Notes: generated by a model from the letters alone, not told the origin. Counted from the first letter of the stretch, positions 1 to 64,000 are shown. The stretch: 64,000 bases of DNA from Fimbriimonadaceae bacterium (GCA_019638775.1 JAHBTD010000003.1:496001-560000), one strand, 5' to 3'. Program-made: numbers and translations.

Positions 1-864
<864 letters not shown>

Positions 865-951
865 TCAGGGCTCGCGTCCCAATTGACCAGGACCGATCCA
901 AAGTACACTTATGGGGCTGGCGCAGAGCCGCACGGCAAGGTGAGGGATCCG

Positions 952-2070
952 TTGAAAGTACCGTTTTACGATATCAAAGCTCAGTACGACGAACTTCAAG
1001 CTCCGATGGACGCAGCCGTCCATGAGGTCATTTCGACCGGCGCTTACGTGATGGGGAAGTACCATAACGCGCTCGAAAAAGAGCTTGCCGAATACCACGG
1101 CTGCAAGCACGGAATCGCCGTCAACTCCGGTACGGACGCCCTCCGCATCATGATGGACGCAGTCGGGATTGGAGCGGGCGATGAAGTGATCACCACCGCT
1201 TTCACTTTCGTGGCGAGCGTCGAAACGATCATGCAAACGGGAGCCACGCCCGTGTTTATCGACATCGATCCCGCGACATTCCAGATGGACCCCAACCTCA
1301 TCGAAGCCGCCATCACCCCGCACACCAAGGCCATTCTCCCGATTCACCTCTTTGGACAGCTTGCCGACATCCGCCGAATCAAGGAGATCGCCGACAAGCA
1401 TAACTTGATCCTCCTCGAAGACGCCGCCCAGGCGCTGGGATCGCACAACAACGGGGAATACGCCGGACAATTTGGTGTCGCCGCTGGATTCAGTTTTTAT
1501 GTGACGAAGAACCTTGGTGCAGCTGGCGACGGCGGTCTGATCATGACCAACGATGATGCCATCGCCGAGCGAAGCAAGTCGATGCGTGTGCACGGCATGG
1601 GTCGCGAACGCTACTACTACGATCACCTCGGATACACAAGCCGCCTCGCCGAGGTTCAGGCCGCCGTGCTCCACGTCAAGTTCACAAAGTTCGAGGAGTG
1701 GAATTCGCGCCGTCTCGAACTGGCCAAGACCTATTTCGAGATTCTTGAGGGCAGTTCGGTCGTGCTCCCGGCTCTCCTCTCCGGAAACAATACGACATGG
1801 CATCAGTTCACCATTCGATCATCCCGGCGTGATGAGCTTCAAGAGTTCTTAAAGCAGCGAGAAGTGGGTTCGATGATCTACTATCCTGTGCCTATTCACT
1901 TCCACGAACCGTACGCTCATCTCGCGAATGGCAAAGGTAGCCTCCCGATCACGGAGCAGGTTTCCGAGGAGTGCTTAAGCCTTCCGATCCATCAGCACAT
2001 GTCTCAGGATCAAGTGGCCTTCGCCGCGACCTGCATCAAAGAGTTTGCGGGCAGCGCGGTCACAGCCTAA
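952..2070 (+). CDS. DegT/DnrJ/EryC1/StrS family PLP aminotransferase
   Basis: PLP-dependent aminotransferase that probably acts on a nucleotide-linked keto-sugar for cell-surface polysaccharide or glycan synthesis. Motifs: FYDIKAQYDEL at the N-terminus, VNSGTDALRIMMDA, EDAAQALGS, and FYVTKNLGAAGDGG with the PLP lysine near residue 186. The 372-residue length is normal for the family. I choose TTG at 952 because AAGGTGAGG lies just upstream and family homology begins there. The frame stays open back to 571, but that would run deep into divergent enolase and adds no recognisable sequence. The sugar substrate cannot be deduced. Confidence 0.88.
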   Translation: MKVPFYDIKAQYDELQAPMDAAVHEVISTGAYVMGKYHNALEKELAEYHGCKHGIAVNSGTDALRIMMDAVGIGAGDEVITTAFTFVASVETIMQTGATPVFIDIDPATFQMDPNLIEAAITPHTKAILPIHLFGQLADIRRIKEIADKHNLILLEDAAQALGSHNNGEYAGQFGVAAGFSFYVTKNLGAAGDGGLIMTNDDAIAERSKSMRVHGMGRERYYYDHLGYTSRLAEVQAAVLHVKFTKFEEWNSRRLELAKTYFEILEGSSVVLPALLSGNNTTWHQFTIRSSRRDELQEFLKQREVGSMIYYPVPIHFHEPYAHLANGKGSLPITEQVSEECLSLPIHQHMSQDQVAFAATCIKEFAGSAVTA

Positions 2071-2114
2071 GCACAACCGGAGCTTGCCGTGAGTTCGGGT
2101 AGGCAGGTAGTCTT

Positions 2115-2185
2115 CAAGTAGTCGCCAAGTTGTTGGCATGTTGTTTGTCCGTCAAGCAATTTGCAGACAACTTGCAAACTACTTG
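2115..2185. repeat. Imperfect inverted repeat with CAAGTTG motifs
   Basis: An 18-base arm at 2115-2132 (CAAGTAGT, three bases, CAAGTTG) is the reverse complement of 2168-2185 apart from the three middle bases. A further CAACAACTTGACAA follows, up to the next start codon. It lies between the aminotransferase and the membrane protein gene. It could be an operator array or a long hairpin; there is no T-tract, so an intrinsic terminator is unlikely. Confidence 0.55.
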
Positions 2186-2209
2186 TCAACAACTTGACAA
2201 CGGTTCTCC

Positions 2210-2896
2210 ATGCAGGTTCCACCTTACATCCCACAGCCGGTTGAAATTCCGAACAACCTGACTCAGGAGAAATATCTCGTGCGACTCGGCTTTGTGCGCA
2301 GGGTCGCCGCCCTGCACATGCTCACACTAGGGATTGTCGCTGCGCTCGTCCTCGCCCCAATCCCCCAAATGCCCCTCCCAACCGCCGTACTGCTAACAGT
2401 GGGCTGTCTGATTGCACTCGTGAGCCTCCGAAGGATCGAGAAGGGTCAGAAATACGAGCAGATCATCTCGCTAGTCTTGTTCCCGCTGATGCTGGTTTCG
2501 ATGGCTCTCACCATCCAGGGGCTCGATGCAATCGGCTGGCCGATGTGGGCGCTGCCTGTCGGCGTGGTGCTGGCCCAGCTTTACACCTTTGTAAGCGGGC
2601 GCGACCTCAGCTACATAGTGATGTTCCTGCTGCCCTTGGTCCTTGGGGTCACGGGAATCATCGTCTATGGGATTTGGGCAAGCATCGACCGGGGGACCAT
2701 CTTCGGAGCCTGCATTCTGCACGGAACGGTGCTTTTCTACTACGTTTACGACCTGGCCTCTCTCTTAAGTCGGCGAAGGTTGGGTGAGGAGCTTGGGGCG
2801 GTCATCGACCTTTATCGCGATCCCCTCAACTTCTTGAGCTACACCATCCGTGTGATTCGCCACTGGCGCAAATACAGCGTTTGGGGGCGTCCATAA
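2210..2896 (+). CDS. Six-TM membrane protein, distantly BI-1-like
   Basis: A 228-residue integral membrane protein of unknown function. Hydrophobic segments lie roughly at 33-52, 57-74, 84-103, 110-128, 133-153 and 160-182. The tail has the pattern AVIDLYRDPLNFLSYTIRVI, which faintly resembles the C-terminal helix of Bax-inhibitor-1/YccA proteins (ALSLYLDFINLFL type); that link is a guess. Its stop overlaps the start of the P-II gene by one base (TAATG), so the two are translationally coupled. A P-II partner suggests the membrane protein may be a transporter or channel gated by nucleotide-bound P-II. Confidence 0.7.
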   Translation: MQVPPYIPQPVEIPNNLTQEKYLVRLGFVRRVAALHMLTLGIVAALVLAPIPQMPLPTAVLLTVGCLIALVSLRRIEKGQKYEQIISLVLFPLMLVSMALTIQGLDAIGWPMWALPVGVVLAQLYTFVSGRDLSYIVMFLLPLVLGVTGIIVYGIWASIDRGTIFGACILHGTVLFYYVYDLASLLSRRRLGEELGAVIDLYRDPLNFLSYTIRVIRHWRKYSVWGRP

Positions 2897-3237
2897 TGGT
2901 ACGCATCACCTGCATCATCAAACCTCATCGCCTTGAGCAGGTGAAATCCGCCATCGCATCACTGGGAGTTTCGGGGATGAATGTTGCCGACGTTCGTGGT
3001 TGTGGCAACTCCCCCGAGAAGGCAAACTGGTTTGGCGGCGAAGAGATCCTCGTTGCCCTACCACTGCGCTCCAAGGTCGAAGTTGTCGTTTCCGACGACA
3101 TGAAAGAGTCGATTATCGAAGCTATTCTCGAATATGCGCGGTCTGGAGACTCCGGTGACGGTAAAATCTTTGTCGAACACGTTGAAGACGCTATCCGAAT
3201 ACGAACGCGTGAACAGGGCGATCCCGCCATTGAGTGA
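2896..3237 (+). CDS. Atypical P-II family signalling protein
   Basis: Small trimeric P-II-type sensor of 113 residues. The C-terminal signature is clear: GDGKIFVEHVEDAIRIRTRE matches the GDGKIFV...RIRTGE block that holds the ATP-contacting lysine and arginines. The T-loop region is unusual. The canonical GFGRQKG is GCGNSPE, so the glutamine used for 2-oxoglutarate-Mg binding is missing, and the position of uridylylated Tyr51 appears to be Trp (ANWFGG). It therefore probably binds adenine nucleotides but not 2-oxoglutarate in the usual way, and is not uridylylated. It is coupled to the upstream membrane protein gene; no amtB or glnD is nearby. ATG at 2896 is preferred over the in-frame upstream codon at 2881. 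Confidence 0.85.
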   Translation: MVRITCIIKPHRLEQVKSAIASLGVSGMNVADVRGCGNSPEKANWFGGEEILVALPLRSKVEVVVSDDMKESIIEAILEYARSGDSGDGKIFVEHVEDAIRIRTREQGDPAIE

Positions 3238-3294
3238 ACGCATTCGGCTTTTGAAACGTCTGAGTTCAGGAATCCAAAAGTGACGGTCTAAACA

Positions 3295-5058
3295 ATGATT
3301 TCTTCTCTTGTTGCTCTCGCTGTTATCGCCTTCTCCCCGATGGAGGCCCAGAATCTGCAGGTCAGTGTCAACGTCAAGGATGGCGACACGATCTCCGGCG
3401 AGATGAATTTCCGGGTCTCGGTCCAATCGAAAAACCCCGTAAACCAGGTCGAGTTCTATGTCGGCGATAACCTTCGCGATACCGACTCAAGCACCCCTTA
3501 CGAGTTCAAGTTGGACACGATCAGCGAAAATGACGGATCAATTAAGCTGACCTTTGCCGCGTACACAACCGAAGGCGAAAACGTAAAGCGGGTTGTCAAC
3601 GCCAAAATCGACAACGGCTTGTCGAAGGGGGCAGATTTCCACGTAACGCGTGGACGCGAACTGCTCAGCGAGAGCAAATGGGATGACGCGATTTTGGCAG
3701 GCAGAATTGCCCTCAAAGCCAAACCGAACCATAACCCCGCCCGACTCATCATGGCTCGCGCCTACTATGGCCTCGGAGTGTTGGACAAGGCACAAAAGTA
3801 CGCCGAAGATGCGCTGTCCGACGATCCCAAGTTCAGCGAAGCTCAAGAGTTCCTTTCCGCGATTCTCCTGAACCAAGTCTTTACCATCATCAATCGCGGC
3901 GGCAAAGAAGAAGAAACGATCAAGGCCATCCGGACAACCCTCGTGGGCGCTGTCACAAACAGCCGCAAGTTCGTGGATGCCGGTGTGGACAACTTTGGAA
4001 CGGTGACCGCCGAGAATCGAATGGCTTACGTTGACGCCGCGATTCGCGCTCACCGCTATTCAGCCGTCACCCAAGAGCTTGGCCCCATCTTCCGCCAAAA
4101 CTCCAAGGATTACCAAGTCGGAAATCGACTTGCTTACGCTTACGTCAGACTCGGTCGCTGGGATGAGGCCTTCATCGCGATGGAAGCCATGAAGCGTGCC
4201 GGTGTGCTCGATGCCTACAGCTACGCCCTTCTCGGCGTGATTGAGGCATGGAGGTCGAACGAGCAGGCATCTGACGATGCCATGCGCGAAGCCGTCCTTA
4301 GCGATGGCGATAACCTCGGAGTGCGAACCGCACAGGCAGCAATCGCTCTGCGAAGAGGCCGCTACGATACGCTCGGACCGCTGTCGACCGCTTTGGTTAA
4401 TGATGCAGGCAGCCGGACAGAATCGTTCTACTACAGAAGCATCGCTCAAAATGCACGCTCCCAGTTTGCAGACGCCGAGCGCTCCTTCCAAAGAGCCGTT
4501 CTTGCTGATCCCATCAACTACGAAATGTACATCGAGCGCGGAAACCAGGCGCTCACGCTGGTCATCAACTCCCAGGTGAGCTCAAACCAATTCCCGCACC
4601 TCGTGCAGTTGGCCCGCGCTTACTTCGAGGCTTCACTCGCCGCAAGGCCAGATTCGGCAGAAGCCCTCACCGGTATCGCCTTCGTCAGCGCATACGAAAA
4701 GAAGAATGCCGACGCGATTCGCTTCGCCCGGGCCGCAACCCAGGCAAACGCGAACTACGCAGCCGGACACTTTCTGCTTTCGATGGTCGCAGCCACAGGC
4801 GAGGCCGAGGCTAAAGCTGCTGCCGAGAACATCCGCCGTGGCACCCGAGATGGCAGCCTAACTTCCGAGCAGCGCGAGCAGATTCGCCGCTTGTCCGATC
4901 AGTCGAATGAGTACGGCAAAGAGGCTGTTCGAGCAAACCAGGAAGCAGGTCGGCTTGATCGAGCAAACCTCTCCGGACGAACGATGCCCGGCACCATCGA
5001 AGCCTTCAACTACTTCGTGCGCTACGGACGCATTCCGTACATGATCTCACCCAAGTAG
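3295..5058 (+). CDS. Exported Ig-like and TPR-repeat protein
   Basis: A 587-residue protein with a hydrophobic N-terminus (MISSLVALAVIAFSPMEAQ) that reads as a signal peptide ending near residue 20. Next comes a bacterial Ig-like segment at about 22-100 (VKDGDTISGEMNF, VEFYVGD), then helical TPR-type repeats from about 110 to 520 (ARLIMARAYYGLGVLDKAQK, NRLAYAYVRLGRWDEAFIA, LTGIAFVSAYEKKNADAIR). No enzyme motif was seen. Probably a periplasmic or surface scaffold for protein-protein contacts. A strong terminator follows directly, so it ends its transcription unit. Confidence 0.75.
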   Translation: MISSLVALAVIAFSPMEAQNLQVSVNVKDGDTISGEMNFRVSVQSKNPVNQVEFYVGDNLRDTDSSTPYEFKLDTISENDGSIKLTFAAYTTEGENVKRVVNAKIDNGLSKGADFHVTRGRELLSESKWDDAILAGRIALKAKPNHNPARLIMARAYYGLGVLDKAQKYAEDALSDDPKFSEAQEFLSAILLNQVFTIINRGGKEEETIKAIRTTLVGAVTNSRKFVDAGVDNFGTVTAENRMAYVDAAIRAHRYSAVTQELGPIFRQNSKDYQVGNRLAYAYVRLGRWDEAFIAMEAMKRAGVLDAYSYALLGVIEAWRSNEQASDDAMREAVLSDGDNLGVRTAQAAIALRRGRYDTLGPLSTALVNDAGSRTESFYYRSIAQNARSQFADAERSFQRAVLADPINYEMYIERGNQALTLVINSQVSSNQFPHLVQLARAYFEASLAARPDSAEALTGIAFVSAYEKKNADAIRFARAATQANANYAAGHFLLSMVAATGEAEAKAAAENIRRGTRDGSLTSEQREQIRRLSDQSNEYGKEAVRANQEAGRLDRANLSGRTMPGTIEAFNYFVRYGRIPYMISPK

Positions 5059-5073
5059 ATGTGGTGAACGAAG

Positions 5074-5115
5074 CGATTGGGCGCTGAGATACCTCAGCGC
5101 CCAATCGTGTTTATT
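5074..5115 (+). terminator. Rho-independent terminator after the TPR gene
   Basis: A perfect 15 bp stem (CGATTGGGCGCTGAG at 5074-5088 pairing with 5093-5107), a 4-base loop, then a T-rich tail TGTTTATT. It starts 16 bases after the TPR stop codon. Confidence 0.88.
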
Positions 5116-5184
5116 AGGCTCAACGATTACGATGTCCGAAAGTCATGATCGCAAACGGCGAAAGGGTATCATGAACGCTCGCGT

Positions 5185-5261
5185 CGGGGCGTGGCGCAGT
5201 TTGGTAGCGCGCTTCGCTGGGGGTGAAGAGGTCGCAGGTTCGAATCCTGTCGCCCCGACCA
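5185..5261 (+). tRNA. tRNA-Pro, anticodon GGG
   Basis: A 77-base cloverleaf. Acceptor CGGGGCG at 5185-5191 pairs with CGCCCCG near the end. D-stem GCGC/GCGC, anticodon arm CTTCG with loop CTGGGGG giving anticodon GGG, T-arm GCAGG-TTCGAAT-CCTGT, discriminator A and an encoded CCA. It closely follows the bacterial tRNA-Pro pattern. It reads CCC (and CCU by wobble). Confidence 0.95.
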
Positions 5262-5356
5262 ACTTTCTCATACATCATCGCCAATTGACGTCGCATCCAT
5301 TACTGCCCGCCGGTCCGAGGCGATAACCTTGCAGTAGTCTGTAGTAAGCGATTGAT

Positions 5357-7609
5357 ATGAGCCTTCTGAGCGCACTGTTAGCCATCACTTTTCTAGGAGC
5401 GGGGTTCGTTCCTTTGCTCTATCGCTGTGTGCCAAAGCTGGCTGCCTGGCTATCCCCAATCCCGGCGCTTTTCGTCTTCGTTGCCTTCTGCGCCCAATTC
5501 AAAACCAAACCCGCGGGAACCTTCCTCATGGAGTCCAATTCATGGGTCCCCGAGATTGGACTGAGCTGGAGCCTTGGCCTCGATAGTTTTCGTCTTCTCT
5601 TCGCTCTCCTCATCACAGGCATAGGTTTCCTCGTCCTTCTCTACGGGGGGCATTACTGCTCCGGTCGCGCATACGGGCCAAGGATGCTGACCTTCCTGTA
5701 CTTGTTCATGGGCTCCATGCTAGGGCTCGTGCTAAGCCAAAACCTCCTGCTTGTCGTCATCTTTTGGGAGCTGACAAGTCTAACCTCTTTCTTCCTGATC
5801 GGCTTAAGATTTGAAGACTTCTACGCCGTCAAGTCAGCTCAGCGAGCCCTGCTCACGACCGGTTTTGGTGGTCTGTTCCTCCTCGCCGGAATGATCGGCC
5901 TTGGACAGAGTTTTGGAACCTACGAGTTCCCCCAAATCATGGCGATGGGCCACGCAAACCCCATCCCTGGCTGGGCGATTGTCTCGATCCTGATAGGATG
6001 TCTCACCAAGTCGGCTCAGTTTCCATTCCACGCCTGGCTTCCAGGCGCAATGGTCGCTCCCACTCCAGTCAGCGCCTACTTACACTCGGCAACTATGGTC
6101 AAGGCCGGTGTCTTCCTGCTCGCCGTCCTCAGTCCTATTTTGGGCAACACGTTTTACTGGAGCCCGATCTTGATCGGCGCTGGCACGGCAACGGTATTCA
6201 TCTCCACGGGTGCGCTGCTCAAGCACGACTTCAAGCAAGCGATGGCCTTCTCCACGGTCGGCGTTCTCGGCCTGATGGTCATGCTCATCGGCATCGGCAC
6301 ACCGCAGGCAATGTACGCCCTTTCAGCGCTCATCGTTACCCACGCGCTCTACAAGGCCACGCTCTTTCTCAGCTCCGGCACGATTGACCGCCAAATGCGA
6401 ACTCGAGACATGACTTCGCTCGCCGAAACTGGCGTCGCTTTGCCGTGGACTAGGTTTGCCGTTGGCGTAGCGTGTCTCTCAATGGGGGGCGTTCCTCTTT
6501 TCCTTGGCTTTGCCACCAAGGAATATATCTACAAGACCTGGCTATCCTCGCCGGTCGCATGGTGGTCCGCCATAGGCTTCCTCTCATCGGGGGTTCTCAC
6601 CGCCGCAATCGCTTGGCGAACGTTCTCATCCGTAGTTCTTCCCAAGTCCACGCAACGCGCCGAACTCAAGCCAGAGATTCGCCCGATGCAGTTGCCGATC
6701 CTCGTGCTTGCGATCGCCGGGCTCGTCGCCGGAATTGCGGTGCCGCTAGTCGTCCGCATCCTTCCTGCCGCAACCGATGCAGCGGTGCCCGAGCTGAAGT
6801 GGTGGTATGGCTTCGACGTTGTCTTGGCGATTAGCCTTAGCTCGATCGCCGTGGGCGCTGTGGTTGCAAAGCTTATCAAACCTCATGTGTCAACTCAGGA
6901 GGACCGTGAGTTTCTGGACAGCGTCTTCTTCGGCATTCATCGTGTGTCGAGAAACATGGTGCGCGTGCTGCAAACCGGCCACCTCCGACGTTACATCCAG
7001 CTCACGCTGATCTCGGTTCTGGTGCTCGTCGGCATCGGTATCTGGCGGGTCGGGGGATTGCGATTTAATGCCGGTGATGTCGAGATACAGGCGCACGAAC
7101 TGATCGTCACTTTGGCAATCGTCGCCGGAGCTATCGGAGCGGTCGTCGCCTCCAACCGCCTGCGAGCCATCGTCTCCCTTGGTGTCGTTGGGTTCGGAAT
7201 CGCCGCCGTCTATATCATGTTCGGCGCACCTGACCTTGCCATGACCCAGATCTTCGTTGAGATTCTCACGGTCATTCTCTTCGTCTTAATCTTCTATCAC
7301 ATGCCCAAGTTCAGCCGACTGAGCAGCCTGCTCGGGCGGCGCTTCGATGCCGTCCTCGCTTGCGGAGTGGGGGCGATGATGACCGTTCTCACGATAGTCG
7401 CTGCCAACCAAGAGCACAAGGAAAGCATCGCCAACTGGCACGCCGAAAACGCGCTCGTCCAAGGCCAGGGCCGCAACGTCGTGAACGTCATGCTGGTCGA
7501 CTTCCGAGGTTTGGATACGATGGGCGAGATCACCGTTCTTGGCATCGCTGCAATCGGTGTCTACGCCATCCTCAAGCTCAAACCCCGAAAGAAGGAGGAG
7601 TCGTCATAG
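5357..7609 (+). CDS. mrpA: Na+/H+ antiporter subunit MrpA
   Basis: Largest subunit (750 residues) of the multi-subunit Mrp cation/proton antiporter in the inner membrane, related to NuoL of complex I. The N-terminal proton-pumping module shows the Glu in [13 protein letters not shown], the lysine in [20 protein letters not shown] and the [19 protein letters not shown] helix. After about residue 580 come the extra helices typical of MrpA (DUF4040-type and MrpB-like segment, [19 protein letters not shown]). First gene of a seven-gene operon. Its last bases overlap the presumed start of mrpB. A separate downstream mrpB makes this the unfused A+B form. Confidence 0.93.
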
Positions 7610-8010
7610 GATCGATCATCTTCCGAACGGGGACGCGCTTCATGCTTCCCATCCTCCTGATGTTCTCGCTGTTCCTGTTATGGCGTGGACACAACGCCCC
7701 GGGCGGGGGGTTCTCAGGTGGTCTCGTTGCCGCAGCTGCGCTCACACTTCACCTGTTGGCGTTTGGCATCCCCGCGACCAAAAAGCTGCTGCGCGTCTCG
7801 CCGCGAACGATGATCGCATCCGGGCTGCTCATCGCCGCGCTCAGCGGGGTAGCCCCTATGTTTGTGGGCAAGCCGTTCATGACCGGTCTTTGGGTCGATG
7901 TAAACGGCACGCACTTGGGCACACCCATGCTTTTTGATCTTGGAGTTTATGTGTTGGTGATCGGGATGGCGCTAAAGATCATCGTGACGATTTCGGAGGA
8001 AGACAGATGA
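7606..8010 (+). CDS. mrpB: Na+/H+ antiporter subunit MrpB (non-canonical start)
   Basis: Small membrane subunit of the Mrp antiporter: [14 protein letters not shown]-type motif (here [20 protein letters not shown]) and four hydrophobic helices. Homology begins at IIFRTGTRF, before any ATG. No ATG, GTG or TTG lies in this frame between 7540 and 7641. I place the start at ATA 7606, which overlaps the mrpA stop codon and sits 8 bases after a strong AAGGAGG Shine-Dalgarno. ATC at 7615 is another non-canonical option. ATG at 7642 is the first conventional start but would clip 12 residues of a well-matching N-terminus. The stop overlaps mrpC by four bases. Confidence 0.85.
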
Positions 8011-8354
8011 CGATAGTACTTGCGGTTGTAGTGGGAATTCTGTTTGCGTGTGGACTCTATCTGATGATGCGCCGCACGCTTGTCAAACTCTTGCTAGGCC
8101 TTGCCCTGATAGGCAATGCCGCCAATCTGATGATCTTCGTTTCGGCTGGCCTTACCCGAGGCGCACCACCTCTCATCGGCGCGGGTGAGACCGCTCCTCC
8201 CAAAACGTACGCCGATCCACTTGCCCAAGCGCTCATCCTCACCGCGATCGTGATCGGATTCGGGGTGCTCGCCTTCACCCTCGCGCTTGTAAGACGTACT
8301 TACCAGGTCACCAAGACCGACGACTTGAACGAACTGACAACAACGGATAGATAA
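8007..8354 (+). CDS. mrpC: Na+/H+ antiporter subunit MrpC
   Basis: A 115-residue, three-helix NuoK-like subunit of the Mrp complex. Motifs: [29 protein letters not shown] and, near the C-terminus, [22 protein letters not shown], the standard MrpC/NuoK block with [11 protein letters not shown]-type sequence. It overlaps mrpB by four bases (ATGA) and is followed after one base by mrpD. Confidence 0.93.
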
Positions 8355-8355
8355 C

Positions 8356-9846
8356 TTGCTGATACTGCCAATCCTCATACCGCTGTTCGCTGCGATATCG
8401 CTCTTCTTCTTAGTGCGATCACGCAAGATGCAGCGCGTCACGAGCATATTGGCTTCGTTGGCTCATTTCGGAGTGGCGGTCAGCCTCCTCGTCCAAGTAT
8501 CGCAGGCTGGAGCAATCAGTCTGCGCTTGGGAAGTTGGCCCGCGCCTTACGGCATTGCATTTACGCTCGACCGCATGGGCGCAATGATGCTCGCGGTCGG
8601 CTCCTTCGTCGCCCTCGCCGTGATCACTTTTGCGATGGGGAGTCTGGATGGACGCCGCGAAAAATTCGGCTACTACGCGCTCTCGCAAATCCTGCTGATG
8701 GGAGTATCCGGCTCCTTCATCACCGCCGATATCTTCAATCTCTTCGTATGGTTTGAAGTCACTCTTATCGCCTCCTTTGTCCTGATGTCGCTGGGTGGAG
8801 AGCGCGCCCAGGTGGAAGGGGGTTACAAGTACGTTGCCCTCAACCTCATCTCCTCATCGATATTCTTGGTTGCGGTCGGACTTCTGTACGCGTCGGTCGG
8901 AACACTCAACTTTGCCGATCTGCCAGGCCGGATCGCCGCCCTCCCCGACAAGAGCTTTGTCACCGTTCTCGGGATGCTGTTCATCGTCACGTTTGGCATC
9001 AAGTCAGCCCTTTTCCCCCTTTTCTTCTGGCTGCCAGCCTCCTACCACACTCCCCCGGGAGTGGTCTCTGCGCTCTTTGCCGGACTGCTCACCAAGGTCG
9101 GCATCTTCGCCATGTTTCGCTCGTTCACGATGGTCTTTGTGACCGATCCCGGCCTATATCAATCGGTCATCCTTGTCCTTGCCGTATTGACCATGGTCTT
9201 CGGCGCGTTGGGAGCCATCGCCCAAAAAGACCTGCGCAGGTTGCTCGCCTTCATCCTCGTCAGCCACGTCGGCTACATGACGCTTGGCCTTGCCGTGATG
9301 TCGCCACACAGTCTCGGCAGCGCTCTCTATTACATGGTCCACCACATGGTTTGCATGTGCTTGCTGTTCCTTTGCGCTGGCATCGTCAAGCACCTCACCC
9401 GCAACAAGACCATGCACGAACTCGGTGGCCTCGCCGCCGTTCGCCCATACCTTGCTATCCTCTTTGTATTGGGCGGATTTGCGATTTCAGGTTTGCCACC
9501 ATTTTCCGGGTTCTATCCAAAGGTCGGCCTTTTCCAAGCGATCTTTGCCAGTGAAGCCCCCCACGTTGCTTGGGCCGTCCTCGCGTCGTCAGCCCTCACC
9601 ATCCTCGCCATCTTAAAGGCCTGGAACGAGGTGTTCTGGGGACCGCGACCCAAAGATCTGGAACTCGTCGAACTCTCCCCCAAACGTGCGATGGCGATGT
9701 ATCTGCCAACCACAGTTCTGGCGATTGCCGTCATGGGGTCTGGAATCTTCGCTCGCCCGATTGCGGCTTGGTCGCACGCCGCCGCCGACCAACTGCTCAA
9801 CCCCATCGAATACAAGCGGGCGACGCTCGGAGGCGTTGAAGAATGA
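8356..9846 (+). CDS. mrpD: Na+/H+ antiporter subunit MrpD
   Basis: A 496-residue NuoN/NuoM-like proton-translocating subunit. Visible family blocks: ADIFNLFVWFEVTLIASF with the conserved Glu, TFGIKSALFPLFFWLPASYH with the conserved Lys, PPGVVSALFAGLLTKVGIFA and SGLPPFSGFYPKVGLF. The start is TTG at 8356, one base after the mrpC stop, consistent with coupled translation. The gene overlaps mrpE by four bases (ATGA). Confidence 0.93.
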   Translation: MLILPILIPLFAAISLFFLVRSRKMQRVTSILASLAHFGVAVSLLVQVSQAGAISLRLGSWPAPYGIAFTLDRMGAMMLAVGSFVALAVITFAMGSLDGRREKFGYYALSQILLMGVSGSFITADIFNLFVWFEVTLIASFVLMSLGGERAQVEGGYKYVALNLISSSIFLVAVGLLYASVGTLNFADLPGRIAALPDKSFVTVLGMLFIVTFGIKSALFPLFFWLPASYHTPPGVVSALFAGLLTKVGIFAMFRSFTMVFVTDPGLYQSVILVLAVLTMVFGALGAIAQKDLRRLLAFILVSHVGYMTLGLAVMSPHSLGSALYYMVHHMVCMCLLFLCAGIVKHLTRNKTMHELGGLAAVRPYLAILFVLGGFAISGLPPFSGFYPKVGLFQAIFASEAPHVAWAVLASSALTILAILKAWNEVFWGPRPKDLELVELSPKRAMAMYLPTTVLAIAVMGSGIFARPIAAWSHAAADQLLNPIEYKRATLGGVEE

Positions 9847-10322
9847 TCATCTGGAGCTTGATCTTAGGTGGACTCTGGGTTTGCCTGAACGGCAGCTTCA
9901 CGCTGGGAAGCTGGCTAATGGGCTCTCTCGTCGGCTGGGCCGTTCTGCGGATGAGTTTCCCAAAAGGGATGGAGCCAGAATCGCGGCAGCTCATCTACTT
10001 GTCAAAGCTTCCCGCATTCATCCTGTTCTTCCTAAGGGAGCTTGTCTTGGCAAACCTCGTCATGGCCGCCGACCTGCTCTCCAACTCCCGCCGACTCCGA
10101 CCCGGTGTCATCGCCATCCCGTTGGATGTCAAAACCGACGCCCAGATCGAGCTGCTTGCCACGCTGATCACGCTCACCCCAGGCACACTCAGCCTCGATG
10201 TTGCCTCCGACCGGAGCAAGCTCTACGTCCACGCGATGTTCCTCCCCGAGCAGGATATCGACAGGATGCGTCAATTGATTAAGGAGGGCTTTGAGTCGCG
10301 AATTCTCGCGCTCTTCCGCTAA
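9843..10322 (+). CDS. mrpE: Na+/H+ antiporter subunit MrpE
   Basis: A 159-residue MrpE subunit: two N-terminal hydrophobic segments, LRELVLANLVMAADLL, and the diagnostic LATLITLTPGTLSLDV in the cytosolic half. MrpE is not complex-I-related and is needed for assembly or stability of the antiporter. It overlaps mrpD by four bases and precedes mrpF by two. Confidence 0.92.
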   Translation: MIIWSLILGGLWVCLNGSFTLGSWLMGSLVGWAVLRMSFPKGMEPESRQLIYLSKLPAFILFFLRELVLANLVMAADLLSNSRRLRPGVIAIPLDVKTDAQIELLATLITLTPGTLSLDVASDRSKLYVHAMFLPEQDIDRMRQLIKEGFESRILALFR

Positions 10323-10324
10323 CC

Positions 10325-10591
10325 ATGACTGCCCTGCAAATCACCGTTCAGATCGTTCTCTTTCTCCTCAGCGTAGGCATGCTGGGGGCATTCTTCCGTC
10401 TACGCAGAGGCCCCAGTCTCCCCGACAGAGTAGTCGCCCTCGACTTGATCGGAGTGCTCATCGTCACCATCATCGCTTCGCTGTCGATTTGGCTCGATCT
10501 GCGTGTGCTCGTCGACATCCTCCTGGCGATGGCGCTCGTTTCGTTCCTGGGCACTGTTGCCCTTGCCAAGTACATCGAGAGGGGGTCCTAA
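10325..10591 (+). CDS. mrpF: Na+/H+ antiporter subunit MrpF
   Basis: An 88-residue three-helix subunit with the family's FFRLRRGPSLPDRVVALDLIG motif followed by two more hydrophobic segments. The stop codon shares one base with the mrpG start (TAATG), so the two are translationally coupled. Confidence 0.92.
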   Translation: MTALQITVQIVLFLLSVGMLGAFFRLRRGPSLPDRVVALDLIGVLIVTIIASLSIWLDLRVLVDILLAMALVSFLGTVALAKYIERGS

Positions 10592-11028
10592 TGATTCGGG
10601 AAGCTGTAACTGTAGGGCTAGTTTGCATAGGAGCGTTCTTTGCGCTGCTCGCCGTTGTCGGTGTGCTAAAGCACCCCGATCTCTTCACACGAATGCAGGC
10701 CACAACCAAAGCCTCGACGCTCGGGATCGGCTGCCTGATGATGGCTTCAGCTGTGTATTTTTGGGATCTTGGCGTTGCGGTGAAGTGCCTTCTTGTCGTC
10801 GTTTTCTTCTTTATCACCCAGCCCATCGCCGCCCACATGCTCGCCCGAGCCGCCTACATCTCCGATGTTCCCCTCGCCGACAGCACCGCCGTCGATGAGC
10901 TAAAGGGGCATTATGACCCTGTCACCCACGAGCTACTTTCAGAGCAGTATTTTGAACCTACCGCACCGTCCGATGAGCCCAAACTAGACAGCGAGGACGA
11001 TACCGACGACAAGGCCGAGGGGTGGTAA
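10591..11028 (+). CDS. mrpG: Na+/H+ antiporter subunit MrpG
   Basis: A 145-residue MrpG (PhaG/MnhG) subunit with three helices; motif LKHPDLFTRMQATTKASTLG and then FFFITQPIAAHMLARAAY. The C-terminal third (from about residue 100) is an acidic, charged tail ending SEDDTDDKAEGW, somewhat longer than many MrpG proteins. ATG at 10591 is coupled to mrpF; an open frame upstream of it is only a shadow. Last gene of the Mrp operon. Confidence 0.92.
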   Translation: MIREAVTVGLVCIGAFFALLAVVGVLKHPDLFTRMQATTKASTLGIGCLMMASAVYFWDLGVAVKCLLVVVFFFITQPIAAHMLARAAYISDVPLADSTAVDELKGHYDPVTHELLSEQYFEPTAPSDEPKLDSEDDTDDKAEGW

Positions 11029-11070
11029 AGCGTAACTTTCCGCTTCACAATAAGAGGCAGAAGGAAAGCT

Positions 11071-12315
11071 ATGAAGAACATTCACGACATGGTCAAGGCC
11101 CTCAGCGATGAGCAGGCCATCGAAATGACCGAAAAATACGGCGCGCACAACTACCATCCCCTCCACGTCAACATCGTCCGAGCCAAGGGCATTTACGCAT
11201 TCGATGGAGCAGGGAGGGAGTACGTTGACTGTATCGGGTCGTACTCAGCCGTCGCCAACGGACACCTCAGCGACTACATCATCGAAACGATTCGCGAGCA
11301 GCTCGACATCCTCACCCTTACCAGTCGCGCTGTCTACACATCCGAACTCGCCCTATTCCTCAAAGAGATTTGCGACTTCACCGGAATGGACATGGCGTGC
11401 CCCATGAACACCGGCGCCGAAGCCGTAGAAACCGCCATCAAGATGGCGCGAAAGTGGGCCTACACGGTCAAAGGTGTGCCCGACAATCAAGCCGAGATCA
11501 TCGTAGCTCAAGACAACTTCCACGGCAGAACGACCACCATCGTTGGCTTCAGCACCGAAGAGCAATACAAGCAGAATTTCGGCCCCTTCACCCCCGGCTT
11601 CACCATCGTACCGTTTGGGGATATCACGGCTCTCGAATCGAAGATCAGCCCAAACACGGCTGCCATTCTGATGGAGCCAATCCAAGCCGAAGGCGGCATC
11701 CTTTTCCCACCCCCCGGCTACATGGAGCAGGTTCGCAAGCTTTGCGACAAGCATAACGTTCTGCTGATCTGGGATGAGATTCAGACCGGGTTCTGCCGAA
11801 CCGGAAAGAACTTTGCCTGGGAGCACGAAGCGGCAAAACCTGACCTCATGTGTCTCGGGAAAGCCCTTGGCGGCGGCGTGATGCCGGTGTCGGCGGTTGT
11901 CGGTTCCAAGGAAGCCATCGGCGTGTTTGTGCCGGGCGACCACGGCTCGACGTTCGGCGGCAATCCGCTCGCTTGTGTAGTAGGCATCGCCGCAATTGAA
12001 GAGATGAAGGAAAAGAAGCTCTCCGAAAACTCAGCTCGCCTCGGCAAGAAGCTCGTCGACGCGCTAAAAGCGCTGCCGCATCCGTTCATCGACGATGTGC
12101 GTGGGCGGGGGCTCTTGGTTGGGCTTGAAGTGTCGGAAGAAGTCGATACGAAGAAGCTTGCCGCAGCCTTTATCGAGAATGGAATCCTCACCAAAGAGAC
12201 CCGATCCCGAACCTTCCGCTTTGCGCCTCCATTGACGATTACGGAAACCGAACTCGATATAGTGATCGAAAAGACGCGAAAGGCATTGGATGCGGTTGTG
12301 CCCGCAAAGGTCTAA
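11071..12315 (+). CDS. rocD: Ornithine aminotransferase
   Basis: Class-III PLP aminotransferase (414 residues) that converts ornithine plus 2-oxoglutarate to glutamate semialdehyde, linking arginine and proline metabolism. Specific blocks: DCIGSYSAVANGHL, MNTGAEAVETAIKMARKWAY, NFHGRTTTIVGFS, LMEPIQAEGGI, IWDEIQTGFCRTG, and the PLP lysine in CLGKALGGGVMPVSA near residue 264. The combination of GAEAVETA and KMARKWAY favours ornithine over other class-III substrates. AAGGAAAG precedes ATG 11071. It starts about 40 bases after mrpG and could be cotranscribed with it. Confidence 0.87.
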   Translation: MKNIHDMVKALSDEQAIEMTEKYGAHNYHPLHVNIVRAKGIYAFDGAGREYVDCIGSYSAVANGHLSDYIIETIREQLDILTLTSRAVYTSELALFLKEICDFTGMDMACPMNTGAEAVETAIKMARKWAYTVKGVPDNQAEIIVAQDNFHGRTTTIVGFSTEEQYKQNFGPFTPGFTIVPFGDITALESKISPNTAAILMEPIQAEGGILFPPPGYMEQVRKLCDKHNVLLIWDEIQTGFCRTGKNFAWEHEAAKPDLMCLGKALGGGVMPVSAVVGSKEAIGVFVPGDHGSTFGGNPLACVVGIAAIEEMKEKKLSENSARLGKKLVDALKALPHPFIDDVRGRGLLVGLEVSEEVDTKKLAAAFIENGILTKETRSRTFRFAPPLTITETELDIVIEKTRKALDAVVPAKV

Positions 12316-12478
12316 AAAGCTATCAGCTATCGGCAATCAGCTATCCGTGCCCGATAGCTGATCGCTGATAGCCGATTTCTGATCGCTGATAGCTGACCGC
12401 CGATTGCTGATAGCTGATAGCCGATCGCTGATTTCTGATAGCCGATTTCTGATCGCCGATCGCTCCGAAGTAAGCCCT
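12316..12478. repeat. AGCTGATAGC-type short tandem repeats
   Basis: About 160 bp made almost only of variants of GCTGATAGC, GATCGCTGATAGC and CCGATTTCTGATCGC, in tandem and partly inverted (the first stretch is GCTATCAGCTATCGGCAATC, the reverse complement of later units). The same family recurs at 39936-40110. It lies between rocD and uvrA and codes for nothing. Units are irregular and there are no unique spacers, so it is not a CRISPR. Confidence 0.85.
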
Positions 12479-12486
12479 CGTCACTC

Positions 12487-12506
12487 GTCTACCCATTTGG
12501 GTAGAC
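12487..12506. promoter_or_regulatory. Palindrome before uvrA
   Basis: GTCTACCCATTTGGGTAGAC is a palindrome with arms of 8-9 bases, ending 7 bases before the uvrA ATG at 12514. It could be an operator or a hairpin limiting ribosome access. The half-site GTAGAC also occurs in the palindrome before the DNA polymerase gene at 31333, which hints at a common damage regulator; this is speculation. Confidence 0.45.
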
Positions 12507-12513
12507 TCTTCCC

Positions 12514-14643
12514 ATGTCGCACGACAAGATCGTCGTCCTGGGAGCGCGGGAGAATAACCTCAAAAACATCAACGTGGAGATCCCCCGCGACAAGCTGGTG
12601 GTCATCACTGGCCTCAGCGGCAGCGGAAAATCCAGCCTCGCTTTCGACACGATCTACGCCGAGGGACAAAGACGTTATGTCGAATCCCTCAGCGCCTACG
12701 CTCGCCAATTCTTGGGGCAGATGGACAAGCCGGATGTCGACCACATCGAGGGCCTTTCCCCCGCCATCTCCATCGACCAAAAGAGCACCAGTCGCAACCC
12801 CCGCTCAACGGTCGGCACGGTCACCGAAATTTACGACTACCTCCGCATCCTCTACGCCCGTGCCGGTGTGCCCCACTGTATCAACGGTCACGGCCCCATC
12901 GAACGGCAGTCGCTCGACCAAATCGTCGACGCCGTACTCGAACTCCCCGAAGGCACCAAGCTCCAGATCATGGCCCCGATCATTCGAGGCCGCAAGGGCG
13001 AATACAAGAGCGTCATCCAAGACATCGCCAAGCAGGGCTACGTCCGCGTGCGCGTCGATGGGCAGATGTACGAAGTCACCGACGACATCCCGATGGAGCG
13101 ATATAAGCAGCACACCATTGAGGTGGTCGTCGACCGCATCGTGCTCAAAGAGGGCATCGACCGACGCCTGACCGACTCGGTCGAAGCCGCCCTCAAGCTG
13201 GCAAAGGGAATGGTAACGATCTCCCACACAGCTTCAAGCGATCAGCCATCAAAAATCGGTGATCAAGGTTCCGAAATCCGAAATCCAAAATCCAAAATCC
13301 AAAAGCCCAAAACTCCATCCTCAACCCATGGCCCCTCCCCCTTGAGGGGGGAGGTCAGTGAACGTAGTGAACTGGGTGGGGGTGATAACTCCCCCGACTC
13401 ACGACTCACGACTCACGAAATCTGGATCGACAAAGACTTCTCCGAATCCTACGCCTGCAACGAGTGCGGATTCAGCATGTCCGAGCTGGAGCCCCGCATG
13501 TTCTCCTTCAACTCCCCCTACGGAGCCTGCCCCGAATGCACCGGCCTCGGCACCAAAACCGAATTCGACCCCAACCTCGTCATCCCCGACATGTCCAAGC
13601 CGCTCCGCGATGGTGCCATCGTGCCGTTTGTGTACAAGAGCGGTGAAGTGAAGGAATGGTGGCCCGACGTTCTCGACGGCGTCGGCGAGGCGCTCGGCTT
13701 CGACGCAAGCGAGCCCGTCAGCACCCGAACCGCCGAAGAGATGGAAGCTGTCTGGCACGGACTGGATAAGCCCGTCACCGTCCTCATGCGCTACTCCCGC
13801 ACCGAGCGCAAGTTCCAAAGCAAGTGGGACGGCGTCTTGAACACGCTCAAAAAGAAGTACGAGCAGACCGAAAGCGAATGGGTGCGCAAAGACTTGGAGC
13901 AGTACATGTCCACCAAGCCCTGCCCAACCTGCCAAGGCCGCCGCCTGAAGCCGGAAACGCTCAACGTCAAGCTGGACAACAAAGATATCTCTGAAATCAC
14001 GACGATGTCGGTGGAAGTCGCTCACGACTTCTTTGACAAGCTCCCCAAAAAGCTGAGCAAGCGGCAGATGGCCATCGGCGACCGCGCGATCAAAGAGATC
14101 ATCGAGCGGCTGCGGTTCCTCGTTGATGTCGGCGTTGGCTACCTCACGCTCGACCGTTCTGCCCGGACCCTCGCCGGTGGAGAAGCCCAGCGCATCCGAC
14201 TCGCGACCCAGATCGGAAGCGGCCTGATGGGGTGTCTTTACATCCTTGACGAGCCGTCCATCGGCCTGCACCAGCGCGACAACCGCAAGCTCATCGACAC
14301 CCTCATCCGCCTACGCGATATGGGCAACACCGTGATCGTCGTCGAGCACGACGAAGAGACGATGATGGCGGCGGACTGGCTGATCGACCTCGGCCCCGGC
14401 GCGGGCGAGCACGGCGGCGAGATCATCAACGAAGGCCCAACGAAAGAGTTCTTAAAGAAGAATGTCGGCACTGCCCGATGGCTAAATGGCAAACTCCAAA
14501 TCGCCACTCCAAAAGAGCGCCGCCAACCCAAAACCCCCAATCCCCTGCTCCCGATCAAGAACACCAACGGCAAGCCGGAAAAGAAAGTTGCGGAGTCCAA
14601 AGCTAGCTTTGGAAAGCCGAAGAAAGCGAAGACGAAAGCCTAG
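12514..14643 (+). CDS. uvrA: UvrA N-terminal half (separate gene)
   Basis: First ATPase half of excinuclease ABC subunit A, which detects DNA lesions in nucleotide excision repair. It shows Walker [17 protein letters not shown] (near residue 35), [18 protein letters not shown], the zinc-finger block [18 protein letters not shown]...CPECTGLG, signature [16 protein letters not shown] and Walker [16 protein letters not shown] (near 575-590). A normal UvrA of about 940 residues continues into a second ATPase. This one ends after 709 residues with a lysine-rich tail, and the second half is encoded at 17243-18271. Residues about 239-300 are a low-complexity insertion of intergenic repeat sequence just before the zinc finger. 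Both are unusual; all ATPase motifs are intact, so function is plausible if the halves assemble. Confidence 0.93.
13230..13416 (+). repeat. Intergenic-type repeats inserted in frame within uvrA
   Basis: This stretch of about 187 bases has tandem CCGAAATC/CCAAAATC heptamers (13270-13300) followed by a C-rich hairpin element (CCCTCCCCCTTGAGGGGGGA, then GTGAACGTAGTGAACTG). Both types otherwise occur only between genes in this window; the same hairpin element is at 21366-21440. The translation is low-complexity ([20 protein letters not shown]) and has no counterpart in UvrA. The uvrA frame stays open across it. Confidence 0.8.
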
Positions 14644-14701
14644 CTCCTAGTTTAGTTCAATGCCCCAACCCTCCTAAAGGGTTGAGGCAAAGATCCGAAA
14701 C

Positions 14702-14739
14702 CCCCTCCTCGTTAACGTCGAAGACTTAATGAGGAGGGG
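14702..14739. repeat. C/G-rich hairpin repeat between uvrA half and kinase
   Basis: CCCCTCCTC (14702-14710) pairs with GAGGAGGGG (14731-14739). A second small hairpin, CAACCCT/AGGGTTG, is at 14666-14684. They lie between the convergent uvrA N-half and histidine kinase genes and may help end transcription from either side, although the T-tracts are poor. Confidence 0.5.
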
Positions 14740-14775
14740 CAGGGAGTGGAGCAGGATACGGGTGGAAACAGCCCC

Positions 14776-17079
14776 TCAGCTCGCCTCCCGAACATCCCCC
14801 TCAAACGTAAAGTAGAACGTTGCCCCCTCGTTGATTTTCGCCTCTCCCCAAATCTTACCGCCGTGCTTGCTCAGAATGCGCTGCACATTCGCCAAGCCAA
14901 TTCCGTTACCCGGAAACTCTTCTTCCGAATGCAGCCGTTCAAACGGCTCAAACAGCTTGCTCGCATATTTCATATCGAACCCCGCGCCGTTATCCTTCAC
15001 ATAATAACTGTCTCCATCCTTGCCAAACACGATGTGCGGACGCACGCCCGGACGCCGATACTTATACGCATTGTCAAAAAGATTCTGGATGACGATCTGC
15101 AATAGTCCAGGGTCGCCCACAACCTCCAGATTCGGTTCGATCTCGAAGTCGGCTTCGTTGCCCAGACTCTGCGATATCTGGGCTGCAATATCGGAAAGGT
15201 CGACCCTTGCAGGTCTGACAATGGCCCGACCAAGCCGCGCATAGCCAAGAAGATCGTCCATCACCTTGCCCATCTTGGCAGCCGCACGGGCTAAGGCTTC
15301 CAGCCGTTCGGTGCCCTCGCCGTTCAGCTTGTGGGCATAGTCCTCAATCAAGATTCTCGCATTGAAGTTGATGCCGCGCAAGGGTTGGCGCAAGTCGTGG
15401 GCAATCGAATGGCAGAATCCCTCCAGTTCGTCCACCAACTCCTGAAGCTGCTGAGTGCGTTCGACGACGCGGCGCTCCAGGTCGGCGTTGAGGCTTTGAA
15501 TCTCCTCTTCGTGCCGCTTGCGCAGGGTGATATCGCGCAGGATGCCCGTAAAGATCGTGCCTTCTTCGGTGTGGGTTTCACTGACAGCCAGCTCCAGCGG
15601 AAACTCGGTGCCGTCCTTCTTCAGGCCCATCACCTCACGTCCGATTCCGATGATCTTCCTGACGCCCGTCGTGTGATAGTTTTCGAGATACGTGTCATGC
15701 TCGGAATGGTAAGGCTCAGGCATCAGCATCCTGACGTTCTTTCCAACCAACTCCTCGGGCGAATAACCGAAGATGGACTCTACAGCTGGGTTGGCGGTAA
15801 TGATTGTGCCTTCAGGATCGATGGTGAGAATGCCATCCACGGCCGTGTCGACCACGGCCTTCAGCAGACCTTTCTCCTTTTGCAGAGCCTCCTCCTGCGC
15901 CTTGCGTTCGGAGACGTCGCGAATGATGCCTGTAAAGATACGCCCGTCTTCTGTGTGCGTTTCGTTGACGGCAAGCTCCAGAGGAAACTCTGTCCCATCC
16001 TTCCGCCGACCCTTCACCTCACGGCCGATGCCGATAATCTTCCTCTCTCCGGTCGTCAGATAGTTCTTCAGATAGCCGTCGTGTTCGCCGTGATACGGCT
16101 CGGGCATCAGCAGCTTTACGTTCTGCCCGATCAGTTCTTCTGGCGAATAGCCGAAGATGCGCACGACCGCCGGGTTCACTTTGATGATCTTTCCCGCTTC
16201 GTCAATGGTAAGGATGCCATCCACCGTCGCATCCACCACCGCCTTCAAAAGCCCGCGCTCCTTGCGGATCGCCTGCTCGGCAGCTTTGCGGCCGGAAATG
16301 TCCCTGATCACGCCGGTAAAGATGCGCCCTTCTTCGGTGTAGGTCTCGCTGACGGCAATCTCAACTTCAAACTCCTCGCCGCTCTTCTTGCGCCCGATCA
16401 CCTCACGCCCAATGCCGATGATCTTCTTCTCGCCGGTCCGCATATAGTTGCGCAGATAGATGTCGTGGTCTTGCCGGAACGGCGAGCCCATCAGCACGCG
16501 AACGTTCTGACCGATCAGCTCTTCAGGCTTGTATCCAAAGATGCCCTCGATCGACTGGTTGACGGTGATGATCTCGCCTTTTTCATTGATCGTCACGATC
16601 ACGTCAATCGCCGTGTTGACCACTGCCATCAGCAAGGCATGCTCGCGTCGGATGGCCTCCGCCGCCGACTTTTGGGCGGAGATGTCGTGCATGATCCCCG
16701 TGAAAACCCGCCCCCCTTCCGTCATGGATTCGCTGACAGACAGCTCGATCGGAACCTCGCGTCCATCCTTGTGAAGCCCCCGAACCTCGCGTCCGATCCC
16801 GATGATCTTACGCTTGCCCGTGCGTTTGTAGTTCTGGAGATATTCGTCGTGCTCCTCGTGGTAGGGCGAGGGCATGAGCATATTCACGTTCTTGCCGATG
16901 ATCTCGGCGGCGGAATAACCCAAAATCCGTTCGACGGCCGGGTTGGCGGTGATGATTGTTCCCGCTTCGTCGATGGTGATGATGCCGTCAAGAGCCGCCT
17001 CAACGACAGCGCGGAGTAGCTCACTCTCATTCGCTCTTTTTGGATTATCGTTGTGGTCGCCTTTCTTATCCGACGGCAT
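14776..17079 (-). CDS. Four-PAS FixL-like sensor histidine kinase
   Basis: A 767-residue soluble sensor kinase with no membrane segment. Four tandem PAS domains repeat with an exact 128-residue period and end in RDIS-type linkers. Each has the FixL block: EHD/DHD histidines at 77, 205, 333 and 461, matching the proximal heme ligand His200 of Bradyrhizobium FixL, and GIGR arginines exactly 20 residues later (97, 225, 353, 481), matching distal Arg220. The FixL Arg206 position is Asn in all four. A coiled linker follows, then the phosphoacceptor H561 in [13 protein letters not shown]-box [18 protein letters not shown] and [12 protein letters not shown]. It is probably a heme-based gas (O2) sensor. 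No response regulator is adjacent. The gene sits between the two uvrA halves on the opposite strand. Confidence 0.88.
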
Positions 17080-17202
17080 CGAATGCCTCCCCAGGCTATC
17101 GGTCTGCTATCCAAACCGCTATACTGTATTCTATTCCATTCCGGCAAGTCCTGAGGTAAAAGGGCAAGCAAAGCTGCATTTTCATAGAGTCCTATCGTTA
17201 GA

Positions 17203-17233
17203 TTCACACCTTCAAACTTCGATAAGATATACT
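17203..17233 (+). promoter_or_regulatory. Putative promoter of the uvrA C-terminal half
   Basis: TATACT at 17228-17233 lies 9 bases before the ATG at 17243, with TTCACA at 17203-17208 (19-base spacing) as a weak -35. No Shine-Dalgarno is visible, so the transcript may be nearly leaderless. The fic gene at 59974 has the same arrangement. Confidence 0.5.
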
Positions 17234-17242
17234 AACGTCCAC

Positions 17243-18271
17243 ATGTCTTCCGGCTGGATCGTCCTGCGCAATGCCCGTGGCAATAACCTCAAAGGGGTGG
17301 ATATCGCCATCCCGAAGGGACTGTTCACATGCGTCACCGGAGTCTCCGGCTCTGGCAAATCCACCCTCATCCAAGACACCTTCTTCCCCCGACTGATGTT
17401 CGAGGTCTACGGTACGCGTACGGTCTGGGAACCCCACGACAGCATCGAAGGGATCGAGGGAATCGACAAGGTCATCGACATCGACCAGTCCCCGATTGGA
17501 CGCACACCGCGCTCAAACCCCGCCACCTACACCGGCACCTTCGACATGATCCGCGAGTTGTTTGCCATGACCCCCGACGCCAAGATGCGCGGCTACAAAA
17601 ACGGGCGGTTCAGCTTCAACGTGAAAGGTGGGCGCTGTGAGGCCTGCAAGGGCGACGGCATCATCAAAATCGAGATGCACTTCCTGCCCGATGTTTACGT
17701 CCCTTGCGAAATCTGCAAAGGCAAGCGCTACAACCGCGAAACGCTGGAGGTCAAGTACAAGAACAAGTCGATCTCGGACGTGCTTGGCATGACCGTTGAG
17801 GAAGCCTGCGAATTCTTCTCTGCCATCCCCAAAATCCACCGCAAGATGAAAACTCTACTCGACGTGGGATTGGGCTACATCAAGCTCGGACAGCCCGCCA
17901 CAACGCTTTCTGGCGGTGAGGCCCAGCGTGTCAAGCTGGCAGAAGAGCTTTCCAAACGCTCGACCGGGGCCACCATTTACATCCTCGATGAGCCCACCAC
18001 CGGACTCCATTTCGAAGACGTCGAGCGGCTGCTCGGTGTCCTGCACCGCTTAGTGGATCAAGGCAACACCGTCATCGTCATCGAGCACAACCTCGACGTG
18101 ATCAAGACCGCCGACTGGCTAATCGACATGGGCCCCGAAGGTGGGGTCGGCGGCGGCGAGGTCATCGGCACGGGAACACCCGAGGAGATCGCCAACATTA
18201 CCAACTCTCACACCGGAAGGTATCTGAAAGAGCTGTTTCGCCGGCCCGCGCAGGCATTGGCGAAAAGATGA
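17243..18271 (+). CDS. uvrA: UvrA C-terminal half (separate gene)
   Basis: Second ATPase half of UvrA, 342 residues. Walker [21 protein letters not shown] (near residue 34-43), [18 protein letters not shown], zinc finger [20 protein letters not shown]...[16 protein letters not shown], signature [17 protein letters not shown] and Walker [17 protein letters not shown], then the normal C-terminus [10 protein letters not shown]. It begins exactly where the second nucleotide-binding domain of full UvrA begins, so the break lies in the inter-domain linker. ATG 17243 is the first residue before homology; the frame is open further upstream into the kinase promoter region. The N-terminal half is at 12514-14643. 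Confidence 0.93.
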
Positions 18272-18276
18272 AGCCC

Positions 18277-18304
18277 TTCACGCACCTTTGCCGTTCTGTA
18301 TGAT
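18277..18304 (+). promoter_or_regulatory. Possible promoter of the FHA gene
   Basis: TTCACG (18277-18282) and TATGAT (18299-18304) are separated by 16 bases, 30 bases before the FHA gene start at 18334. This is a moderate match to a sigma-70 promoter. Confidence 0.4.
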
Positions 18305-18333
18305 AAGCCCGGAAATGTCGGGGCGAGCGGGCT

Positions 18334-19731
18334 ATGCGAAGGATTCTTCTCTTTACAGGTGCGGGGGCAATCGCCGGTCTGCTCGCCTCCGCCATCAGCA
18401 CGCCTTTTTACACTTCCCGGGTTAGCCCCTCTCTGCAAGAAATCATGCAGAGCCAATTGATCGACGCTCGAAAGCTCGTCACCTTCGGCACCACTTACGG
18501 GCTCGTTCGCGATATCGCCTTCGGAGCGCTCGTGGCCGCCGTGATCGCTTTCTTACTGGCCTCCCGAGAGCCCGCCGAACGACGGCTCGCTCGCGCGGGT
18601 ATCGCCGCCCTCGTAGGTGCCGTCCTCTATACGGCCATCGACATGGGCATCGAGAAGTTGTTTCTGAGCATCGTCCACGCCCGCCACGGCTCCTACACCG
18701 CGCCGATACACTCCGTCAGCCTGCTCCAAATGGCCTTCGAGCCGATGTGGGGTTTCTTGCTTCCCGCGTCGCTCGCCTTATCCGTGCTCATCGCCCACGC
18801 TTTCAAGCGGTACTATCGCGGACTTGCCTTGTGGGCGAGCCTAATTGGGGGCTTTGCCGGAATGGGTGCCCGTACTGTTGTAAGTTTGCTATTTGGCGCT
18901 TTCTTCATCGGAAAACTCCTGTCCTCAAAAGGCACGCCCGATATGGATTTGACCCCCGGCGTCTGGGCAGAGATGACCGCCCTGATGGTTGCCAACGGAG
19001 CAGGGGTTGGGCTGGGATTCGCCTTTGCGATCATGATTCACAAAGCCGCATGGCTGAAGTCGATCAAAGGCCTAACCGAGGGCCGAACCTGGTCGCTCCA
19101 ACGGCCCCTTGTCAGGATCGGTTGCCACGAGGCAAACGAAGTGTTCTTGCCCCCGGACGGCACCCTAGGAGAAATCCACGCCCAAGTCCAGTCGCAAGAT
19201 GAAGCCCACTTCATCGTCGATGTCGTTGGCGATACAACCCTGAATGGACAGCATATGCAATCGGCGTGGCTCAAAGATGGCGACCGCATCGGTGTAGGCT
19301 CCACGACCTTGGTTTATCGAACCAGGCTGGACTCTCAAAACCACCCTTCCCAAACCCCGAACATCGAACTGCCAAAAACCGCTCCTGCCCCAAACTACAC
19401 GCCCAACTCGCCAGCAGCCGCTAGCCAGCAGGGAATTCCCACCTCCCAGACCGCACCCCTAAGACTCGTTAGCGATGCGGGCCACGAATTCCCGCTCCGC
19501 GATGGCACGCAAACGGTCGGCAGAGATCCAAGCTGCGACATCGCCCTCACGTGGGAACCGTCGGTCTCCCGTCGACACGCCGAGATCACGGTGAGCGGTG
19601 GGCAAATCACAGTTGTCGACATCGGCTCAACGAACGGAACATACGTCAACGGTGTCCCGATAACCGTCCCCACTCAAGTCTTGCCCGGGGCACAGATTTC
19701 GTTCGGAAAATGCCAGATGAACCTACGGTAA
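18334..19731 (+). CDS. Membrane protein with two C-terminal FHA domains
   Basis: A 465-residue protein. About six hydrophobic segments fill residues 1-245. An FHA-like domain follows at about 255-330 (RIGCHEANEVFLP...LKDGDRIGVGSTTLVYR) that lacks the usual phosphothreonine-binding SxxH, then a proline-rich linker and a canonical FHA domain at about 375-460 (VGRDPSCDIALTWEPSVSRR, then H, and DIGSTNGTYVNG). FHA domains bind phosphothreonine peptides, so this is probably a membrane-anchored reader of Ser/Thr phosphorylation. No kinase gene is adjacent. The role of the membrane half is unknown. Confidence 0.82.
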   Translation: MRRILLFTGAGAIAGLLASAISTPFYTSRVSPSLQEIMQSQLIDARKLVTFGTTYGLVRDIAFGALVAAVIAFLLASREPAERRLARAGIAALVGAVLYTAIDMGIEKLFLSIVHARHGSYTAPIHSVSLLQMAFEPMWGFLLPASLALSVLIAHAFKRYYRGLALWASLIGGFAGMGARTVVSLLFGAFFIGKLLSSKGTPDMDLTPGVWAEMTALMVANGAGVGLGFAFAIMIHKAAWLKSIKGLTEGRTWSLQRPLVRIGCHEANEVFLPPDGTLGEIHAQVQSQDEAHFIVDVVGDTTLNGQHMQSAWLKDGDRIGVGSTTLVYRTRLDSQNHPSQTPNIELPKTAPAPNYTPNSPAAASQQGIPTSQTAPLRLVSDAGHEFPLRDGTQTVGRDPSCDIALTWEPSVSRRHAEITVSGGQITVVDIGSTNGTYVNGVPITVPTQVLPGAQISFGKCQMNLR

Positions 19732-19764
19732 GACCGGAAACTACTTGAGCATCAACCCTCCATC

Positions 19765-19850
19765 CCCCAATCTCAGAATCCCAAATCCCAAATCCAAAAT
19801 CTAAAATCCAAACGCCTTACAATCCTTACTCCTTACAATCCTTACACCCA
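19765..19850. repeat. AAATCC and CTTACAATC oligomer repeats
   Basis: The gap between the FHA and Kbl-like genes holds AATCCCAAATCCAAAATC-type heptamers (about 19769-19810), then three CTTACAATC/CTTACTC units (19815-19850). Both families recur in 21085-21816, and the AAATCC type also lies inside uvrA at 13270. Confidence 0.75.
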
Positions 19851-19878
19851 TTTCCCGGCCCACGGTATCCTTATCCCC

Positions 19879-21084
19879 ATGAATCCCGGCTTCCAAAGTT
19901 GGCTCACGTCGCAGCTTCAGACCCTCAAAGACCAGCACCTTTACAAGACCCCAAAAATCTTGGAAACCCCCGCCGGCGGACGCGTCCGCATGGACGGAAA
20001 AGAAGTCGTCAACCTCAGCAGCAACAACTATCTCGGCCTTGCCAACCACCCCAAAGTGCGCCAAGCCGCGCTGGATTCCATCGAGCGTTGGGGAGTGGGA
20101 GCGGGAGCCGTGCGCTGGATCGGCGGCACGATGAGCGTCCACGAGGAGCTAGAAAAGCGCCTCGCCAAGTTCAAGCATGTGGATGCGGTTTTGGTCTTCA
20201 CGGGCGGATTCACCGCAAACTCCGGCTGCATCCCGGCAGTGGTCACGGATAAGGACGTCATCATCTCCGACGAGCTCAACCACGCCAGCATCATCGACGG
20301 CGTGCGGCTGTCCTCGGCAAGCTACAGAAAGTCTGACGGCTGGGTCTACAAACACAAGGACATGGAAGACCTGGAGCGCGCGCTCAAGGCCGCCAACGAA
20401 AAGGGATTTGAGAAGAAATTGATCATCACCGACGGCGTTTTCAGCATGGATGGCGATATCGCCCCCATGCCCGACATCGTCCGCCTCGCCGAGCAATACG
20501 ACGCCTGCACCATGATCGACGATGCCCACGGCAGCGGCGTCCTCGGCAAGCACGGCGTAGGCACAGTTTCTCACTTCGACCTCTACGGTCGGGTGGACAT
20601 CCAGCTTGGCACGCTCAGCAAAGCGCTTGGGGTGATCGGAGGCTACATTGCTGGGACGAAACCGCTGAAGGAGTGGCTGATCAATCGGGGGCGTCCGCAC
20701 CTGTTCAGCACCGCCCACCCGCCCATGGTCGCCGCCGCCCTCATCGCCGCGCTCGACGTCATGGAGAACGATCCCACTCCTATGCAGAAACTGTGGGACA
20801 ACGCGCGATGGTGGAAGGAGAATCTGGCAGCCGCTGGGTTTGACACCATGGGCAGCGAAACCCCAATCACGCCGGTCTATGTGGGCGACGAAGCGGCTGC
20901 CCAAGAGATGGAAAGGATGCTGTGGGAAGAGGGCGTCTATGCGCTGGCGATTGTGTATCCCACGGTTGCAAGAGGCAAAGCCCGCCTGCGCACCATGCCC
21001 AACGCCACGCATACCGAAGAAGACCTCGCCTTCGCCCTGGATGCGTTCAAACGGGTGCGGGACAGACTCACGATCAGAGCATGA
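19879..21084 (+). CDS. kbl: Glycine C-acetyltransferase / BioF-like alpha-oxoamine synthase
   Basis: PLP enzyme (401 residues) of the alpha-oxoamine synthase family, condensing an amino acid with an acyl-CoA. Blocks: NLSSNNYLGLANHP, GVGAGAVRWIGGTMSVHEEL, DELNHASIIDG, GVFSMDGDIAPMPDIV, DDAHGSGVLG and the PLP lysine in GTLSKALGVIGGY (about residue 246). The SMDGDIAPMPDIVRLAEQY and LGTLSKALGVIGGY wording fits 2-amino-3-ketobutyrate CoA ligase (threonine breakdown) better than 8-amino-7-oxononanoate synthase, but no tdh or biotin gene is adjacent to settle it. Confidence 0.8.
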   Translation: MNPGFQSWLTSQLQTLKDQHLYKTPKILETPAGGRVRMDGKEVVNLSSNNYLGLANHPKVRQAALDSIERWGVGAGAVRWIGGTMSVHEELEKRLAKFKHVDAVLVFTGGFTANSGCIPAVVTDKDVIISDELNHASIIDGVRLSSASYRKSDGWVYKHKDMEDLERALKAANEKGFEKKLIITDGVFSMDGDIAPMPDIVRLAEQYDACTMIDDAHGSGVLGKHGVGTVSHFDLYGRVDIQLGTLSKALGVIGGYIAGTKPLKEWLINRGRPHLFSTAHPPMVAAALIAALDVMENDPTPMQKLWDNARWWKENLAAAGFDTMGSETPITPVYVGDEAAAQEMERMLWEEGVYALAIVYPTVARGKARLRTMPNATHTEEDLAFALDAFKRVRDRLTIRA

Positions 21085-21816
21085 GAAGGTAAGGATCGTA
21101 AGGGGTAAGGGTTGTAAGGCGGCGTAAGGTTGTAAAGACGGATTCCCTCCTTACGACCCTTACGCACAACCTCTTTACGCTCACGCTTTGTCGTAGCCGA
21201 CGGCTCTGCGATCTCTGCGCCTCTGCGAGAAACCCAATCATCAATCTGCAATCAGCGATCTGCAATCTCCAATCAACAATCTACAATCTGTCCGAGGGAC
21301 CGGGAGGGCAACGCTCCGTCGTTGCCGAAATATCTGCGCTTTTGCAAAAAATAACTTGCCTCCCACATGGCAACGATCCACTCACCTCTCCCTTGAGGGA
21401 GAGGCCTGTGAACGTAGTGAACAGGGTGAGGGTGACAACTCCCTCCCCTTCCATTTTTCCGAAAATGGAGGGGAGGGGCAGGGGTGGGGAGGTCCCGAAA
21501 GAGCTACCGCCCACCACCTGCCATCGCACCAAAAAGACCGCCTGCCAACAAACCGCTTATCCCTCCCCTTGAGGGCGGCTCCACCGAGCATCGCGAGGAA
21601 GGAAGAGGGAAGTGTGAGCGAAGCGAACTCATGGAGGGGTGAACATGCCCTTCCCTCCTTACAATCCTTACGCATTACCTCTTTACGCCCCCGCGTCCTC
21701 TGCGTCTTTGCGAGAATCCCAATCTGCAATTGCCAATCCCCTTACCATCCTTACCACTTCCACCCTTACATTCCGCAGGAATTCTTGCTATCGTTATCTA
21801 GAGGTTCCAAATCCCA
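21085..21816. repeat. Repeat-packed intergenic region, no gene
   Basis: About 730 bp without a convincing gene. From left to right: GTAAGG/GTTGTAAGG units (21088-21135), their inverted CCTTACG forms (21147-21180), AATCTGCAATC/AATCAACAATC units (21238-21292), a C-rich hairpin element with GTGAACGTAGTGAACAG (21370-21430), a second hairpin around CTCCCCTTCCATTTTTCCG (21435-21480), another C-rich element with GAGCGAAGCGAAC (21558-21645), then CCTTACAATC/CTTACCATCC units (21655-21775). The open frames crossing it have low-complexity translations. Confidence 0.8.
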
Positions 21817-22122
21817 ATGTTCATGGTCGTATCCAAATGGCAGCCCAAACCGGGCAAAGAGCAGGCGTTTGCCGAGATGGGACGCGCGGCGCGCAACGAG
21901 ATGCGCAAGACTCCCGGCGTCAGCCTGGTCGCATCGTTCATGGGCGAAAGCGGCCCCATCGCCGTGATCGGCTATGAGTCCAAAGAAGCCTACGACCGGA
22001 TCGTCAACACCCCCGGCGGCCCGTTCGAACAGATCGCCGAAAAGTACGACCTCGCCAACACCGCCGACTGGGTCTGGTCCGAACGCGGCGAGTGCATGGA
22101 AGACGAAGATGGCTTCAGGTAG
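21817..22122 (+). CDS. Antibiotic biosynthesis monooxygenase (ABM) domain protein
   Basis: A 101-residue single-domain protein of the dimeric alpha+beta barrel type: FMVVSKWQPKPGKEQAFAEM at the start and MRKTPGVSLVASFMGESGP in the middle. Such small ABM proteins are often cofactor-free oxygenases or heme-binding or degrading proteins, but no substrate can be read here. A flanking repeat array lies just upstream. The gene is convergent with the frameshifted membrane protein gene that ends at 22133. Confidence 0.72.
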   Translation: MFMVVSKWQPKPGKEQAFAEMGRAARNEMRKTPGVSLVASFMGESGPIAVIGYESKEAYDRIVNTPGGPFEQIAEKYDLANTADWVWSERGECMEDEDGFR

Positions 22123-22132
22123 CAAAACCGAG

Positions 22133-22295
22133 CTACGGTTGTACCCTGCCCGCTAAGATATGCCGGCTCGAAACTGGCTCATCGTTAAACGTCCATAGCC
22201 GTCCAGAACGCGACAAGTACTCAAGCTTATTGCCATCAAAGTAATGGATTAAAACGATTCCTGCCTCCATGTCTCGCTTAAACTTCATAAAAAAA
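22133..22295 (-). pseudogene. Frameshifted C-terminus of the membrane protein gene
   Basis: This segment continues the gene at 22278-23078 in another frame. After the run of seven A at 22289-22295 (T on the coding strand), it reads MKFKRDMEAGIVLIHYFDG, then EYLSRSGRLWTFNDEPVSSR and ILAGRVQP. This matches the C-terminus of the neighbouring paralogue (GQKFEILPHSRRLWTVDDAP, NSRQLWAGEF). One base fewer in the run would join the frames. Confidence 0.75.
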
Positions 22296-23078
22296 GCGAA
22301 CGCGTCTTGCCAGTCGATAGAAAAAGAAAAGTGCAAGAATGCCAAAAGCGCAAGCTACGATAGCCTTTGTAACACTTGGTGGACGCGTCAGGGTAGAGAT
22401 AAACTGTGCAGAAAAATAAAGTAATACAAGAGGCTCCCATAAAGGACGATACCACTTCGCGCTATCTATCAAGCGTTGAATCTCATTGATTTCTGTGTCA
22501 CTCAGTATTCGTGTGGGCACTGGCGAATCAACGGTCAGTTCAGAGATAAGATTCGGGAAACCGTGACTTGCTCGGGGTTGTGCGACTCCAAGAACTCCAA
22601 TTGGGACACGCAATAGCGTCTTTGGTAGGAGCCCATTCACCGAAACAATGACTCCCGATTCCTCAAGGCAGCAAATCTCAAGCTCCCGGGTTGGATCAGC
22701 TTCAATACCAATGTTCTCAAAGAACTTTCGATTCCGTTCATGGATGTAATCAGACAGAAGATAACCCTGGAAGAGGAGTACTTCATTGGCCTGAAGTGCA
22801 GCGCTTAAACGTCTGTACTCTTTCTTGGCATCGCGAGCATGAAGCAAGAGTACAGGTGTTGCAAATGTCATTGTGAACAGTAGAATAAAGCCAAGCAGAG
22901 CAGCTGGCGTCATCGCCAATGGCATGCTAATGAACAATAGTATGGCAGCAATCCATGCTCCAAGCCGGAGATAAAACATCTTCTTCTTTGCGACTTGGTG
23001 TACGGATTCGAGCCATTCACTTTCGAAAATAAGGGGATGCCGACTTCCAACGTGAGTAAGTCCAAGACACGTTTTCAT
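22278..23078 (-). CDS. Membrane protein, paralogue of next gene, frameshifted at 3' end
   Basis: A 266-residue open frame starting MKTCLGLTHVGSRHPL with two N-terminal hydrophobic helices (about 38-75), a soluble middle (ICCLEESGVIVSVNGLLPKT) and two more helices near the C-terminus. It is clearly homologous to the next gene upstream (MKTALGMPLEGTRPITPAES; ECLEVSGVILLTNGKRPSK; SDTEINEIQ versus SDAELRELE). The frame ends early at RRVRFFYEV because of a run of seven T. The missing tail is present in another frame (22133-22295). Function unknown. Confidence 0.72.
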   Translation of the reverse strand: MKTCLGLTHVGSRHPLIFESEWLESVHQVAKKKMFYLRLGAWIAAILLFISMPLAMTPAALLGFILLFTMTFATPVLLLHARDAKKEYRRLSAALQANEVLLFQGYLLSDYIHERNRKFFENIGIEADPTRELEICCLEESGVIVSVNGLLPKTLLRVPIGVLGVAQPRASHGFPNLISELTVDSPVPTRILSDTEINEIQRLIDSAKWYRPLWEPLVLLYFSAQFISTLTRPPSVTKAIVACAFGILALFFFYRLARRVRFFYEV

Positions 23079-23116
23079 AGGTAGATACCCTCAGTCTTTA
23101 GTGGATTAGCTCTGCA

Positions 23117-24097
23117 CTACCCCTTCCGACCCGGGGAGTTAAACTCTCCCGCCCAGAGCTGACGGCTGTTCGTCGGCGCATCATCAACCGTCCACAGCCG
23201 ACGAGAGTGGGGAAGGATTTCAAACTTCTGCCCGTTCTCATACACCACAACCACCGCCCGCGCCGCCACGTCCATCTGGTTCAACTTCGAGAACCGAATC
23301 ATCCTAAAGATTCGGAAAATGTTCGAGATCAGCACCAGCACAAATAGGATCGAAAAGACGACATTGATCGGGTCTTGCAGATAGTTCACATTTCGGATAA
23401 GCAGAAACACAATCAGAATGAGCAGCCCCTGATGCCAGTACGGCTTGTACCAAACAAGCCCCTTCGCGTGTGACTCCAATTCCCGAAGCTCCGCATCGCT
23501 CAGCGACCGCGTCTCGCGGTCGCTTTGCAGCTTCATCTCCGAAAGTTGCCCTGGAAAAGCGCCCGCCGAAGTATTGCGCAAGGCCTCACCCGTCACCGCG
23601 ATGTTCACTGTCTCAATCTTGCTCGGCCGCTTGCCATTCGTCAGCAAGATCACCCCAGAAACCTCCAGGCATTCCATCGTCACAGGTTCATTCGGGTCGC
23701 CAAAAATGCCCGTACTCTTAAAAAAGGGCAGGTTTTCCGGCACACAATACATCGGGCTGATCGTGCCGGAAAAGATCGAAACCGACGTCTCGCTCCACGT
23801 CTCGCGAAGCGTTTTGCGCAAACGTTTGAACTTGCGGACATACAAAAACGAAACCGTCATTCCCGTAAGCATCGCAAGAACAAGGAACACAATGACCACA
23901 TTTGGCGCGTGGAGGAGGACCCGCGTGAAGAACAGAAAGGGAAGCCCAATCAGCAGCATGAAGACAAACCCCCAAGCCAGGATCTGTGCAAAAAACACAT
24001 AACGGTCCGCAAGGTCATGCTGCTCGCGCAGATACGCGGATTCGGCAGGGGTTATGGGTCGTGTGCCCTCCAAAGGCATTCCAAGTGCGGTCTTCAC
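23117..24097 (-). CDS. Four-helix membrane protein of unknown function
   Basis: A 326-residue protein with hydrophobic pairs at about 35-60 and 68-92, a soluble central domain (about 95-215, MECLEVSGVILLTNGKRPSK), a second pair of helices at about 218-265, and a soluble tail with SRRLWTVDDAPTNSRQLWAG. It is a tandem paralogue of the frameshifted gene at 22278-23078 and probably cotranscribed with it (38-base gap). The region upstream of its start carries four evenly spaced TGATATCA-like boxes (24233-24273), so its expression is probably regulated. I do not recognise the family. Confidence 0.7.
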   Translation of the reverse strand: MKTALGMPLEGTRPITPAESAYLREQHDLADRYVFFAQILAWGFVFMLLIGLPFLFFTRVLLHAPNVVIVFLVLAMLTGMTVSFLYVRKFKRLRKTLRETWSETSVSIFSGTISPMYCVPENLPFFKSTGIFGDPNEPVTMECLEVSGVILLTNGKRPSKIETVNIAVTGEALRNTSAGAFPGQLSEMKLQSDRETRSLSDAELRELESHAKGLVWYKPYWHQGLLILIVFLLIRNVNYLQDPINVVFSILFVLVLISNIFRIFRMIRFSKLNQMDVAARAVVVVYENGQKFEILPHSRRLWTVDDAPTNSRQLWAGEFNSPGRKG

Positions 24098-24232
24098 AGG
24101 ATTCCTATCTTACTCCGGCCCAAAAAAATCGGGTGGCTTTGGCTGATCGGATTGCCATTTGGACCAGCGTTTTGGCGGGCGATCTTGTGAGAAAACCGGC
24201 GGCAAAATGCCCTTACTCCGGTGCATTTGGAA

Positions 24233-24273
24233 TCATATCAAAGTGATATCACGATGATATGATTTTGATGTCA
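24233..24273. promoter_or_regulatory. Four TGATATCA-like boxes with 11 bp periodicity
   Basis: Octamers TCATATCA (24233), TGATATCA (24244), TGATATGA (24255) and TGATGTCA (24266) start exactly 11 bases apart, one helical turn, so all four face the same side of the DNA. They lie 136-176 bases upstream of the minus-strand membrane protein start (24097), after the 3' end of the pseudopilin gene. Looks like a cooperative operator for an unknown regulator. Confidence 0.65.
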
Positions 24274-24324
24274 TTTGTTTCGGGGCAATTCTGCCCCACG
24301 CAGAAATTGAGACAATCGCCCATC

Positions 24325-24909
24325 TCATGGAGCTATGACATGGGGGTCTTGCGAATCCGGAACTTGCTTTGCCGAGCCATCGGCATACACGATGATGTTC
24401 AGCCGGGCTCCTTCTTTGCTATATCGTCCCGGCTTGGGCAGAGTGTCCAAACCGGCTACTGCGTTCCAAAGCAAGATCGTTGAATCGAAAACCAAAGGTT
24501 CCTTTTCCGGTTCTTTGATCTTCGGCAAGGCCGTACCCGCAAACTCTTCTCGGAGCGCAAACCCAAATGTGCTGCTGCCGCGCCGTCCTACAGCGGGAGA
24601 ACGGAAGTAAGAATCTCGACCGACGAACGAAGAGGAAGCATCCATCCAAGTGTCGCCTGGGGGCAAGAGATCGTTGTTGTCCAGGCTGTAAATCTGGAGG
24701 CCGGTAATAATGCGCTTTCCATTACCCATTGCGCCGTTTCTTAGCGCCGACTCCCGGGCCGTCATAAAGACCGGAGCAAGGAGGGCAGGGACCGCCACGA
24801 TGCACAAACACATGCCTCCTACGAGAACGATGATTATGGTCAACAATGTCTTGTTGCTCTTTTTGGGGGAGCTTGAATACTCGGACGGAGAGGCTGGCGG
24901 CATGTTCAT
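24325..24909 (-). CDS. Pseudopilin-like membrane-anchored protein
   Basis: A 194-residue protein: a polar N-terminus of about 20 residues, one hydrophobic helix (LLTIIIVLVGGMCLCIVAVP), then FMTARESALRNGAMGNGKRI and GLQIYSLDNNDLLPPGDTW. It ends with a VYADGSAKQVP segment. This resembles the DUF1559/H-x9-DG pseudopilin-like proteins common in Armatimonadota and Planctomycetota (AREKARQ..CLSNLKQIG..LMMYAQDYD...P), but the G/FxxxE cleavage motif before the helix is absent. It may be a divergent, uncleaved relative. No secretion or pilus gene lies nearby. Confidence 0.6.
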   Translation of the reverse strand: MNMPPASPSEYSSSPKKSNKTLLTIIIVLVGGMCLCIVAVPALLAPVFMTARESALRNGAMGNGKRIITGLQIYSLDNNDLLPPGDTWMDASSSFVGRDSYFRSPAVGRRGSSTFGFALREEFAGTALPKIKEPEKEPLVFDSTILLWNAVAGLDTLPKPGRYSKEGARLNIIVYADGSAKQVPDSQDPHVIAP

Positions 24910-25009
24910 GGCGGGTGTCTTACCAACATTCTACAATGGGCCGAAGGAATCCTCTTCGAACTGGACGCCGTGCTGAAACGTCCGTTCGTATAGAAGGAAG
25001 GTGAGGAAG

Positions 25010-25618
25010 ATGAAGAGCATACGATTTTACGCACTGATCGCCGGGCTTATCGCCGTTTCGGCAGCGGCTTTTGCCTGGCAAGCGCAAGGTGGGCAAGGGC
25101 TTGGGCAAGAAAGGAAGGAGCAGAAGGCGGCTCCCGATGCAGCAAAGTTTGTGATCGACAGGGCGTGCATCCTTGCAGAGAAAGAGAACAAGAATGTTTT
25201 GATCATCTACCACGCTTCCTGGTGCAGTTGGTGCAAGAGACTCGACGCGGTTTTGAACCAAAAGGACGTTGCCCCAATCATGGGCAAGTACTACGTGATC
25301 ACTCATCTCGACGTGTTGGAGCAGACCCCCGAGGGCAAAAAGCTCGAGAATCTGGGCGGTTATGATCTGATGAAGGCGCAGGGCGGAGAGACTGCCGGGC
25401 TACCTTTCTTGGTGATCATGAACCCCAAGCAGAAGGTTCTGTTGAACTCGATGATGAAGATCGCGGACAAGGAAGTGAACATGGGCTGTCCGTATGAGCA
25501 GGTGGAGATTGAAAACTTCCTGATGATGCTGCGAAAGACAGCTCCGAAGATCACCGAGCCTGAAATTCGGGTTGTATGGTCGGCCTTTTCGGCGCTGAAG
25601 CGCGGCGACGGTGGATAG
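25010..25618 (+). CDS. Secreted thioredoxin-fold protein with WCSWC motif
   Basis: A 202-residue protein with signal peptide MKSIRFYALIAGLIAVSAAA (cleavage near residue 23) and a thioredoxin-like domain carrying YHASWCSWCKRLD (CxxC about residues 74-77) and LPFLVIMNPKQK, with the cis-Pro before the beta strand. Probably a periplasmic disulfide reductase or oxidase. ATG 25010 is chosen over GTG 25001 because AGGTGAGGA lies just upstream and MK begins a good signal peptide. A bidirectional terminator follows. Confidence 0.82.
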   Translation: MKSIRFYALIAGLIAVSAAAFAWQAQGGQGLGQERKEQKAAPDAAKFVIDRACILAEKENKNVLIIYHASWCSWCKRLDAVLNQKDVAPIMGKYYVITHLDVLEQTPEGKKLENLGGYDLMKAQGGETAGLPFLVIMNPKQKVLLNSMMKIADKEVNMGCPYEQVEIENFLMMLRKTAPKITEPEIRVVWSAFSALKRGDGG

Positions 25619-25638
25619 CTCGTAAGCCCAGAATGACG

Positions 25639-25676
25639 AAAGCCCGGCTCTCTGATTCGGAGAGCCGGGCTTTTCA
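25639..25676. terminator. Bidirectional terminator
   Basis: A 14 bp perfect stem, AAAGCCCGGCTCTC (25639-25652) with its complement at 25660-25673 and a 7-base loop, flanked by A and T runs. It serves the thioredoxin-like gene on the plus strand and the GH18 gene ending at 25693 on the minus strand. Confidence 0.88.
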
Positions 25677-25692
25677 TTGCCTTCAGACCGGG

Positions 25693-26559
25693 TCAACCTC
25701 CGGTGTGAGTGGGGATTCGGATGGATTTGCTAATGGACTGCGACCATCCGAGTGGATCGACTTGATTCTGTGCGTTGAGCGCGTTGGCATAGTTCCAGCC
25801 GTCGACTCCACCGAATGTTGGATACTGGCTGGCGAGGCTCTGCAGTATCGGTGTGAGTGTGTTCAGGTCGATGTAGCCGCTTCCGTTGTTCGGGTTCGTT
25901 AGGACGCCTGCTACGAGTTTGGATACGTTGGCTTCGCCGCATGCCTGGACGACGTCGGAATAGTCCGGGCTGCCTCCGTCAAGACTTCCCCAACCATTGT
26001 AGAACTGGAGGTTGTACCAGTCGAACGAGGCCAGCAGTGTGTTGTAGTTCACCTGAGGCGACACGGACCCGCCTCCGGTAAGCGCTGACGCAACCGGGGC
26101 GCTTGAAATGGTGAACGAACTGGGCATGTCGTTCCTCAAGTCGCTGACTAATTGCGATACATTGGCAGTTGTAACGCTGTACTCCTCGATATCTAAGTCA
26201 AGTCCTTGAAGATTGTATTGAAGTAAGGTCTGCTTAAGGAGCGGATAGAAGGTGCTGTAGTTGGAAAAGAGGTTTCCGTAGTCGCCAACACCACCTCCTC
26301 CCAAAGATGCCATGACGCTTGTTCCGTTGGCCTTGAGCGTGGGGACGATACTCCACAAGTTGTCGAAAATTGGGTCGCTGGGCACGTTGTTGTTCAGATG
26401 AACGTACGGCCCGGTTTTGTTGTTTTCGTTGTTGTATCCCAGGTGAAAGAGGGAAATGAGCGCGTGGGTGATGGAACCCTGCTTTGCCCCTGCAATCAGC
26501 GGGTCCAAGTTGTCGAACGAGGTCACATAATAGATGACCCGAGACGTGTTCGTATTCAC
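25693..26559 (-). CDS. GH18-family glycosidase (chitinase or endo-beta-GlcNAcase-like)
   Basis: A 288-residue TIM-barrel protein of glycoside hydrolase family 18. Barrel strands show as RVIYYVTSFDNLDP, SVMASLGGGGVGDYGNLF and GLDLDIEEY. The catalytic DGxDxDxE motif reads QGLDLDIE (118-125), keeping the acid Glu125 but with Gln for the first Asp. FDWYNLQFYNGWGS matches the late-barrel substrate strand. There is no signal peptide, so the protein is cytosolic or leaves by another route. Start GTG 26559 is preceded by GGGGAGGC. The single-domain form could be an endo-beta-N-acetylglucosaminidase-type enzyme; substrate uncertain. Confidence 0.78.
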   Translation of the reverse strand: MNTNTSRVIYYVTSFDNLDPLIAGAKQGSITHALISLFHLGYNNENNKTGPYVHLNNNVPSDPIFDNLWSIVPTLKANGTSVMASLGGGGVGDYGNLFSNYSTFYPLLKQTLLQYNLQGLDLDIEEYSVTTANVSQLVSDLRNDMPSSFTISSAPVASALTGGGSVSPQVNYNTLLASFDWYNLQFYNGWGSLDGGSPDYSDVVQACGEANVSKLVAGVLTNPNNGSGYIDLNTLTPILQSLASQYPTFGGVDGWNYANALNAQNQVDPLGWSQSISKSIRIPTHTGG

Positions 26560-26954
26560 TGTAAGCCTCCCCGTCGCAGTGTCAATAACCTAGAGTTTAG
26601 GCAAGCCACTACGGCTAACTTCATGATACATGCATTTTTCAGGACTGTCCCATTTATTTAACGCAAGAAACTGACAAATTCGGGTATAATTGTAGAAACA
26701 TTATCTTCGAGCTTTATCTGGTTTTCATTAAAGGTTAACTCGTTTTAGATTAAAGCTACGCTCCGTAATTTTTGACAAAAGGATGTGGTGTTAACCTGGG
26801 GAGGCGGCATTTCTGTCGAAAAGTTGACAAATATGGCGATATTGCCATTGAAGTCCCTGCTTGAAGGGAACTTTTTGACCCTGTCAGGGGTTCTTTACCA
26901 GTAGGAATCCTCAGAACTTATTCAGCACTCCTTATTGAAGGAACGAGGAAATCC
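26560..26954. other. 395 bp intergenic region before the sigma factor gene
   Basis: AT-rich, no gene seen. It must hold the divergent promoters of the GH18 and sigma factor genes. A bulged inverted repeat AAGTCCCT/AGGGAACTT is at 26851-26873, and a small CCCTG-T-CAGGG repeat follows near 26879. TTGACA occurs at 26824 and 26772, but neither has a good -10 at normal spacing; TATAAT at 26685 has no -35. No promoter is assigned. Confidence 0.5.
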
Positions 26955-27587
26955 ATGATGATTATTGACGCAACTGAAAGGGAAAAAGGCAGTGAAGCTC
27001 GGTTCTCCGAGCTGATGAAGCAGACCTACAAGAAAGTCTTTAACATGGCCTATCGCCTTGCCGGCAATCGGGCGGATGCAGAAGACCTCGCGCAGGAAGC
27101 TTATTATCGGGCCTACAGAAGCTTCAAGGACTTTGAAGGGGACAAGCCATTCGAAAACTGGATTTTTCGAATCGTGACTCGTCTGTTCTTGGACCTGTTG
27201 CGCACTCGTAAACGAAGAGTGCAGGCCGTTTCGTACGATGCGCCGATCAGCAAGGATGGCGCTGATGACACGATCAAGTTTGATGTGCCGGACAACAAAA
27301 CGACACCCGAAGACGACTTGATGAACCAGAATTTCAGCGAGGAAGTGGAGCGAGCGCTGGGCGCATTGAACCCAGAACAACGACTTTTGATTCAGCTTGC
27401 CGACATTGAGCAGGTCCCATACAACGAGATCGCAGAGATGTTCGACAAGCCCGTAGGGACGATTCGTTCACGCTTACATCGAGCGCACAAGATGATGCGA
27501 GACCGGATCGAGCGGTGCAGGATGGTTGAACTCAAACAGGCGAAAACATGCGGGTTACCCAATTGTGCCTGTGCAACGGCTTCTTAA
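26955..27587 (+). CDS. ECF-type RNA polymerase sigma factor
   Basis: A 210-residue sigma-70 family factor with only regions 2 and 4. Region 2: VFNMAYRLAGNRADAEDLAQ and AYRSFKDFEGDKPFENWIFR (about 28-75). Region 4: ALNPEQRLLIQLADIEQVPY, then NEIAEMFDKPVGTIRSRLHR (about 137-180). It directs RNA polymerase to a stress or envelope regulon. No anti-sigma gene follows; a terminator and a peptidase gene do. The C-terminal tail carries a cysteine-rich end (CGLPNCACATAS) that could sense redox state or metal. ATG 26955 is preceded by GAAGGAACGAGG. Confidence 0.9.
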   Translation: MMIIDATEREKGSEARFSELMKQTYKKVFNMAYRLAGNRADAEDLAQEAYYRAYRSFKDFEGDKPFENWIFRIVTRLFLDLLRTRKRRVQAVSYDAPISKDGADDTIKFDVPDNKTTPEDDLMNQNFSEEVERALGALNPEQRLLIQLADIEQVPYNEIAEMFDKPVGTIRSRLHRAHKMMRDRIERCRMVELKQAKTCGLPNCACATAS

Positions 27588-27608
27588 CTTCATCCCCTCC
27601 TCGCCCCA

Positions 27609-27645
27609 AGCCCCGGCCCCTCCCCAGGCCGGGGCTCTCTTTTTG
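27609..27645 (+). terminator. Rho-independent terminator after the sigma factor gene
   Basis: Stem AGCCCCGGCC (27609-27618) with GGCCGGGGCT (27627-27636), an 8-base loop, then CTCTTTTTG. Confidence 0.85.
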
Positions 27646-27736
27646 TCTCCGGGTGTATTCGGGATCGGGGACAGTCCTACAATTGCCGTTTCACGGGTAG
27701 CCTTAACGAATTCAAACATCGTTTGAGGGCAATTCT

Positions 27737-30634
27737 ATGAGAAGGCAAATCTTGTTGTCATTTTTAGCGGTCGCTGCCGTCGTGGCCGCCGCTCCTGTTC
27801 TTGCCGGGCAGCAGCCCAAGAAGATCTTGGACCCGAGCGTTTGGGACGGCTGGAAGTCCGTTCAGAATGCGGGGCTATCTCGCACCGGCAAGTGGATGAT
27901 GTATCGCTTGTCGCCGCAATCGGGGGATGCGGAGTTGGTTGTGATGTCCACTGCCGGAGGCACGACGTATAAAACGGCACGGGCAACCGGTGTGCGCATC
28001 ACGCGCGATGAGAAGTTCGCGGTGATGACGATCGTGCCGCCAAAGGCCGACGTGGATAAGGCAAGACAGGAGAAGAAGCCTGCTGCGCAGCAGCCGAAGA
28101 ACTCTCTTGGCATCATGGACCTCTCGAACGGAAATGTGACGCTCGTTGAAAAGCTGCGTTCTTTCCGCATGGCAGACAAGGATAACGGCTGGATTGCTTA
28201 TCAGCTTGAGCCCCCGGCACCTCCCGCAGGGGCAGCCGGAGGGGGTAGCGCTCGGCCTGGCGGTGGTGGTGGCGGTACAGACCAAGAGCCCGCGAATCAG
28301 GAGCCGAAGCAGGAAGAGAAGAAAGAGGAATCTAAGAAGCGAAGGAACCACACGGTGGGCTCCGAGGTCATCCTGCGAGAGCTTGCCACGGCGAACGAAG
28401 TCAAGATTGCCGACGTTTCCAGTTTCACCTTTACGGAGGACGGCAGCCTGCTGGTTTATGCCACGTCAACTAAGGATGGAGCGGGCGATGGAGTCTTCCT
28501 CCGCGATATGGCTTCGGGGACGACAACAGAGGTTGTGAAAGGTCTGGGCGTTTATCGTTCGCTTGGCTTTGACAAGAAGAAGAGCCAGATCGCGTTTGTG
28601 AGCGATAAGGAAGACTACAAGCCGGAGCAATCGAGCGTCAGCGTGTTTGTGTACGATATCGGCCGCAAGTCGCTGCGGACGGTCGCAAAAGAAGGGACGC
28701 AGGGCATTCCTCGGGGCTGGTGGGTTTCGCCAAACTCCAATGCAACGTTTTCGGAGAGTGGAAAGCGGCTCATCATCTCGACCGTCTCTAAGCCGGGGCC
28801 TGAGGTGAAGGATGAGACCCCCGAAGAGGACCGCGTATCCGTCGACATCTGGAACTGGAAAGACCCTCTGCTGATGCCCCAACAGCTCAAGCAGACTCAG
28901 CAGGTTTTGAACAAGACGTACGACGCAGTCGTTTATCTGGATTCTGGACGCGTGCTTCAGCTTGAAACGGAAGAGATGCCTAACGTGAGCATCGGCAATC
29001 AGAACGATGCCGACGTTGCGATTGGAGTGGATCCGGCACCCTATCAACAACTGATTTCGTGGGATCAGGGTTACCAAGACATCTACAAGGTGAACCTGCG
29101 AAACAATGAACGGACGCTGCTCCTGCGAAAGAGCGCGACCGGTGTTTCCCTTTCGCCATCGGCTAAGTACGGTCTGTACTTCGATGAGAACAAGGGTCAC
29201 TGGTTTGTGATCGATATGGCGAGCGGCAAGTCGGTGAACATCACTGTCCAGATTCCCAATCCGGTCTATAACGTGCTCAACGACGTCCCGGCGAAAGCTG
29301 GTCCTGAAGGGTCGGGCGGTTGGATCGACGACGACAAGGGCGTGTTGATCTACGACCAGTTCGACATTTGGCTTTGCGACCCGACGGGCAAAGCTGCACC
29401 GAAGAACATCACCAACGAATTGGGGCGATGGAGACAATGGGAGCTTCGGATTATTCGCACGGATACTGAGGATCGCGACATTGATCCCAACAAGCCGCTG
29501 CTTTTGAGAATGACCGACACGCAGACGATGGCGACAGGGTTTTTTACCGATACGGTTGCGGGCGATGCCTACCCTGAGAAGCTGCTGCTTGAAGATAAGA
29601 ACCTTGGTTTTGCCGACAAGGCTACCGAGGGCGACCAGGTCTTGATGACGCGGGGCACGTTCACCGAGTATCCCAACCTATGGCTGACGGATATGACCTT
29701 CAAGAATCAGAAGCAGGTGTCGGACGCCAACCCGCAGCAGAAGGAGTACAACTGGGGGACCACAGAGATTGTTCGCTGGACCTCGACCGATGGTCAGAAG
29801 ATGAGCGGCGTCCTGGTGAAGCCGGAGAACTTCGACCCGAGCAAGAAATATCCGATGATCGTTTATTTCTATGAGCGGTCGCTCAACCAGCTCCACAACC
29901 ACCGTGTTCCCGCGCCGAGCGCTTCCGTTATCAACCCGACGGAGTATGCCAGCAACGGCTACCTTGTGTTCATGCCAGATATCGTTTATCGGGATGGCTA
30001 CCCGGGAGAGAGCGCCGAGCAGTGCATTCTCTCGGGCACGGCAGCGGTGATTGATCGCGGCTATGTCGATCCCAAGCGGGTGGGCGTGCAGGGTCAGAGT
30101 TGGGGCGGTTATCAGGCCGCGTTCTTGATTACGCGCACGCGGATGTTTGCGGCGGCTTGTGCTGGTGCGCCGGTTGTGAATATGTTCAGCGCATATGGCG
30201 GCATTCGTTGGGGCTCTGGACTTGTACGGCAGATGCAGTATGAGCAGGGGCAGAGCCGCATTGGCGGCACGATGTGGGAGAAGCCTTTGCAGTACATCGA
30301 GAACTCGCCGATCTTTTGGGTCGACAAGATCGAAACGCCGCTCTTGATGATGAACAACGATCAGGATGGCGCGGTGCCGTATTGGCAGGGGATTGAGATG
30401 TTCACGGCGATGCGGCGGCTTGGCAAACCTGCTTGGCTGTTCGTTTATAACGGTGAGGATCACAACCTTGTGCAGCGTAAGAATCGGAAGGACTGGTCGG
30501 TGCGGATGCTGCAGTTCTTTGATTATTACTTGAAGGATGGCCCAGCCCCGGTCTGGCTGATTGAAGGCGTGCCAGCGGTGAAGAAGGGCAAGACGATGGG
30601 CACGGAGACGGTGCCGCCGAAGAAAGGGGGATAG
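27737..30634 (+). CDS. Secreted S9 family (prolyl oligopeptidase-type) serine peptidase
   Basis: A 965-residue exported peptidase. The signal peptide is MRRQILLSFLAVAAVVAAAP, cut near residue 23. A large beta-propeller-like region follows, with a proline/glycine/glutamate-rich insertion at about 155-210. The C-terminal alpha/beta-hydrolase domain has nucleophile Ser in GVQGQSWGGYQAA (about residue 786), Asp in NNDQDGAVPYWQG (about 873) and His in GEDHNLVQRKNR (about 907). Such enzymes cut short peptides in the periplasm, supporting protein scavenging. Directly after it lies a C/G-rich hairpin followed by CTTTTGTTT that may act as its terminator. Confidence 0.88.
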   Translation: MRRQILLSFLAVAAVVAAAPVLAGQQPKKILDPSVWDGWKSVQNAGLSRTGKWMMYRLSPQSGDAELVVMSTAGGTTYKTARATGVRITRDEKFAVMTIVPPKADVDKARQEKKPAAQQPKNSLGIMDLSNGNVTLVEKLRSFRMADKDNGWIAYQLEPPAPPAGAAGGGSARPGGGGGGTDQEPANQEPKQEEKKEESKKRRNHTVGSEVILRELATANEVKIADVSSFTFTEDGSLLVYATSTKDGAGDGVFLRDMASGTTTEVVKGLGVYRSLGFDKKKSQIAFVSDKEDYKPEQSSVSVFVYDIGRKSLRTVAKEGTQGIPRGWWVSPNSNATFSESGKRLIISTVSKPGPEVKDETPEEDRVSVDIWNWKDPLLMPQQLKQTQQVLNKTYDAVVYLDSGRVLQLETEEMPNVSIGNQNDADVAIGVDPAPYQQLISWDQGYQDIYKVNLRNNERTLLLRKSATGVSLSPSAKYGLYFDENKGHWFVIDMASGKSVNITVQIPNPVYNVLNDVPAKAGPEGSGGWIDDDKGVLIYDQFDIWLCDPTGKAAPKNITNELGRWRQWELRIIRTDTEDRDIDPNKPLLLRMTDTQTMATGFFTDTVAGDAYPEKLLLEDKNLGFADKATEGDQVLMTRGTFTEYPNLWLTDMTFKNQKQVSDANPQQKEYNWGTTEIVRWTSTDGQKMSGVLVKPENFDPSKKYPMIVYFYERSLNQLHNHRVPAPSASVINPTEYASNGYLVFMPDIVYRDGYPGESAEQCILSGTAAVIDRGYVDPKRVGVQGQSWGGYQAAFLITRTRMFAAACAGAPVVNMFSAYGGIRWGSGLVRQMQYEQGQSRIGGTMWEKPLQYIENSPIFWVDKIETPLLMMNNDQDGAVPYWQGIEMFTAMRRLGKPAWLFVYNGEDHNLVQRKNRKDWSVRMLQFFDYYLKDGPAPVWLIEGVPAVKKGKTMGTETVPPKKGG

Positions 30635-30660
30635 CCCGTTTGTGAATAGTCTGGTGGGGA

Positions 30661-30785
30661 CCTCCCCACCCTCCCCTCCCCTCCATTTCCGGAAAAATGG
30701 AAGGGGAGGGCTTTTGTTTCCCTCCCTTCCATTGCTACGCAGTCGCAATGGAGGGAGGGGCAGGGGGTGGGAGGTCCCCTAGCGC
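30661..30785. repeat. Two C/G-rich hairpins, left flank of the DUF559 gene
   Basis: Hairpin one (30670-30710) has arms CCCTCCCCTCCATTT / AAATGGAAGGGGAGGG and is followed by CTTTTGTTTCCCT. Hairpin two (30721-30758) is CCTCCCTTCCATTGC with its near complement. The bases 30751-30786 are the reverse complement of the unit beginning at 50276. The first 63 bases (30661-30723) recur, nearly identical, at 31238-31300 on the other side of the nuclease gene. Confidence 0.8.
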
Positions 30786-30805
30786 GAAGCGCTGACAAAA
30801 CCCTC

Positions 30806-31237
30806 ATGCGCCAAAACTCCAAGAATCACACGGTCAAAGCCCGAAAGAACGCTCGCAGGCTACGTGCGGAGATGGGGGTCTCAGAACGGGTGCTTTGGAA
30901 TCTTCTCCGACGAGATCAGACAGGCTTTCATTGGCGGAGACAAGTCCCGATAGGGCCTTTCGTGCTCGACTTCTATTGCTCCGAAGCGAGCTTAGCTGTT
31001 GAAATTGATGGTGAGCAACACGCTCTGCGGATTGACAAGGACGCAGCACGCGATGCCTTTTTCATGGAAAAGGGGATTCAGACAGTGCGCTTCGCTTCGC
31101 TAACGCTTTTTGATATTGACACGGCTGGCTTGGAGAGAATCCTTCGTGATATCACCGCAATTTGCGAAGAGAGATCGGGTAGGAAGGCGACTGATGTGAA
31201 CCCACGACGTAAGCGATTCCAAGATAGCGATCGGTGA
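30806..31237 (+). CDS. DUF559 family (Vsr-like) endonuclease
   Basis: A 143-residue protein of the DUF559 group within the restriction-endonuclease-like fold, related to very-short-patch repair nucleases. Family pattern: SERVLWNLLRRDQTGFHWRR, then QVPIGPFVLDFYCSEASLAVEIDGEQH, where the Asp of LDFYC and Glu of VEIDG are the likely catalytic residues. ATG 30806 is chosen because the longer frame from 30767 starts inside a hairpin repeat. The gene is flanked by 63 bp direct repeats, so it may move or be maintained as a unit with them. The function of DUF559 proteins is not established. Confidence 0.78.
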   Translation: MRQNSKNHTVKARKNARRLRAEMGVSERVLWNLLRRDQTGFHWRRQVPIGPFVLDFYCSEASLAVEIDGEQHALRIDKDAARDAFFMEKGIQTVRFASLTLFDIDTAGLERILRDITAICEERSGRKATDVNPRRKRFQDSDR

Positions 31238-31300
31238 CCTCCCCACCCAACCCTCCCCTCCATTTCCGGAAAAATGGAAGGGGAGGGCTTTTATTTCCCT
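31238..31300. repeat. C/G-rich hairpin repeat, right flank of the DUF559 gene
   Basis: Nearly identical direct repeat of 30661-30723: CCTCCCCACC, a hairpin with arms CCCTCCCCTCCATTT and AAATGGAAGGGGAGGG, then CTTTTATTTCCCT. It begins at the DUF559 stop codon. The T-rich tail suggests it also works as a terminator. Confidence 0.8.
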
Positions 31301-31352
31301 TGCTTTTGTCCCAATCCTCACCTATAATAAAGATGTAGACATGATTCTACAT
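31300..31352 (+). promoter_or_regulatory. Promoter and palindromic operator of the DNA polymerase gene
   Basis: TTGCTT (31300-31305), 17 bases, TATAAT (31323-31328), then a perfect 7-6-7 palindrome, ATGTAGA / TCTACAT, at 31333-31352 over the expected transcription start. The position suits a repressor such as an SOS regulator, but the sequence does not match the LexA boxes I know. Confidence 0.6.
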
Positions 31353-32675
31353 TCTTTCACGAAGCAAGACCTGAAGCTTCGTTATATGTTTCTGGACCTG
31401 AACGCCTATTTTGCGAGTGTGGAACAGCAGATGGACCCCAAGCTTCGAGGGAAGCCTATTGCTGTGTCACCGGTAGATAACGATTCGTCCTGCGCTATTG
31501 CGGCCTCGTATGAGGCCAAGAAGTTTGGCGTCAAAACGGGGACTTCGATTCGGGAGGCCCGTTCGTTGTGCCCGGAGCTTATCGTTGTCACGGCCAAACA
31601 CGCCCTCTACACGCGCTTTCATAAGGCCATCGTTCACGCGGTAAACAGCGTCGTGCCGGTGGAAGAGGTTCGCAGCATTGATGAGATGTACTGCCGACTT
31701 TTGGGCGAAGAGCGTGAGAAGGAGAACGCCATCGCGATTGCTCACAAGGTGAAGGGGGCGATCCACGAGCAGGTTGGGGAGGTCATGCACTGCAGCGTTG
31801 GCATCGGTCCGAACGTTTTCCTTGCCAAGCAGGGCACCGAGCTCCAAAAGCCCAATGGACTGGTCGCCATCGAATCCAGTGACCTTCCCGATCGGCTATA
31901 TGGGATGGCGCTGATGGACTTTACGGGAATCAACCGTCGGATGAAGGCGCGGTTGAACGCGGCGGGCATCTTTAGCGCGGAGCAGCTTTGCGCTCGGTCG
32001 AAGGAGGAGCTGAGGCTGGCGTTTGGGTCGATCATCGGGGAGCAGTGGTGGTATAAGCTGCGGGGCTATGAGATTGAGGAGAGGGTTGTTCGTCATCAGT
32101 CGCTGAGCCATTCGCACGTGATGGCGCCGGAGTTTCGCTCCGATGAGGGCGCTCGCACCGTGCTCTTTCGGCTTTTGATGAAGGCGGCGGCTCGACTGCG
32201 GAGCGAGGGCTATATGGCGCGGGGGATGAGCGTTTGGGTGCGGGGGAAGAGCGCGAGTTGGGAAGCATCGACGCGCTTTACTGCAACTGACGACACGCCC
32301 ACGTTCTTGCAGTACACCTCCGAGCTTTGGAATGAGCGGACGTTCATCGACCCGCATCAGGCGGGGATTGTGTTTTACGATTTGATCAAGCCCGAGCTCA
32401 TCACGCCGAGTCTGTTTGACAACACGGTTCAGAAGCACAAACTCGCGGTGGCGGTGGACAAGATGAACAACCGATTTGGCAAGAATCATGTTTACGTGGG
32501 TTCGATGGAGCGGGCGCGAGACTCGGCTCCAGAGAGAGTCGCGTTTCTGAAGACGGACCTTTTTGTGGAGGGGCGCGGGGATCATTCGGAGTACGACACG
32601 CTGTTTCCGTGGTTGAACGATGCGCCTGAAATTCCGGAGCTTAGCTCCAGGCCGCGCGGTTGGGCGACGGTTTGA
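31341..32675 (+). CDS. Y-family DNA polymerase (DinB/UmuC type)
   Basis: Translesion DNA polymerase, 444 residues. Catalytic residues are present: the Asp in MFLDLNAYFASVEQQ (motif I, where the second acidic position is Asn as in UmuC) and SIDEMYC (motif III). CSVGIGPNVFLAKQGTELQK is the palm and FTGINRRMKARLNAAGIFSA the helix-hairpin-helix thumb. A C-terminal little-finger region follows. No beta-clamp motif is obvious. ATG 31341 lies only 12 bases after TATAAT, which would make a nearly leaderless mRNA. The in-frame ATG at 31386 (MFLDLNAYF) is a real alternative with a normal leader. The palindrome at 31333 suggests damage-inducible control. Confidence 0.87.
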   Translation: MILHSFTKQDLKLRYMFLDLNAYFASVEQQMDPKLRGKPIAVSPVDNDSSCAIAASYEAKKFGVKTGTSIREARSLCPELIVVTAKHALYTRFHKAIVHAVNSVVPVEEVRSIDEMYCRLLGEEREKENAIAIAHKVKGAIHEQVGEVMHCSVGIGPNVFLAKQGTELQKPNGLVAIESSDLPDRLYGMALMDFTGINRRMKARLNAAGIFSAEQLCARSKEELRLAFGSIIGEQWWYKLRGYEIEERVVRHQSLSHSHVMAPEFRSDEGARTVLFRLLMKAAARLRSEGYMARGMSVWVRGKSASWEASTRFTATDDTPTFLQYTSELWNERTFIDPHQAGIVFYDLIKPELITPSLFDNTVQKHKLAVAVDKMNNRFGKNHVYVGSMERARDSAPERVAFLKTDLFVEGRGDHSEYDTLFPWLNDAPEIPELSSRPRGWATV

Positions 32676-32703
32676 GGGCTGGGGCTGTATGCGTACGGTC
32701 TTG

Positions 32704-32940
32704 TTATGAGCCGAGGCTTCGGCGTTTTTTCTCAGCCTTTTGGCTTTGATCGATCGCGGTCTTCAATTCACGAATGGCATCCAGCGATTGGATGGACTCG
32801 GCGACTTGGAGGTTGAGGACCACATAACAAGAAGGGTTTGGGCAAGGGAAGGGCTTGGCCCGGACGAGGTCTTCCAGAGTCATCGGGATGAACGTTTTAC
32901 ATTCGGGGCAGGGCATTCCTGGCTGTTCGATTTTTAGCAT
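32704..32940 (-). CDS. Small zinc-ribbon protein of the DUF2589 cassette
   Basis: A 78-residue protein with a four-cysteine zinc-ribbon pattern: CPEC (11-14) and CPNPSC (33-38), separated by a short helix TLEDLVRAKPF, then an acidic/basic helix with KKRR near the end. It is the last gene of a four-gene minus-strand cassette, 11 bases after the preceding gene, with AAGGAAA before its ATG. No function is known. A ribbon of this kind could bind nucleic acid or a protein partner. Confidence 0.7.
   Translation of the reverse strand: MLKIEQPGMPCPECKTFIPMTLEDLVRAKPFPCPNPSCYVVLNLQVAESIQSLDAIRELKTAIDQSQKAEKKRRSLGS
32710..32730 (+). terminator. Terminator of the DNA polymerase gene
   Basis: GCCGA-GGCT-TCGGC followed by GTTTTTT. 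The stem is only 5 bp but G/C-rich with a good T-run. It overlaps the 3' end of the convergent zinc-ribbon gene. Confidence 0.55.
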
Positions 32941-32951
32941 GGTACGTTTCC

Positions 32952-33842
32952 TTAGGCTTGTACGGTAAAGGTGAGATTGGCGCGGATCTCGGACAGGTGT
33001 CCAAGTTGATCGGCGACGAGGGCAACAACGACGATTGTTTCCGACGTTGTTCCGGTGGGTGGGGCATTGACCACGACGACCGAGAACGATGCCTCTCCGT
33101 TGCGGTCGGTGATGATCTCCGTCGATTGCAGGCTGAATACGTTGTCGGGGCCTTGCATGAGGTTGAGCTTTTGACCAGGGATTGGGTTTTGGCTGGTGTC
33201 AAGAAGGGTTGCTTTGACGATGGTGAAGCTGCCCTTTCCGATAAGATTGGTGGTTTCGGGGTTGAGGGTTAGCGTCGGCATGTTTGGCTGTGTGGGCCTG
33301 ACGATGGTGCTGTTCGCCATACGATTCAGCAGTTGGAGAATGCCATCGGGGAAGTCCAGCTGCTTAATATTCACCGTCACTTCCATGTGCGCGCGTGTGG
33401 AGGGGCGCTCCTGCCCTGTTGGTTGGGGTGCGGCTACGCGGGCGAGCATCCGTGGAATCGGTTGGGGGGCGGGAAGGGCCGATGTGCTCAGGTTTTGAGT
33501 TTTGGCGACGGCGCTTTGAACCGGCTTGATGATGTTCACGCCGAACTTTACGGTTGCGTCTTGGATGCCCAGCGCGGGCAGGGTCAGCAAAGACAGCAGG
33601 GGGATTTTCAGCCGGACCGGTTCGACGCGTCCGTCTGGGAGCTGCTGTTCGTAGGTGAAGGCAACCATCTTCAACCGACCGAGCCCGTTGTTTGGATTGT
33701 CTGGATCGGGCTCGAAGCCGTGGGTCTGCACAAAGTCAGCGAAGCAGGATGCGGCGCGGGCGTCCGCGTCGATAAGGGCATTGAGCGGCATTGCGAAAAG
33801 CTCACCGAGTTCGAGAATGGTGGGGTCTTGACCGTCAGCCAT
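32952..33842 (-). CDS. DUF2589-like protein with C-terminal Ig-like domain
   Basis: A 296-residue protein without a signal peptide. The N-terminal half (1-110) follows the DUF2589 pattern: LGELFAMPLNALIDADARAA, then RLKMVAFTYEQQ and LKIPLLSLLTLPALGIQDAT with VKFGVNI. The second half (about 190-296) looks like a bacterial Ig-like (Big_1) fold: LTLNPETTNLIGKGSFTIVK and DRNGEASFSVVVVNAPPTG. GGAG precedes ATG 33842. Third gene of the cassette. Ig-like domains on a protein with no export signal suggest an intracellular assembly or an unusual release route. Function unknown. Confidence 0.72.
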   Translation of the reverse strand: MADGQDPTILELGELFAMPLNALIDADARAASCFADFVQTHGFEPDPDNPNNGLGRLKMVAFTYEQQLPDGRVEPVRLKIPLLSLLTLPALGIQDATVKFGVNIIKPVQSAVAKTQNLSTSALPAPQPIPRMLARVAAPQPTGQERPSTRAHMEVTVNIKQLDFPDGILQLLNRMANSTIVRPTQPNMPTLTLNPETTNLIGKGSFTIVKATLLDTSQNPIPGQKLNLMQGPDNVFSLQSTEIITDRNGEASFSVVVVNAPPTGTTSETIVVVALVADQLGHLSEIRANLTFTVQA

Positions 33843-33859
33843 GCTTGCTCCTGCGGGAT

Positions 33860-34366
33860 TTAGATCGAAACGCTCGACTCGGCATCGGCGACCCCCTCAT
33901 AAACTCGGATGCTCAGGTCGAGTTCGGTTATGCTTTGCGGTGGAAGCTTCGACAGTTTGTCGGCGTCTATGACAACCATTGCGCTGGACGTTCCCGTACC
34001 TTCGGTCGCGGACAGCCGCATCTGTGGCTCGTCCTGAATGGCAAATCTCAAACTTACGGAGACGGTCTCAATTTGGGCCTGGGGGACTTGGGTAAATCCC
34101 GTCGCACTATCGGCCGAGGAGTACAGCCCGCCAGCGTAGTCGTTCGCCAGCTTTTGGGCGTCGGTTACGGCGACAAGGATCGCCCCGAGAACATTATCGA
34201 GCGGGAGTCCGGTTGGGGCGGGTGGAGGCGTAGGTTGGCCCGGATTCAGCACGGGCTTCTCTGGGATTGCCGCGCTGCTGAACTCAGATGCCGAATCGGA
34301 ATTTTTTGGCGATGCCTGCGGTTTCGCCGGCTCTTGCTTACGCCGCCAAAAATCAAAAATTCCCAT
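33860..34366 (-). CDS. Cassette protein distantly DUF2589-like
   Basis: A 168-residue protein beginning MGIFDFWRRKQEPAKPQ, with a proline/serine-rich linker to about residue 52. The compact region LDNVLGAILVAVTDAQKLAN then aligns loosely with the start of DUF2589 (SLIGGPLDAAIEAQGKSA). QIETVSVSLRFAIQDEPQ and SITELDLSIRVYEG keep the family's order of beta strands. It sits between two DUF2589-like genes and is probably a smaller paralogue or partner. The family link is weak. Confidence 0.6.
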   Translation of the reverse strand: MGIFDFWRRKQEPAKPQASPKNSDSASEFSSAAIPEKPVLNPGQPTPPPAPTGLPLDNVLGAILVAVTDAQKLANDYAGGLYSSADSATGFTQVPQAQIETVSVSLRFAIQDEPQMRLSATEGTGTSSAMVVIDADKLSKLPPQSITELDLSIRVYEGVADAESSVSI

Positions 34367-34378
34367 AGTGAAATTCCT

Positions 34379-34405
34379 GCCCCCAGCGATAGGTTCGCTG
34401 GGGGC
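34379..34405 (-). promoter_or_regulatory. Hairpin inside the DUF2589 operon
   Basis: GCCCCCAGCG (34379-34388) pairs with 34396-34405 across a 7-base loop, between the first and second cassette genes. In the operon direction no T-run follows, so it is more likely an RNA-stability or attenuation element than a terminator. It could lower expression of the downstream genes relative to the first. Confidence 0.5.
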
Positions 34406-34420
34406 ATTTTGTTATCAGGC

Positions 34421-35353
34421 CTACGGAACAGCCGGTAGGTCGACCTGGAAGGTGCCGGTGATCGGCGCTGGCGCTGTGCCACCCGTTGGGGTGACTGGCT
34501 GCACCGAAACGGTAAAGGGCACCGTACTGGCAGGTGTCGTCGCTGTCGGAGCTGTATAAGTTCCTGTGAACGTATAGCTGCCCTGTGCGCTTGTCGTCGT
34601 TCCTGCGCCTGTCGCTGCCGTAAAGGCGACACCGCCTGCCGCAGTCGGCAGAGTTACCGTTGCACCCGGAACTACCTTGCTGTTCGAGTCGATGACGGTG
34701 ATCGTCACATCGAACGAGTGTGCAGTGCCGCTTGGTGCATAGGAAGTCTGATCGAAGTTCATGCGTCCAGAAGATGGCGTGACCTGCATCGTAATGCCGT
34801 CCTGAAGGATTTGCAGGACCTTGGCAAGGCCAGCGGGCATGTCGGTCTGTCCGGCCTCGACGTGGACGTCCATCGTGTACTCCACGGAGTACTTGGAGTC
34901 TTGCGTCGCTTTCGAGTCCTTCTTGCTGCTGTAGCTCGCGGACATGTCGAATTTGACACCCCAGAAGGAGCCGCCAACCGTGGCGGATGCGCCAACCGTT
35001 TGCGAACTTGTGTCTTCCTGCGAAGAGGAGCTTGACGCGTTGATGTTCGCTTTGAAATCGATCGTGATCAAGTTCACGGCAATGTACGGAATCGGCACGA
35101 TGGTGATGATCGGTACGATCAAGACTCGGTTGTTGCCGGAACCGTCGGTATAGGAGAAGCTGACGGTAACGGCGGTTTTATTGCCGTTTGCGTCGGTTTG
35201 CAAACCAACTTGCTGGATGAAATTGATGGTGTTGAGCGCAGACTTGCCCTGTGCTTCAATCGCTGCGTCGAGTGGTCCGCCGATGAGGCTGGAGAAAGGA
35301 ATTGCGGATAGCGACTGAGTCGCCACTTGTGAAGGTGTGGTATCGATAGCCAT
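34421..35353 (-). CDS. DUF2589 domain protein with C-terminal Ig-like domain
   Basis: A 310-residue protein without a signal peptide; first gene of the cassette. The DUF2589 pattern is clear: IPFSSLIGGPLDAAIEAQGK, NTINFIQQVGL, VSFSYTDGSGNNRVLIVPII, TIVPIPYIAVNLITIDFKAN. A serine-rich segment and SYSSKKDSKATQDSKYSVEY follow. From about residue 190 an Ig-like domain follows (VTITVIDSNSKVVPGATVTL, GSYTFTGTYTAPTATTP). I use ATG 35353 because GGGGAG stands just before it; the frame opens six codons earlier at 35371. A strong promoter lies at 35437-35466. Function unknown. Confidence 0.75.
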   Translation of the reverse strand: MAIDTTPSQVATQSLSAIPFSSLIGGPLDAAIEAQGKSALNTINFIQQVGLQTDANGNKTAVTVSFSYTDGSGNNRVLIVPIITIVPIPYIAVNLITIDFKANINASSSSSQEDTSSQTVGASATVGGSFWGVKFDMSASYSSKKDSKATQDSKYSVEYTMDVHVEAGQTDMPAGLAKVLQILQDGITMQVTPSSGRMNFDQTSYAPSGTAHSFDVTITVIDSNSKVVPGATVTLPTAAGGVAFTAATGAGTTTSAQGSYTFTGTYTAPTATTPASTVPFTVSVQPVTPTGGTAPAPITGTFQVDLPAVP

Positions 35354-35436
35354 ATGTCTCCCCAATCGCATCCTTGCGCCCAGCGACCCGACCGTCCAAG
35401 CGTAGGCAAGATGCCTTGTGGAGCCACTGTATTTCT

Positions 35437-35466
35437 ATCATAAGGCAATCTACAAAGACTTGTCAA
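35437..35466 (-). promoter_or_regulatory. Sigma-70-type promoter of the DUF2589 cassette
   Basis: On the minus strand: a perfect -35 TTGACA (35461-35466), 18 bases, then TATGAT (35437-35442). It points at the DUF2589 gene start at 35353, giving a leader of roughly 75 bases. The rest of 35467-35626 is AT-rich, with a TCACT/AGTGA inverted repeat near 35493 and no gene. Confidence 0.7.
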
Positions 35467-35626
35467 GCAAGAAGAATCATTGCTACATCGATTCACTAAA
35501 ATAAAGTGATGCAGGCAGTCTTACTCTTATCTATATTCTCTTCTGTGATGTATCAAGAGAGGCAGATAAAGCGTATTTTGTTTTAGATTTAAACGATATC
35601 ACTTAAAGCAATATACAAATAAAGTG

Positions 35627-37411
35627 TCATTGACCTGTTCCCGATGAGCCTGCAGTGATGATAACGGGCGGCGGGTATTTGCCCATCGCGTCTATCTGCT
35701 TTCGTCTTTTGCGGGCGGTTTCCAAAACGTCGGGGCGCTTGTGGGGTGAATTTGCGGGCACGACGAACGCACGCTTGAACACCGGCCAAAACGGTTCAAT
35801 GTCGTGCGAAAGATCGAAAACCATCACGCCTTGCGTCGTTCCGGTAGCTCCCTGAAGCACGTTCATCAGCCCTTCGGGGTCGTCCTTGAATTGACTGAGC
35901 ATGATGCCCGCGACTGTCCATGTGCTGTCGCGCACGGCTCGGGCTGATAGGTAGCCCGCGGCTTCGACGGTGGCGCCGATGCCGACATTGTCTTCGAGGG
36001 CTTGATGGATAGTTCCAATTTTATAATAGCAACCAGTAACCAAAAAGTCGAGATCTGATGCGTAGCCTGTTTTCTGATACTCGGGGGTAAGGAACCAGAA
36101 TCCTCCGTCGAAAGAATCGCCCGCCCAGTTGTTGCCGAGTGAAGGATATTCCCCATACCAGCTTCCAGCATAAACTCCAAGTTGTGCGTCAGGCTGTATG
36201 CTGCGTATCCAGGCTCGGGCGCGCTGCACAAATTTTCGCAAAGTCATCGCTCGAAAAGCCATCCAAGCGTCATAGTACGGTCCAAGACTTAATCCTTTTT
36301 CCAGCTTAGTTGTGTAGGTGTATCGGAAAACATCTTGGGGCCATTGCAATCTCTTGCCAACGAGCCTTTCAAATTCTGCACGGGTGGATTCTGAGAAATC
36401 GGCGTAGAGCCCAGCGTATCGCAGGCGGTCATCATAGACGATTCCGTCGATCTTGTAATTTCGGATCAGCTCTGAGGCGATGTCGAGCGCACGCTGCTGC
36501 ATGTTCCCGTTGTGCGGGTTCATCATCAGCGGATATTGCAGGCTTGGTCGCTCTCCGGTCCGCACGAATTGTGCGCGGGTGTCGAGCTTGATCCGATCTC
36601 CGGGCCAAACATGCTCCTTTAGGAATTGGGCAGCTTTGCCTCGCCCAACGAGGGCGATTCCTTGGCGAGGGATCGTCGGTTTGATCGTCTTCACACCTGC
36701 GCCAGCAAAGCCATCGACCACTCGCAGATCGGGGGTGAGGGTCACGGCAAAGAGGGCGGGATCAGGGGTGGGCAGCTTTGAGGCATCGGTGAATGCGCCG
36801 AGACTATCCTCGCCATCGGGCATTTTGTTTGACGTTTGCGAGATGTCAAATGAAGTGGTTCGGGTGATTACCTGCGGTACGGCCTCGTAGATGACGGACT
36901 GGAGGTCGAGCATTTGGTAGCCAGGGCCTTCGGTGAAGAGGTTGTGCCCCTCACTGAAGGCATTTAGGCTGACAAAGAAGGAGAGTCCGGCAGCCTTTGC
37001 TCTGGGCGCCATTACTTCAAGCGGGTCGAAGTCGGGGCTCAGCTTTTGGCCCTTCCATTCTAGGATTTTGGGTGAGATTTTGCTTTTGTAGAGGACCTGT
37101 CCGCTGATCGGCTTGACGTCGAAGACGACAGTGTTGAAGCCGGAATCTTTGATCTGGGCGATCAGCTTGTCGATTTTTTCGACTGAGCCGACCCTTTCCA
37201 GGTTTGCGGTGCCATCGATCCAGAGCATTCGCGACTGCAGGTTATTCGCTTTTGCCAGTTCATTTGCGTAGCCCCACCCAGCCATTCGGCGGTCAAGCAT
37301 GACCTGAGGCGCGCCTTGCAACGGCGCAGACATTTGGAAGCGTGGGGGCGGAAGCTGAACCTTCTCGGGAGTTTGGGCGATGGCAGCGGCAAGACCAAGA
37401 GCAGACAGCAT
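35627..37411 (-). CDS. GHL10-type glycoside hydrolase-like protein
   Basis: A 594-residue exported protein. N-terminus MLSALGLAAAIAQTPE looks like a short signal peptide. It follows the glycosyl-hydrolase-like 10 pattern: SRMLWIDGTANLERVGSVEK, IKDSGFNTVVFDVKPISGQV, AAGLSFFVSLNAFSEG, then NYKIDGIVYDDRLRYAGLYA and LRKFVQRARAWIRSIQPDAQ. A TIM-barrel enzyme probably acting on surface or environmental polysaccharide; substrates of GHL10 proteins are mostly unknown. It lies downstream of a DUF1800 gene, with a terminator between them. Confidence 0.72.
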   Translation of the reverse strand: MLSALGLAAAIAQTPEKVQLPPPRFQMSAPLQGAPQVMLDRRMAGWGYANELAKANNLQSRMLWIDGTANLERVGSVEKIDKLIAQIKDSGFNTVVFDVKPISGQVLYKSKISPKILEWKGQKLSPDFDPLEVMAPRAKAAGLSFFVSLNAFSEGHNLFTEGPGYQMLDLQSVIYEAVPQVITRTTSFDISQTSNKMPDGEDSLGAFTDASKLPTPDPALFAVTLTPDLRVVDGFAGAGVKTIKPTIPRQGIALVGRGKAAQFLKEHVWPGDRIKLDTRAQFVRTGERPSLQYPLMMNPHNGNMQQRALDIASELIRNYKIDGIVYDDRLRYAGLYADFSESTRAEFERLVGKRLQWPQDVFRYTYTTKLEKGLSLGPYYDAWMAFRAMTLRKFVQRARAWIRSIQPDAQLGVYAGSWYGEYPSLGNNWAGDSFDGGFWFLTPEYQKTGYASDLDFLVTGCYYKIGTIHQALEDNVGIGATVEAAGYLSARAVRDSTWTVAGIMLSQFKDDPEGLMNVLQGATGTTQGVMVFDLSHDIEPFWPVFKRAFVVPANSPHKRPDVLETARKRRKQIDAMGKYPPPVIITAGSSGTGQ

Positions 37412-37455
37412 GTCTTGGTTTTACCTTTGTTGGAACGTCGAGCGAAGGACAAAGA

Positions 37456-37492
37456 AAACTGCCGCCACTCGGAGGTACGGAGGCGGCAGTTT
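37456..37492 (-). terminator. Terminator after the DUF1800 gene
   Basis: On the minus strand, AAACTGCCGCC pairs with GGCGGCAGTTT (37456-37466 and 37482-37492), followed by TTCTTTG. It is 16 bases past the DUF1800 stop. Confidence 0.78.
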
Positions 37493-37507
37493 CAGAGTAT
37501 GCGGATA

Positions 37508-38938
37508 TCACATCATTTGGAATTCTGGGGATGCAAAGATCAGCCTCGTGACGGCAGCGGCGGTTTGGTTGGCGTTTTGAGCGGTGATGCGCCCATTGCA
37601 GGCCTTGCGAGCGGATTCGATAAGCTCGGTTTGTTTGGCAGCCGAGAGTTCCACATCAAAGATGGACTGCAACTTTTTGGTTGCCCCTTCGGGCGTCGGG
37701 TCCGATGCCAAGAGGGCCATCGCGGGATAGCGGAAATTGACTCCGCCGCGCCCGCCTTGAGCGGTGCCAAAGAGACGGTCGGCAAGTTTGATACGCTCTA
37801 CCATTGTTGCGGAGCTAATCCAGTTTTGGCCACCATCCCAACCGGCTACGTCGGGCGGGAACAGGAGATCCATTCCCATGTTCTTGGTGACGCCGCTGAG
37901 CCCGATCGCAGGGGCCATCGCTCCGCGCATTTTATCCGGCTCGGCCTTCTCGACGTTTTGGGCCAGCGTTTCACCCACGCCAAGCTGTCGCACAGCTGAC
38001 GCGGCAAAATCGACGGGGTTCTTATAGATCGCGCGAACGGCCTTGTCGGAGTAAAACTCGGGCGACTCCATGATCGCACGGACGAGCGCTTTGATGTCGA
38101 GGGCTGAGGATCGGAACTTAGACGAGAGCTTGTCGATGAGGGCTTTCTCTGGTTCGGGGTACGCAAACCACTCCCACATTTTGGTGGTGATGTAGCGTGC
38201 CGTTTGGGGGTGGTCGCAGAGGATATTAAGGATGTCGTCGCCATCGAACGGACCCTTGTTGCCGAGTACCTCCTTCAGGCCGGAGTCGTGTTGTCCAGGT
38301 CGAAAGACGAACTGGCCTCGGCGCGGGGGTTTGTTGGCGTTTGCGGGGGGCTGTCTGTCGGTGCGACCAACGCCTATGGTCCAGCCGGTGAAGGCGCGTG
38401 CGGCCTCAAGAATGTCTTTCTCGGTGTAGTTGCCGATGCCGAGGGTGAAAAGCTCCATGACCTCGCGCGCAAAGTTTTCGTTCGGCTTTCCCTTTACGTT
38501 GTACTGATTGTCCAGCCAGAACAGCATTGCGGGGTCTTTGCTGACGGAGCCGATGAGGGTTCTGAACTTGCCGAGGCAATTTTGGCGGAGGATGTCGATC
38601 TGGTCGATCATCATCAGCGGCTGGTTTACTTTTTGGGCGCTGGTGGCGAAGTGATCGTGCCAGAACAGCGTAATCTTTTCTTGCAAAGGGCGTCGGGTGG
38701 TGAGCAGCTTCATCATCCACCATCCCTGGACCTCGCGGATGTTGGGGATTTTGCCGTCGTTGGTGACTTCGTCGGGGGCGGCTTTGAGCGGCTCTTCGAC
38801 GCTTTCGTACGCAAAGAGGCGGTCAATGGCGCCGGAGAGTCCCTTTTCGCCGTAGTAATCGAGCTCGGCCTCGCTTGCGCCTAGCCCAAATCGACGCAGC
38901 AGGTGCGCGATTTTCTCCCGCTCGCTTTGCAACTTCAT
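37508..38938 (-). CDS. DUF1800 family protein
   Basis: A 476-residue protein of the DUF1800 family: HLLRRFGLGASEAELDYYGE at the start, TRRPLQEKITLFWHDHFATS, NENFAREVMELFTLGIGNYT, AARAFTGWTIG, VDFAASAVRQLG and the late PPDVAGWDGGQNWISSATMV. These are exactly the family's landmark blocks. DUF1800 genes usually stand beside a DUF1501 (sulfatase-like) gene; none is here. No signal peptide is evident. Biochemical role unknown. Confidence 0.9.
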   Translation of the reverse strand: MKLQSEREKIAHLLRRFGLGASEAELDYYGEKGLSGAIDRLFAYESVEEPLKAAPDEVTNDGKIPNIREVQGWWMMKLLTTRRPLQEKITLFWHDHFATSAQKVNQPLMMIDQIDILRQNCLGKFRTLIGSVSKDPAMLFWLDNQYNVKGKPNENFAREVMELFTLGIGNYTEKDILEAARAFTGWTIGVGRTDRQPPANANKPPRRGQFVFRPGQHDSGLKEVLGNKGPFDGDDILNILCDHPQTARYITTKMWEWFAYPEPEKALIDKLSSKFRSSALDIKALVRAIMESPEFYSDKAVRAIYKNPVDFAASAVRQLGVGETLAQNVEKAEPDKMRGAMAPAIGLSGVTKNMGMDLLFPPDVAGWDGGQNWISSATMVERIKLADRLFGTAQGGRGGVNFRYPAMALLASDPTPEGATKKLQSIFDVELSAAKQTELIESARKACNGRITAQNANQTAAAVTRLIFASPEFQMM

Positions 38939-38994
38939 ATCGTTATTGGACGGTCAAAAGTGGCTAACGTTCAGTGAGATGCGAGGCTGACAAA

Positions 38995-39028
38995 CAGAAA
39001 AAACCGGAGACATGCCCCGGTTTTAAAT
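38995..39028 (-). terminator. Terminator after the 65-residue protein gene
   Basis: On the minus strand, AAAACCGGGGCATGTCTCCGG forms a stem AAACCGG/CCGGTTT (39018-39024 with 39001-39007) and is followed by TTTTCTGTTTG. Confidence 0.72.
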
Positions 39029-39044
39029 CTGGTTAGCGACTCCC

Positions 39045-39242
39045 TTACTTTGCTTCCGGGGCGTTCGTGGAGTTGTAAGTTGCTTCGTTGACGAATTTGA
39101 ACAGCTTGCTTCCTTGGTATTCAGCCATAAGAGCGTAGCGCACCTGCTGGCCCGACTTCGTTTTGCGGACCATCTTCATCTTCTTAATTTCCGAATCAGG
39201 CACATCGACGTGCGATCGTGTTTTCAGGTTGTAAAACTTCAT
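39045..39242 (-). CDS. Small conserved-looking protein, possibly Cys-less DUF5679-like
   Basis: A 65-residue protein: MKFYNLKTRSHVDVPDSEIK, a basic middle KKMKMVRKTKSGQQV, then AEYQGSKLFKFV. The order (short strand, VDVPDSEI, a basic MK..SG segment, then GSKLFKF) resembles small DUF5679-type zinc ribbons (FYCVKC..KVEIPD...KGKCPDCGTKLFKI), but every cysteine is missing. GGGAAACAT-type spacing with a purine-rich GGAGG precedes ATG. It has its own terminator and a palindrome upstream, so it looks like a real monocistronic gene. Confidence 0.6.
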   Translation of the reverse strand: MKFYNLKTRSHVDVPDSEIKKMKMVRKTKSGQQVRYALMAEYQGSKLFKFVNEATYNSTNAPEAK

Positions 39243-39310
39243 GTTTCCCTCCAGGAACCCCGGCGTTTCTCCCAGGCTCCTATTTCCGTGAATTACTTTA
39301 TCACAAACTT

Positions 39311-39326
39311 AGGTTCAATTGAACCT
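39311..39326. promoter_or_regulatory. Perfect 16 bp palindrome AGGTTCAATTGAACCT
   Basis: It sits between the divergent 65-residue gene (start 39242) and the Fur-family gene (start 39432). The form GGTTC-N4-GAACC is of the GTTC-N4-GAAC type reported for LexA of Verrucomicrobia, not a Fur box. It could be a LexA-type operator or an autoregulatory site. Confidence 0.55.
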
Positions 39327-39431
39327 GAAAATTCGCGATTGTCGATAACAAGGACGTGAAATAGGCTCAATCAGCATCTTAAAACACCTAAAAAAGGCAT
39401 GAATATCCGTTCTTGGCGCACAATGTGAAGC

Positions 39432-39932
39432 ATGGCGAAGCCAACCACGGCCGTCCCGGAACTGCAAAAATGCAACGTTGCGACCCAGGGCGAGGCCAAG
39501 AAATTTGAGGAAAGAGCGCTGGAAGTCCTGAAAGAGGAGGGCTTTCGCATCACGATGCCGCGCGTTCAGGTGATCCGTGCTCTTGCCGAAAGCAACCGGG
39601 CTTTGAGCGCTTACGCCATCCACGAGCGGATCGTGAGCAAGGGTGGGCGCATCGACGTTGTCAGCGTTTATCGAATTCTGTCGACACTTCAGGCGGTTTG
39701 TCTGGTCCACCACATCGGTGTCGTCGATGGATACTATCCTTGCCGGGCCGATGCGGAGCATATTCACGACACCGAGCATTTGGTTTGTGAGCAGTGCGGC
39801 TGCGTGGCCGAGCTTCCCATCGCGCAGAGTTCCGCAAAAGCGGTGGAGAGTCAAGCGGCGCAGGCGGGCTTTCGTCCGTCGGAGATGAAGATTGAGGTGC
39901 TTGGCACCTGTGCGCATTGTTTGGGGAAGTAG
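39432..39932 (+). CDS. Fur family metal-dependent transcriptional regulator
   Basis: A 166-residue Fur/Zur/PerR-type regulator. Winged helix: FRITMPRVQVIRALAESNRA, ALSAYAIHERI, IDVVSVYRILSTLQAVCLVH. The metal-binding dimerisation domain has AEHIHDTEHLVCEQCGCVAE and a C-terminal CAHC, giving the four-cysteine structural zinc site (CxxC twice). The shortened HIHD cluster in place of HHHDH favours Zur-type or another metal specificity over iron, but this cannot be settled. The first 25 residues extend beyond the family core. A 16 bp palindrome is 105 bases upstream. Confidence 0.88.
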   Translation: MAKPTTAVPELQKCNVATQGEAKKFEERALEVLKEEGFRITMPRVQVIRALAESNRALSAYAIHERIVSKGGRIDVVSVYRILSTLQAVCLVHHIGVVDGYYPCRADAEHIHDTEHLVCEQCGCVAELPIAQSSAKAVESQAAQAGFRPSEMKIEVLGTCAHCLGK

Positions 39933-39935
39933 GGA

Positions 39936-40110
39936 ATAGCGAGCGGCGATCGGCGATCAGCTATCGGAAATCGGAAATCAGAGATTGGTGAACAGTGATT
40001 GAGAGCCAAGAAAAGCGGTCGGCAATCTTTGTGATTGCCGACCGTTGATCGCTGATAGCTGATAGCTGATCGCTGATCGCTGATCGCTGATCGCTGATCG
40101 CTGATAGCTT
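39936..40110. repeat. AGCTGATAGC-type short tandem repeats, second locus
   Basis: Same family as 12316-12478. The left part is GCGATCGGCGATCAGCTATC with ATCGGAAATC units. The right part (40045-40108) is GCTGATAGCTGATAGCTGATC followed by five nearly perfect GCTGATC units. Between them, AATCTTTGTGATTG-like sequence forms a small inverted repeat. It separates the convergent Fur-family and TlpA-like genes. Confidence 0.85.
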
Positions 40111-40113
40111 TCC

Positions 40114-41277
40114 CTAACCGCCCTTCGCTTTGATGAAGCTTGCGAGGCGGGCTTCCATTTCGTTGATCGTATCTTGAAGCTGCTGCGGGACGGAAGGCAT
40201 TTCTGCGACCATTGCCTTTACGAGGGCGACGGCTTTCGTCTGATAGTCCACAGCCTTATCGAAGTTGCCCTTTTTGTAGTGGGCAAGTGCGAGCGTGTCC
40301 ATGATCATGCCGTCTTTCGAGTCGGTGGCTTTGACGGCTTTTTCGGCAAGCTTCAGGACGAGATCGACGTTAGGCTTCTTGAAACGGGCTTCCGTCATCA
40401 TGTTCCAGGCGATCTCGTTCAGTGTGGATGCGCTCGTTAGCTCACCCTTGTCGAGCCACTTTTGCACTCTTGCGTATGTGCCGGGCTCGTCGTAGTGAAC
40501 CATGCTGTCGACGATCATGGGGATGATAAGCTGTCGAGCCTCTTTCGGGCCGGTTGCATAGAGGTCATCCAGGATTTCGACGGCGGCCTTGTATTCGCCT
40601 GACTCCATCAGCTCTGAGGCTTTCATGAATTTGGCGGCGTCCTTGCTGGCTGCCTCCTCTGCGTCGGCTTTCTTCTTTGCTTCGGCGAGTGCGTTCCACT
40701 TCTTCGCGAGGATTTTTTCGAGGACCTTATCCATATCGTCCAGTGGATGTCCGATCCAAGCGAGCTTTCCGGCTTGGTCGACAATGAAGGCGGTGGGGAT
40801 TCCACCTTGATTCGCAGCGTCCATCCAGTTTTTCGCCATGAAGCCGTCGGTGGTGTCGATGCCGACGTTGTAATCCATTTTCGCGCCCATGTCCTTGACA
40901 AACTTTTCGACCATCGCAAAATGCTCGGGTTCGCCGTTTTCGCCCTTGACTACGGGTTCATCGGGATCGACTTCGAAGGAGTCCACGCCGATGAAAGAAA
41001 CTTTATCTTTGAACTTCTTGGCAAGCTCCGTTAGATGAGGGATGGTTTCTTTGCAGGGGCCGCACCACGTCGCCCAAAACTCGACGACATAGACCTTGTT
41101 CTTATCGAACATCTCGACCTTGCTTCCTTTGATCCACTTGGCGATCTTGACTGCAGGGGCGGGTTGGCCGACTTGGAGCTTCGCCTTCTCTTGCGCTTGG
41201 GCAAGGGAAGAGGCTGAAGCAAGCATCAATAGTGAAAGACCAACTCCGGCGAGACGGCCAAAAACAGATTGGATCAT
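40114..41277 (-). CDS. Periplasmic TlpA/thioredoxin-like protein with TPR-like tail
   Basis: A 387-residue protein with signal peptide (MIQSVFGRLAGVGLSLLMLA to about residue 28). The thioredoxin domain has VVEFWATWCGPCKETIPHLT and the cis-Pro in GGIPTAFIVDQAGKLAWIG (about 50-190). A lysine/alanine-rich helix (about 195-215) and TPR-like helical hairpins (ESGEYKAAVEILDDLY, HYKKGNFDKAVDYQTKAVAL) complete it. Probably a thiol reductase that uses its helical tail to bind a client. ATG 41277 is preferred to GTG 41289 because GAGGAGA stands four bases before it. Confidence 0.85.
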   Translation of the reverse strand: MIQSVFGRLAGVGLSLLMLASASSLAQAQEKAKLQVGQPAPAVKIAKWIKGSKVEMFDKNKVYVVEFWATWCGPCKETIPHLTELAKKFKDKVSFIGVDSFEVDPDEPVVKGENGEPEHFAMVEKFVKDMGAKMDYNVGIDTTDGFMAKNWMDAANQGGIPTAFIVDQAGKLAWIGHPLDDMDKVLEKILAKKWNALAEAKKKADAEEAASKDAAKFMKASELMESGEYKAAVEILDDLYATGPKEARQLIIPMIVDSMVHYDEPGTYARVQKWLDKGELTSASTLNEIAWNMMTEARFKKPNVDLVLKLAEKAVKATDSKDGMIMDTLALAHYKKGNFDKAVDYQTKAVALVKAMVAEMPSVPQQLQDTINEMEARLASFIKAKGG

Positions 41278-41374
41278 TATTCTCCTCACATACCTTCAAC
41301 GAATTGTTGACAGGCCTCGTTACCTCTATGATAGCGGAACGGAGGGGCTCAAGGCCGATGCGATCGGCAGTTCC

Positions 41375-42613
41375 TTAGCGATGGGAGTTTGCGATTGGCT
41401 TTGCAAGAGTTTCGGCTTCAAACTCCAAAAGCTTCTCAAACAGCTTGATTTGAACCATGGCTCGGGTTTTGTTGAGGTCGACGGGATCCGTGGGAGCCAC
41501 GCGGAAATAGGTGTCTCCGCGAAGATAGTCCGCCAAAAAGCGCACACCAAGCTCAAGCGTTATCGCTTGCACAGCCCGTGGCATGAGGGCGATCTCATTA
41601 TCGGGCATCGTGGTTGCGGCTCCGAGAAAGCCATCGCGCACGGCGGCGTAGACTTCTCGGTCAACCTGAATTCTGCTCAGGTCTGTCTCTTTCTCTCCGG
41701 CGACATTGCATAGCGAGCGAACCATATCGCCCCAATCGGCAAGCCACGTTAGCGGCATCACCGTGTCGAGATCGACGAGAGAGACGACTTCGTGCGTGGA
41801 CTGGTCGAAGAGGAAGTTCTCAATCTTTGTGTCGCCGTGGATGGCAGTTTGGCGAATTGCACCCGACTCGCGAAGGTCTTGCAGAGATGTTGCCAAGGAC
41901 TCGTACTTGAGAGCGGTCTCGATAAACGGCAGCAATTCAGGATCATGACGCCTTGCCAACCGGTCGTCTTCGGAGAGGACGCAATGGAAATGTCGCTCGG
42001 TAGCGGCTCGCACTTCCGGGTCGGGGGGCAATATGGGTTCCGTATCGTCGAGTGAGCGGTGGCCTTTGAGCGCGGAATGGAGCTGCTTGAAATAGATCTT
42101 GGTGTCTCGGTAACCAGGAAGGGACACGGGTATCTCGCTTGCGTCCACTTCGGCGGTCAGATCGGTATAGATCGCCAAGCCGCGTCCGACTTCGCGGGCG
42201 ATGGTTAGGCGTTTGTGATCGGGGACTTCGCTGAGGCTCTTGTACGAAACCGTCCCTTCGATGAACTGCATCATCCGCCAGGTCTTTGCTGGCGTAAGCG
42301 AGATGTAATGGTCGTGATCCCTTGTGCGGACGAGGGTGACGGGCTTCCAGGCGGATGCGGAAGGGACCCGGCCCTTGTCGATCGCATCCACTTGCTGACT
42401 GATGGAAGCGAGCATGCCGGCCATGACGCGGTCGGGCATTGGGAAAACCTCGGCGTTGACCTTTTGGAGGAGATAGTGCTGCTTATCCGGTCCGGCCGTG
42501 ATCAGCATGGTATCGAGGTTGATGTTGCCCTTCCCCTCGAAATCGACAATGTCTATCGGACCTTCGATGGCGAATTGCTCGGCGATGGTTCTGGCTTCTT
42601 CGACAGTGATCAT
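41375..42613 (-). CDS. NahK-like sugar 1-kinase (APH phosphotransferase family)
   Basis: A 412-residue kinase of the aminoglycoside phosphotransferase fold. The sequence tracks N-acetylhexosamine 1-kinase of Bifidobacterium: FALEG-type start (here FAIEGPIDIVDFEGKGNINL), YLLQKVNAEVFP, FIEGTVSYKSL, the catalytic loop IHGDTKIENFLFD, VDLDTVMPLTWLADWGDMVR and the tail GVRFLADYLRGDTYF. NahK phosphorylates GlcNAc or GalNAc released from host-type glycans, which suits the fucosidase, hexosaminidase and sialidase genes nearby. ATG 42613 is chosen because homology begins there; the longer frame reaches into repeats. Confidence 0.78.
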   Translation of the reverse strand: MITVEEARTIAEQFAIEGPIDIVDFEGKGNINLDTMLITAGPDKQHYLLQKVNAEVFPMPDRVMAGMLASISQQVDAIDKGRVPSASAWKPVTLVRTRDHDHYISLTPAKTWRMMQFIEGTVSYKSLSEVPDHKRLTIAREVGRGLAIYTDLTAEVDASEIPVSLPGYRDTKIYFKQLHSALKGHRSLDDTEPILPPDPEVRAATERHFHCVLSEDDRLARRHDPELLPFIETALKYESLATSLQDLRESGAIRQTAIHGDTKIENFLFDQSTHEVVSLVDLDTVMPLTWLADWGDMVRSLCNVAGEKETDLSRIQVDREVYAAVRDGFLGAATTMPDNEIALMPRAVQAITLELGVRFLADYLRGDTYFRVAPTDPVDLNKTRAMVQIKLFEKLLEFEAETLAKPIANSHR

Positions 42614-43019
42614 AACCGTGGACTCGACGCAAGGATTATACTGCCGATTTTGTGCCGGTTCGCGGGAACTTGAAAAACCCCGGTAGAAAGGTCGGGCGAG
42701 TTGGGATAAGGCTGCGTCCCCTTGCGAAGCGAGGGGGTAGCCCCGACGTAGTCGGGGAAAGATTAGGACGAGAAGTAGGTTCAGTTCCAGAAGCTGGCTG
42801 CCATCGCGAGCAACCCCCATCCCTCAGTTCGCTTCGCTCACAGTTCCCTTCCCCCTAAATTCAGGGGGGAAGGGGACAAAGAAAATGACAGAGGGCAGGG
42901 GACAGGGGACAAGGGACAAGGGCAACCGCAGGCGTTCTCGCGCCGCTCTGACCTTTCTGACCTTGAAGCTTCACGGATTTAGGCTAAATTTACAACCGAC
43001 TGGTAGTCTCGCCTCATCC
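42614..43019. other. 406 bp intergenic region with hairpin repeats
   Basis: Holds the divergent promoters of the kinase and sialidase genes. Visible elements: CCCCGAC-GTA-GTCGGGG (42741-42757), a CCCCTTGCGAAGCGAGGGG hairpin (about 42718-42736), CTTCCCCCTAAATTCAGGGG hairpin (about 42848-42875), the GTTCGCTTCGCTCAC motif shared with other repeat elements, and a purine-rich GGGGACA tandem (42890-42925). No gene was seen. Confidence 0.6.
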
Positions 43020-44090
43020 ATGTTCTTTGCCGCCCTCACTCTGCTCATGCTTCAAACTCCCTCGCTCAAACTCGTTGACCTTTCGCAAGACAGATCACGG
43101 CAAGTCGTTGTGGATCGTGAGGATGGTCAATATTTGGGGCACGTGAGCACGCTCCTTTTGGAGGATAACAAGACGATCCTTTGCGTGTATCCGAAGGGGC
43201 ATGGACGCGGGGCAATTCTTTACAAGAGAAGCATGGATGGCGGGAAAACATGGTCGGGCCGCTTGCCCGTGCCCGAAAATTGGTCGACTAGCCTGGAGAC
43301 GCCGACAATTCATCGCGTCATCGACCCCAAAACGGGAAAGAAGCGGCTCATCGTTTGGTCCGGTTTGTATCCGGCCCGTCTTGCCGTTTCGGAGGACGAC
43401 GGCGCGAGTTGGAGCCCGCTCAAGCACGTGGGCGATTGGGGCGGGATCGTGGTAATGGGGTCGGTACAACGCGTGTCCAATGGCGACTATCTGGCCTGGT
43501 TCCATGATGATGGGCGGTTCTTTAAGAAAGACGGGAAGGTCACTCCTACTTTCACGCTCTACCAAACACGATCGAGCGACGGTGGACTCACATGGTCTTA
43601 TCCGAATGAGATCTGGTCGGGCTCGGACGTTCATCTTTGTGAGCCTGGCGTCGTCATGTCTCCTGAGGGCTCACAGATTGCTCTACTGCTGCGTGAGAAT
43701 CGGCGCAAGAAGAACAGCCACATCATGATCAGTCGCGACGAGGGCAAGACTTGGGGGCCTCCGTTTGAGATGAACGGCGCTCTTACTGGTGATCGCCATA
43801 CGCTGCGCTATACCCACGATGGACGGCTTGTGTGTGTTTTTCGCGATATGGCGGAAGGGCCTTGGAAGGGCGACTTTGTGGCTTGGGTGGGGACCTATGA
43901 GGACATCCTCAAGGGCCGACCCGGGCAGTATCGGGTGCGGTTGATCGACAATCAGAATTCGTGGGATTGTGGCTATCCTGGGTTGGAGATATTGCCGGAC
44001 GGAACGCTCGTGGCGACCACTTACGGGCATTGGGAGAGCGGAAAGGAACCGTACATCGTGAGCGTGCGCTTTCGATTGAGTGAACTGTAG
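43020..44090 (+). CDS. Sialidase/BNR-repeat family protein
   Basis: A 356-residue beta-propeller protein with signal peptide MFFAALTLLMLQTPS. It has four Asp-box motifs of bacterial neuraminidases: SMDGGKTW, SEDDGASW, SSDGGLTW and SRDEGKTW, plus VFRDMAEG and LRENRRKKN late in the propeller. These fit exo-alpha-sialidase (GH33)-like proteins that release terminal sialic acid, but Asp boxes also occur in other propellers and the arginine triad cannot be placed with certainty. ATG 43020 is used; the longer frame runs into purine-rich repeat DNA. Nearest neighbours are the NahK-like kinase (divergent) and cutC (convergent). Confidence 0.78.
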   Translation: MFFAALTLLMLQTPSLKLVDLSQDRSRQVVVDREDGQYLGHVSTLLLEDNKTILCVYPKGHGRGAILYKRSMDGGKTWSGRLPVPENWSTSLETPTIHRVIDPKTGKKRLIVWSGLYPARLAVSEDDGASWSPLKHVGDWGGIVVMGSVQRVSNGDYLAWFHDDGRFFKKDGKVTPTFTLYQTRSSDGGLTWSYPNEIWSGSDVHLCEPGVVMSPEGSQIALLLRENRRKKNSHIMISRDEGKTWGPPFEMNGALTGDRHTLRYTHDGRLVCVFRDMAEGPWKGDFVAWVGTYEDILKGRPGQYRVRLIDNQNSWDCGYPGLEILPDGTLVATTYGHWESGKEPYIVSVRFRLSEL

Positions 44091-44098
44091 ATACGCGC

Positions 44099-44821
44099 TT
44101 ACTCCCTTGAGAGGGTGGAGACGACGGCGGCAACCTCCTGAACATCCAACTGTAGATGCCCGCCATAGGTGACGTCGGTTTCGAGTTTTGAGGTGGGATC
44201 GAGTGTCGAAGTTGTCGGCCCAAGGTGGACGCTGGTTACCTTCGATTTTTTAACGATCCTGCGGACGTTGACGGAGCGAACTCCTCCTGCCGCGACGATT
44301 TCGATTCGTCCTTCTGACATCGTGACGAGTTCACTGAGGTTGTCTATACCGTCTATAGCCGAACGCTTTCGTCCGCCTGTGAGGATTCGGCTAAAGCCCA
44401 GTTTGATCAGAGTTTCGAGAGCTTCTTTTGGATCTGGTGTGAGGTCGAAAGCTCGATGGCACATGAATGCCACATCAGGGACGGCTTGGCGCAAGCGGGA
44501 CAATCGGGCTTGGTCGATACGACCGTCCTTGAGCAGAATCCCCACCGAGACCTCTTTGATTCCTATTGTTGCGAAACGCTCGAGGTCGAGTTGCATCGTT
44601 TCAAACTCGGAATTGGAATAGCAGAATCCGCCTTCGCGCGGGCGAAGGATGGGGACAACGGGGATTTGGACGCTGTTCAGACTGCGTTGAGCGGCGCCCA
44701 GCGATGGCGTGAGCCCGCCTGTGGAGATGGAGGAGACGAGCTCGATGCGGTCTGCGCCCGCATGCTCGGCGGCGACTGCTTCCTCGGCCCGTGCGCAGAC
44801 GATCTCAACGCTTACTCCCAT
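44099..44821 (-). CDS. cutC: CutC family protein
   Basis: A 240-residue TIM-barrel protein: VSVEIVCARAEEAVAAEHAG, ADRIELVSSISTGGLTPSLG, VPILRPREGGFCYSNSEFET, VSVGILLKDGRID, FMCHRAFDLTPDPKEALETL and the phosphate-binding-like RILTGGRKRSA. The landmark ADRIELV, RPR.GGF.Y and HRAFD motifs are diagnostic. CutC was first linked to copper tolerance, but in glycan loci it may be a sugar-related enzyme; the true reaction is not known. It is transcribed after the chemoreceptor gene, past a strong terminator, so it needs its own promoter. Confidence 0.9.
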   Translation of the reverse strand: MGVSVEIVCARAEEAVAAEHAGADRIELVSSISTGGLTPSLGAAQRSLNSVQIPVVPILRPREGGFCYSNSEFETMQLDLERFATIGIKEVSVGILLKDGRIDQARLSRLRQAVPDVAFMCHRAFDLTPDPKEALETLIKLGFSRILTGGRKRSAIDGIDNLSELVTMSEGRIEIVAAGGVRSVNVRRIVKKSKVTSVHLGPTTSTLDPTSKLETDVTYGGHLQLDVQEVAAVVSTLSRE

Positions 44822-44860
44822 CGGATCAACTTAGCCGATCCCGCACAAATGGTGCAACAA

Positions 44861-44892
44861 AAACGGACCAGCTTTGCAAAGCTGGTCCGTTT
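44861..44892 (-). terminator. Terminator after the chemoreceptor gene
   Basis: A perfect 32 bp palindrome (AAACGGACCAGCTTTG and its complement); on the minus strand TTTGTTG follows. It lies 14 bases after the MCP stop codon. Confidence 0.87.
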
Positions 44893-44906
44893 GACAAGGG
44901 TTGAGT

Positions 44907-46853
44907 TTAGGCAACCCGAAGGTGATCGCGGCCAAGGTCGGTTGCCGATGGCTCTTCGGCACGAGCTTGAGGTTGACGGTCCACCTTGAACCGCGACACA
45001 ACTTCAAGCAGCTTTGCTGAAGACTCTGAGAGATTTCCACACGACACGTGCAACTGCTCAGCCGATTCGAATTGCTGAGAGATATCGACCGAGACACCCT
45101 GTGTGCTCTTGCTTGTGCGCTGCGAGGCGTGTCCAACGGCGGTTGCGTAGTCGCGAATTTGCTCGGCGCTTGCCGACAGCTCTTCGGCTGAAGCACTTGT
45201 TTCTTGGGCGACGGATGCGATGTTCTCCATCTCCTCTCCGATCTTGTCGATGTTGGACATGATTGCAGCCGTTTCGTTTGCTGCCGACTTGGCTTGGGCG
45301 GCAATTTTGTCGATAGAATCTAGCACCTTGTTCATGGTCTCGAAAGCAACGACCGAAGACTCTACACCGTCGCGAACGGCGGTATCGGCTCCCTCGATAA
45401 CCTGAGCGAGCGCTTTGGTCCTTTCTTGAGTTTGTGAAATGATGGTTTGAATCTCATTTGTCGCGGTCGCACTGCTCTCCGCCAATTTGCGCACTTCTTC
45501 GGCTACGACGGCGAATCCGCGTCCATGCTCGCCGGCTCGTGCTGCTTCGATGGCTGCATTGAGGGCCAGTAGGTTTGTCTGCTCTGCGATGCCCTTGATC
45601 GTTTGTACGATGTCACCGATCTGATAGGACATTTGCGAAAGCGATTCGACCTCTTGAGAAAGGCTCTTTGTGCTGTCTTGGATGCCGTGCATTGCCGTTT
45701 GTGCTGCCGTCAGCGACTTGCCGCCTTCGGCGGCGAGAACTGTGGCTTCGGATGTGGAGGTGTCAACGGCGCTGATCTCCTCCATCATGCGTTTGGTGCT
45801 TTGCGTGACGTTGTTGATGCTTGCTGCACCGCTGGATGCCGCGAGCGCAGTTGTTTCGGCGGCTGCGGCGACTTGGGTGCTTGCGGAGACCACCTGCTCG
45901 GTCGTATCCATCATTCCTTGCACGGCCTGATCTTGCTCTCGAATGTCGTCGCCAACTTGATCGACCAGCTTGGACACTCCAGCGCATCGCTCCACAGATT
46001 CCGTAGCGGCGGTAGAGACTTCGTTTGAGACTTGATCGACTTCGCCCGTGATCGCTACTGCATGGTTCAGTGCGGTACATAGAGAATCGAGGCTACCGTT
46101 CAGTTCGCGGGCCATAACCCCGATTTCGTCGTTTGAGTTTACGTTCGCTACTCGTGTTAAGTCGTTGTTGGATACAGCCTCAACAACTCGTCGCATCTCC
46201 ATAACGGGTTTGGTGACGCTCCGAACGGTAAAGAATGCGATCGTGCCAGCGGCAAGCAGCAGTAACAGTTCAATCAGTATGCCGATGGTGTTTAGTCGGC
46301 TAAGCCGGGCCTCAGATTGCTTTTCAAGCTGCTTGACAAAGAGGCTGGCTGATTCGAGCAAATCTTGGATCGCAGCCTGTCTTTTGAGTCGGGACTCGAG
46401 CCCGACTGTATCGTAATATTTTTGAGCCTCTTTGACCTTGCCCGCTTCGATCAGTTCAATGGTCTTGTTTTCGATGGGGTTCGTCTCGTTCTCGTCGATG
46501 TCTTGAACGAGGTCTAACTTGGCGACGAGCTCTCTGCCGCCCTCAAGCTTCGTCAAGTTGTCTCGTACTTCATCTAACGATGCACCCGCTTGCTCGTCGG
46601 CATCGAGTTTGTTTTGCTTTGCTTCCTTGTGGCCGGTAAGCATGAACTCGTAAGTTTGAGAGGTCATGACTTCAAAGAAGTAAGAAGCCTTTCTTGATGC
46701 AGCGCGTGCGCCAGTTCCGAACTCCGTTTGAGTTCGTACATGGCTGACGGTGCTATGGGTCGCGGACATGATCCCAACAAATGTTAGGAAGCCGGTAACA
46801 ACGATGATTCCGAAGCCGAGATAAAGCTTTGCCCTAATGCCAAAATTCTTCAT
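44907..46853 (-). CDS. Methyl-accepting chemotaxis protein
   Basis: A 648-residue transmembrane chemoreceptor. TM1 is [19 protein letters not shown] (about 11-29). A helical four-helix-bundle-type ligand region follows (about 35-190), TM2 is about 195-215 ([19 protein letters not shown]), HAMP about 218-270, then a signalling domain with the hairpin [20 protein letters not shown] and [14 protein letters not shown] (about 415-450) that binds CheA/CheW. The ligand is unknown. No che genes are in the window. The C-terminal end has no obvious CheR-binding pentapeptide. Confidence 0.93.
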
Positions 46854-46953
46854 GTTCGATTTAGTGTTCTCCTACACGTCTTCCCCAATGAGTGCTTTTA
46901 CACGAATGTAATAATGGGAATGTCGGCAGGCCGTAGACCAAAGCTAACGAACA

Positions 46954-46975
46954 AAGGGCCACTGCAGTGGCCCTT
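46954..46975 (-). terminator. Terminator after the fucosidase gene
   Basis: AAGGGCCACTG and its exact complement form a 22 bp palindrome. On the minus strand TGTTCGTT follows. It is 25 bases beyond the fucosidase stop. Confidence 0.75.
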
Positions 46976-46999
46976 GTCAAGAATTTGGCAAAAATTTAG

Positions 47000-49900
47000 C
47001 TATGACTTTGGAACAAGCTTGAGCGCTCGTAAGTTCATAACGCCAAGGCCCGGTTTGCTCAAAGGCTTCACGACTACTTTGATCTTTCCGGGCACCACTA
47101 TGGCTACTCTCCCTAGGTTGACACTTACGAAGTCTGACCAGCCCTTGGTCGCCTTCACCGTCGACTTCAGGTTCTGCCCAGCAATCTGCACCTCATAGGT
47201 CGCGCCTTCGCTCCCCGGCTCGCAGGCCAGCTCGACCGTGACGTCGTACTCGCCCCGGCTCTTCACCTCAAACTCCCATTCGACGGTGTCCTTGACGTTG
47301 GTCCAATAGCCGATAGCCCGCTTGTCCGCCTCATAGGCCGCCGAAGTCCCCTTGACCGTCGCATCCACCGCGTTGAGCGCGATCGTGCCATCGGCAGCCG
47401 GACGGATCGGAATGGTGACGACCGTCGCCTTGCCGTCAATCTCCATCAGAATCACGACGGGCATACCGGCGGGAATCCCCTGCGTCTTTGGCGTTTCCAC
47501 AAACACGCTGTCTCCGTCTTTGCGCCACTTCAAAGGCTCGAACCCGTTCAGAACTTGAACGCTCTTGATCTTCGCCGAAAAGCCTGGCAGCTCGATCTCC
47601 CCGCCCGGCTTCTCAAAGACGTGCAGATACAGCTTCCCCGGCTTTGCCGTCACCCTGCCCCACGACAAAGGCTTCGGGAACGGCCCCGCCTGCGTGCCAT
47701 AGATCGACTCTCCGTTGGTCTGGAGCCACTGACCGACGTCAGCCAGCCGCTTCACCGACTCCTCGGGAATCTCTCCAAGCGCCGTCGGACCGACGTTCAG
47801 CAGATAGTTGCCGCCCTTGGACGCGCAGTCGATCAGGTTCTGCACGAGGGTCTTTGCCGACTTCCAGTTGTGATCGGCCTTGTGGAATCCCCACGAGCCG
47901 TTCATTGTCATGCACGACTCCCAATCGACCCCCGGCATCCCGTTCGCCGGAATCTCTTGCTCGGGCGTGCCATAGTCGCCCATCGCTTCGTCGCTGGCGC
48001 TCATCCCCGCCATGCCCGAACGGTGAACGTCCACCCGGTTGTTGATGATGATGTTGGGCTGCAGGCTGCGCACATAGTGGTACAGGTCCACCCCGCGCTC
48101 GTGCGTCCAAGCCGCCGGCTCCCACTCTCCGTCGAACCACAGAATCCCGATCTTGCCGTAGTTGGTCAGAAGCTCTTTGAGCTGATTCTTCATGAACTGC
48201 GTGTAGCGGTCCATGTTCGTGGGAGTTTCCGGGCGCATATCCCAAGGCCGCCGCACCGCATAGTCGGGATGCGTCCAGTCCATGATGCTGTGGTAGAAGC
48301 ACAGCACGATCCCCGCCTCCTCGCAAGCCTTCGCCAGCTCTTTCAGCGGGTCGCGCTTGAACGGCGTGTTCATGATGTCCCAGTCGGTGTACTGAGAGTC
48401 GAACATCGCAAAGCCGTCGTGGTGCTTGCTGGTGATGACGATGTACTTCATCCCCGCATCCTTGGCGATCTGCACCCACTTCTTCGCGTCGAACTTGTAC
48501 GGGTTGAACTGTGGTCGGAGCGGCTGATAGTCCTTGACCGGAATCTTCGCCGTATTCATCAGCCACTCGGACGCCCCGCCATAAACCCGACCGTTCCACT
48601 CTCCCGCTGGAATGCTGTAAAGCCCCCAGTGGATGAACATGCCGTAGCGGGCATCGCGCCACCATGCCATCCGCTTGTCCTTCTGATCTTTGGTCTCCTT
48701 CTGCACGGCGTACTTGGCGTTGGGCGTTGCATAGACGGCAACTTCAGAGATGGCAGGCGTAGCCCTCGATTTCGTAATCTCGACGGCGATCTCATCGGAA
48801 GTCGTCGCAGGAACGCGAACGATCCTCTTTGCTCCGATCGTTGTGCCCTTAGCCAGCTCTTTCCAATCGCCATCCACCTTCGCTGAGATCGTAAACCCCT
48901 CGACCCGCTGCCCCAGGCTGATCTTCTCCTGGAGGCAGACACGGTCAAACGTCGTCGGTTTGGGAAGACGAATTGTAAAGCCGCCGCTCTTCTGCGTGCC
49001 TGGCTGCCAATAGGTGTCCGGGTTTGTATCGGCGACTGCTGCCGCGTTTCCGACCGTCGTAAAGTCGCTAGGTTTGGCAAGCGCGATCGGCTTGCTCCCC
49101 TTCGCCAGATTCTTCCCGTAGGTTTCGTCCCGCAGCTTCTTAAACTCCATCAGCGCTCGAACGTCGTTCTCATGGATCAGCCCGCGACGGTCCGGCGGGA
49201 CGTTGAGCAGCAGCGATCCGTTATGCCCCACCGACCGCTCATAAAGGTCCATCAGCTGTGCGGCGGTCTTCACCTGCCCATCCTGCGAGGCATGGTAGAA
49301 CCACCCCGGACGGATCGAAACGTCGCACTCCGCAGGCGTCCACTGATCGCCGTCTCTCAGCCCCGTCCCCAGTTCCTTCTGGTCGGCAACCCCCGGCTGA
49401 AACTTGCCCGCCTTGATCATCGACCAGCAAGTCTCCGGCGCATAGCCAGCCTCGTTGCCCACCCAGCGGATGTCCGGCCCGGCATCGCTGAAGATCACCG
49501 CGTCCGGCGCATACCTCCGCACCGTCTCGTTGAACAGCTTCCAGTCGTAAACCTGCTTCTTCCCGTTTGGGCCCTCGCCGTTCGCCCCGTCGAACCACAC
49601 TTCGTAGATCGGCCCGTACTTGGTGAGGACCTCTTTGAGCATGTCGGCAAAAACCTGGTTGTATTCGGGCGTGCCGTACTTGGGATGGTTGCGATCCCAG
49701 GGCGAAAGATAGACGCCCATCTTCAGTCCGTATTCGTTGCACGCCTTCCGAAGCTCCATCAGCACGTCGCCCTTTCCGCCCTTCCACTTGCTTTGCGCGA
49801 CGGTGTGTGTGGAATAAGCGGAAGGCCACAGGCAGAAGCCGTCGTGATGCTTGGCGGTGATGATGACCTGCTTCATCCCGGCTTCTTTGAACGTGCGCAC

Positions 49901-50167
49901 CCACTGGCGACAGTCTAGCGCCGTCGGGTTGAAGACGTCCGGCTTTTCCGTCCCATGCCCCCACTCCTGGTCGGTGAAGGTGTTCGGGCCGAAGTGGATG
50001 AAGGCGTAATACTCCAGCTTCTGCCACGCCAACTGTCGGGGCGTCGGCACCGGCTGGATGGGCTTGAGATCGGATTGTGCGGTCATAGCGATTGTGGCGA
50101 GCATGACAAGGCCAGAGAGCATGTCTTGATAATAGCGCGGAATCCTTTTTGTCGTGCGCCGGTTCAC
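47000..50167 (-). CDS. Two-domain GH29 alpha-L-fucosidase with carbohydrate-binding modules
   Basis: A 1055-residue (or 1040) secreted protein with two GH29 barrels in one chain. Barrel one, about 40-360, has YAFIHFGPNTFTDQEWGHGT, ITAKHHDGFCLWPS and nucleophile-type VWFDGANG (about 192); it resembles alpha-1,3/4-fucosidases (GH29-B). An F5/8-type-C-like module follows (about 365-480). Barrel two, about 490-810, has GMFIHWGLYSIPAGEWNG, ITSKHHDGFAMFDS and ILWFDGEWE (about 676), a classic GH29-A pattern. The tail holds a beta-sandwich (about 915-1055). The likely real start is ATG 50122 (MLSGLVMLATIAMTAQS), whose TATTAT lies 6 bases upstream. Removes alpha-linked fucose from glycans. Confidence 0.88.
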   Translation of the reverse strand: MNRRTTKRIPRYYQDMLSGLVMLATIAMTAQSDLKPIQPVPTPRQLAWQKLEYYAFIHFGPNTFTDQEWGHGTEKPDVFNPTALDCRQWVRTFKEAGMKQVIITAKHHDGFCLWPSAYSTHTVAQSKWKGGKGDVLMELRKACNEYGLKMGVYLSPWDRNHPKYGTPEYNQVFADMLKEVLTKYGPIYEVWFDGANGEGPNGKKQVYDWKLFNETVRRYAPDAVIFSDAGPDIRWVGNEAGYAPETCWSMIKAGKFQPGVADQKELGTGLRDGDQWTPAECDVSIRPGWFYHASQDGQVKTAAQLMDLYERSVGHNGSLLLNVPPDRRGLIHENDVRALMEFKKLRDETYGKNLAKGSKPIALAKPSDFTTVGNAAAVADTNPDTYWQPGTQKSGGFTIRLPKPTTFDRVCLQEKISLGQRVEGFTISAKVDGDWKELAKGTTIGAKRIVRVPATTSDEIAVEITKSRATPAISEVAVYATPNAKYAVQKETKDQKDKRMAWWRDARYGMFIHWGLYSIPAGEWNGRVYGGASEWLMNTAKIPVKDYQPLRPQFNPYKFDAKKWVQIAKDAGMKYIVITSKHHDGFAMFDSQYTDWDIMNTPFKRDPLKELAKACEEAGIVLCFYHSIMDWTHPDYAVRRPWDMRPETPTNMDRYTQFMKNQLKELLTNYGKIGILWFDGEWEPAAWTHERGVDLYHYVRSLQPNIIINNRVDVHRSGMAGMSASDEAMGDYGTPEQEIPANGMPGVDWESCMTMNGSWGFHKADHNWKSAKTLVQNLIDCASKGGNYLLNVGPTALGEIPEESVKRLADVGQWLQTNGESIYGTQAGPFPKPLSWGRVTAKPGKLYLHVFEKPGGEIELPGFSAKIKSVQVLNGFEPLKWRKDGDSVFVETPKTQGIPAGMPVVILMEIDGKATVVTIPIRPAADGTIALNAVDATVKGTSAAYEADKRAIGYWTNVKDTVEWEFEVKSRGEYDVTVELACEPGSEGATYEVQIAGQNLKSTVKATKGWSDFVSVNLGRVAIVVPGKIKVVVKPLSKPGLGVMNLRALKLVPKS

Positions 50168-50230
50168 TGCCGCTTTAGATCAATTCCGGTGGATCAAGTT
50201 TTGGCCTTTGCCCTTTGTATTGTTCATCGC

Positions 50231-50780
50231 GCGGTTTAAGCTTCTCAACTGGGCAGAATGTTGGGGGTGATCCTGCGCTAGGGGACCTCCCACCCCCTGC
50301 CCCCTCCCTCCATTTCGACTTCGTCAAGATGGAGGGAGGGGAGTTTTGAACTTAGCTTATTAACCTCAACCCTTGCGGAAGCAACGAGGATAATGGCTGG
50401 GAGTGAAGATTGAGGGCAAGAATCGCATGACTCATCGTGCGGTTTAAGCTTCTCAGCGGGGCAGAGTGTTGGGATGTTGGGGTGATTTTGCGCTAGGGGA
50501 CCTCCCACCCCCTGCCCCCTCCCTCCATTTCGACTTCGTCAAGATGGAGGGAGGGGAGTTTTGAACTTAGCTTTCTAACCTCAATCCTTGGGGAAGCAAC
50601 GAGGATGATGGCTGGGAATGAAGATTGAATGTAAGGATCGCATGATTCATCGCGCGGTTTAAGCTTCTCGCGACGGATGCATCTAGTCGGGGTGTTGGGG
50701 GTGATCCTGCGCTAGGGGACCTCCCACCCCCTGCCCCCTCCCTCCATTTCGACTTCGTCAAGATGGAGGGAGGGGAGTGG
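50231..50780. repeat. Tandem repeats of about 215 bp with C/G-rich hairpins
   Basis: Two complete units and part of a third. Each unit starts with GCGGTTTAAGCTTCTC (50231, 50439, 50654) and ends in a hairpin CCCCTCCCTCCAT / ATGGAGGGAGGGG with a 15-base loop TTCGACTTCGTCAAG (50301-50341, 50516-50556, 50735-50775); spacing is 215 and 219 bases. Each hairpin is preceded by GGGGACCTCCCACCCCCTGC and the first two are followed by GAGTTTTGAAC. Between them lies CTCAAYCCTTG-type sequence. The 685 bp between the fucosidase and VanZ genes has no gene. Confidence 0.88.
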
Positions 50781-50852
50781 CGGCTCATTCTTTTAGTACC
50801 CTTTGCTTGATTTGCTTCCAGATGCTGTTGTGCGCGGTACAAGTCTATTGCG

Positions 50853-51347
50853 ATGCACATGTCCACGACAATCGGCATCAAAGCCCTGCCGAATTTCAGC
50901 GGCAAGCCAGGTCAAAAGAGCTGCGGCCTGTGGCCGGCCGTGCTTTGGGCTCTTGTGATCTTCGCGACGTCATCTACCGTGGTCACAACGAAGCAGCTTG
51001 TCAAAACGGTCGCCAGTAACACGGTTGTCCAAGTGTCATCCAGCGGCTTTGACGCCTTTTGGCGCGAGTACTGGTGGGTGTTTGTGAAGGGCTATCACGC
51101 GCTTGAATACATGACGCTGTTTCTGCTGCTGAACAAGGGGCTCAGCTCGAAAGCGGATTGGACATTCGAGCGACGTTGGAGATTGAGCCTGTTGCTTACG
51201 ATCTTCTACGCTGCTACTGATGAATACCACCAGACCTTCGTTCCCGGTCGCGGCGGGCTCGTCAGCGATGTTCTGATTGACACGGGTGGCGCAGTGGCCG
51301 CCGCATTCTTTGTGCTGTGGCTGGAGCGTCGAAAATTCAGGAAGTGA
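50853..51347 (+). CDS. VanZ family membrane protein
   Basis: A 164-residue protein of the VanZ family: WPAVLWALVIFATSST near the N-terminus (TM1), then VKGYHALEYMTLFLLLNKGL and the diagnostic FYAATDEYHQTFVPGRGGLV with SDVLIDTGGA. Four hydrophobic helices in total. VanZ proteins confer low-level teicoplanin resistance in enterococci, but most chromosomal relatives have no known role. The start may be ATG 50853 or the third codon, 50859. Confidence 0.87.
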   Translation: MHMSTTIGIKALPNFSGKPGQKSCGLWPAVLWALVIFATSSTVVTTKQLVKTVASNTVVQVSSSGFDAFWREYWWVFVKGYHALEYMTLFLLLNKGLSSKADWTFERRWRLSLLLTIFYAATDEYHQTFVPGRGGLVSDVLIDTGGAVAAAFFVLWLERRKFRK

Positions 51348-51385
51348 CGCTTATTCGGGGCGGGTTCAGCCTTTGACCGAGTACG

Positions 51386-53008
51386 TCAATCCGTCGCCTT
51401 CTCCGCAATTGCCGTCTCTGCTCCATCCAGCTTTCTGAAGTTCACATCCAGGATGTTCAGCCGCTTTAGGTGGGTTGCGAGCCGACCCATGAAGCCTGCG
51501 TAGTCCTTGTTTGCGGGCTGGGTCCAGGCGACTTCGGCGAGGGCGCAGGCGCGGGGGAAGGCCATGTATTCCACGTGCTTGGGGTTATGCATGTACTCGG
51601 TCCAGAGTTGGAACTGGCACCCTTGGATGTGTTGGTGGAACTCCTTTTCCAGCTCTTTGGGGATCGGCTCGTAGCCGTAGACGGTTTCGAGGGGCAGATA
51701 CCCGCCGATGCCGTGGGGCTCTTTGGCTCTGTCGCGGGACTGGTAATAGTCGAAATAGGTGTGGCTGGTTTGGGCCATGACCACGTCGTGCTTTGATCGG
51801 GCGGCAGATAGGGCTCCTTCGGTGCCGAGCCAGACCATGAGCGCGGCGTTGTCGGCGATACCGCCCTCCAGGATTTCCGACCATCCGATCAGCCTACGGC
51901 CATTGCTGACAAGGTAGTTGTCGAACTGTCGGATGAACCAGCTCTGCAGCTCGTGCTCGTCTTTCAGCCCCAGCTCCTTCATCTTGGCCTGGGCGCGCGG
52001 GCTGTTCTTCCACTGCGTCTTGGGGCACTCGTCGCCGCCGATGTGGATGAACTTGCTGGGGAAGATCTCCATGACTTCGTCAAGCACGTTTTTGAGAAAC
52101 TTGAAGGTGCTCTCCTCGACGTTGAAGACGTTGTCGGAGACACCCCACTTCGTCATGACTTCGAGCGGCTGGTTCGTGTTGCCGAGGTCGGGGTAGGCGG
52201 CGATGGCAGCTTGGGCGTGTCCGGGCATCTCGATCTCGGGCACGACGGTGATATGCCGCTCCGCTGCGTAGGCGACGACTTCGCGGGCGTCGTCCTGGGT
52301 GTAGAAGCCTCCGTGGGGTTTGCCGGTGTAGGTGGCAGGGCTGTAGGTGAGCATCGTGTCCTTTCGCCATGCGCCGACCTCGGTGAGCTTGGGATAGCGC
52401 TTGATCTCCAGGCGCCAGCCTTGGTCCTCGGTGAGGTGCCAGTGGAAGGTGTTGAGCTTGTGGAGGGCCATGAGGTCCAGGAACTTGAAGATGAACTCCT
52501 TGGGCATGAAGTGGCGGGCGACGTCGAGGTGGGCGCCGCGCCAGGAGAACCGGGGCTGGTCCTCGATCTCGACGCAGGGGATGCTCCATTCGACGCCTTC
52601 GACCCTGGCTTTGCGGAAGATTTCGGGTGGGAAAAGCTGGCGCAAGGTTTGGATGGCGTAGAAGGCTCCGGCGGGCTTAAAGGCGCGGATTTCGACGCGG
52701 TCTTTCTTGACGGAGAGGCGATAGCCTTCGTCCCCGAGCGCGGAGAGCTTCTTGTCCAGGGCGAGAGAAATGCTGTGTCTTCCCTTATCTGGGGCGACCC
52801 CGAGGTCATAGCCTGTGGCTGCAGAGAGGTCGCGCTGAAGCGATTTGCCCAGTACAGCGGTGTCTCCGGTGGAGCCGATCATTGAGTCTGACTTGAGGAG
52901 AAAACGACCCTCCTTCAATTCAATCTTTGAGGGTTGGGGGATGATGTTGGGCATCATGGCTTGGGTTTGGACGGCAGTGGCAAGGATGGCGGTTGTGAGG
53001 ATGCTCAT
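51386..53008 (-). CDS. GH20 beta-N-acetylhexosaminidase
   Basis: A 540-residue secreted enzyme. N-terminal hydrophobic stretch MSILTTAILATAVQTQAM reads as a signal peptide, then the small alpha/beta domain of GH20 (MPNIIPQPSKIELKEGRF). The catalytic barrel starts at FSWRGAHLDVARHFMP, has LNTFHWHLTEDQGWRLEIKR, EIEMPGHAQAAIAAYPDLG and the catalytic Asp-Glu pair in FIHIGGDECPKTQWK (about residues 320-330). It releases terminal beta-linked GlcNAc or GalNAc. It belongs with the glycan-degrading genes around it. Confidence 0.92.
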   Translation of the reverse strand: MSILTTAILATAVQTQAMMPNIIPQPSKIELKEGRFLLKSDSMIGSTGDTAVLGKSLQRDLSAATGYDLGVAPDKGRHSISLALDKKLSALGDEGYRLSVKKDRVEIRAFKPAGAFYAIQTLRQLFPPEIFRKARVEGVEWSIPCVEIEDQPRFSWRGAHLDVARHFMPKEFIFKFLDLMALHKLNTFHWHLTEDQGWRLEIKRYPKLTEVGAWRKDTMLTYSPATYTGKPHGGFYTQDDAREVVAYAAERHITVVPEIEMPGHAQAAIAAYPDLGNTNQPLEVMTKWGVSDNVFNVEESTFKFLKNVLDEVMEIFPSKFIHIGGDECPKTQWKNSPRAQAKMKELGLKDEHELQSWFIRQFDNYLVSNGRRLIGWSEILEGGIADNAALMVWLGTEGALSAARSKHDVVMAQTSHTYFDYYQSRDRAKEPHGIGGYLPLETVYGYEPIPKELEKEFHQHIQGCQFQLWTEYMHNPKHVEYMAFPRACALAEVAWTQPANKDYAGFMGRLATHLKRLNILDVNFRKLDGAETAIAEKATD

Positions 53009-53228
53009 GGCGGGGGCTTGGTTCTACCTTACATGCGGCATGGGTTCGCTAAAATCTGTCTGAATTCGGGGGCGGGGTTGATCCTGTGCCTTCCTATGCT
53101 TCCAACGCTCCTTAGGATTGAGGCTACAGCGGGAGTGGGACTTAGCCTCAATCTTAGGGAAGGTTGAGGCATGAGAAGAGATTAAGGCATGAGAAAGCGC
53201 GAATAAATTCGCGCACTCCCAAAGGGGA

Positions 53229-53265
53229 CCTCCCTCCATTTCGACTTCGTCAAGATGGAGGGAGG
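53229..53265. repeat. C/G-rich hairpin after the metalloprotease gene
   Basis: CCTCCCTCCAT (53229-53239) and its complement (53255-53265), with the same 15-base loop as the three hairpins at 50301-50775. It lies 12 bases beyond the metalloprotease stop. Just to the left, 53100-53190 holds CTTAGCCTCAATCTTAGG and GGCATGAGAA direct repeats. The 268 bp from 53009 has no gene. Confidence 0.75.
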
Positions 53266-53276
53266 GGAGAGTTTGC

Positions 53277-55844
53277 TTACTTCTCGATCCGGTGCATCAG
53301 TTCCCATGCCATGGCGCCGGGGCCGAAGCATGTATGCCCGTTGATCTCGTGCTCGCTAATCCCGAAGAGATCGGCGAAGCTTGGCGTTCCGGTTGAAACG
53401 GCCTGGCTTGTCTTGCCCTGGATGATCCTTTCGATCTCCTTGCGGCTGTCGGCAAGGTGCATCGCGGTGATCTGGTCAGCGGAGACGGGGATCGCTTTGT
53501 CGATCTGCTTGGCAAGGTTTTTGAGTTCAATCTTCAGGTAGAGCCGAAGGTCGGTTTGAGTCTTGCTTGCGCCGTTTAGCCTGCCGTCGATGGTGCTGAG
53601 ATAGGTGCGCTGTAGGTTGCGGCGGTAGATGTCGATTCTCGGCTTGGCTTCGCGGAGTTCGCTCCAAGAGCCTTCGCGCAACTGGGCGCACATCTCGGAC
53701 ACTCGGTAAGCGCTCTGCCCAAGCTGGGCCTCGGCGTCGAACATCCGTCGAGCGCGGGCGTCGTTCAGCAGTTGGTTGAGGATCAGGTTTTGAACCCCAC
53801 TGACTCTGTTCACGACTCCGTTCGGCTCAATGCGTCCGAGGATGCTGCTCTGCAGCAGATACATGGGCGTTTGCAGGCCGGTTGTCGTGAGGAAGTTCAC
53901 AGCCTTGCGCTGGTACGCCGCGCTGACAGGCTTGAAGACTTCGCCACCGCGTCCGGCGTGGTAGTCGGTCTCGACAACGCCGCCGACATACTGGACAACC
54001 TGCATGAGCCACATCATTCGGTGGGAGTTGATATCACCGAGGACTTCGCTCATCAGGGTGTAGTCTTCGCCGTGGGTTGTCGTGGCGGTGAGGAGACGCT
54101 GGGCGGTTCGCTCAAGGTTGAGCAGCCCGAGACGAGTTGCCTCGACAGCGTCATCTCCAATCCGCTCCGATTGGGTGGTCGGGTCTTGTCGATATTTGTA
54201 GTTTCCGAAGCGCACGGTCGGATCGTCGACTTGCCGAGCGAGGAAACGATCGAGGAAAGAGGTTTCGTCTTCGGGCTTGTTGACATCGGGGATGGGCTTG
54301 TAGCCGTATTCGATGGCAAAAAAGTCGTACTCGCCGAGGAACCCGTTCGTGCTGTAGGTGATTCCGTCGCCGGGTTGGGCAACGTAGTTGTTTCGCGAGT
54401 AGCTCATGATGGACGACGAAACGCCGTGCGTCTTCATGAACTCCTTATTGCGGAGCTGAGCGATGGTTCGGGCGACGCTTGCCTTGAAGTTGTGCTCCAA
54501 GCCAAGCGTGTGTCCGACCTCGTGGGCTACGACGTAGGTTAGAGTCTCGCCGATCATGTCGTCGGAGAAGGGGAGTCGGCGGGTTCGCGGGTCGATGGCT
54601 CCGCACTGGACGAAGTACCACTTCTGCGTGAGGTCGATGATGTTGTGCCAGAAGATGATGTGGGCCGAGATGGTTTCGCCAGACCGTGGGTCTTGGATGG
54701 ATGGGCCCATGGCATTGGCGGTTGAGGATGGCGCCCATCGGATGACGCTGTAGCGAGCATCTTCGGGGTCCCATGTGGGATCGGCTTCTACCGATGGTGC
54801 GTCTTTGCAGATGATTGCATTCTTGAAGCCAGCTTTGGCGAAGGCAGGCTGCCACATCTCGACGCCTCGCTTCATGTAGGATCGCCACTTTTCGGGGACC
54901 TCGCGGCTGAGGTAGAAAACGATGGGTTTGACCGGCTCGCTCTCGGCGGCTTTGGGGTCCTTCTTTTCGAGGCGGAAGCGGGCGATATATTCGATAGGTT
55001 TGACGGGTTTGTTGGTGTTGATACTATCGAACCCGACCGTGAAGTAGCCGATGCGGGAGTCTTTGAGGCGGCCCATCATCGGTTTTTCGGGCAGGAGGGT
55101 AAGGCTGTAGTGGACGAGTACGGTGACCGCGCTTGAGTTTCCTCCGGCAGGCGGGCCAAATGGGCTGGCTTGCCGCCCCCCTCCGCCACGGGCAAACGTG
55201 AGCAGAGACCGCGTTTCAATGTTGATGGGGAAGGCCTTCACGCGGTCGATATAGCTTCGGGAGCCATCGACTCCGGCTCCGCCTACCGCTCCACGCACTC
55301 CAAAATCCTGGGGATCTGTCAGGAACGTTGACGTGACGTCAATGACCGTGCTGTTGTTTTCACCCTCGGCCTGAACGTCGAAGGCCATGATGATGGGATA
55401 GACGGTGTTCATTTGCACGCCGCGAAAGAGTCCGCCGGAGGTTTCGTCCGTTCGGATGGGATCACTCACGTCGTGCATAAAAATCTTGTTGTTTCGGCGG
55501 GTGAAGCAGATGGTTTTCAGCCCGGCTGCTGTCCCGGGGTAGCCCGTTGTATAAGGCTGCTCGGCGATTTCGGTCTGCCATAAGAACAGTCTGCCGAGCA
55601 TATTCGCAGGAATCTCCCAGAGAATCTTCTCGTCGATCTTGTGGACCTTGAAGACGCCGTGCTGCGTTTCGGCTTCTTTGGTCACCACCTCGTTGTACGG
55701 CTTGGGGCCTTGAGCGGGCCTCTGCCCCCCTTGACCGGGTGGGCGAGCTTGTCCGGCTCCTCCAGTGGGAGGTGGGGTTTGGGCCACGGCAAAGGCCGAT
55801 ACAGTGAGAATTGCAATTGCGGAGATAAGCAAACGAGTACGCAT
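53277..55844 (-). CDS. Secreted zinc-dependent metalloprotease (DUF5117/DUF4953 type)
   Basis: An 855-residue protein. Signal peptide MRTRLLISAIAILTVSAFAV is followed by a proline/glycine-rich stretch (TPPPTGGAGQARPPGQGGQR). The N-terminal domain (about 45-330) fits the DUF5117 pattern found before these proteases, and the catalytic part has HEVGHTLGLEH (about residue 440), a metzincin HExxHxxGxxH, followed by SIMSYSRNNYVAQPGDG with the Met-turn. Members occur next to glycan-use and outer-membrane protein systems. ATG 55844 is preferred over 55868 because AGGTAGG is nine bases upstream. Confidence 0.85.
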   Translation of the reverse strand: MRTRLLISAIAILTVSAFAVAQTPPPTGGAGQARPPGQGGQRPAQGPKPYNEVVTKEAETQHGVFKVHKIDEKILWEIPANMLGRLFLWQTEIAEQPYTTGYPGTAAGLKTICFTRRNNKIFMHDVSDPIRTDETSGGLFRGVQMNTVYPIIMAFDVQAEGENNSTVIDVTSTFLTDPQDFGVRGAVGGAGVDGSRSYIDRVKAFPINIETRSLLTFARGGGGRQASPFGPPAGGNSSAVTVLVHYSLTLLPEKPMMGRLKDSRIGYFTVGFDSINTNKPVKPIEYIARFRLEKKDPKAAESEPVKPIVFYLSREVPEKWRSYMKRGVEMWQPAFAKAGFKNAIICKDAPSVEADPTWDPEDARYSVIRWAPSSTANAMGPSIQDPRSGETISAHIIFWHNIIDLTQKWYFVQCGAIDPRTRRLPFSDDMIGETLTYVVAHEVGHTLGLEHNFKASVARTIAQLRNKEFMKTHGVSSSIMSYSRNNYVAQPGDGITYSTNGFLGEYDFFAIEYGYKPIPDVNKPEDETSFLDRFLARQVDDPTVRFGNYKYRQDPTTQSERIGDDAVEATRLGLLNLERTAQRLLTATTTHGEDYTLMSEVLGDINSHRMMWLMQVVQYVGGVVETDYHAGRGGEVFKPVSAAYQRKAVNFLTTTGLQTPMYLLQSSILGRIEPNGVVNRVSGVQNLILNQLLNDARARRMFDAEAQLGQSAYRVSEMCAQLREGSWSELREAKPRIDIYRRNLQRTYLSTIDGRLNGASKTQTDLRLYLKIELKNLAKQIDKAIPVSADQITAMHLADSRKEIERIIQGKTSQAVSTGTPSFADLFGISEHEINGHTCFGPGAMAWELMHRIEK

Positions 55845-55926
55845 AAATGAACCTACCTGGCAGTACAAATTCGAGGCGCAAGTCCACGAATCCTTGTCAA
55901 ATCGCCTTTAGGCGCTTTCTGTAAGA

Positions 55927-61087
<5,161 letters not shown>

Positions 61088-61101
<14 letters not shown>

Positions 61102-62071
61102 GCTGCCGGATCTCTTCCAGGGTCGTCTTTAAGGATTGCAGCGAGGTTTGGGGAGTCACCGTCTCAAACTCTCGGCCTTGTTCGATGCAGTCCACAAAAT
61201 ACTTCAGCTCGTGGTAGTAGCCGCCGAGATCGCTGATGTTTCCGCCGCCTTGGGCTTCCATCTTTGGGAACTGCGGGACTACCGGCTCTTTGCCATCTTC
61301 ATAGATCGTGAGCGGTCCGCTGTCCATGATTGCAGCTCCACGTTCGAAGATCGCGCGGAAGGCCATCTTAAAGGGTGTGTGATTGGGAAGGTTCCATCCC
61401 CCTTGGAGGTGGGCGACGCAGCCGTCTTCGTACTGCAAAGTCGTGTAAACCTGGCTCGGGCCTCGATGATCCACCGTTCCGTATGAGGAGATGTGCACGG
61501 GCTCCCCTTTTAGATAGAGGGCAAAGTCGGTGTCATGGATATGCATGTCCAGTACGCCGCCGCCGGATTTGGATTCGTCGGCGAGCCAGTTGTCGGTGGA
61601 CCAGAACGGAAACTCACCGTAGCGGGTGAGGTTGATGGAGGTTAGCTTGCCGAGCGCACCGTCGTCATTGAGCCTCTTTAGGTAAGCATATTCGGGCCAG
61701 AAACGGATGCAGTGCCCGATCATCAGCTTGACCTTTGCCGTCTCGCAGGCCTCGATCATGGTTTGGGCCTCTTCGGAGGTGAGGGCCATCGGTTTTTCGC
61801 ACATGATGTGCTTGCCAGCCTGGGCGGCCCGGACGGTGTATTCGCAGTGTTGGAAGGTGGGCAGGCAGATATCGACGGCGTCGATCTCTTCGTTTGCGAG
61901 CATTTCGTCGAAGTCGGTGTAGGCCTTTGCACCGAAATCGCTGGCGAAGGCCTCGGCTTTTTCGGGCTTGCGGTCTACCGCGGCGACGAATTGCGCATCG
62001 TCCAAAATCGAATAAACGTTGGCGTGCATGCGCCCCATGAACCCACAACCGACAATTGCGACCCTAATCAT
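61088..62071 (-). CDS. Gfo/Idh/MocA family NAD(P)-dependent oxidoreductase
   Basis: A 327-residue dehydrogenase, probably acting on a sugar or inositol-like substrate. N-terminal Rossmann fold: IRVAIVGCGFMGRMHANVYS; VDICLPTFQHCEYTVRAAQA; the conserved Lys in CEKPMALTSEEAQTMIE. The C-terminal domain has GGGVLDMHIHDTDFALYLKG with the conserved His-Asp pair. Typical length. No signal peptide, hence cytosolic. It lies near the glycosidase genes and may process a released sugar. Ends within the convergent fic gene. Confidence 0.9.
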
Positions 62072-62113
62072 AAGAAGTATCTACTCCGAGCGCAGACTTA
62101 TACCGTGCCGAAC

Positions 62114-64000
62114 CTAAACCGGCTCTAAAAGCAGCTTTTCTCCTGCGCAAACAACGAACTGCTCCGCCTCCTCCGCGCTCATGTGCCGACCGATTTCTAC
62201 GAGTTCATCGTAAGTCTCGGCTCCCAGATGCTGCCGTAACTCGGCGACGTATTCTTCGTGGAACCGCTCTTCGATCCCAAACACATGTGAGCCGGAGGAC
62301 TCCCAGCAGGCTTCGGTGTAGCCGATGACGCGGGCGGCGTCGGCATAGTCGCCAGAGTGGAAGAAGAGGTAGGCGTATTCGAGATAGGTTTGCCAATGCA
62401 GGCTGTAATGTTCGGAAGAGGCTTGGAGGACGGTTCGCAGCCGCATCAGCCCTTCGGCGATCTTGTCGGTTCTGCGGCAGAGCTTGACGAGCATGTGGGT
62501 GGCGTCGATGGCGTAGGTCGTGAACCCATGCCGGTCGAACATCGCGAGCGATTCTTCCAGCCAAACTCGGGCGGCATCATTTTGCTGGTTGAGCGTTGCC
62601 AGATTGCCGAGCGCACCAAATGCCGTTGCGATGTGTTCGGCACTGTTCATCTCTCGACCGACTTTGAGTGAGGCTTCGTAACACTCTTTGGCGGCCTCGC
62701 GGTCGCCGAGCTCGACGTGTGCATTTCCGAGGCGTCGCAGGGCGACGGCTTCGGCGTCTTTGTCGCCCACTTCGCGCACCTTCTTGAGGATTCCCTGCAA
62801 GATGTCGCGTGTTTCGGCAAAGTTGCTTTGGCGGTGAGCTTCGAGCTGGAGTTCGACTTGGACTTCGATCTGGCCTTGCACATTTCCCGTCGATTCAAAC
62901 AGCTCCAGCGCGTGCCTTAGGTGCCCGGTTGCGATGGAGTATTCGCCTTGCACCCAGGCCATCTTTCCAAGGTTCATGTAGCCTTCGGCGCGGACGTTGG
63001 GCTCGATGTCCACCTCTTTTGCGCGGTCCATCGCGACCTCCAGCCAGTCCCTTCCGACCTTTGTGCGGTTCGTGAGGAGCATGAAGCCGCCGATCTCGGC
63101 GGCGAGCTTGAGCTCGTTGGGGATGTCGTTCTGCTTTCGGTACCAGCTCAAGGCCGTGGCAACATTTGCATAGTCCGGCTCGACGAGATGGATGCCGGTT
63201 CCCCCGACCATTGTTCTCGCTCGCGTTACGAGATCGGCGAAGTATTCGGCATGCAGCCAGCCGGTCTCGGTTTTGACGCTCGGGGAGACCTGGTCTTGAG
63301 CGTAGGTTTGCAGAGTCTCTAGCATGCGAAAGCGCATACCTTCGACGGTGGGATCGGCAATGATCAAGCTTTGCTCTTCGATGGCTTGGAGGGCGGCGCC
63401 AATGTCGCTGTCGGGGCAGACGTGGGCTGCGGCGTCGTGCGTCCAGCCTCCGTGAAAGATCGAGAGTCGTTGGAAGGCGGACTGCAATTCCGGCTCAAGC
63501 ATCGCGTAGCTGCCATCAATGGCGGCTCGGACCGAGCGATGCCGAGGGTTGATGTCCTTTCGGCGGCTTTCCAGGCGGTCGTAATGAGCGCTCACTTGGT
63601 CGAGCATTTGGCTGGCGGTCATGCTCCTTGCCCAGGCTGCGGCAAGTTCGATGGCGAGGGGTATTCCTTCCAGTCTTCGGCAGAGATCAACGAGAGCTTC
63701 GGCGGTGCGGTCGGTGAGCTGGAAGTCTTGTCTTACCGATTGCGCACGATTGACGAACAATTCGATGGAGGGGTTTACCGAAAGCTCTTCAAGAGTGGTT
63801 GCGGGCGTCATGCAGGGGATCGCCAATGGCAGAAGCGGCAGCGTGTGTTCGCCGTCGATGTTGAGCGTCTGGCGGGATGTCGCAAGAATGGAAAGGTTGG
63901 GGACGGCGAGCAGGAGTCGGGCGATGCAGGAGAGATCTTGATCGGCGAGATGTTCCAGATTGTCGAGGACCAGGAGATAGTTGGGGAAGTCGCTAAGATA
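62114..64000 (-). CDS. AfsR/LuxR-like ATPase-TPR regulator (5' part missing)
   Basis: The 629 codons in the window are open at the right edge. The first residues, YLLVLDNLEHLADQD and ILATSRQTLNIDGEHTLPLL, are the Walker B and sensor segment of the NB-ARC/STAND ATPase of AfsR/MalT-type regulators. ELFVNRAQSVRQDFQLTDRT, LCRRLEGIPLAIELAAAWAR and the winged-helix part FQRLSIFHGGWTHDAAAHVC follow. From about window-residue 250 on it is TPR repeats (ALRRLGNAHVELGDREAAKE, GALGNLATLNQQNDAARVWL). The missing N-terminus should hold Walker A and perhaps a DNA-binding or kinase domain. Confidence 0.83.
   Translation of the reverse strand, partial: YLSDFPNYLLVLDNLEHLADQDLSCIARLLLAVPNLSILATSRQTLNIDGEHTLPLLPLAIPCMTPATTLEELSVNPSIELFVNRAQSVRQDFQLTDRTAEALVDLCRRLEGIPLAIELAAAWARSMTASQMLDQVSAHYDRLESRRKDINPRHRSVRAAIDGSYAMLEPELQSAFQRLSIFHGGWTHDAAAHVCPDSDIGAALQAIEEQSLIIADPTVEGMRFRMLETLQTYAQDQVSPSVKTETGWLHAEYFADLVTRARTMVGGTGIHLVEPDYANVATALSWYRKQNDIPNELKLAAEIGGFMLLTNRTKVGRDWLEVAMDRAKEVDIEPNVRAEGYMNLGKMAWVQGEYSIATGHLRHALELFESTGNVQGQIEVQVELQLEAHRQSNFAETRDILQGILKKVREVGDKDAEAVALRRLGNAHVELGDREAAKECYEASLKVGREMNSAEHIATAFGALGNLATLNQQNDAARVWLEESLAMFDRHGFTTYAIDATHMLVKLCRRTDKIAEGLMRLRTVLQASSEHYSLHWQTYLEYAYLFFHSGDYADAARVIGYTEACWESSGSHVFGIEERFHEEYVAELRQHLGAETYDELVEIGRHMSAEEAEQFVVCAGEKLLLEPV

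What the first reader, a model, noticed from the sequence alone, without database searches (positions are those of the whole stretch)
32704..35466. Four-gene DUF2589/Ig-like/zinc-ribbon cassette of unknown function
A strong promoter (TTGACA, 18 bases, TATGAT) drives four close-packed genes: two DUF2589-type proteins with C-terminal Ig-like domains, one smaller related protein and a C4 zinc-ribbon protein. None has a signal peptide or known enzyme motif. Paralogous subunits with Ig-like tails and a small ribbon partner look like parts of a cytoplasmic assembly that may be released or displayed by an unusual route. A hairpin after the first gene could set subunit ratios. This is the best candidate here for an undescribed system.
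Basis: partly seen in the sequence, partly recalled or inferred. Interest (0 to 1): 0.7.

Follow-up and report, generated by a model that had tools for sequence, protein, structure and literature searches.

The report
Undescribed DUF2589 multi-subunit gene cassette
Four neighbouring genes in an Armatimonadota bacterium form a cassette that recurs, in the same order, in many gut Bacteroidota and Akkermansia; elsewhere its core proteins sit beside many unrelated cell-wall-cutting enzymes and also occur in phages, which points to a widespread, uncharacterised cytoplasmic complex that works at, or is released through, the cell wall.

Summary
On the minus strand, one promoter precedes A (DUF2589 + Ig-like tail), B (short, distantly related), C (DUF2589 + Ig-like tail) and D (C4 zinc ribbon). 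DUF2589 genes fall into three tree clades, and each clade has its own gene order: I (A-B-C-D), II (three genes, also in archaea) and III (a pair, also in at least 181 viral contigs). A, B and C look like one superfamily by profile comparison. The new finding is genomic: within 3.5 kb of DUF2589 genes lie peptidoglycan hydrolases of seven unrelated families (35 hits, 26 of them not search queries); beyond that, in nearly equal sequence, one (itself a query). Type I operons usually also carry a LytTR regulator. The window's copy lacks both, and its genome shows no PF11860 muramidase. No solved structure, defence family or paper explains the proteins. Most likely they build a cytoplasmic assembly that acts at, or leaves through, the cell wall with an interchangeable hydrolase. 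The last step is inference.

The parts
35437..35466 (-). sigma-70-type promoter TTGACA-18-TATGAT, about 84 nt before the start of gene A
   Evidence: 11 of 12 matches
34421..35353 (-). gene A, 310 aa: DUF2589 domain (residues 19-184) with C-terminal Ig-like tail
   Evidence: PF11655 E=2.9e-26; 41-60% identical to A of gut Bacteroidota and Akkermansia; AF2 model with a long helix 20-50 and beta sheet
34523..34720 (-). Ig-like tail of A (residues 212-277)
   Evidence: Big_1 22.4 bits, below the Pfam cut-off of 34.9
34378..34406 (-). 12-bp GC-rich hairpin between A and B, ending 11 nt before the B start codon; no T-run on the coding strand
   Evidence: z -4.2; single copy in the window
33860..34366 (-). 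gene B, 168 aa: shortened form of the ~261-aa B family (helix + beta strands; the helical insert of relatives is missing; extra 50-aa N-terminal extension)
   Evidence: alignment; B-family model pLDDT 89; B family ~ F2 family 97.8%
32952..33842 (-). gene C, 296 aa: second DUF2589 paralogue with Ig-like tail
   Evidence: PF11655 E=6e-17; groups with C genes of other cassettes, support 100/99
33015..33272 (-). Ig-like tail of C (residues 191-276)
   Evidence: Big_1 E=1.5e-6, 28.6 bits, below the cut-off of 34.9
32704..32940 (-). gene D, 78 aa: C4 zinc-ribbon protein (CPEC...CPNPSC)
   Evidence: homologue of D in L006, E=1e-12; cysteines invariant in 15 sequences

Best explanation
The cassette encodes a cytoplasmic multi-subunit complex. 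A, B and C are diverged copies of one helix-plus-beta subunit and co-assemble, probably through their shared N-terminal helix; D is a small zinc-ribbon partner; the Ig-like tails of A and C face outward as binding or spacing modules. The complex acts at, or leaves the cell through, the cell wall with the help of a peptidoglycan hydrolase. That hydrolase is often encoded in the same operon and is exchanged freely between lineages. In this genome the core stands alone, so the wall-cutting step would use another enzyme. Shown: the genes, their paralogy, the recurrence of the gene set, and the proximity to hydrolases in relatives. Inferred: co-assembly, outward-facing tails, and the functional coupling to wall cutting.
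For: A-B-C-D order in 20 of 29 type I loci and in L114. Three tree clades match three gene orders. A, B, C and the small type III subunit are linked by profiles: 98% small~A, 97.8% B~F2, 76% small~B. Hydrolases near DUF2589: PF11860 muramidase, GH108, GH24, Amidase_3, M15, SLT, GH19 endolysin. By local search 35 hits lie within 3.5 kb and 1 beyond in nearly equal sequence; without the query genes themselves 26 against 0. Of five loci fetched after the pattern was noticed, three carry one (L214, L215, L216). The four type I muramidases checked have no signal-peptide-like N-terminus or transmembrane stretch. LytTR gene upstream in 18 of 29. DUF2589 domains also carry DUF6734, Big_2 or other long tails, as expected of a modular scaffold.
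Against: The window's own copy has no hydrolase or LytTR gene beside it, and its genome has no PF11860 hit, while the same search finds one in two other genomes. Nearly all type II systems, including archaeal ones, have no hydrolase neighbour. In most of the marine phages listed the pair lies in the early-gene strand, convergent with the presumed lysis genes. No complex was modelled. Genomic proximity is not function, and many loci are related, so independent events are fewer than 26.
Confidence: 0.4

Rival explanations
1. The DUF2589 proteins are themselves the membrane-breaching part: a holin-like or membrane-permeabilising complex that lets a signal-less peptidoglycan hydrolase reach the wall.
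For: Muramidases without signal peptide and no obvious holin gene in most type I operons. The extra type I protein F7 starts with a cationic amphipathic helix (median muH 0.56, charge +4; background median 0.32). In some phages the pair follows a holin or a small membrane protein (L089 GTA_holin_3TM; L088, L092, L153 by reading).
Against: No transmembrane segment in A-D. In L089 the phage already has a holin. In most phages listed the pair is not on the strand of the presumed lysis genes. The type II forms of archaea have no wall enzyme nearby.
Confidence: 0.17
2. It is part of a toxin or effector delivery system against other cells: the hydrolases, phospholipases and proteases nearby are the effectors and the DUF2589 proteins are carriers or adaptors.
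For: Neighbours include a Tle1-like phospholipase (L086), patatin (L119), subtilase (L117) and trypsin-like protease (L115), an annotated M91 metallopeptidase (L004), a PLC-like protein (L079, by reading), and DUF2589 domains fused to other long domains.
Against: No secretion or injection gene recurs next to the cassettes in the gene families clustered. No fold match to a known adaptor stands above noise. No immunity gene was identified. The window copy has no effector candidate.
Confidence: 0.2
3. It is a general cytoplasmic complex (storage, stress, regulatory or chaperone-like) without a specific role at the wall; hydrolase genes are passengers of islands that carry it.
For: Wide, patchy distribution including archaea; type II operons without hydrolases among ordinary genes; the Archaeoglobus genes AF0414-AF0417 are up-regulated on lactate (PMC3949148).
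Against: Hydrolase proximity is strong, mostly same-strand, and involves seven enzyme families in unrelated hosts.
Confidence: 0.18
4. It is an anti-phage defence system.
For: Patchy, apparently transferred distribution (2 of 291, 15 of 247 and 7 of 299 genomes); patatin and subtilase neighbours resemble effectors in PADLOC.
Against: A-D and the B, F1 and F2 families have no convincing PADLOC match (best 14 bits). Many phages carry the pair themselves.
Confidence: 0.05

Closest known systems
Pfam PF11655 (DUF2589)
   Same: A and C are members, above the curated cut-off
   Different: the Pfam entry gives no function, operon or partner; B and D are outside it
Type I DUF2589 operons of gut Bacteroidota and Akkermansia (found here, no name in the papers searched)
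   Same: A-B-C-D gene order, A 41-60% identical, zinc-ribbon cysteines
   Different: the window lacks the LytTR gene, F7 and the muramidase; its B lacks the helical insert; its C carries an Ig-like tail
Type 10 secretion / lysis cassettes (holin-endolysin-spanin), e.g. of Yersinia entomophaga and Salmonella (PMC10847048, PMC13284979)
   Same: relatives pair cytoplasmic proteins with an endolysin-type peptidoglycan hydrolase
   Different: no holin or spanin recognised in type I operons, and no hydrolase at all beside the window's cassette

Membership tests
DUF2589 (PF11655) | match above the Pfam cut-off of 23 bits | tested here: met
   A 93 bits, C 63 bits
DUF2589 (PF11655) | gene B itself matches the Pfam model | tested here: not met
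   no Pfam hit for B; related only through profiles
Type I DUF2589 operon (defined here) | gene order A-B-C-D on one strand | tested here: met
   window; 20 loci
Type I DUF2589 operon (defined here) | A and C fall in the A and C clades of type I | tested here: met
   tree: WIN_C with C genes 100/99; WIN_A with type I A genes 95/79, long branch
Type I DUF2589 operon (defined here) | LytTR regulator upstream and PF11860 muramidase downstream (common, not universal) | tested here: not met
   window neighbours are GHL10 and Pol IV; no PF11860 in the genome. The muramidase is also missing beside the cassette in some relatives (L114, Akkermansia)
Lysis cassette / type 10 secretion | holin and endolysin in the operon | tested here: not met
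   no transmembrane segment in A-D; no hydrolase family found in A-D
Known anti-phage defence systems | match to PADLOC-DB models | tested here: not met
   A-D no hit
Contractile or phage-tail-like particles | tube, sheath and baseplate genes nearby | tested here: inconclusive
   no meaningful PHROG hit for A-D; neighbouring ORFs were inspected in 24-44 kb of the window but only some were scanned
Any protein of known fold | fold match in the PDB | tested here: inconclusive
   no sequence match; best Z 3.9 for A (model pLDDT 65) and 7.1 for the helical insert of B

The most novel reading that the evidence does not exclude
DUF2589-superfamily paralogues form a new class of prokaryotic cytoplasmic particle, shared by bacteria, archaea and phages, that is coupled to an interchangeable peptidoglycan hydrolase for release or wall breaching.
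Probability: 0.3. Interest if true: 0.85.

Novelty: categorically new. Interest (0 to 1): 0.63.

Why it matters
A widespread multi-gene system, present in common human gut bacteria (Segatella copri, Bacteroides, Akkermansia), in archaea and in many phages, appears to have no description: only one paper in the library names the domain, in passing. Its recurrent link to cell-wall-cutting enzymes turns a protein of unknown function into a testable hypothesis.

Tried and rejected
Sequence searches of the PDB with the A and F2 profiles found nothing. Fold searches of A and B found only noise-level matches: SecB and SciW at Z 3.1-3.9, Cse1/globin-like helical bundles at Z 4-7; no conclusion drawn. 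An empty-site comparison failed: relatives carry the upstream GHL10 gene, but the other flanks are not syntenic. Direct profile comparison of B with A gave no significant link; the link runs through the type III small subunit. A simple 'phage lysis gene' reading was weakened because in most listed marine phages the pair is on the early-gene strand. The 'phage' record MT839761 was rejected as evidence of phage carriage because it is 96.9% identical to Segatella copri. The zinc ribbon often near the phage pair (PF09723) is not detectably related to D. Paper searches for DUF2589, PF11655 and IPR024510 found one passing mention.

Full report
Observation. All lie on the minus strand behind an 11-of-12 sigma-70-type promoter: A 34421-35353, B 33860-34366, C 32952-33842, D 32704-32940. 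A and C carry DUF2589 (PF11655, E 2.9e-26 and 6e-17). Their tails resemble Ig-like Big_1 domains but stay below the Pfam cut-off. B has no Pfam match. D has four cysteines that are invariant in 15 homologues. No transmembrane stretch or signal peptide is evident. The hairpin between A and B is stable (z -4.2) but has no T-run on the coding strand, so it is not a terminator for this operon.

Host and rarity. A Chthonomonas MAG contig (L066) contains the DUF2589 locus of genome G029, which the search tool places in the same phylum as the window (identity checked), so the window is from Armatimonadota. Only 2 of 291 genomes of the phylum have DUF2589; in Bacteroidota it is 15 of 247 (four of these are short N-terminal matches) and in Pseudomonadota 7 of 299. 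The distribution is patchy, as for an accessory, transferable set.

Recurrence. A scan of public genomes returned 80 loci and a first viral scan 11. Clustering the surrounding open frames gave three architectures. Type I (Bacteroidota of the gut, Akkermansia, the window): A, B, C, D in order in 20 of 29 loci with a B gene, usually preceded by a LytTR regulator (18 of 29) and followed by a PF11860 muramidase with a PG-binding domain (17 of 29). A further Bacteroidota genome (L114) has A-B-C-D without a muramidase beside it, like the window, though it has one elsewhere (G378). Type II: A-like, B-like (F2) and a third protein (F1), in proteobacteria, Flavobacteria, Clostridia, Anaerolineae, methanogens and Chthonomonas. 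Type III: a small and a large DUF2589 protein, usually in bacteria with a 90-aa partner (F8). A tree of the large subunit separates the three types; window A falls with type I and window C with the type I C genes (100/99). Window A has a long branch and its exact donor cannot be named; the Chthonomonas copy is type II, so the two Armatimonadota copies have separate histories.

One superfamily. The B family of type I matches F2 of type II (97.8%, E 7e-13). The type III small subunit matches the large subunit (98%, E 2e-13) and, more weakly, the B family over the N-terminal helix and following strand (76%, E 2e-5). Direct B-to-A comparison is not significant. So A, B and C are probably diverged copies of one helix-plus-beta subunit. 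AlphaFold2 gave a moderate model of window A (pLDDT 65; helix 20-50 and first strands 80-90) and a good model of the B family (pLDDT 89), in which a helical domain is inserted that the window's B lacks. Neither matches a solved fold above noise.

Peptidoglycan hydrolases. Around type III and type I sets the neighbours include, by Pfam, muramidase PF11860, GH108, GH24 lysozyme, Amidase_3, GH46 and SLT, an M15 D-Ala-D-Ala-type peptidase near a type II set, and by PDB similarity GH19 endolysins (E 1e-39) and another M15 endopeptidase (E 4.5e-5). concern two of the five loci fetched after the pattern had been noticed; three of those five (L214, L215, L216) have a hydrolase close by. A local search of 94 bacterial and archaeal loci with 12 such enzymes found 35 hits within 3.5 kb of DUF2589 in 599 kb, and one beyond in 561 kb. 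Nine of the near hits and the far one are the query genes themselves; without them the count is 26 to 0 (binomial p 3e-8), which overstates independence because many type I loci are related. Even so, seven enzyme families and many unrelated hosts are involved, and 30 of the 36 hits are on the same strand as a DUF2589 gene. Most type II loci have none.

Phages. A type III scan of viral contigs found 181 relatives, 80 kept. The small-large pair is almost always kept together. In most of the listed marine contigs it ends an operon with YqaJ and RecT recombination genes and meets, 3' end to 3' end, small membrane proteins and other genes that I read as a lysis group (no Pfam support). In L089 the pair lies between a GTA_holin_3TM gene and a GH24 lysozyme on the same strand. 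Phage position therefore does not settle the function.

Mechanism. I favour a cytoplasmic multi-subunit complex built from A, B and C with D as a small partner, which acts at or leaves through the wall with an interchangeable hydrolase (0.4). Rivals are a membrane-breaching role of the DUF2589 proteins themselves, an effector-delivery role, a general cytoplasmic role, and defence. The window's copy is a core without hydrolase and LytTR gene, and its genome has no PF11860 hit, while the same search finds one in two of three other genomes. The gene directly upstream (GHL10, same strand, 273 nt away) belongs, as I recall, to the family of E. coli DigH, a peptidoglycan glycosyl hydrolase (DigH: PMC12288456; family assignment from my own knowledge). 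But 26 of 31 sampled genomes, the window's included, have this gene, and only 2 of 291 in the phylum have DUF2589, so I do not count it as evidence.

Novelty. The library holds one paper that names DUF2589, in a list of lactate-induced genes of Archaeoglobus. No fold, defence model or named system fits, so I cannot place it in a known kind. 'Categorically new' here means undescribed and unplaced; if a holin-like role were shown it would become a new variant of lysis systems.

Noticed in passing
L006 (MT839761.1): GenBank 'Bacteriophage sp.' 4-kb record is 96.9% identical over 3.9 kb to Segatella copri strain Indica (L011) and holds a bacterial type I operon; it is probably mislabelled.
   Followed up: yes
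L007 6832-15113 and L033 2734-9488: Expanded clusters with four to five DUF2589 paralogues; one carries DUF6734 plus a Big_2 domain and another a long tail that reads like leucine-rich repeats, as if DUF2589 were an adaptor domain for varied cargo.
   Followed up: partly
L120-L199: At least 181 viral contigs, many marine, encode a DUF2589 pair, typically after YqaJ and RecT genes; a small same-strand CxxC protein lies nearby in 27 of 76, against 1 of 36 distant control stretches.
   Followed up: partly
family F7, e.g. L027 10560-11090 and L014 10563-11090: A ~160-aa protein between D and the muramidase starts with a cationic amphipathic helix (median muH 0.56, charge +4) and has no Pfam family.
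   Followed up: partly
L111, L112, L113: Short DUF2589 matches (first ~45 positions only) with near-identical antisense reading frames in different Bacteroidota genomes look like decayed copies of a type III gene.
   Followed up: no
window 32710-32733, + strand: Terminator-like hairpin with T-run just after the Pol IV gene (31341-32675, +), overlapping the 3' end of gene D on the other strand.
   Followed up: no
window 35627-37411, - strand: GHL10/DUF4985 glycosyl hydrolase-like gene directly upstream of the cassette on the same strand; present in 26 of 31 sampled genomes including this one, so adjacency is probably incidental.
   Followed up: partly
L117 2076-3332 and L118 6381-7643: Type II sets of two Flavobacteria-like genomes are followed by a subtilase with an N-terminal extension and no signal peptide.
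   Followed up: no
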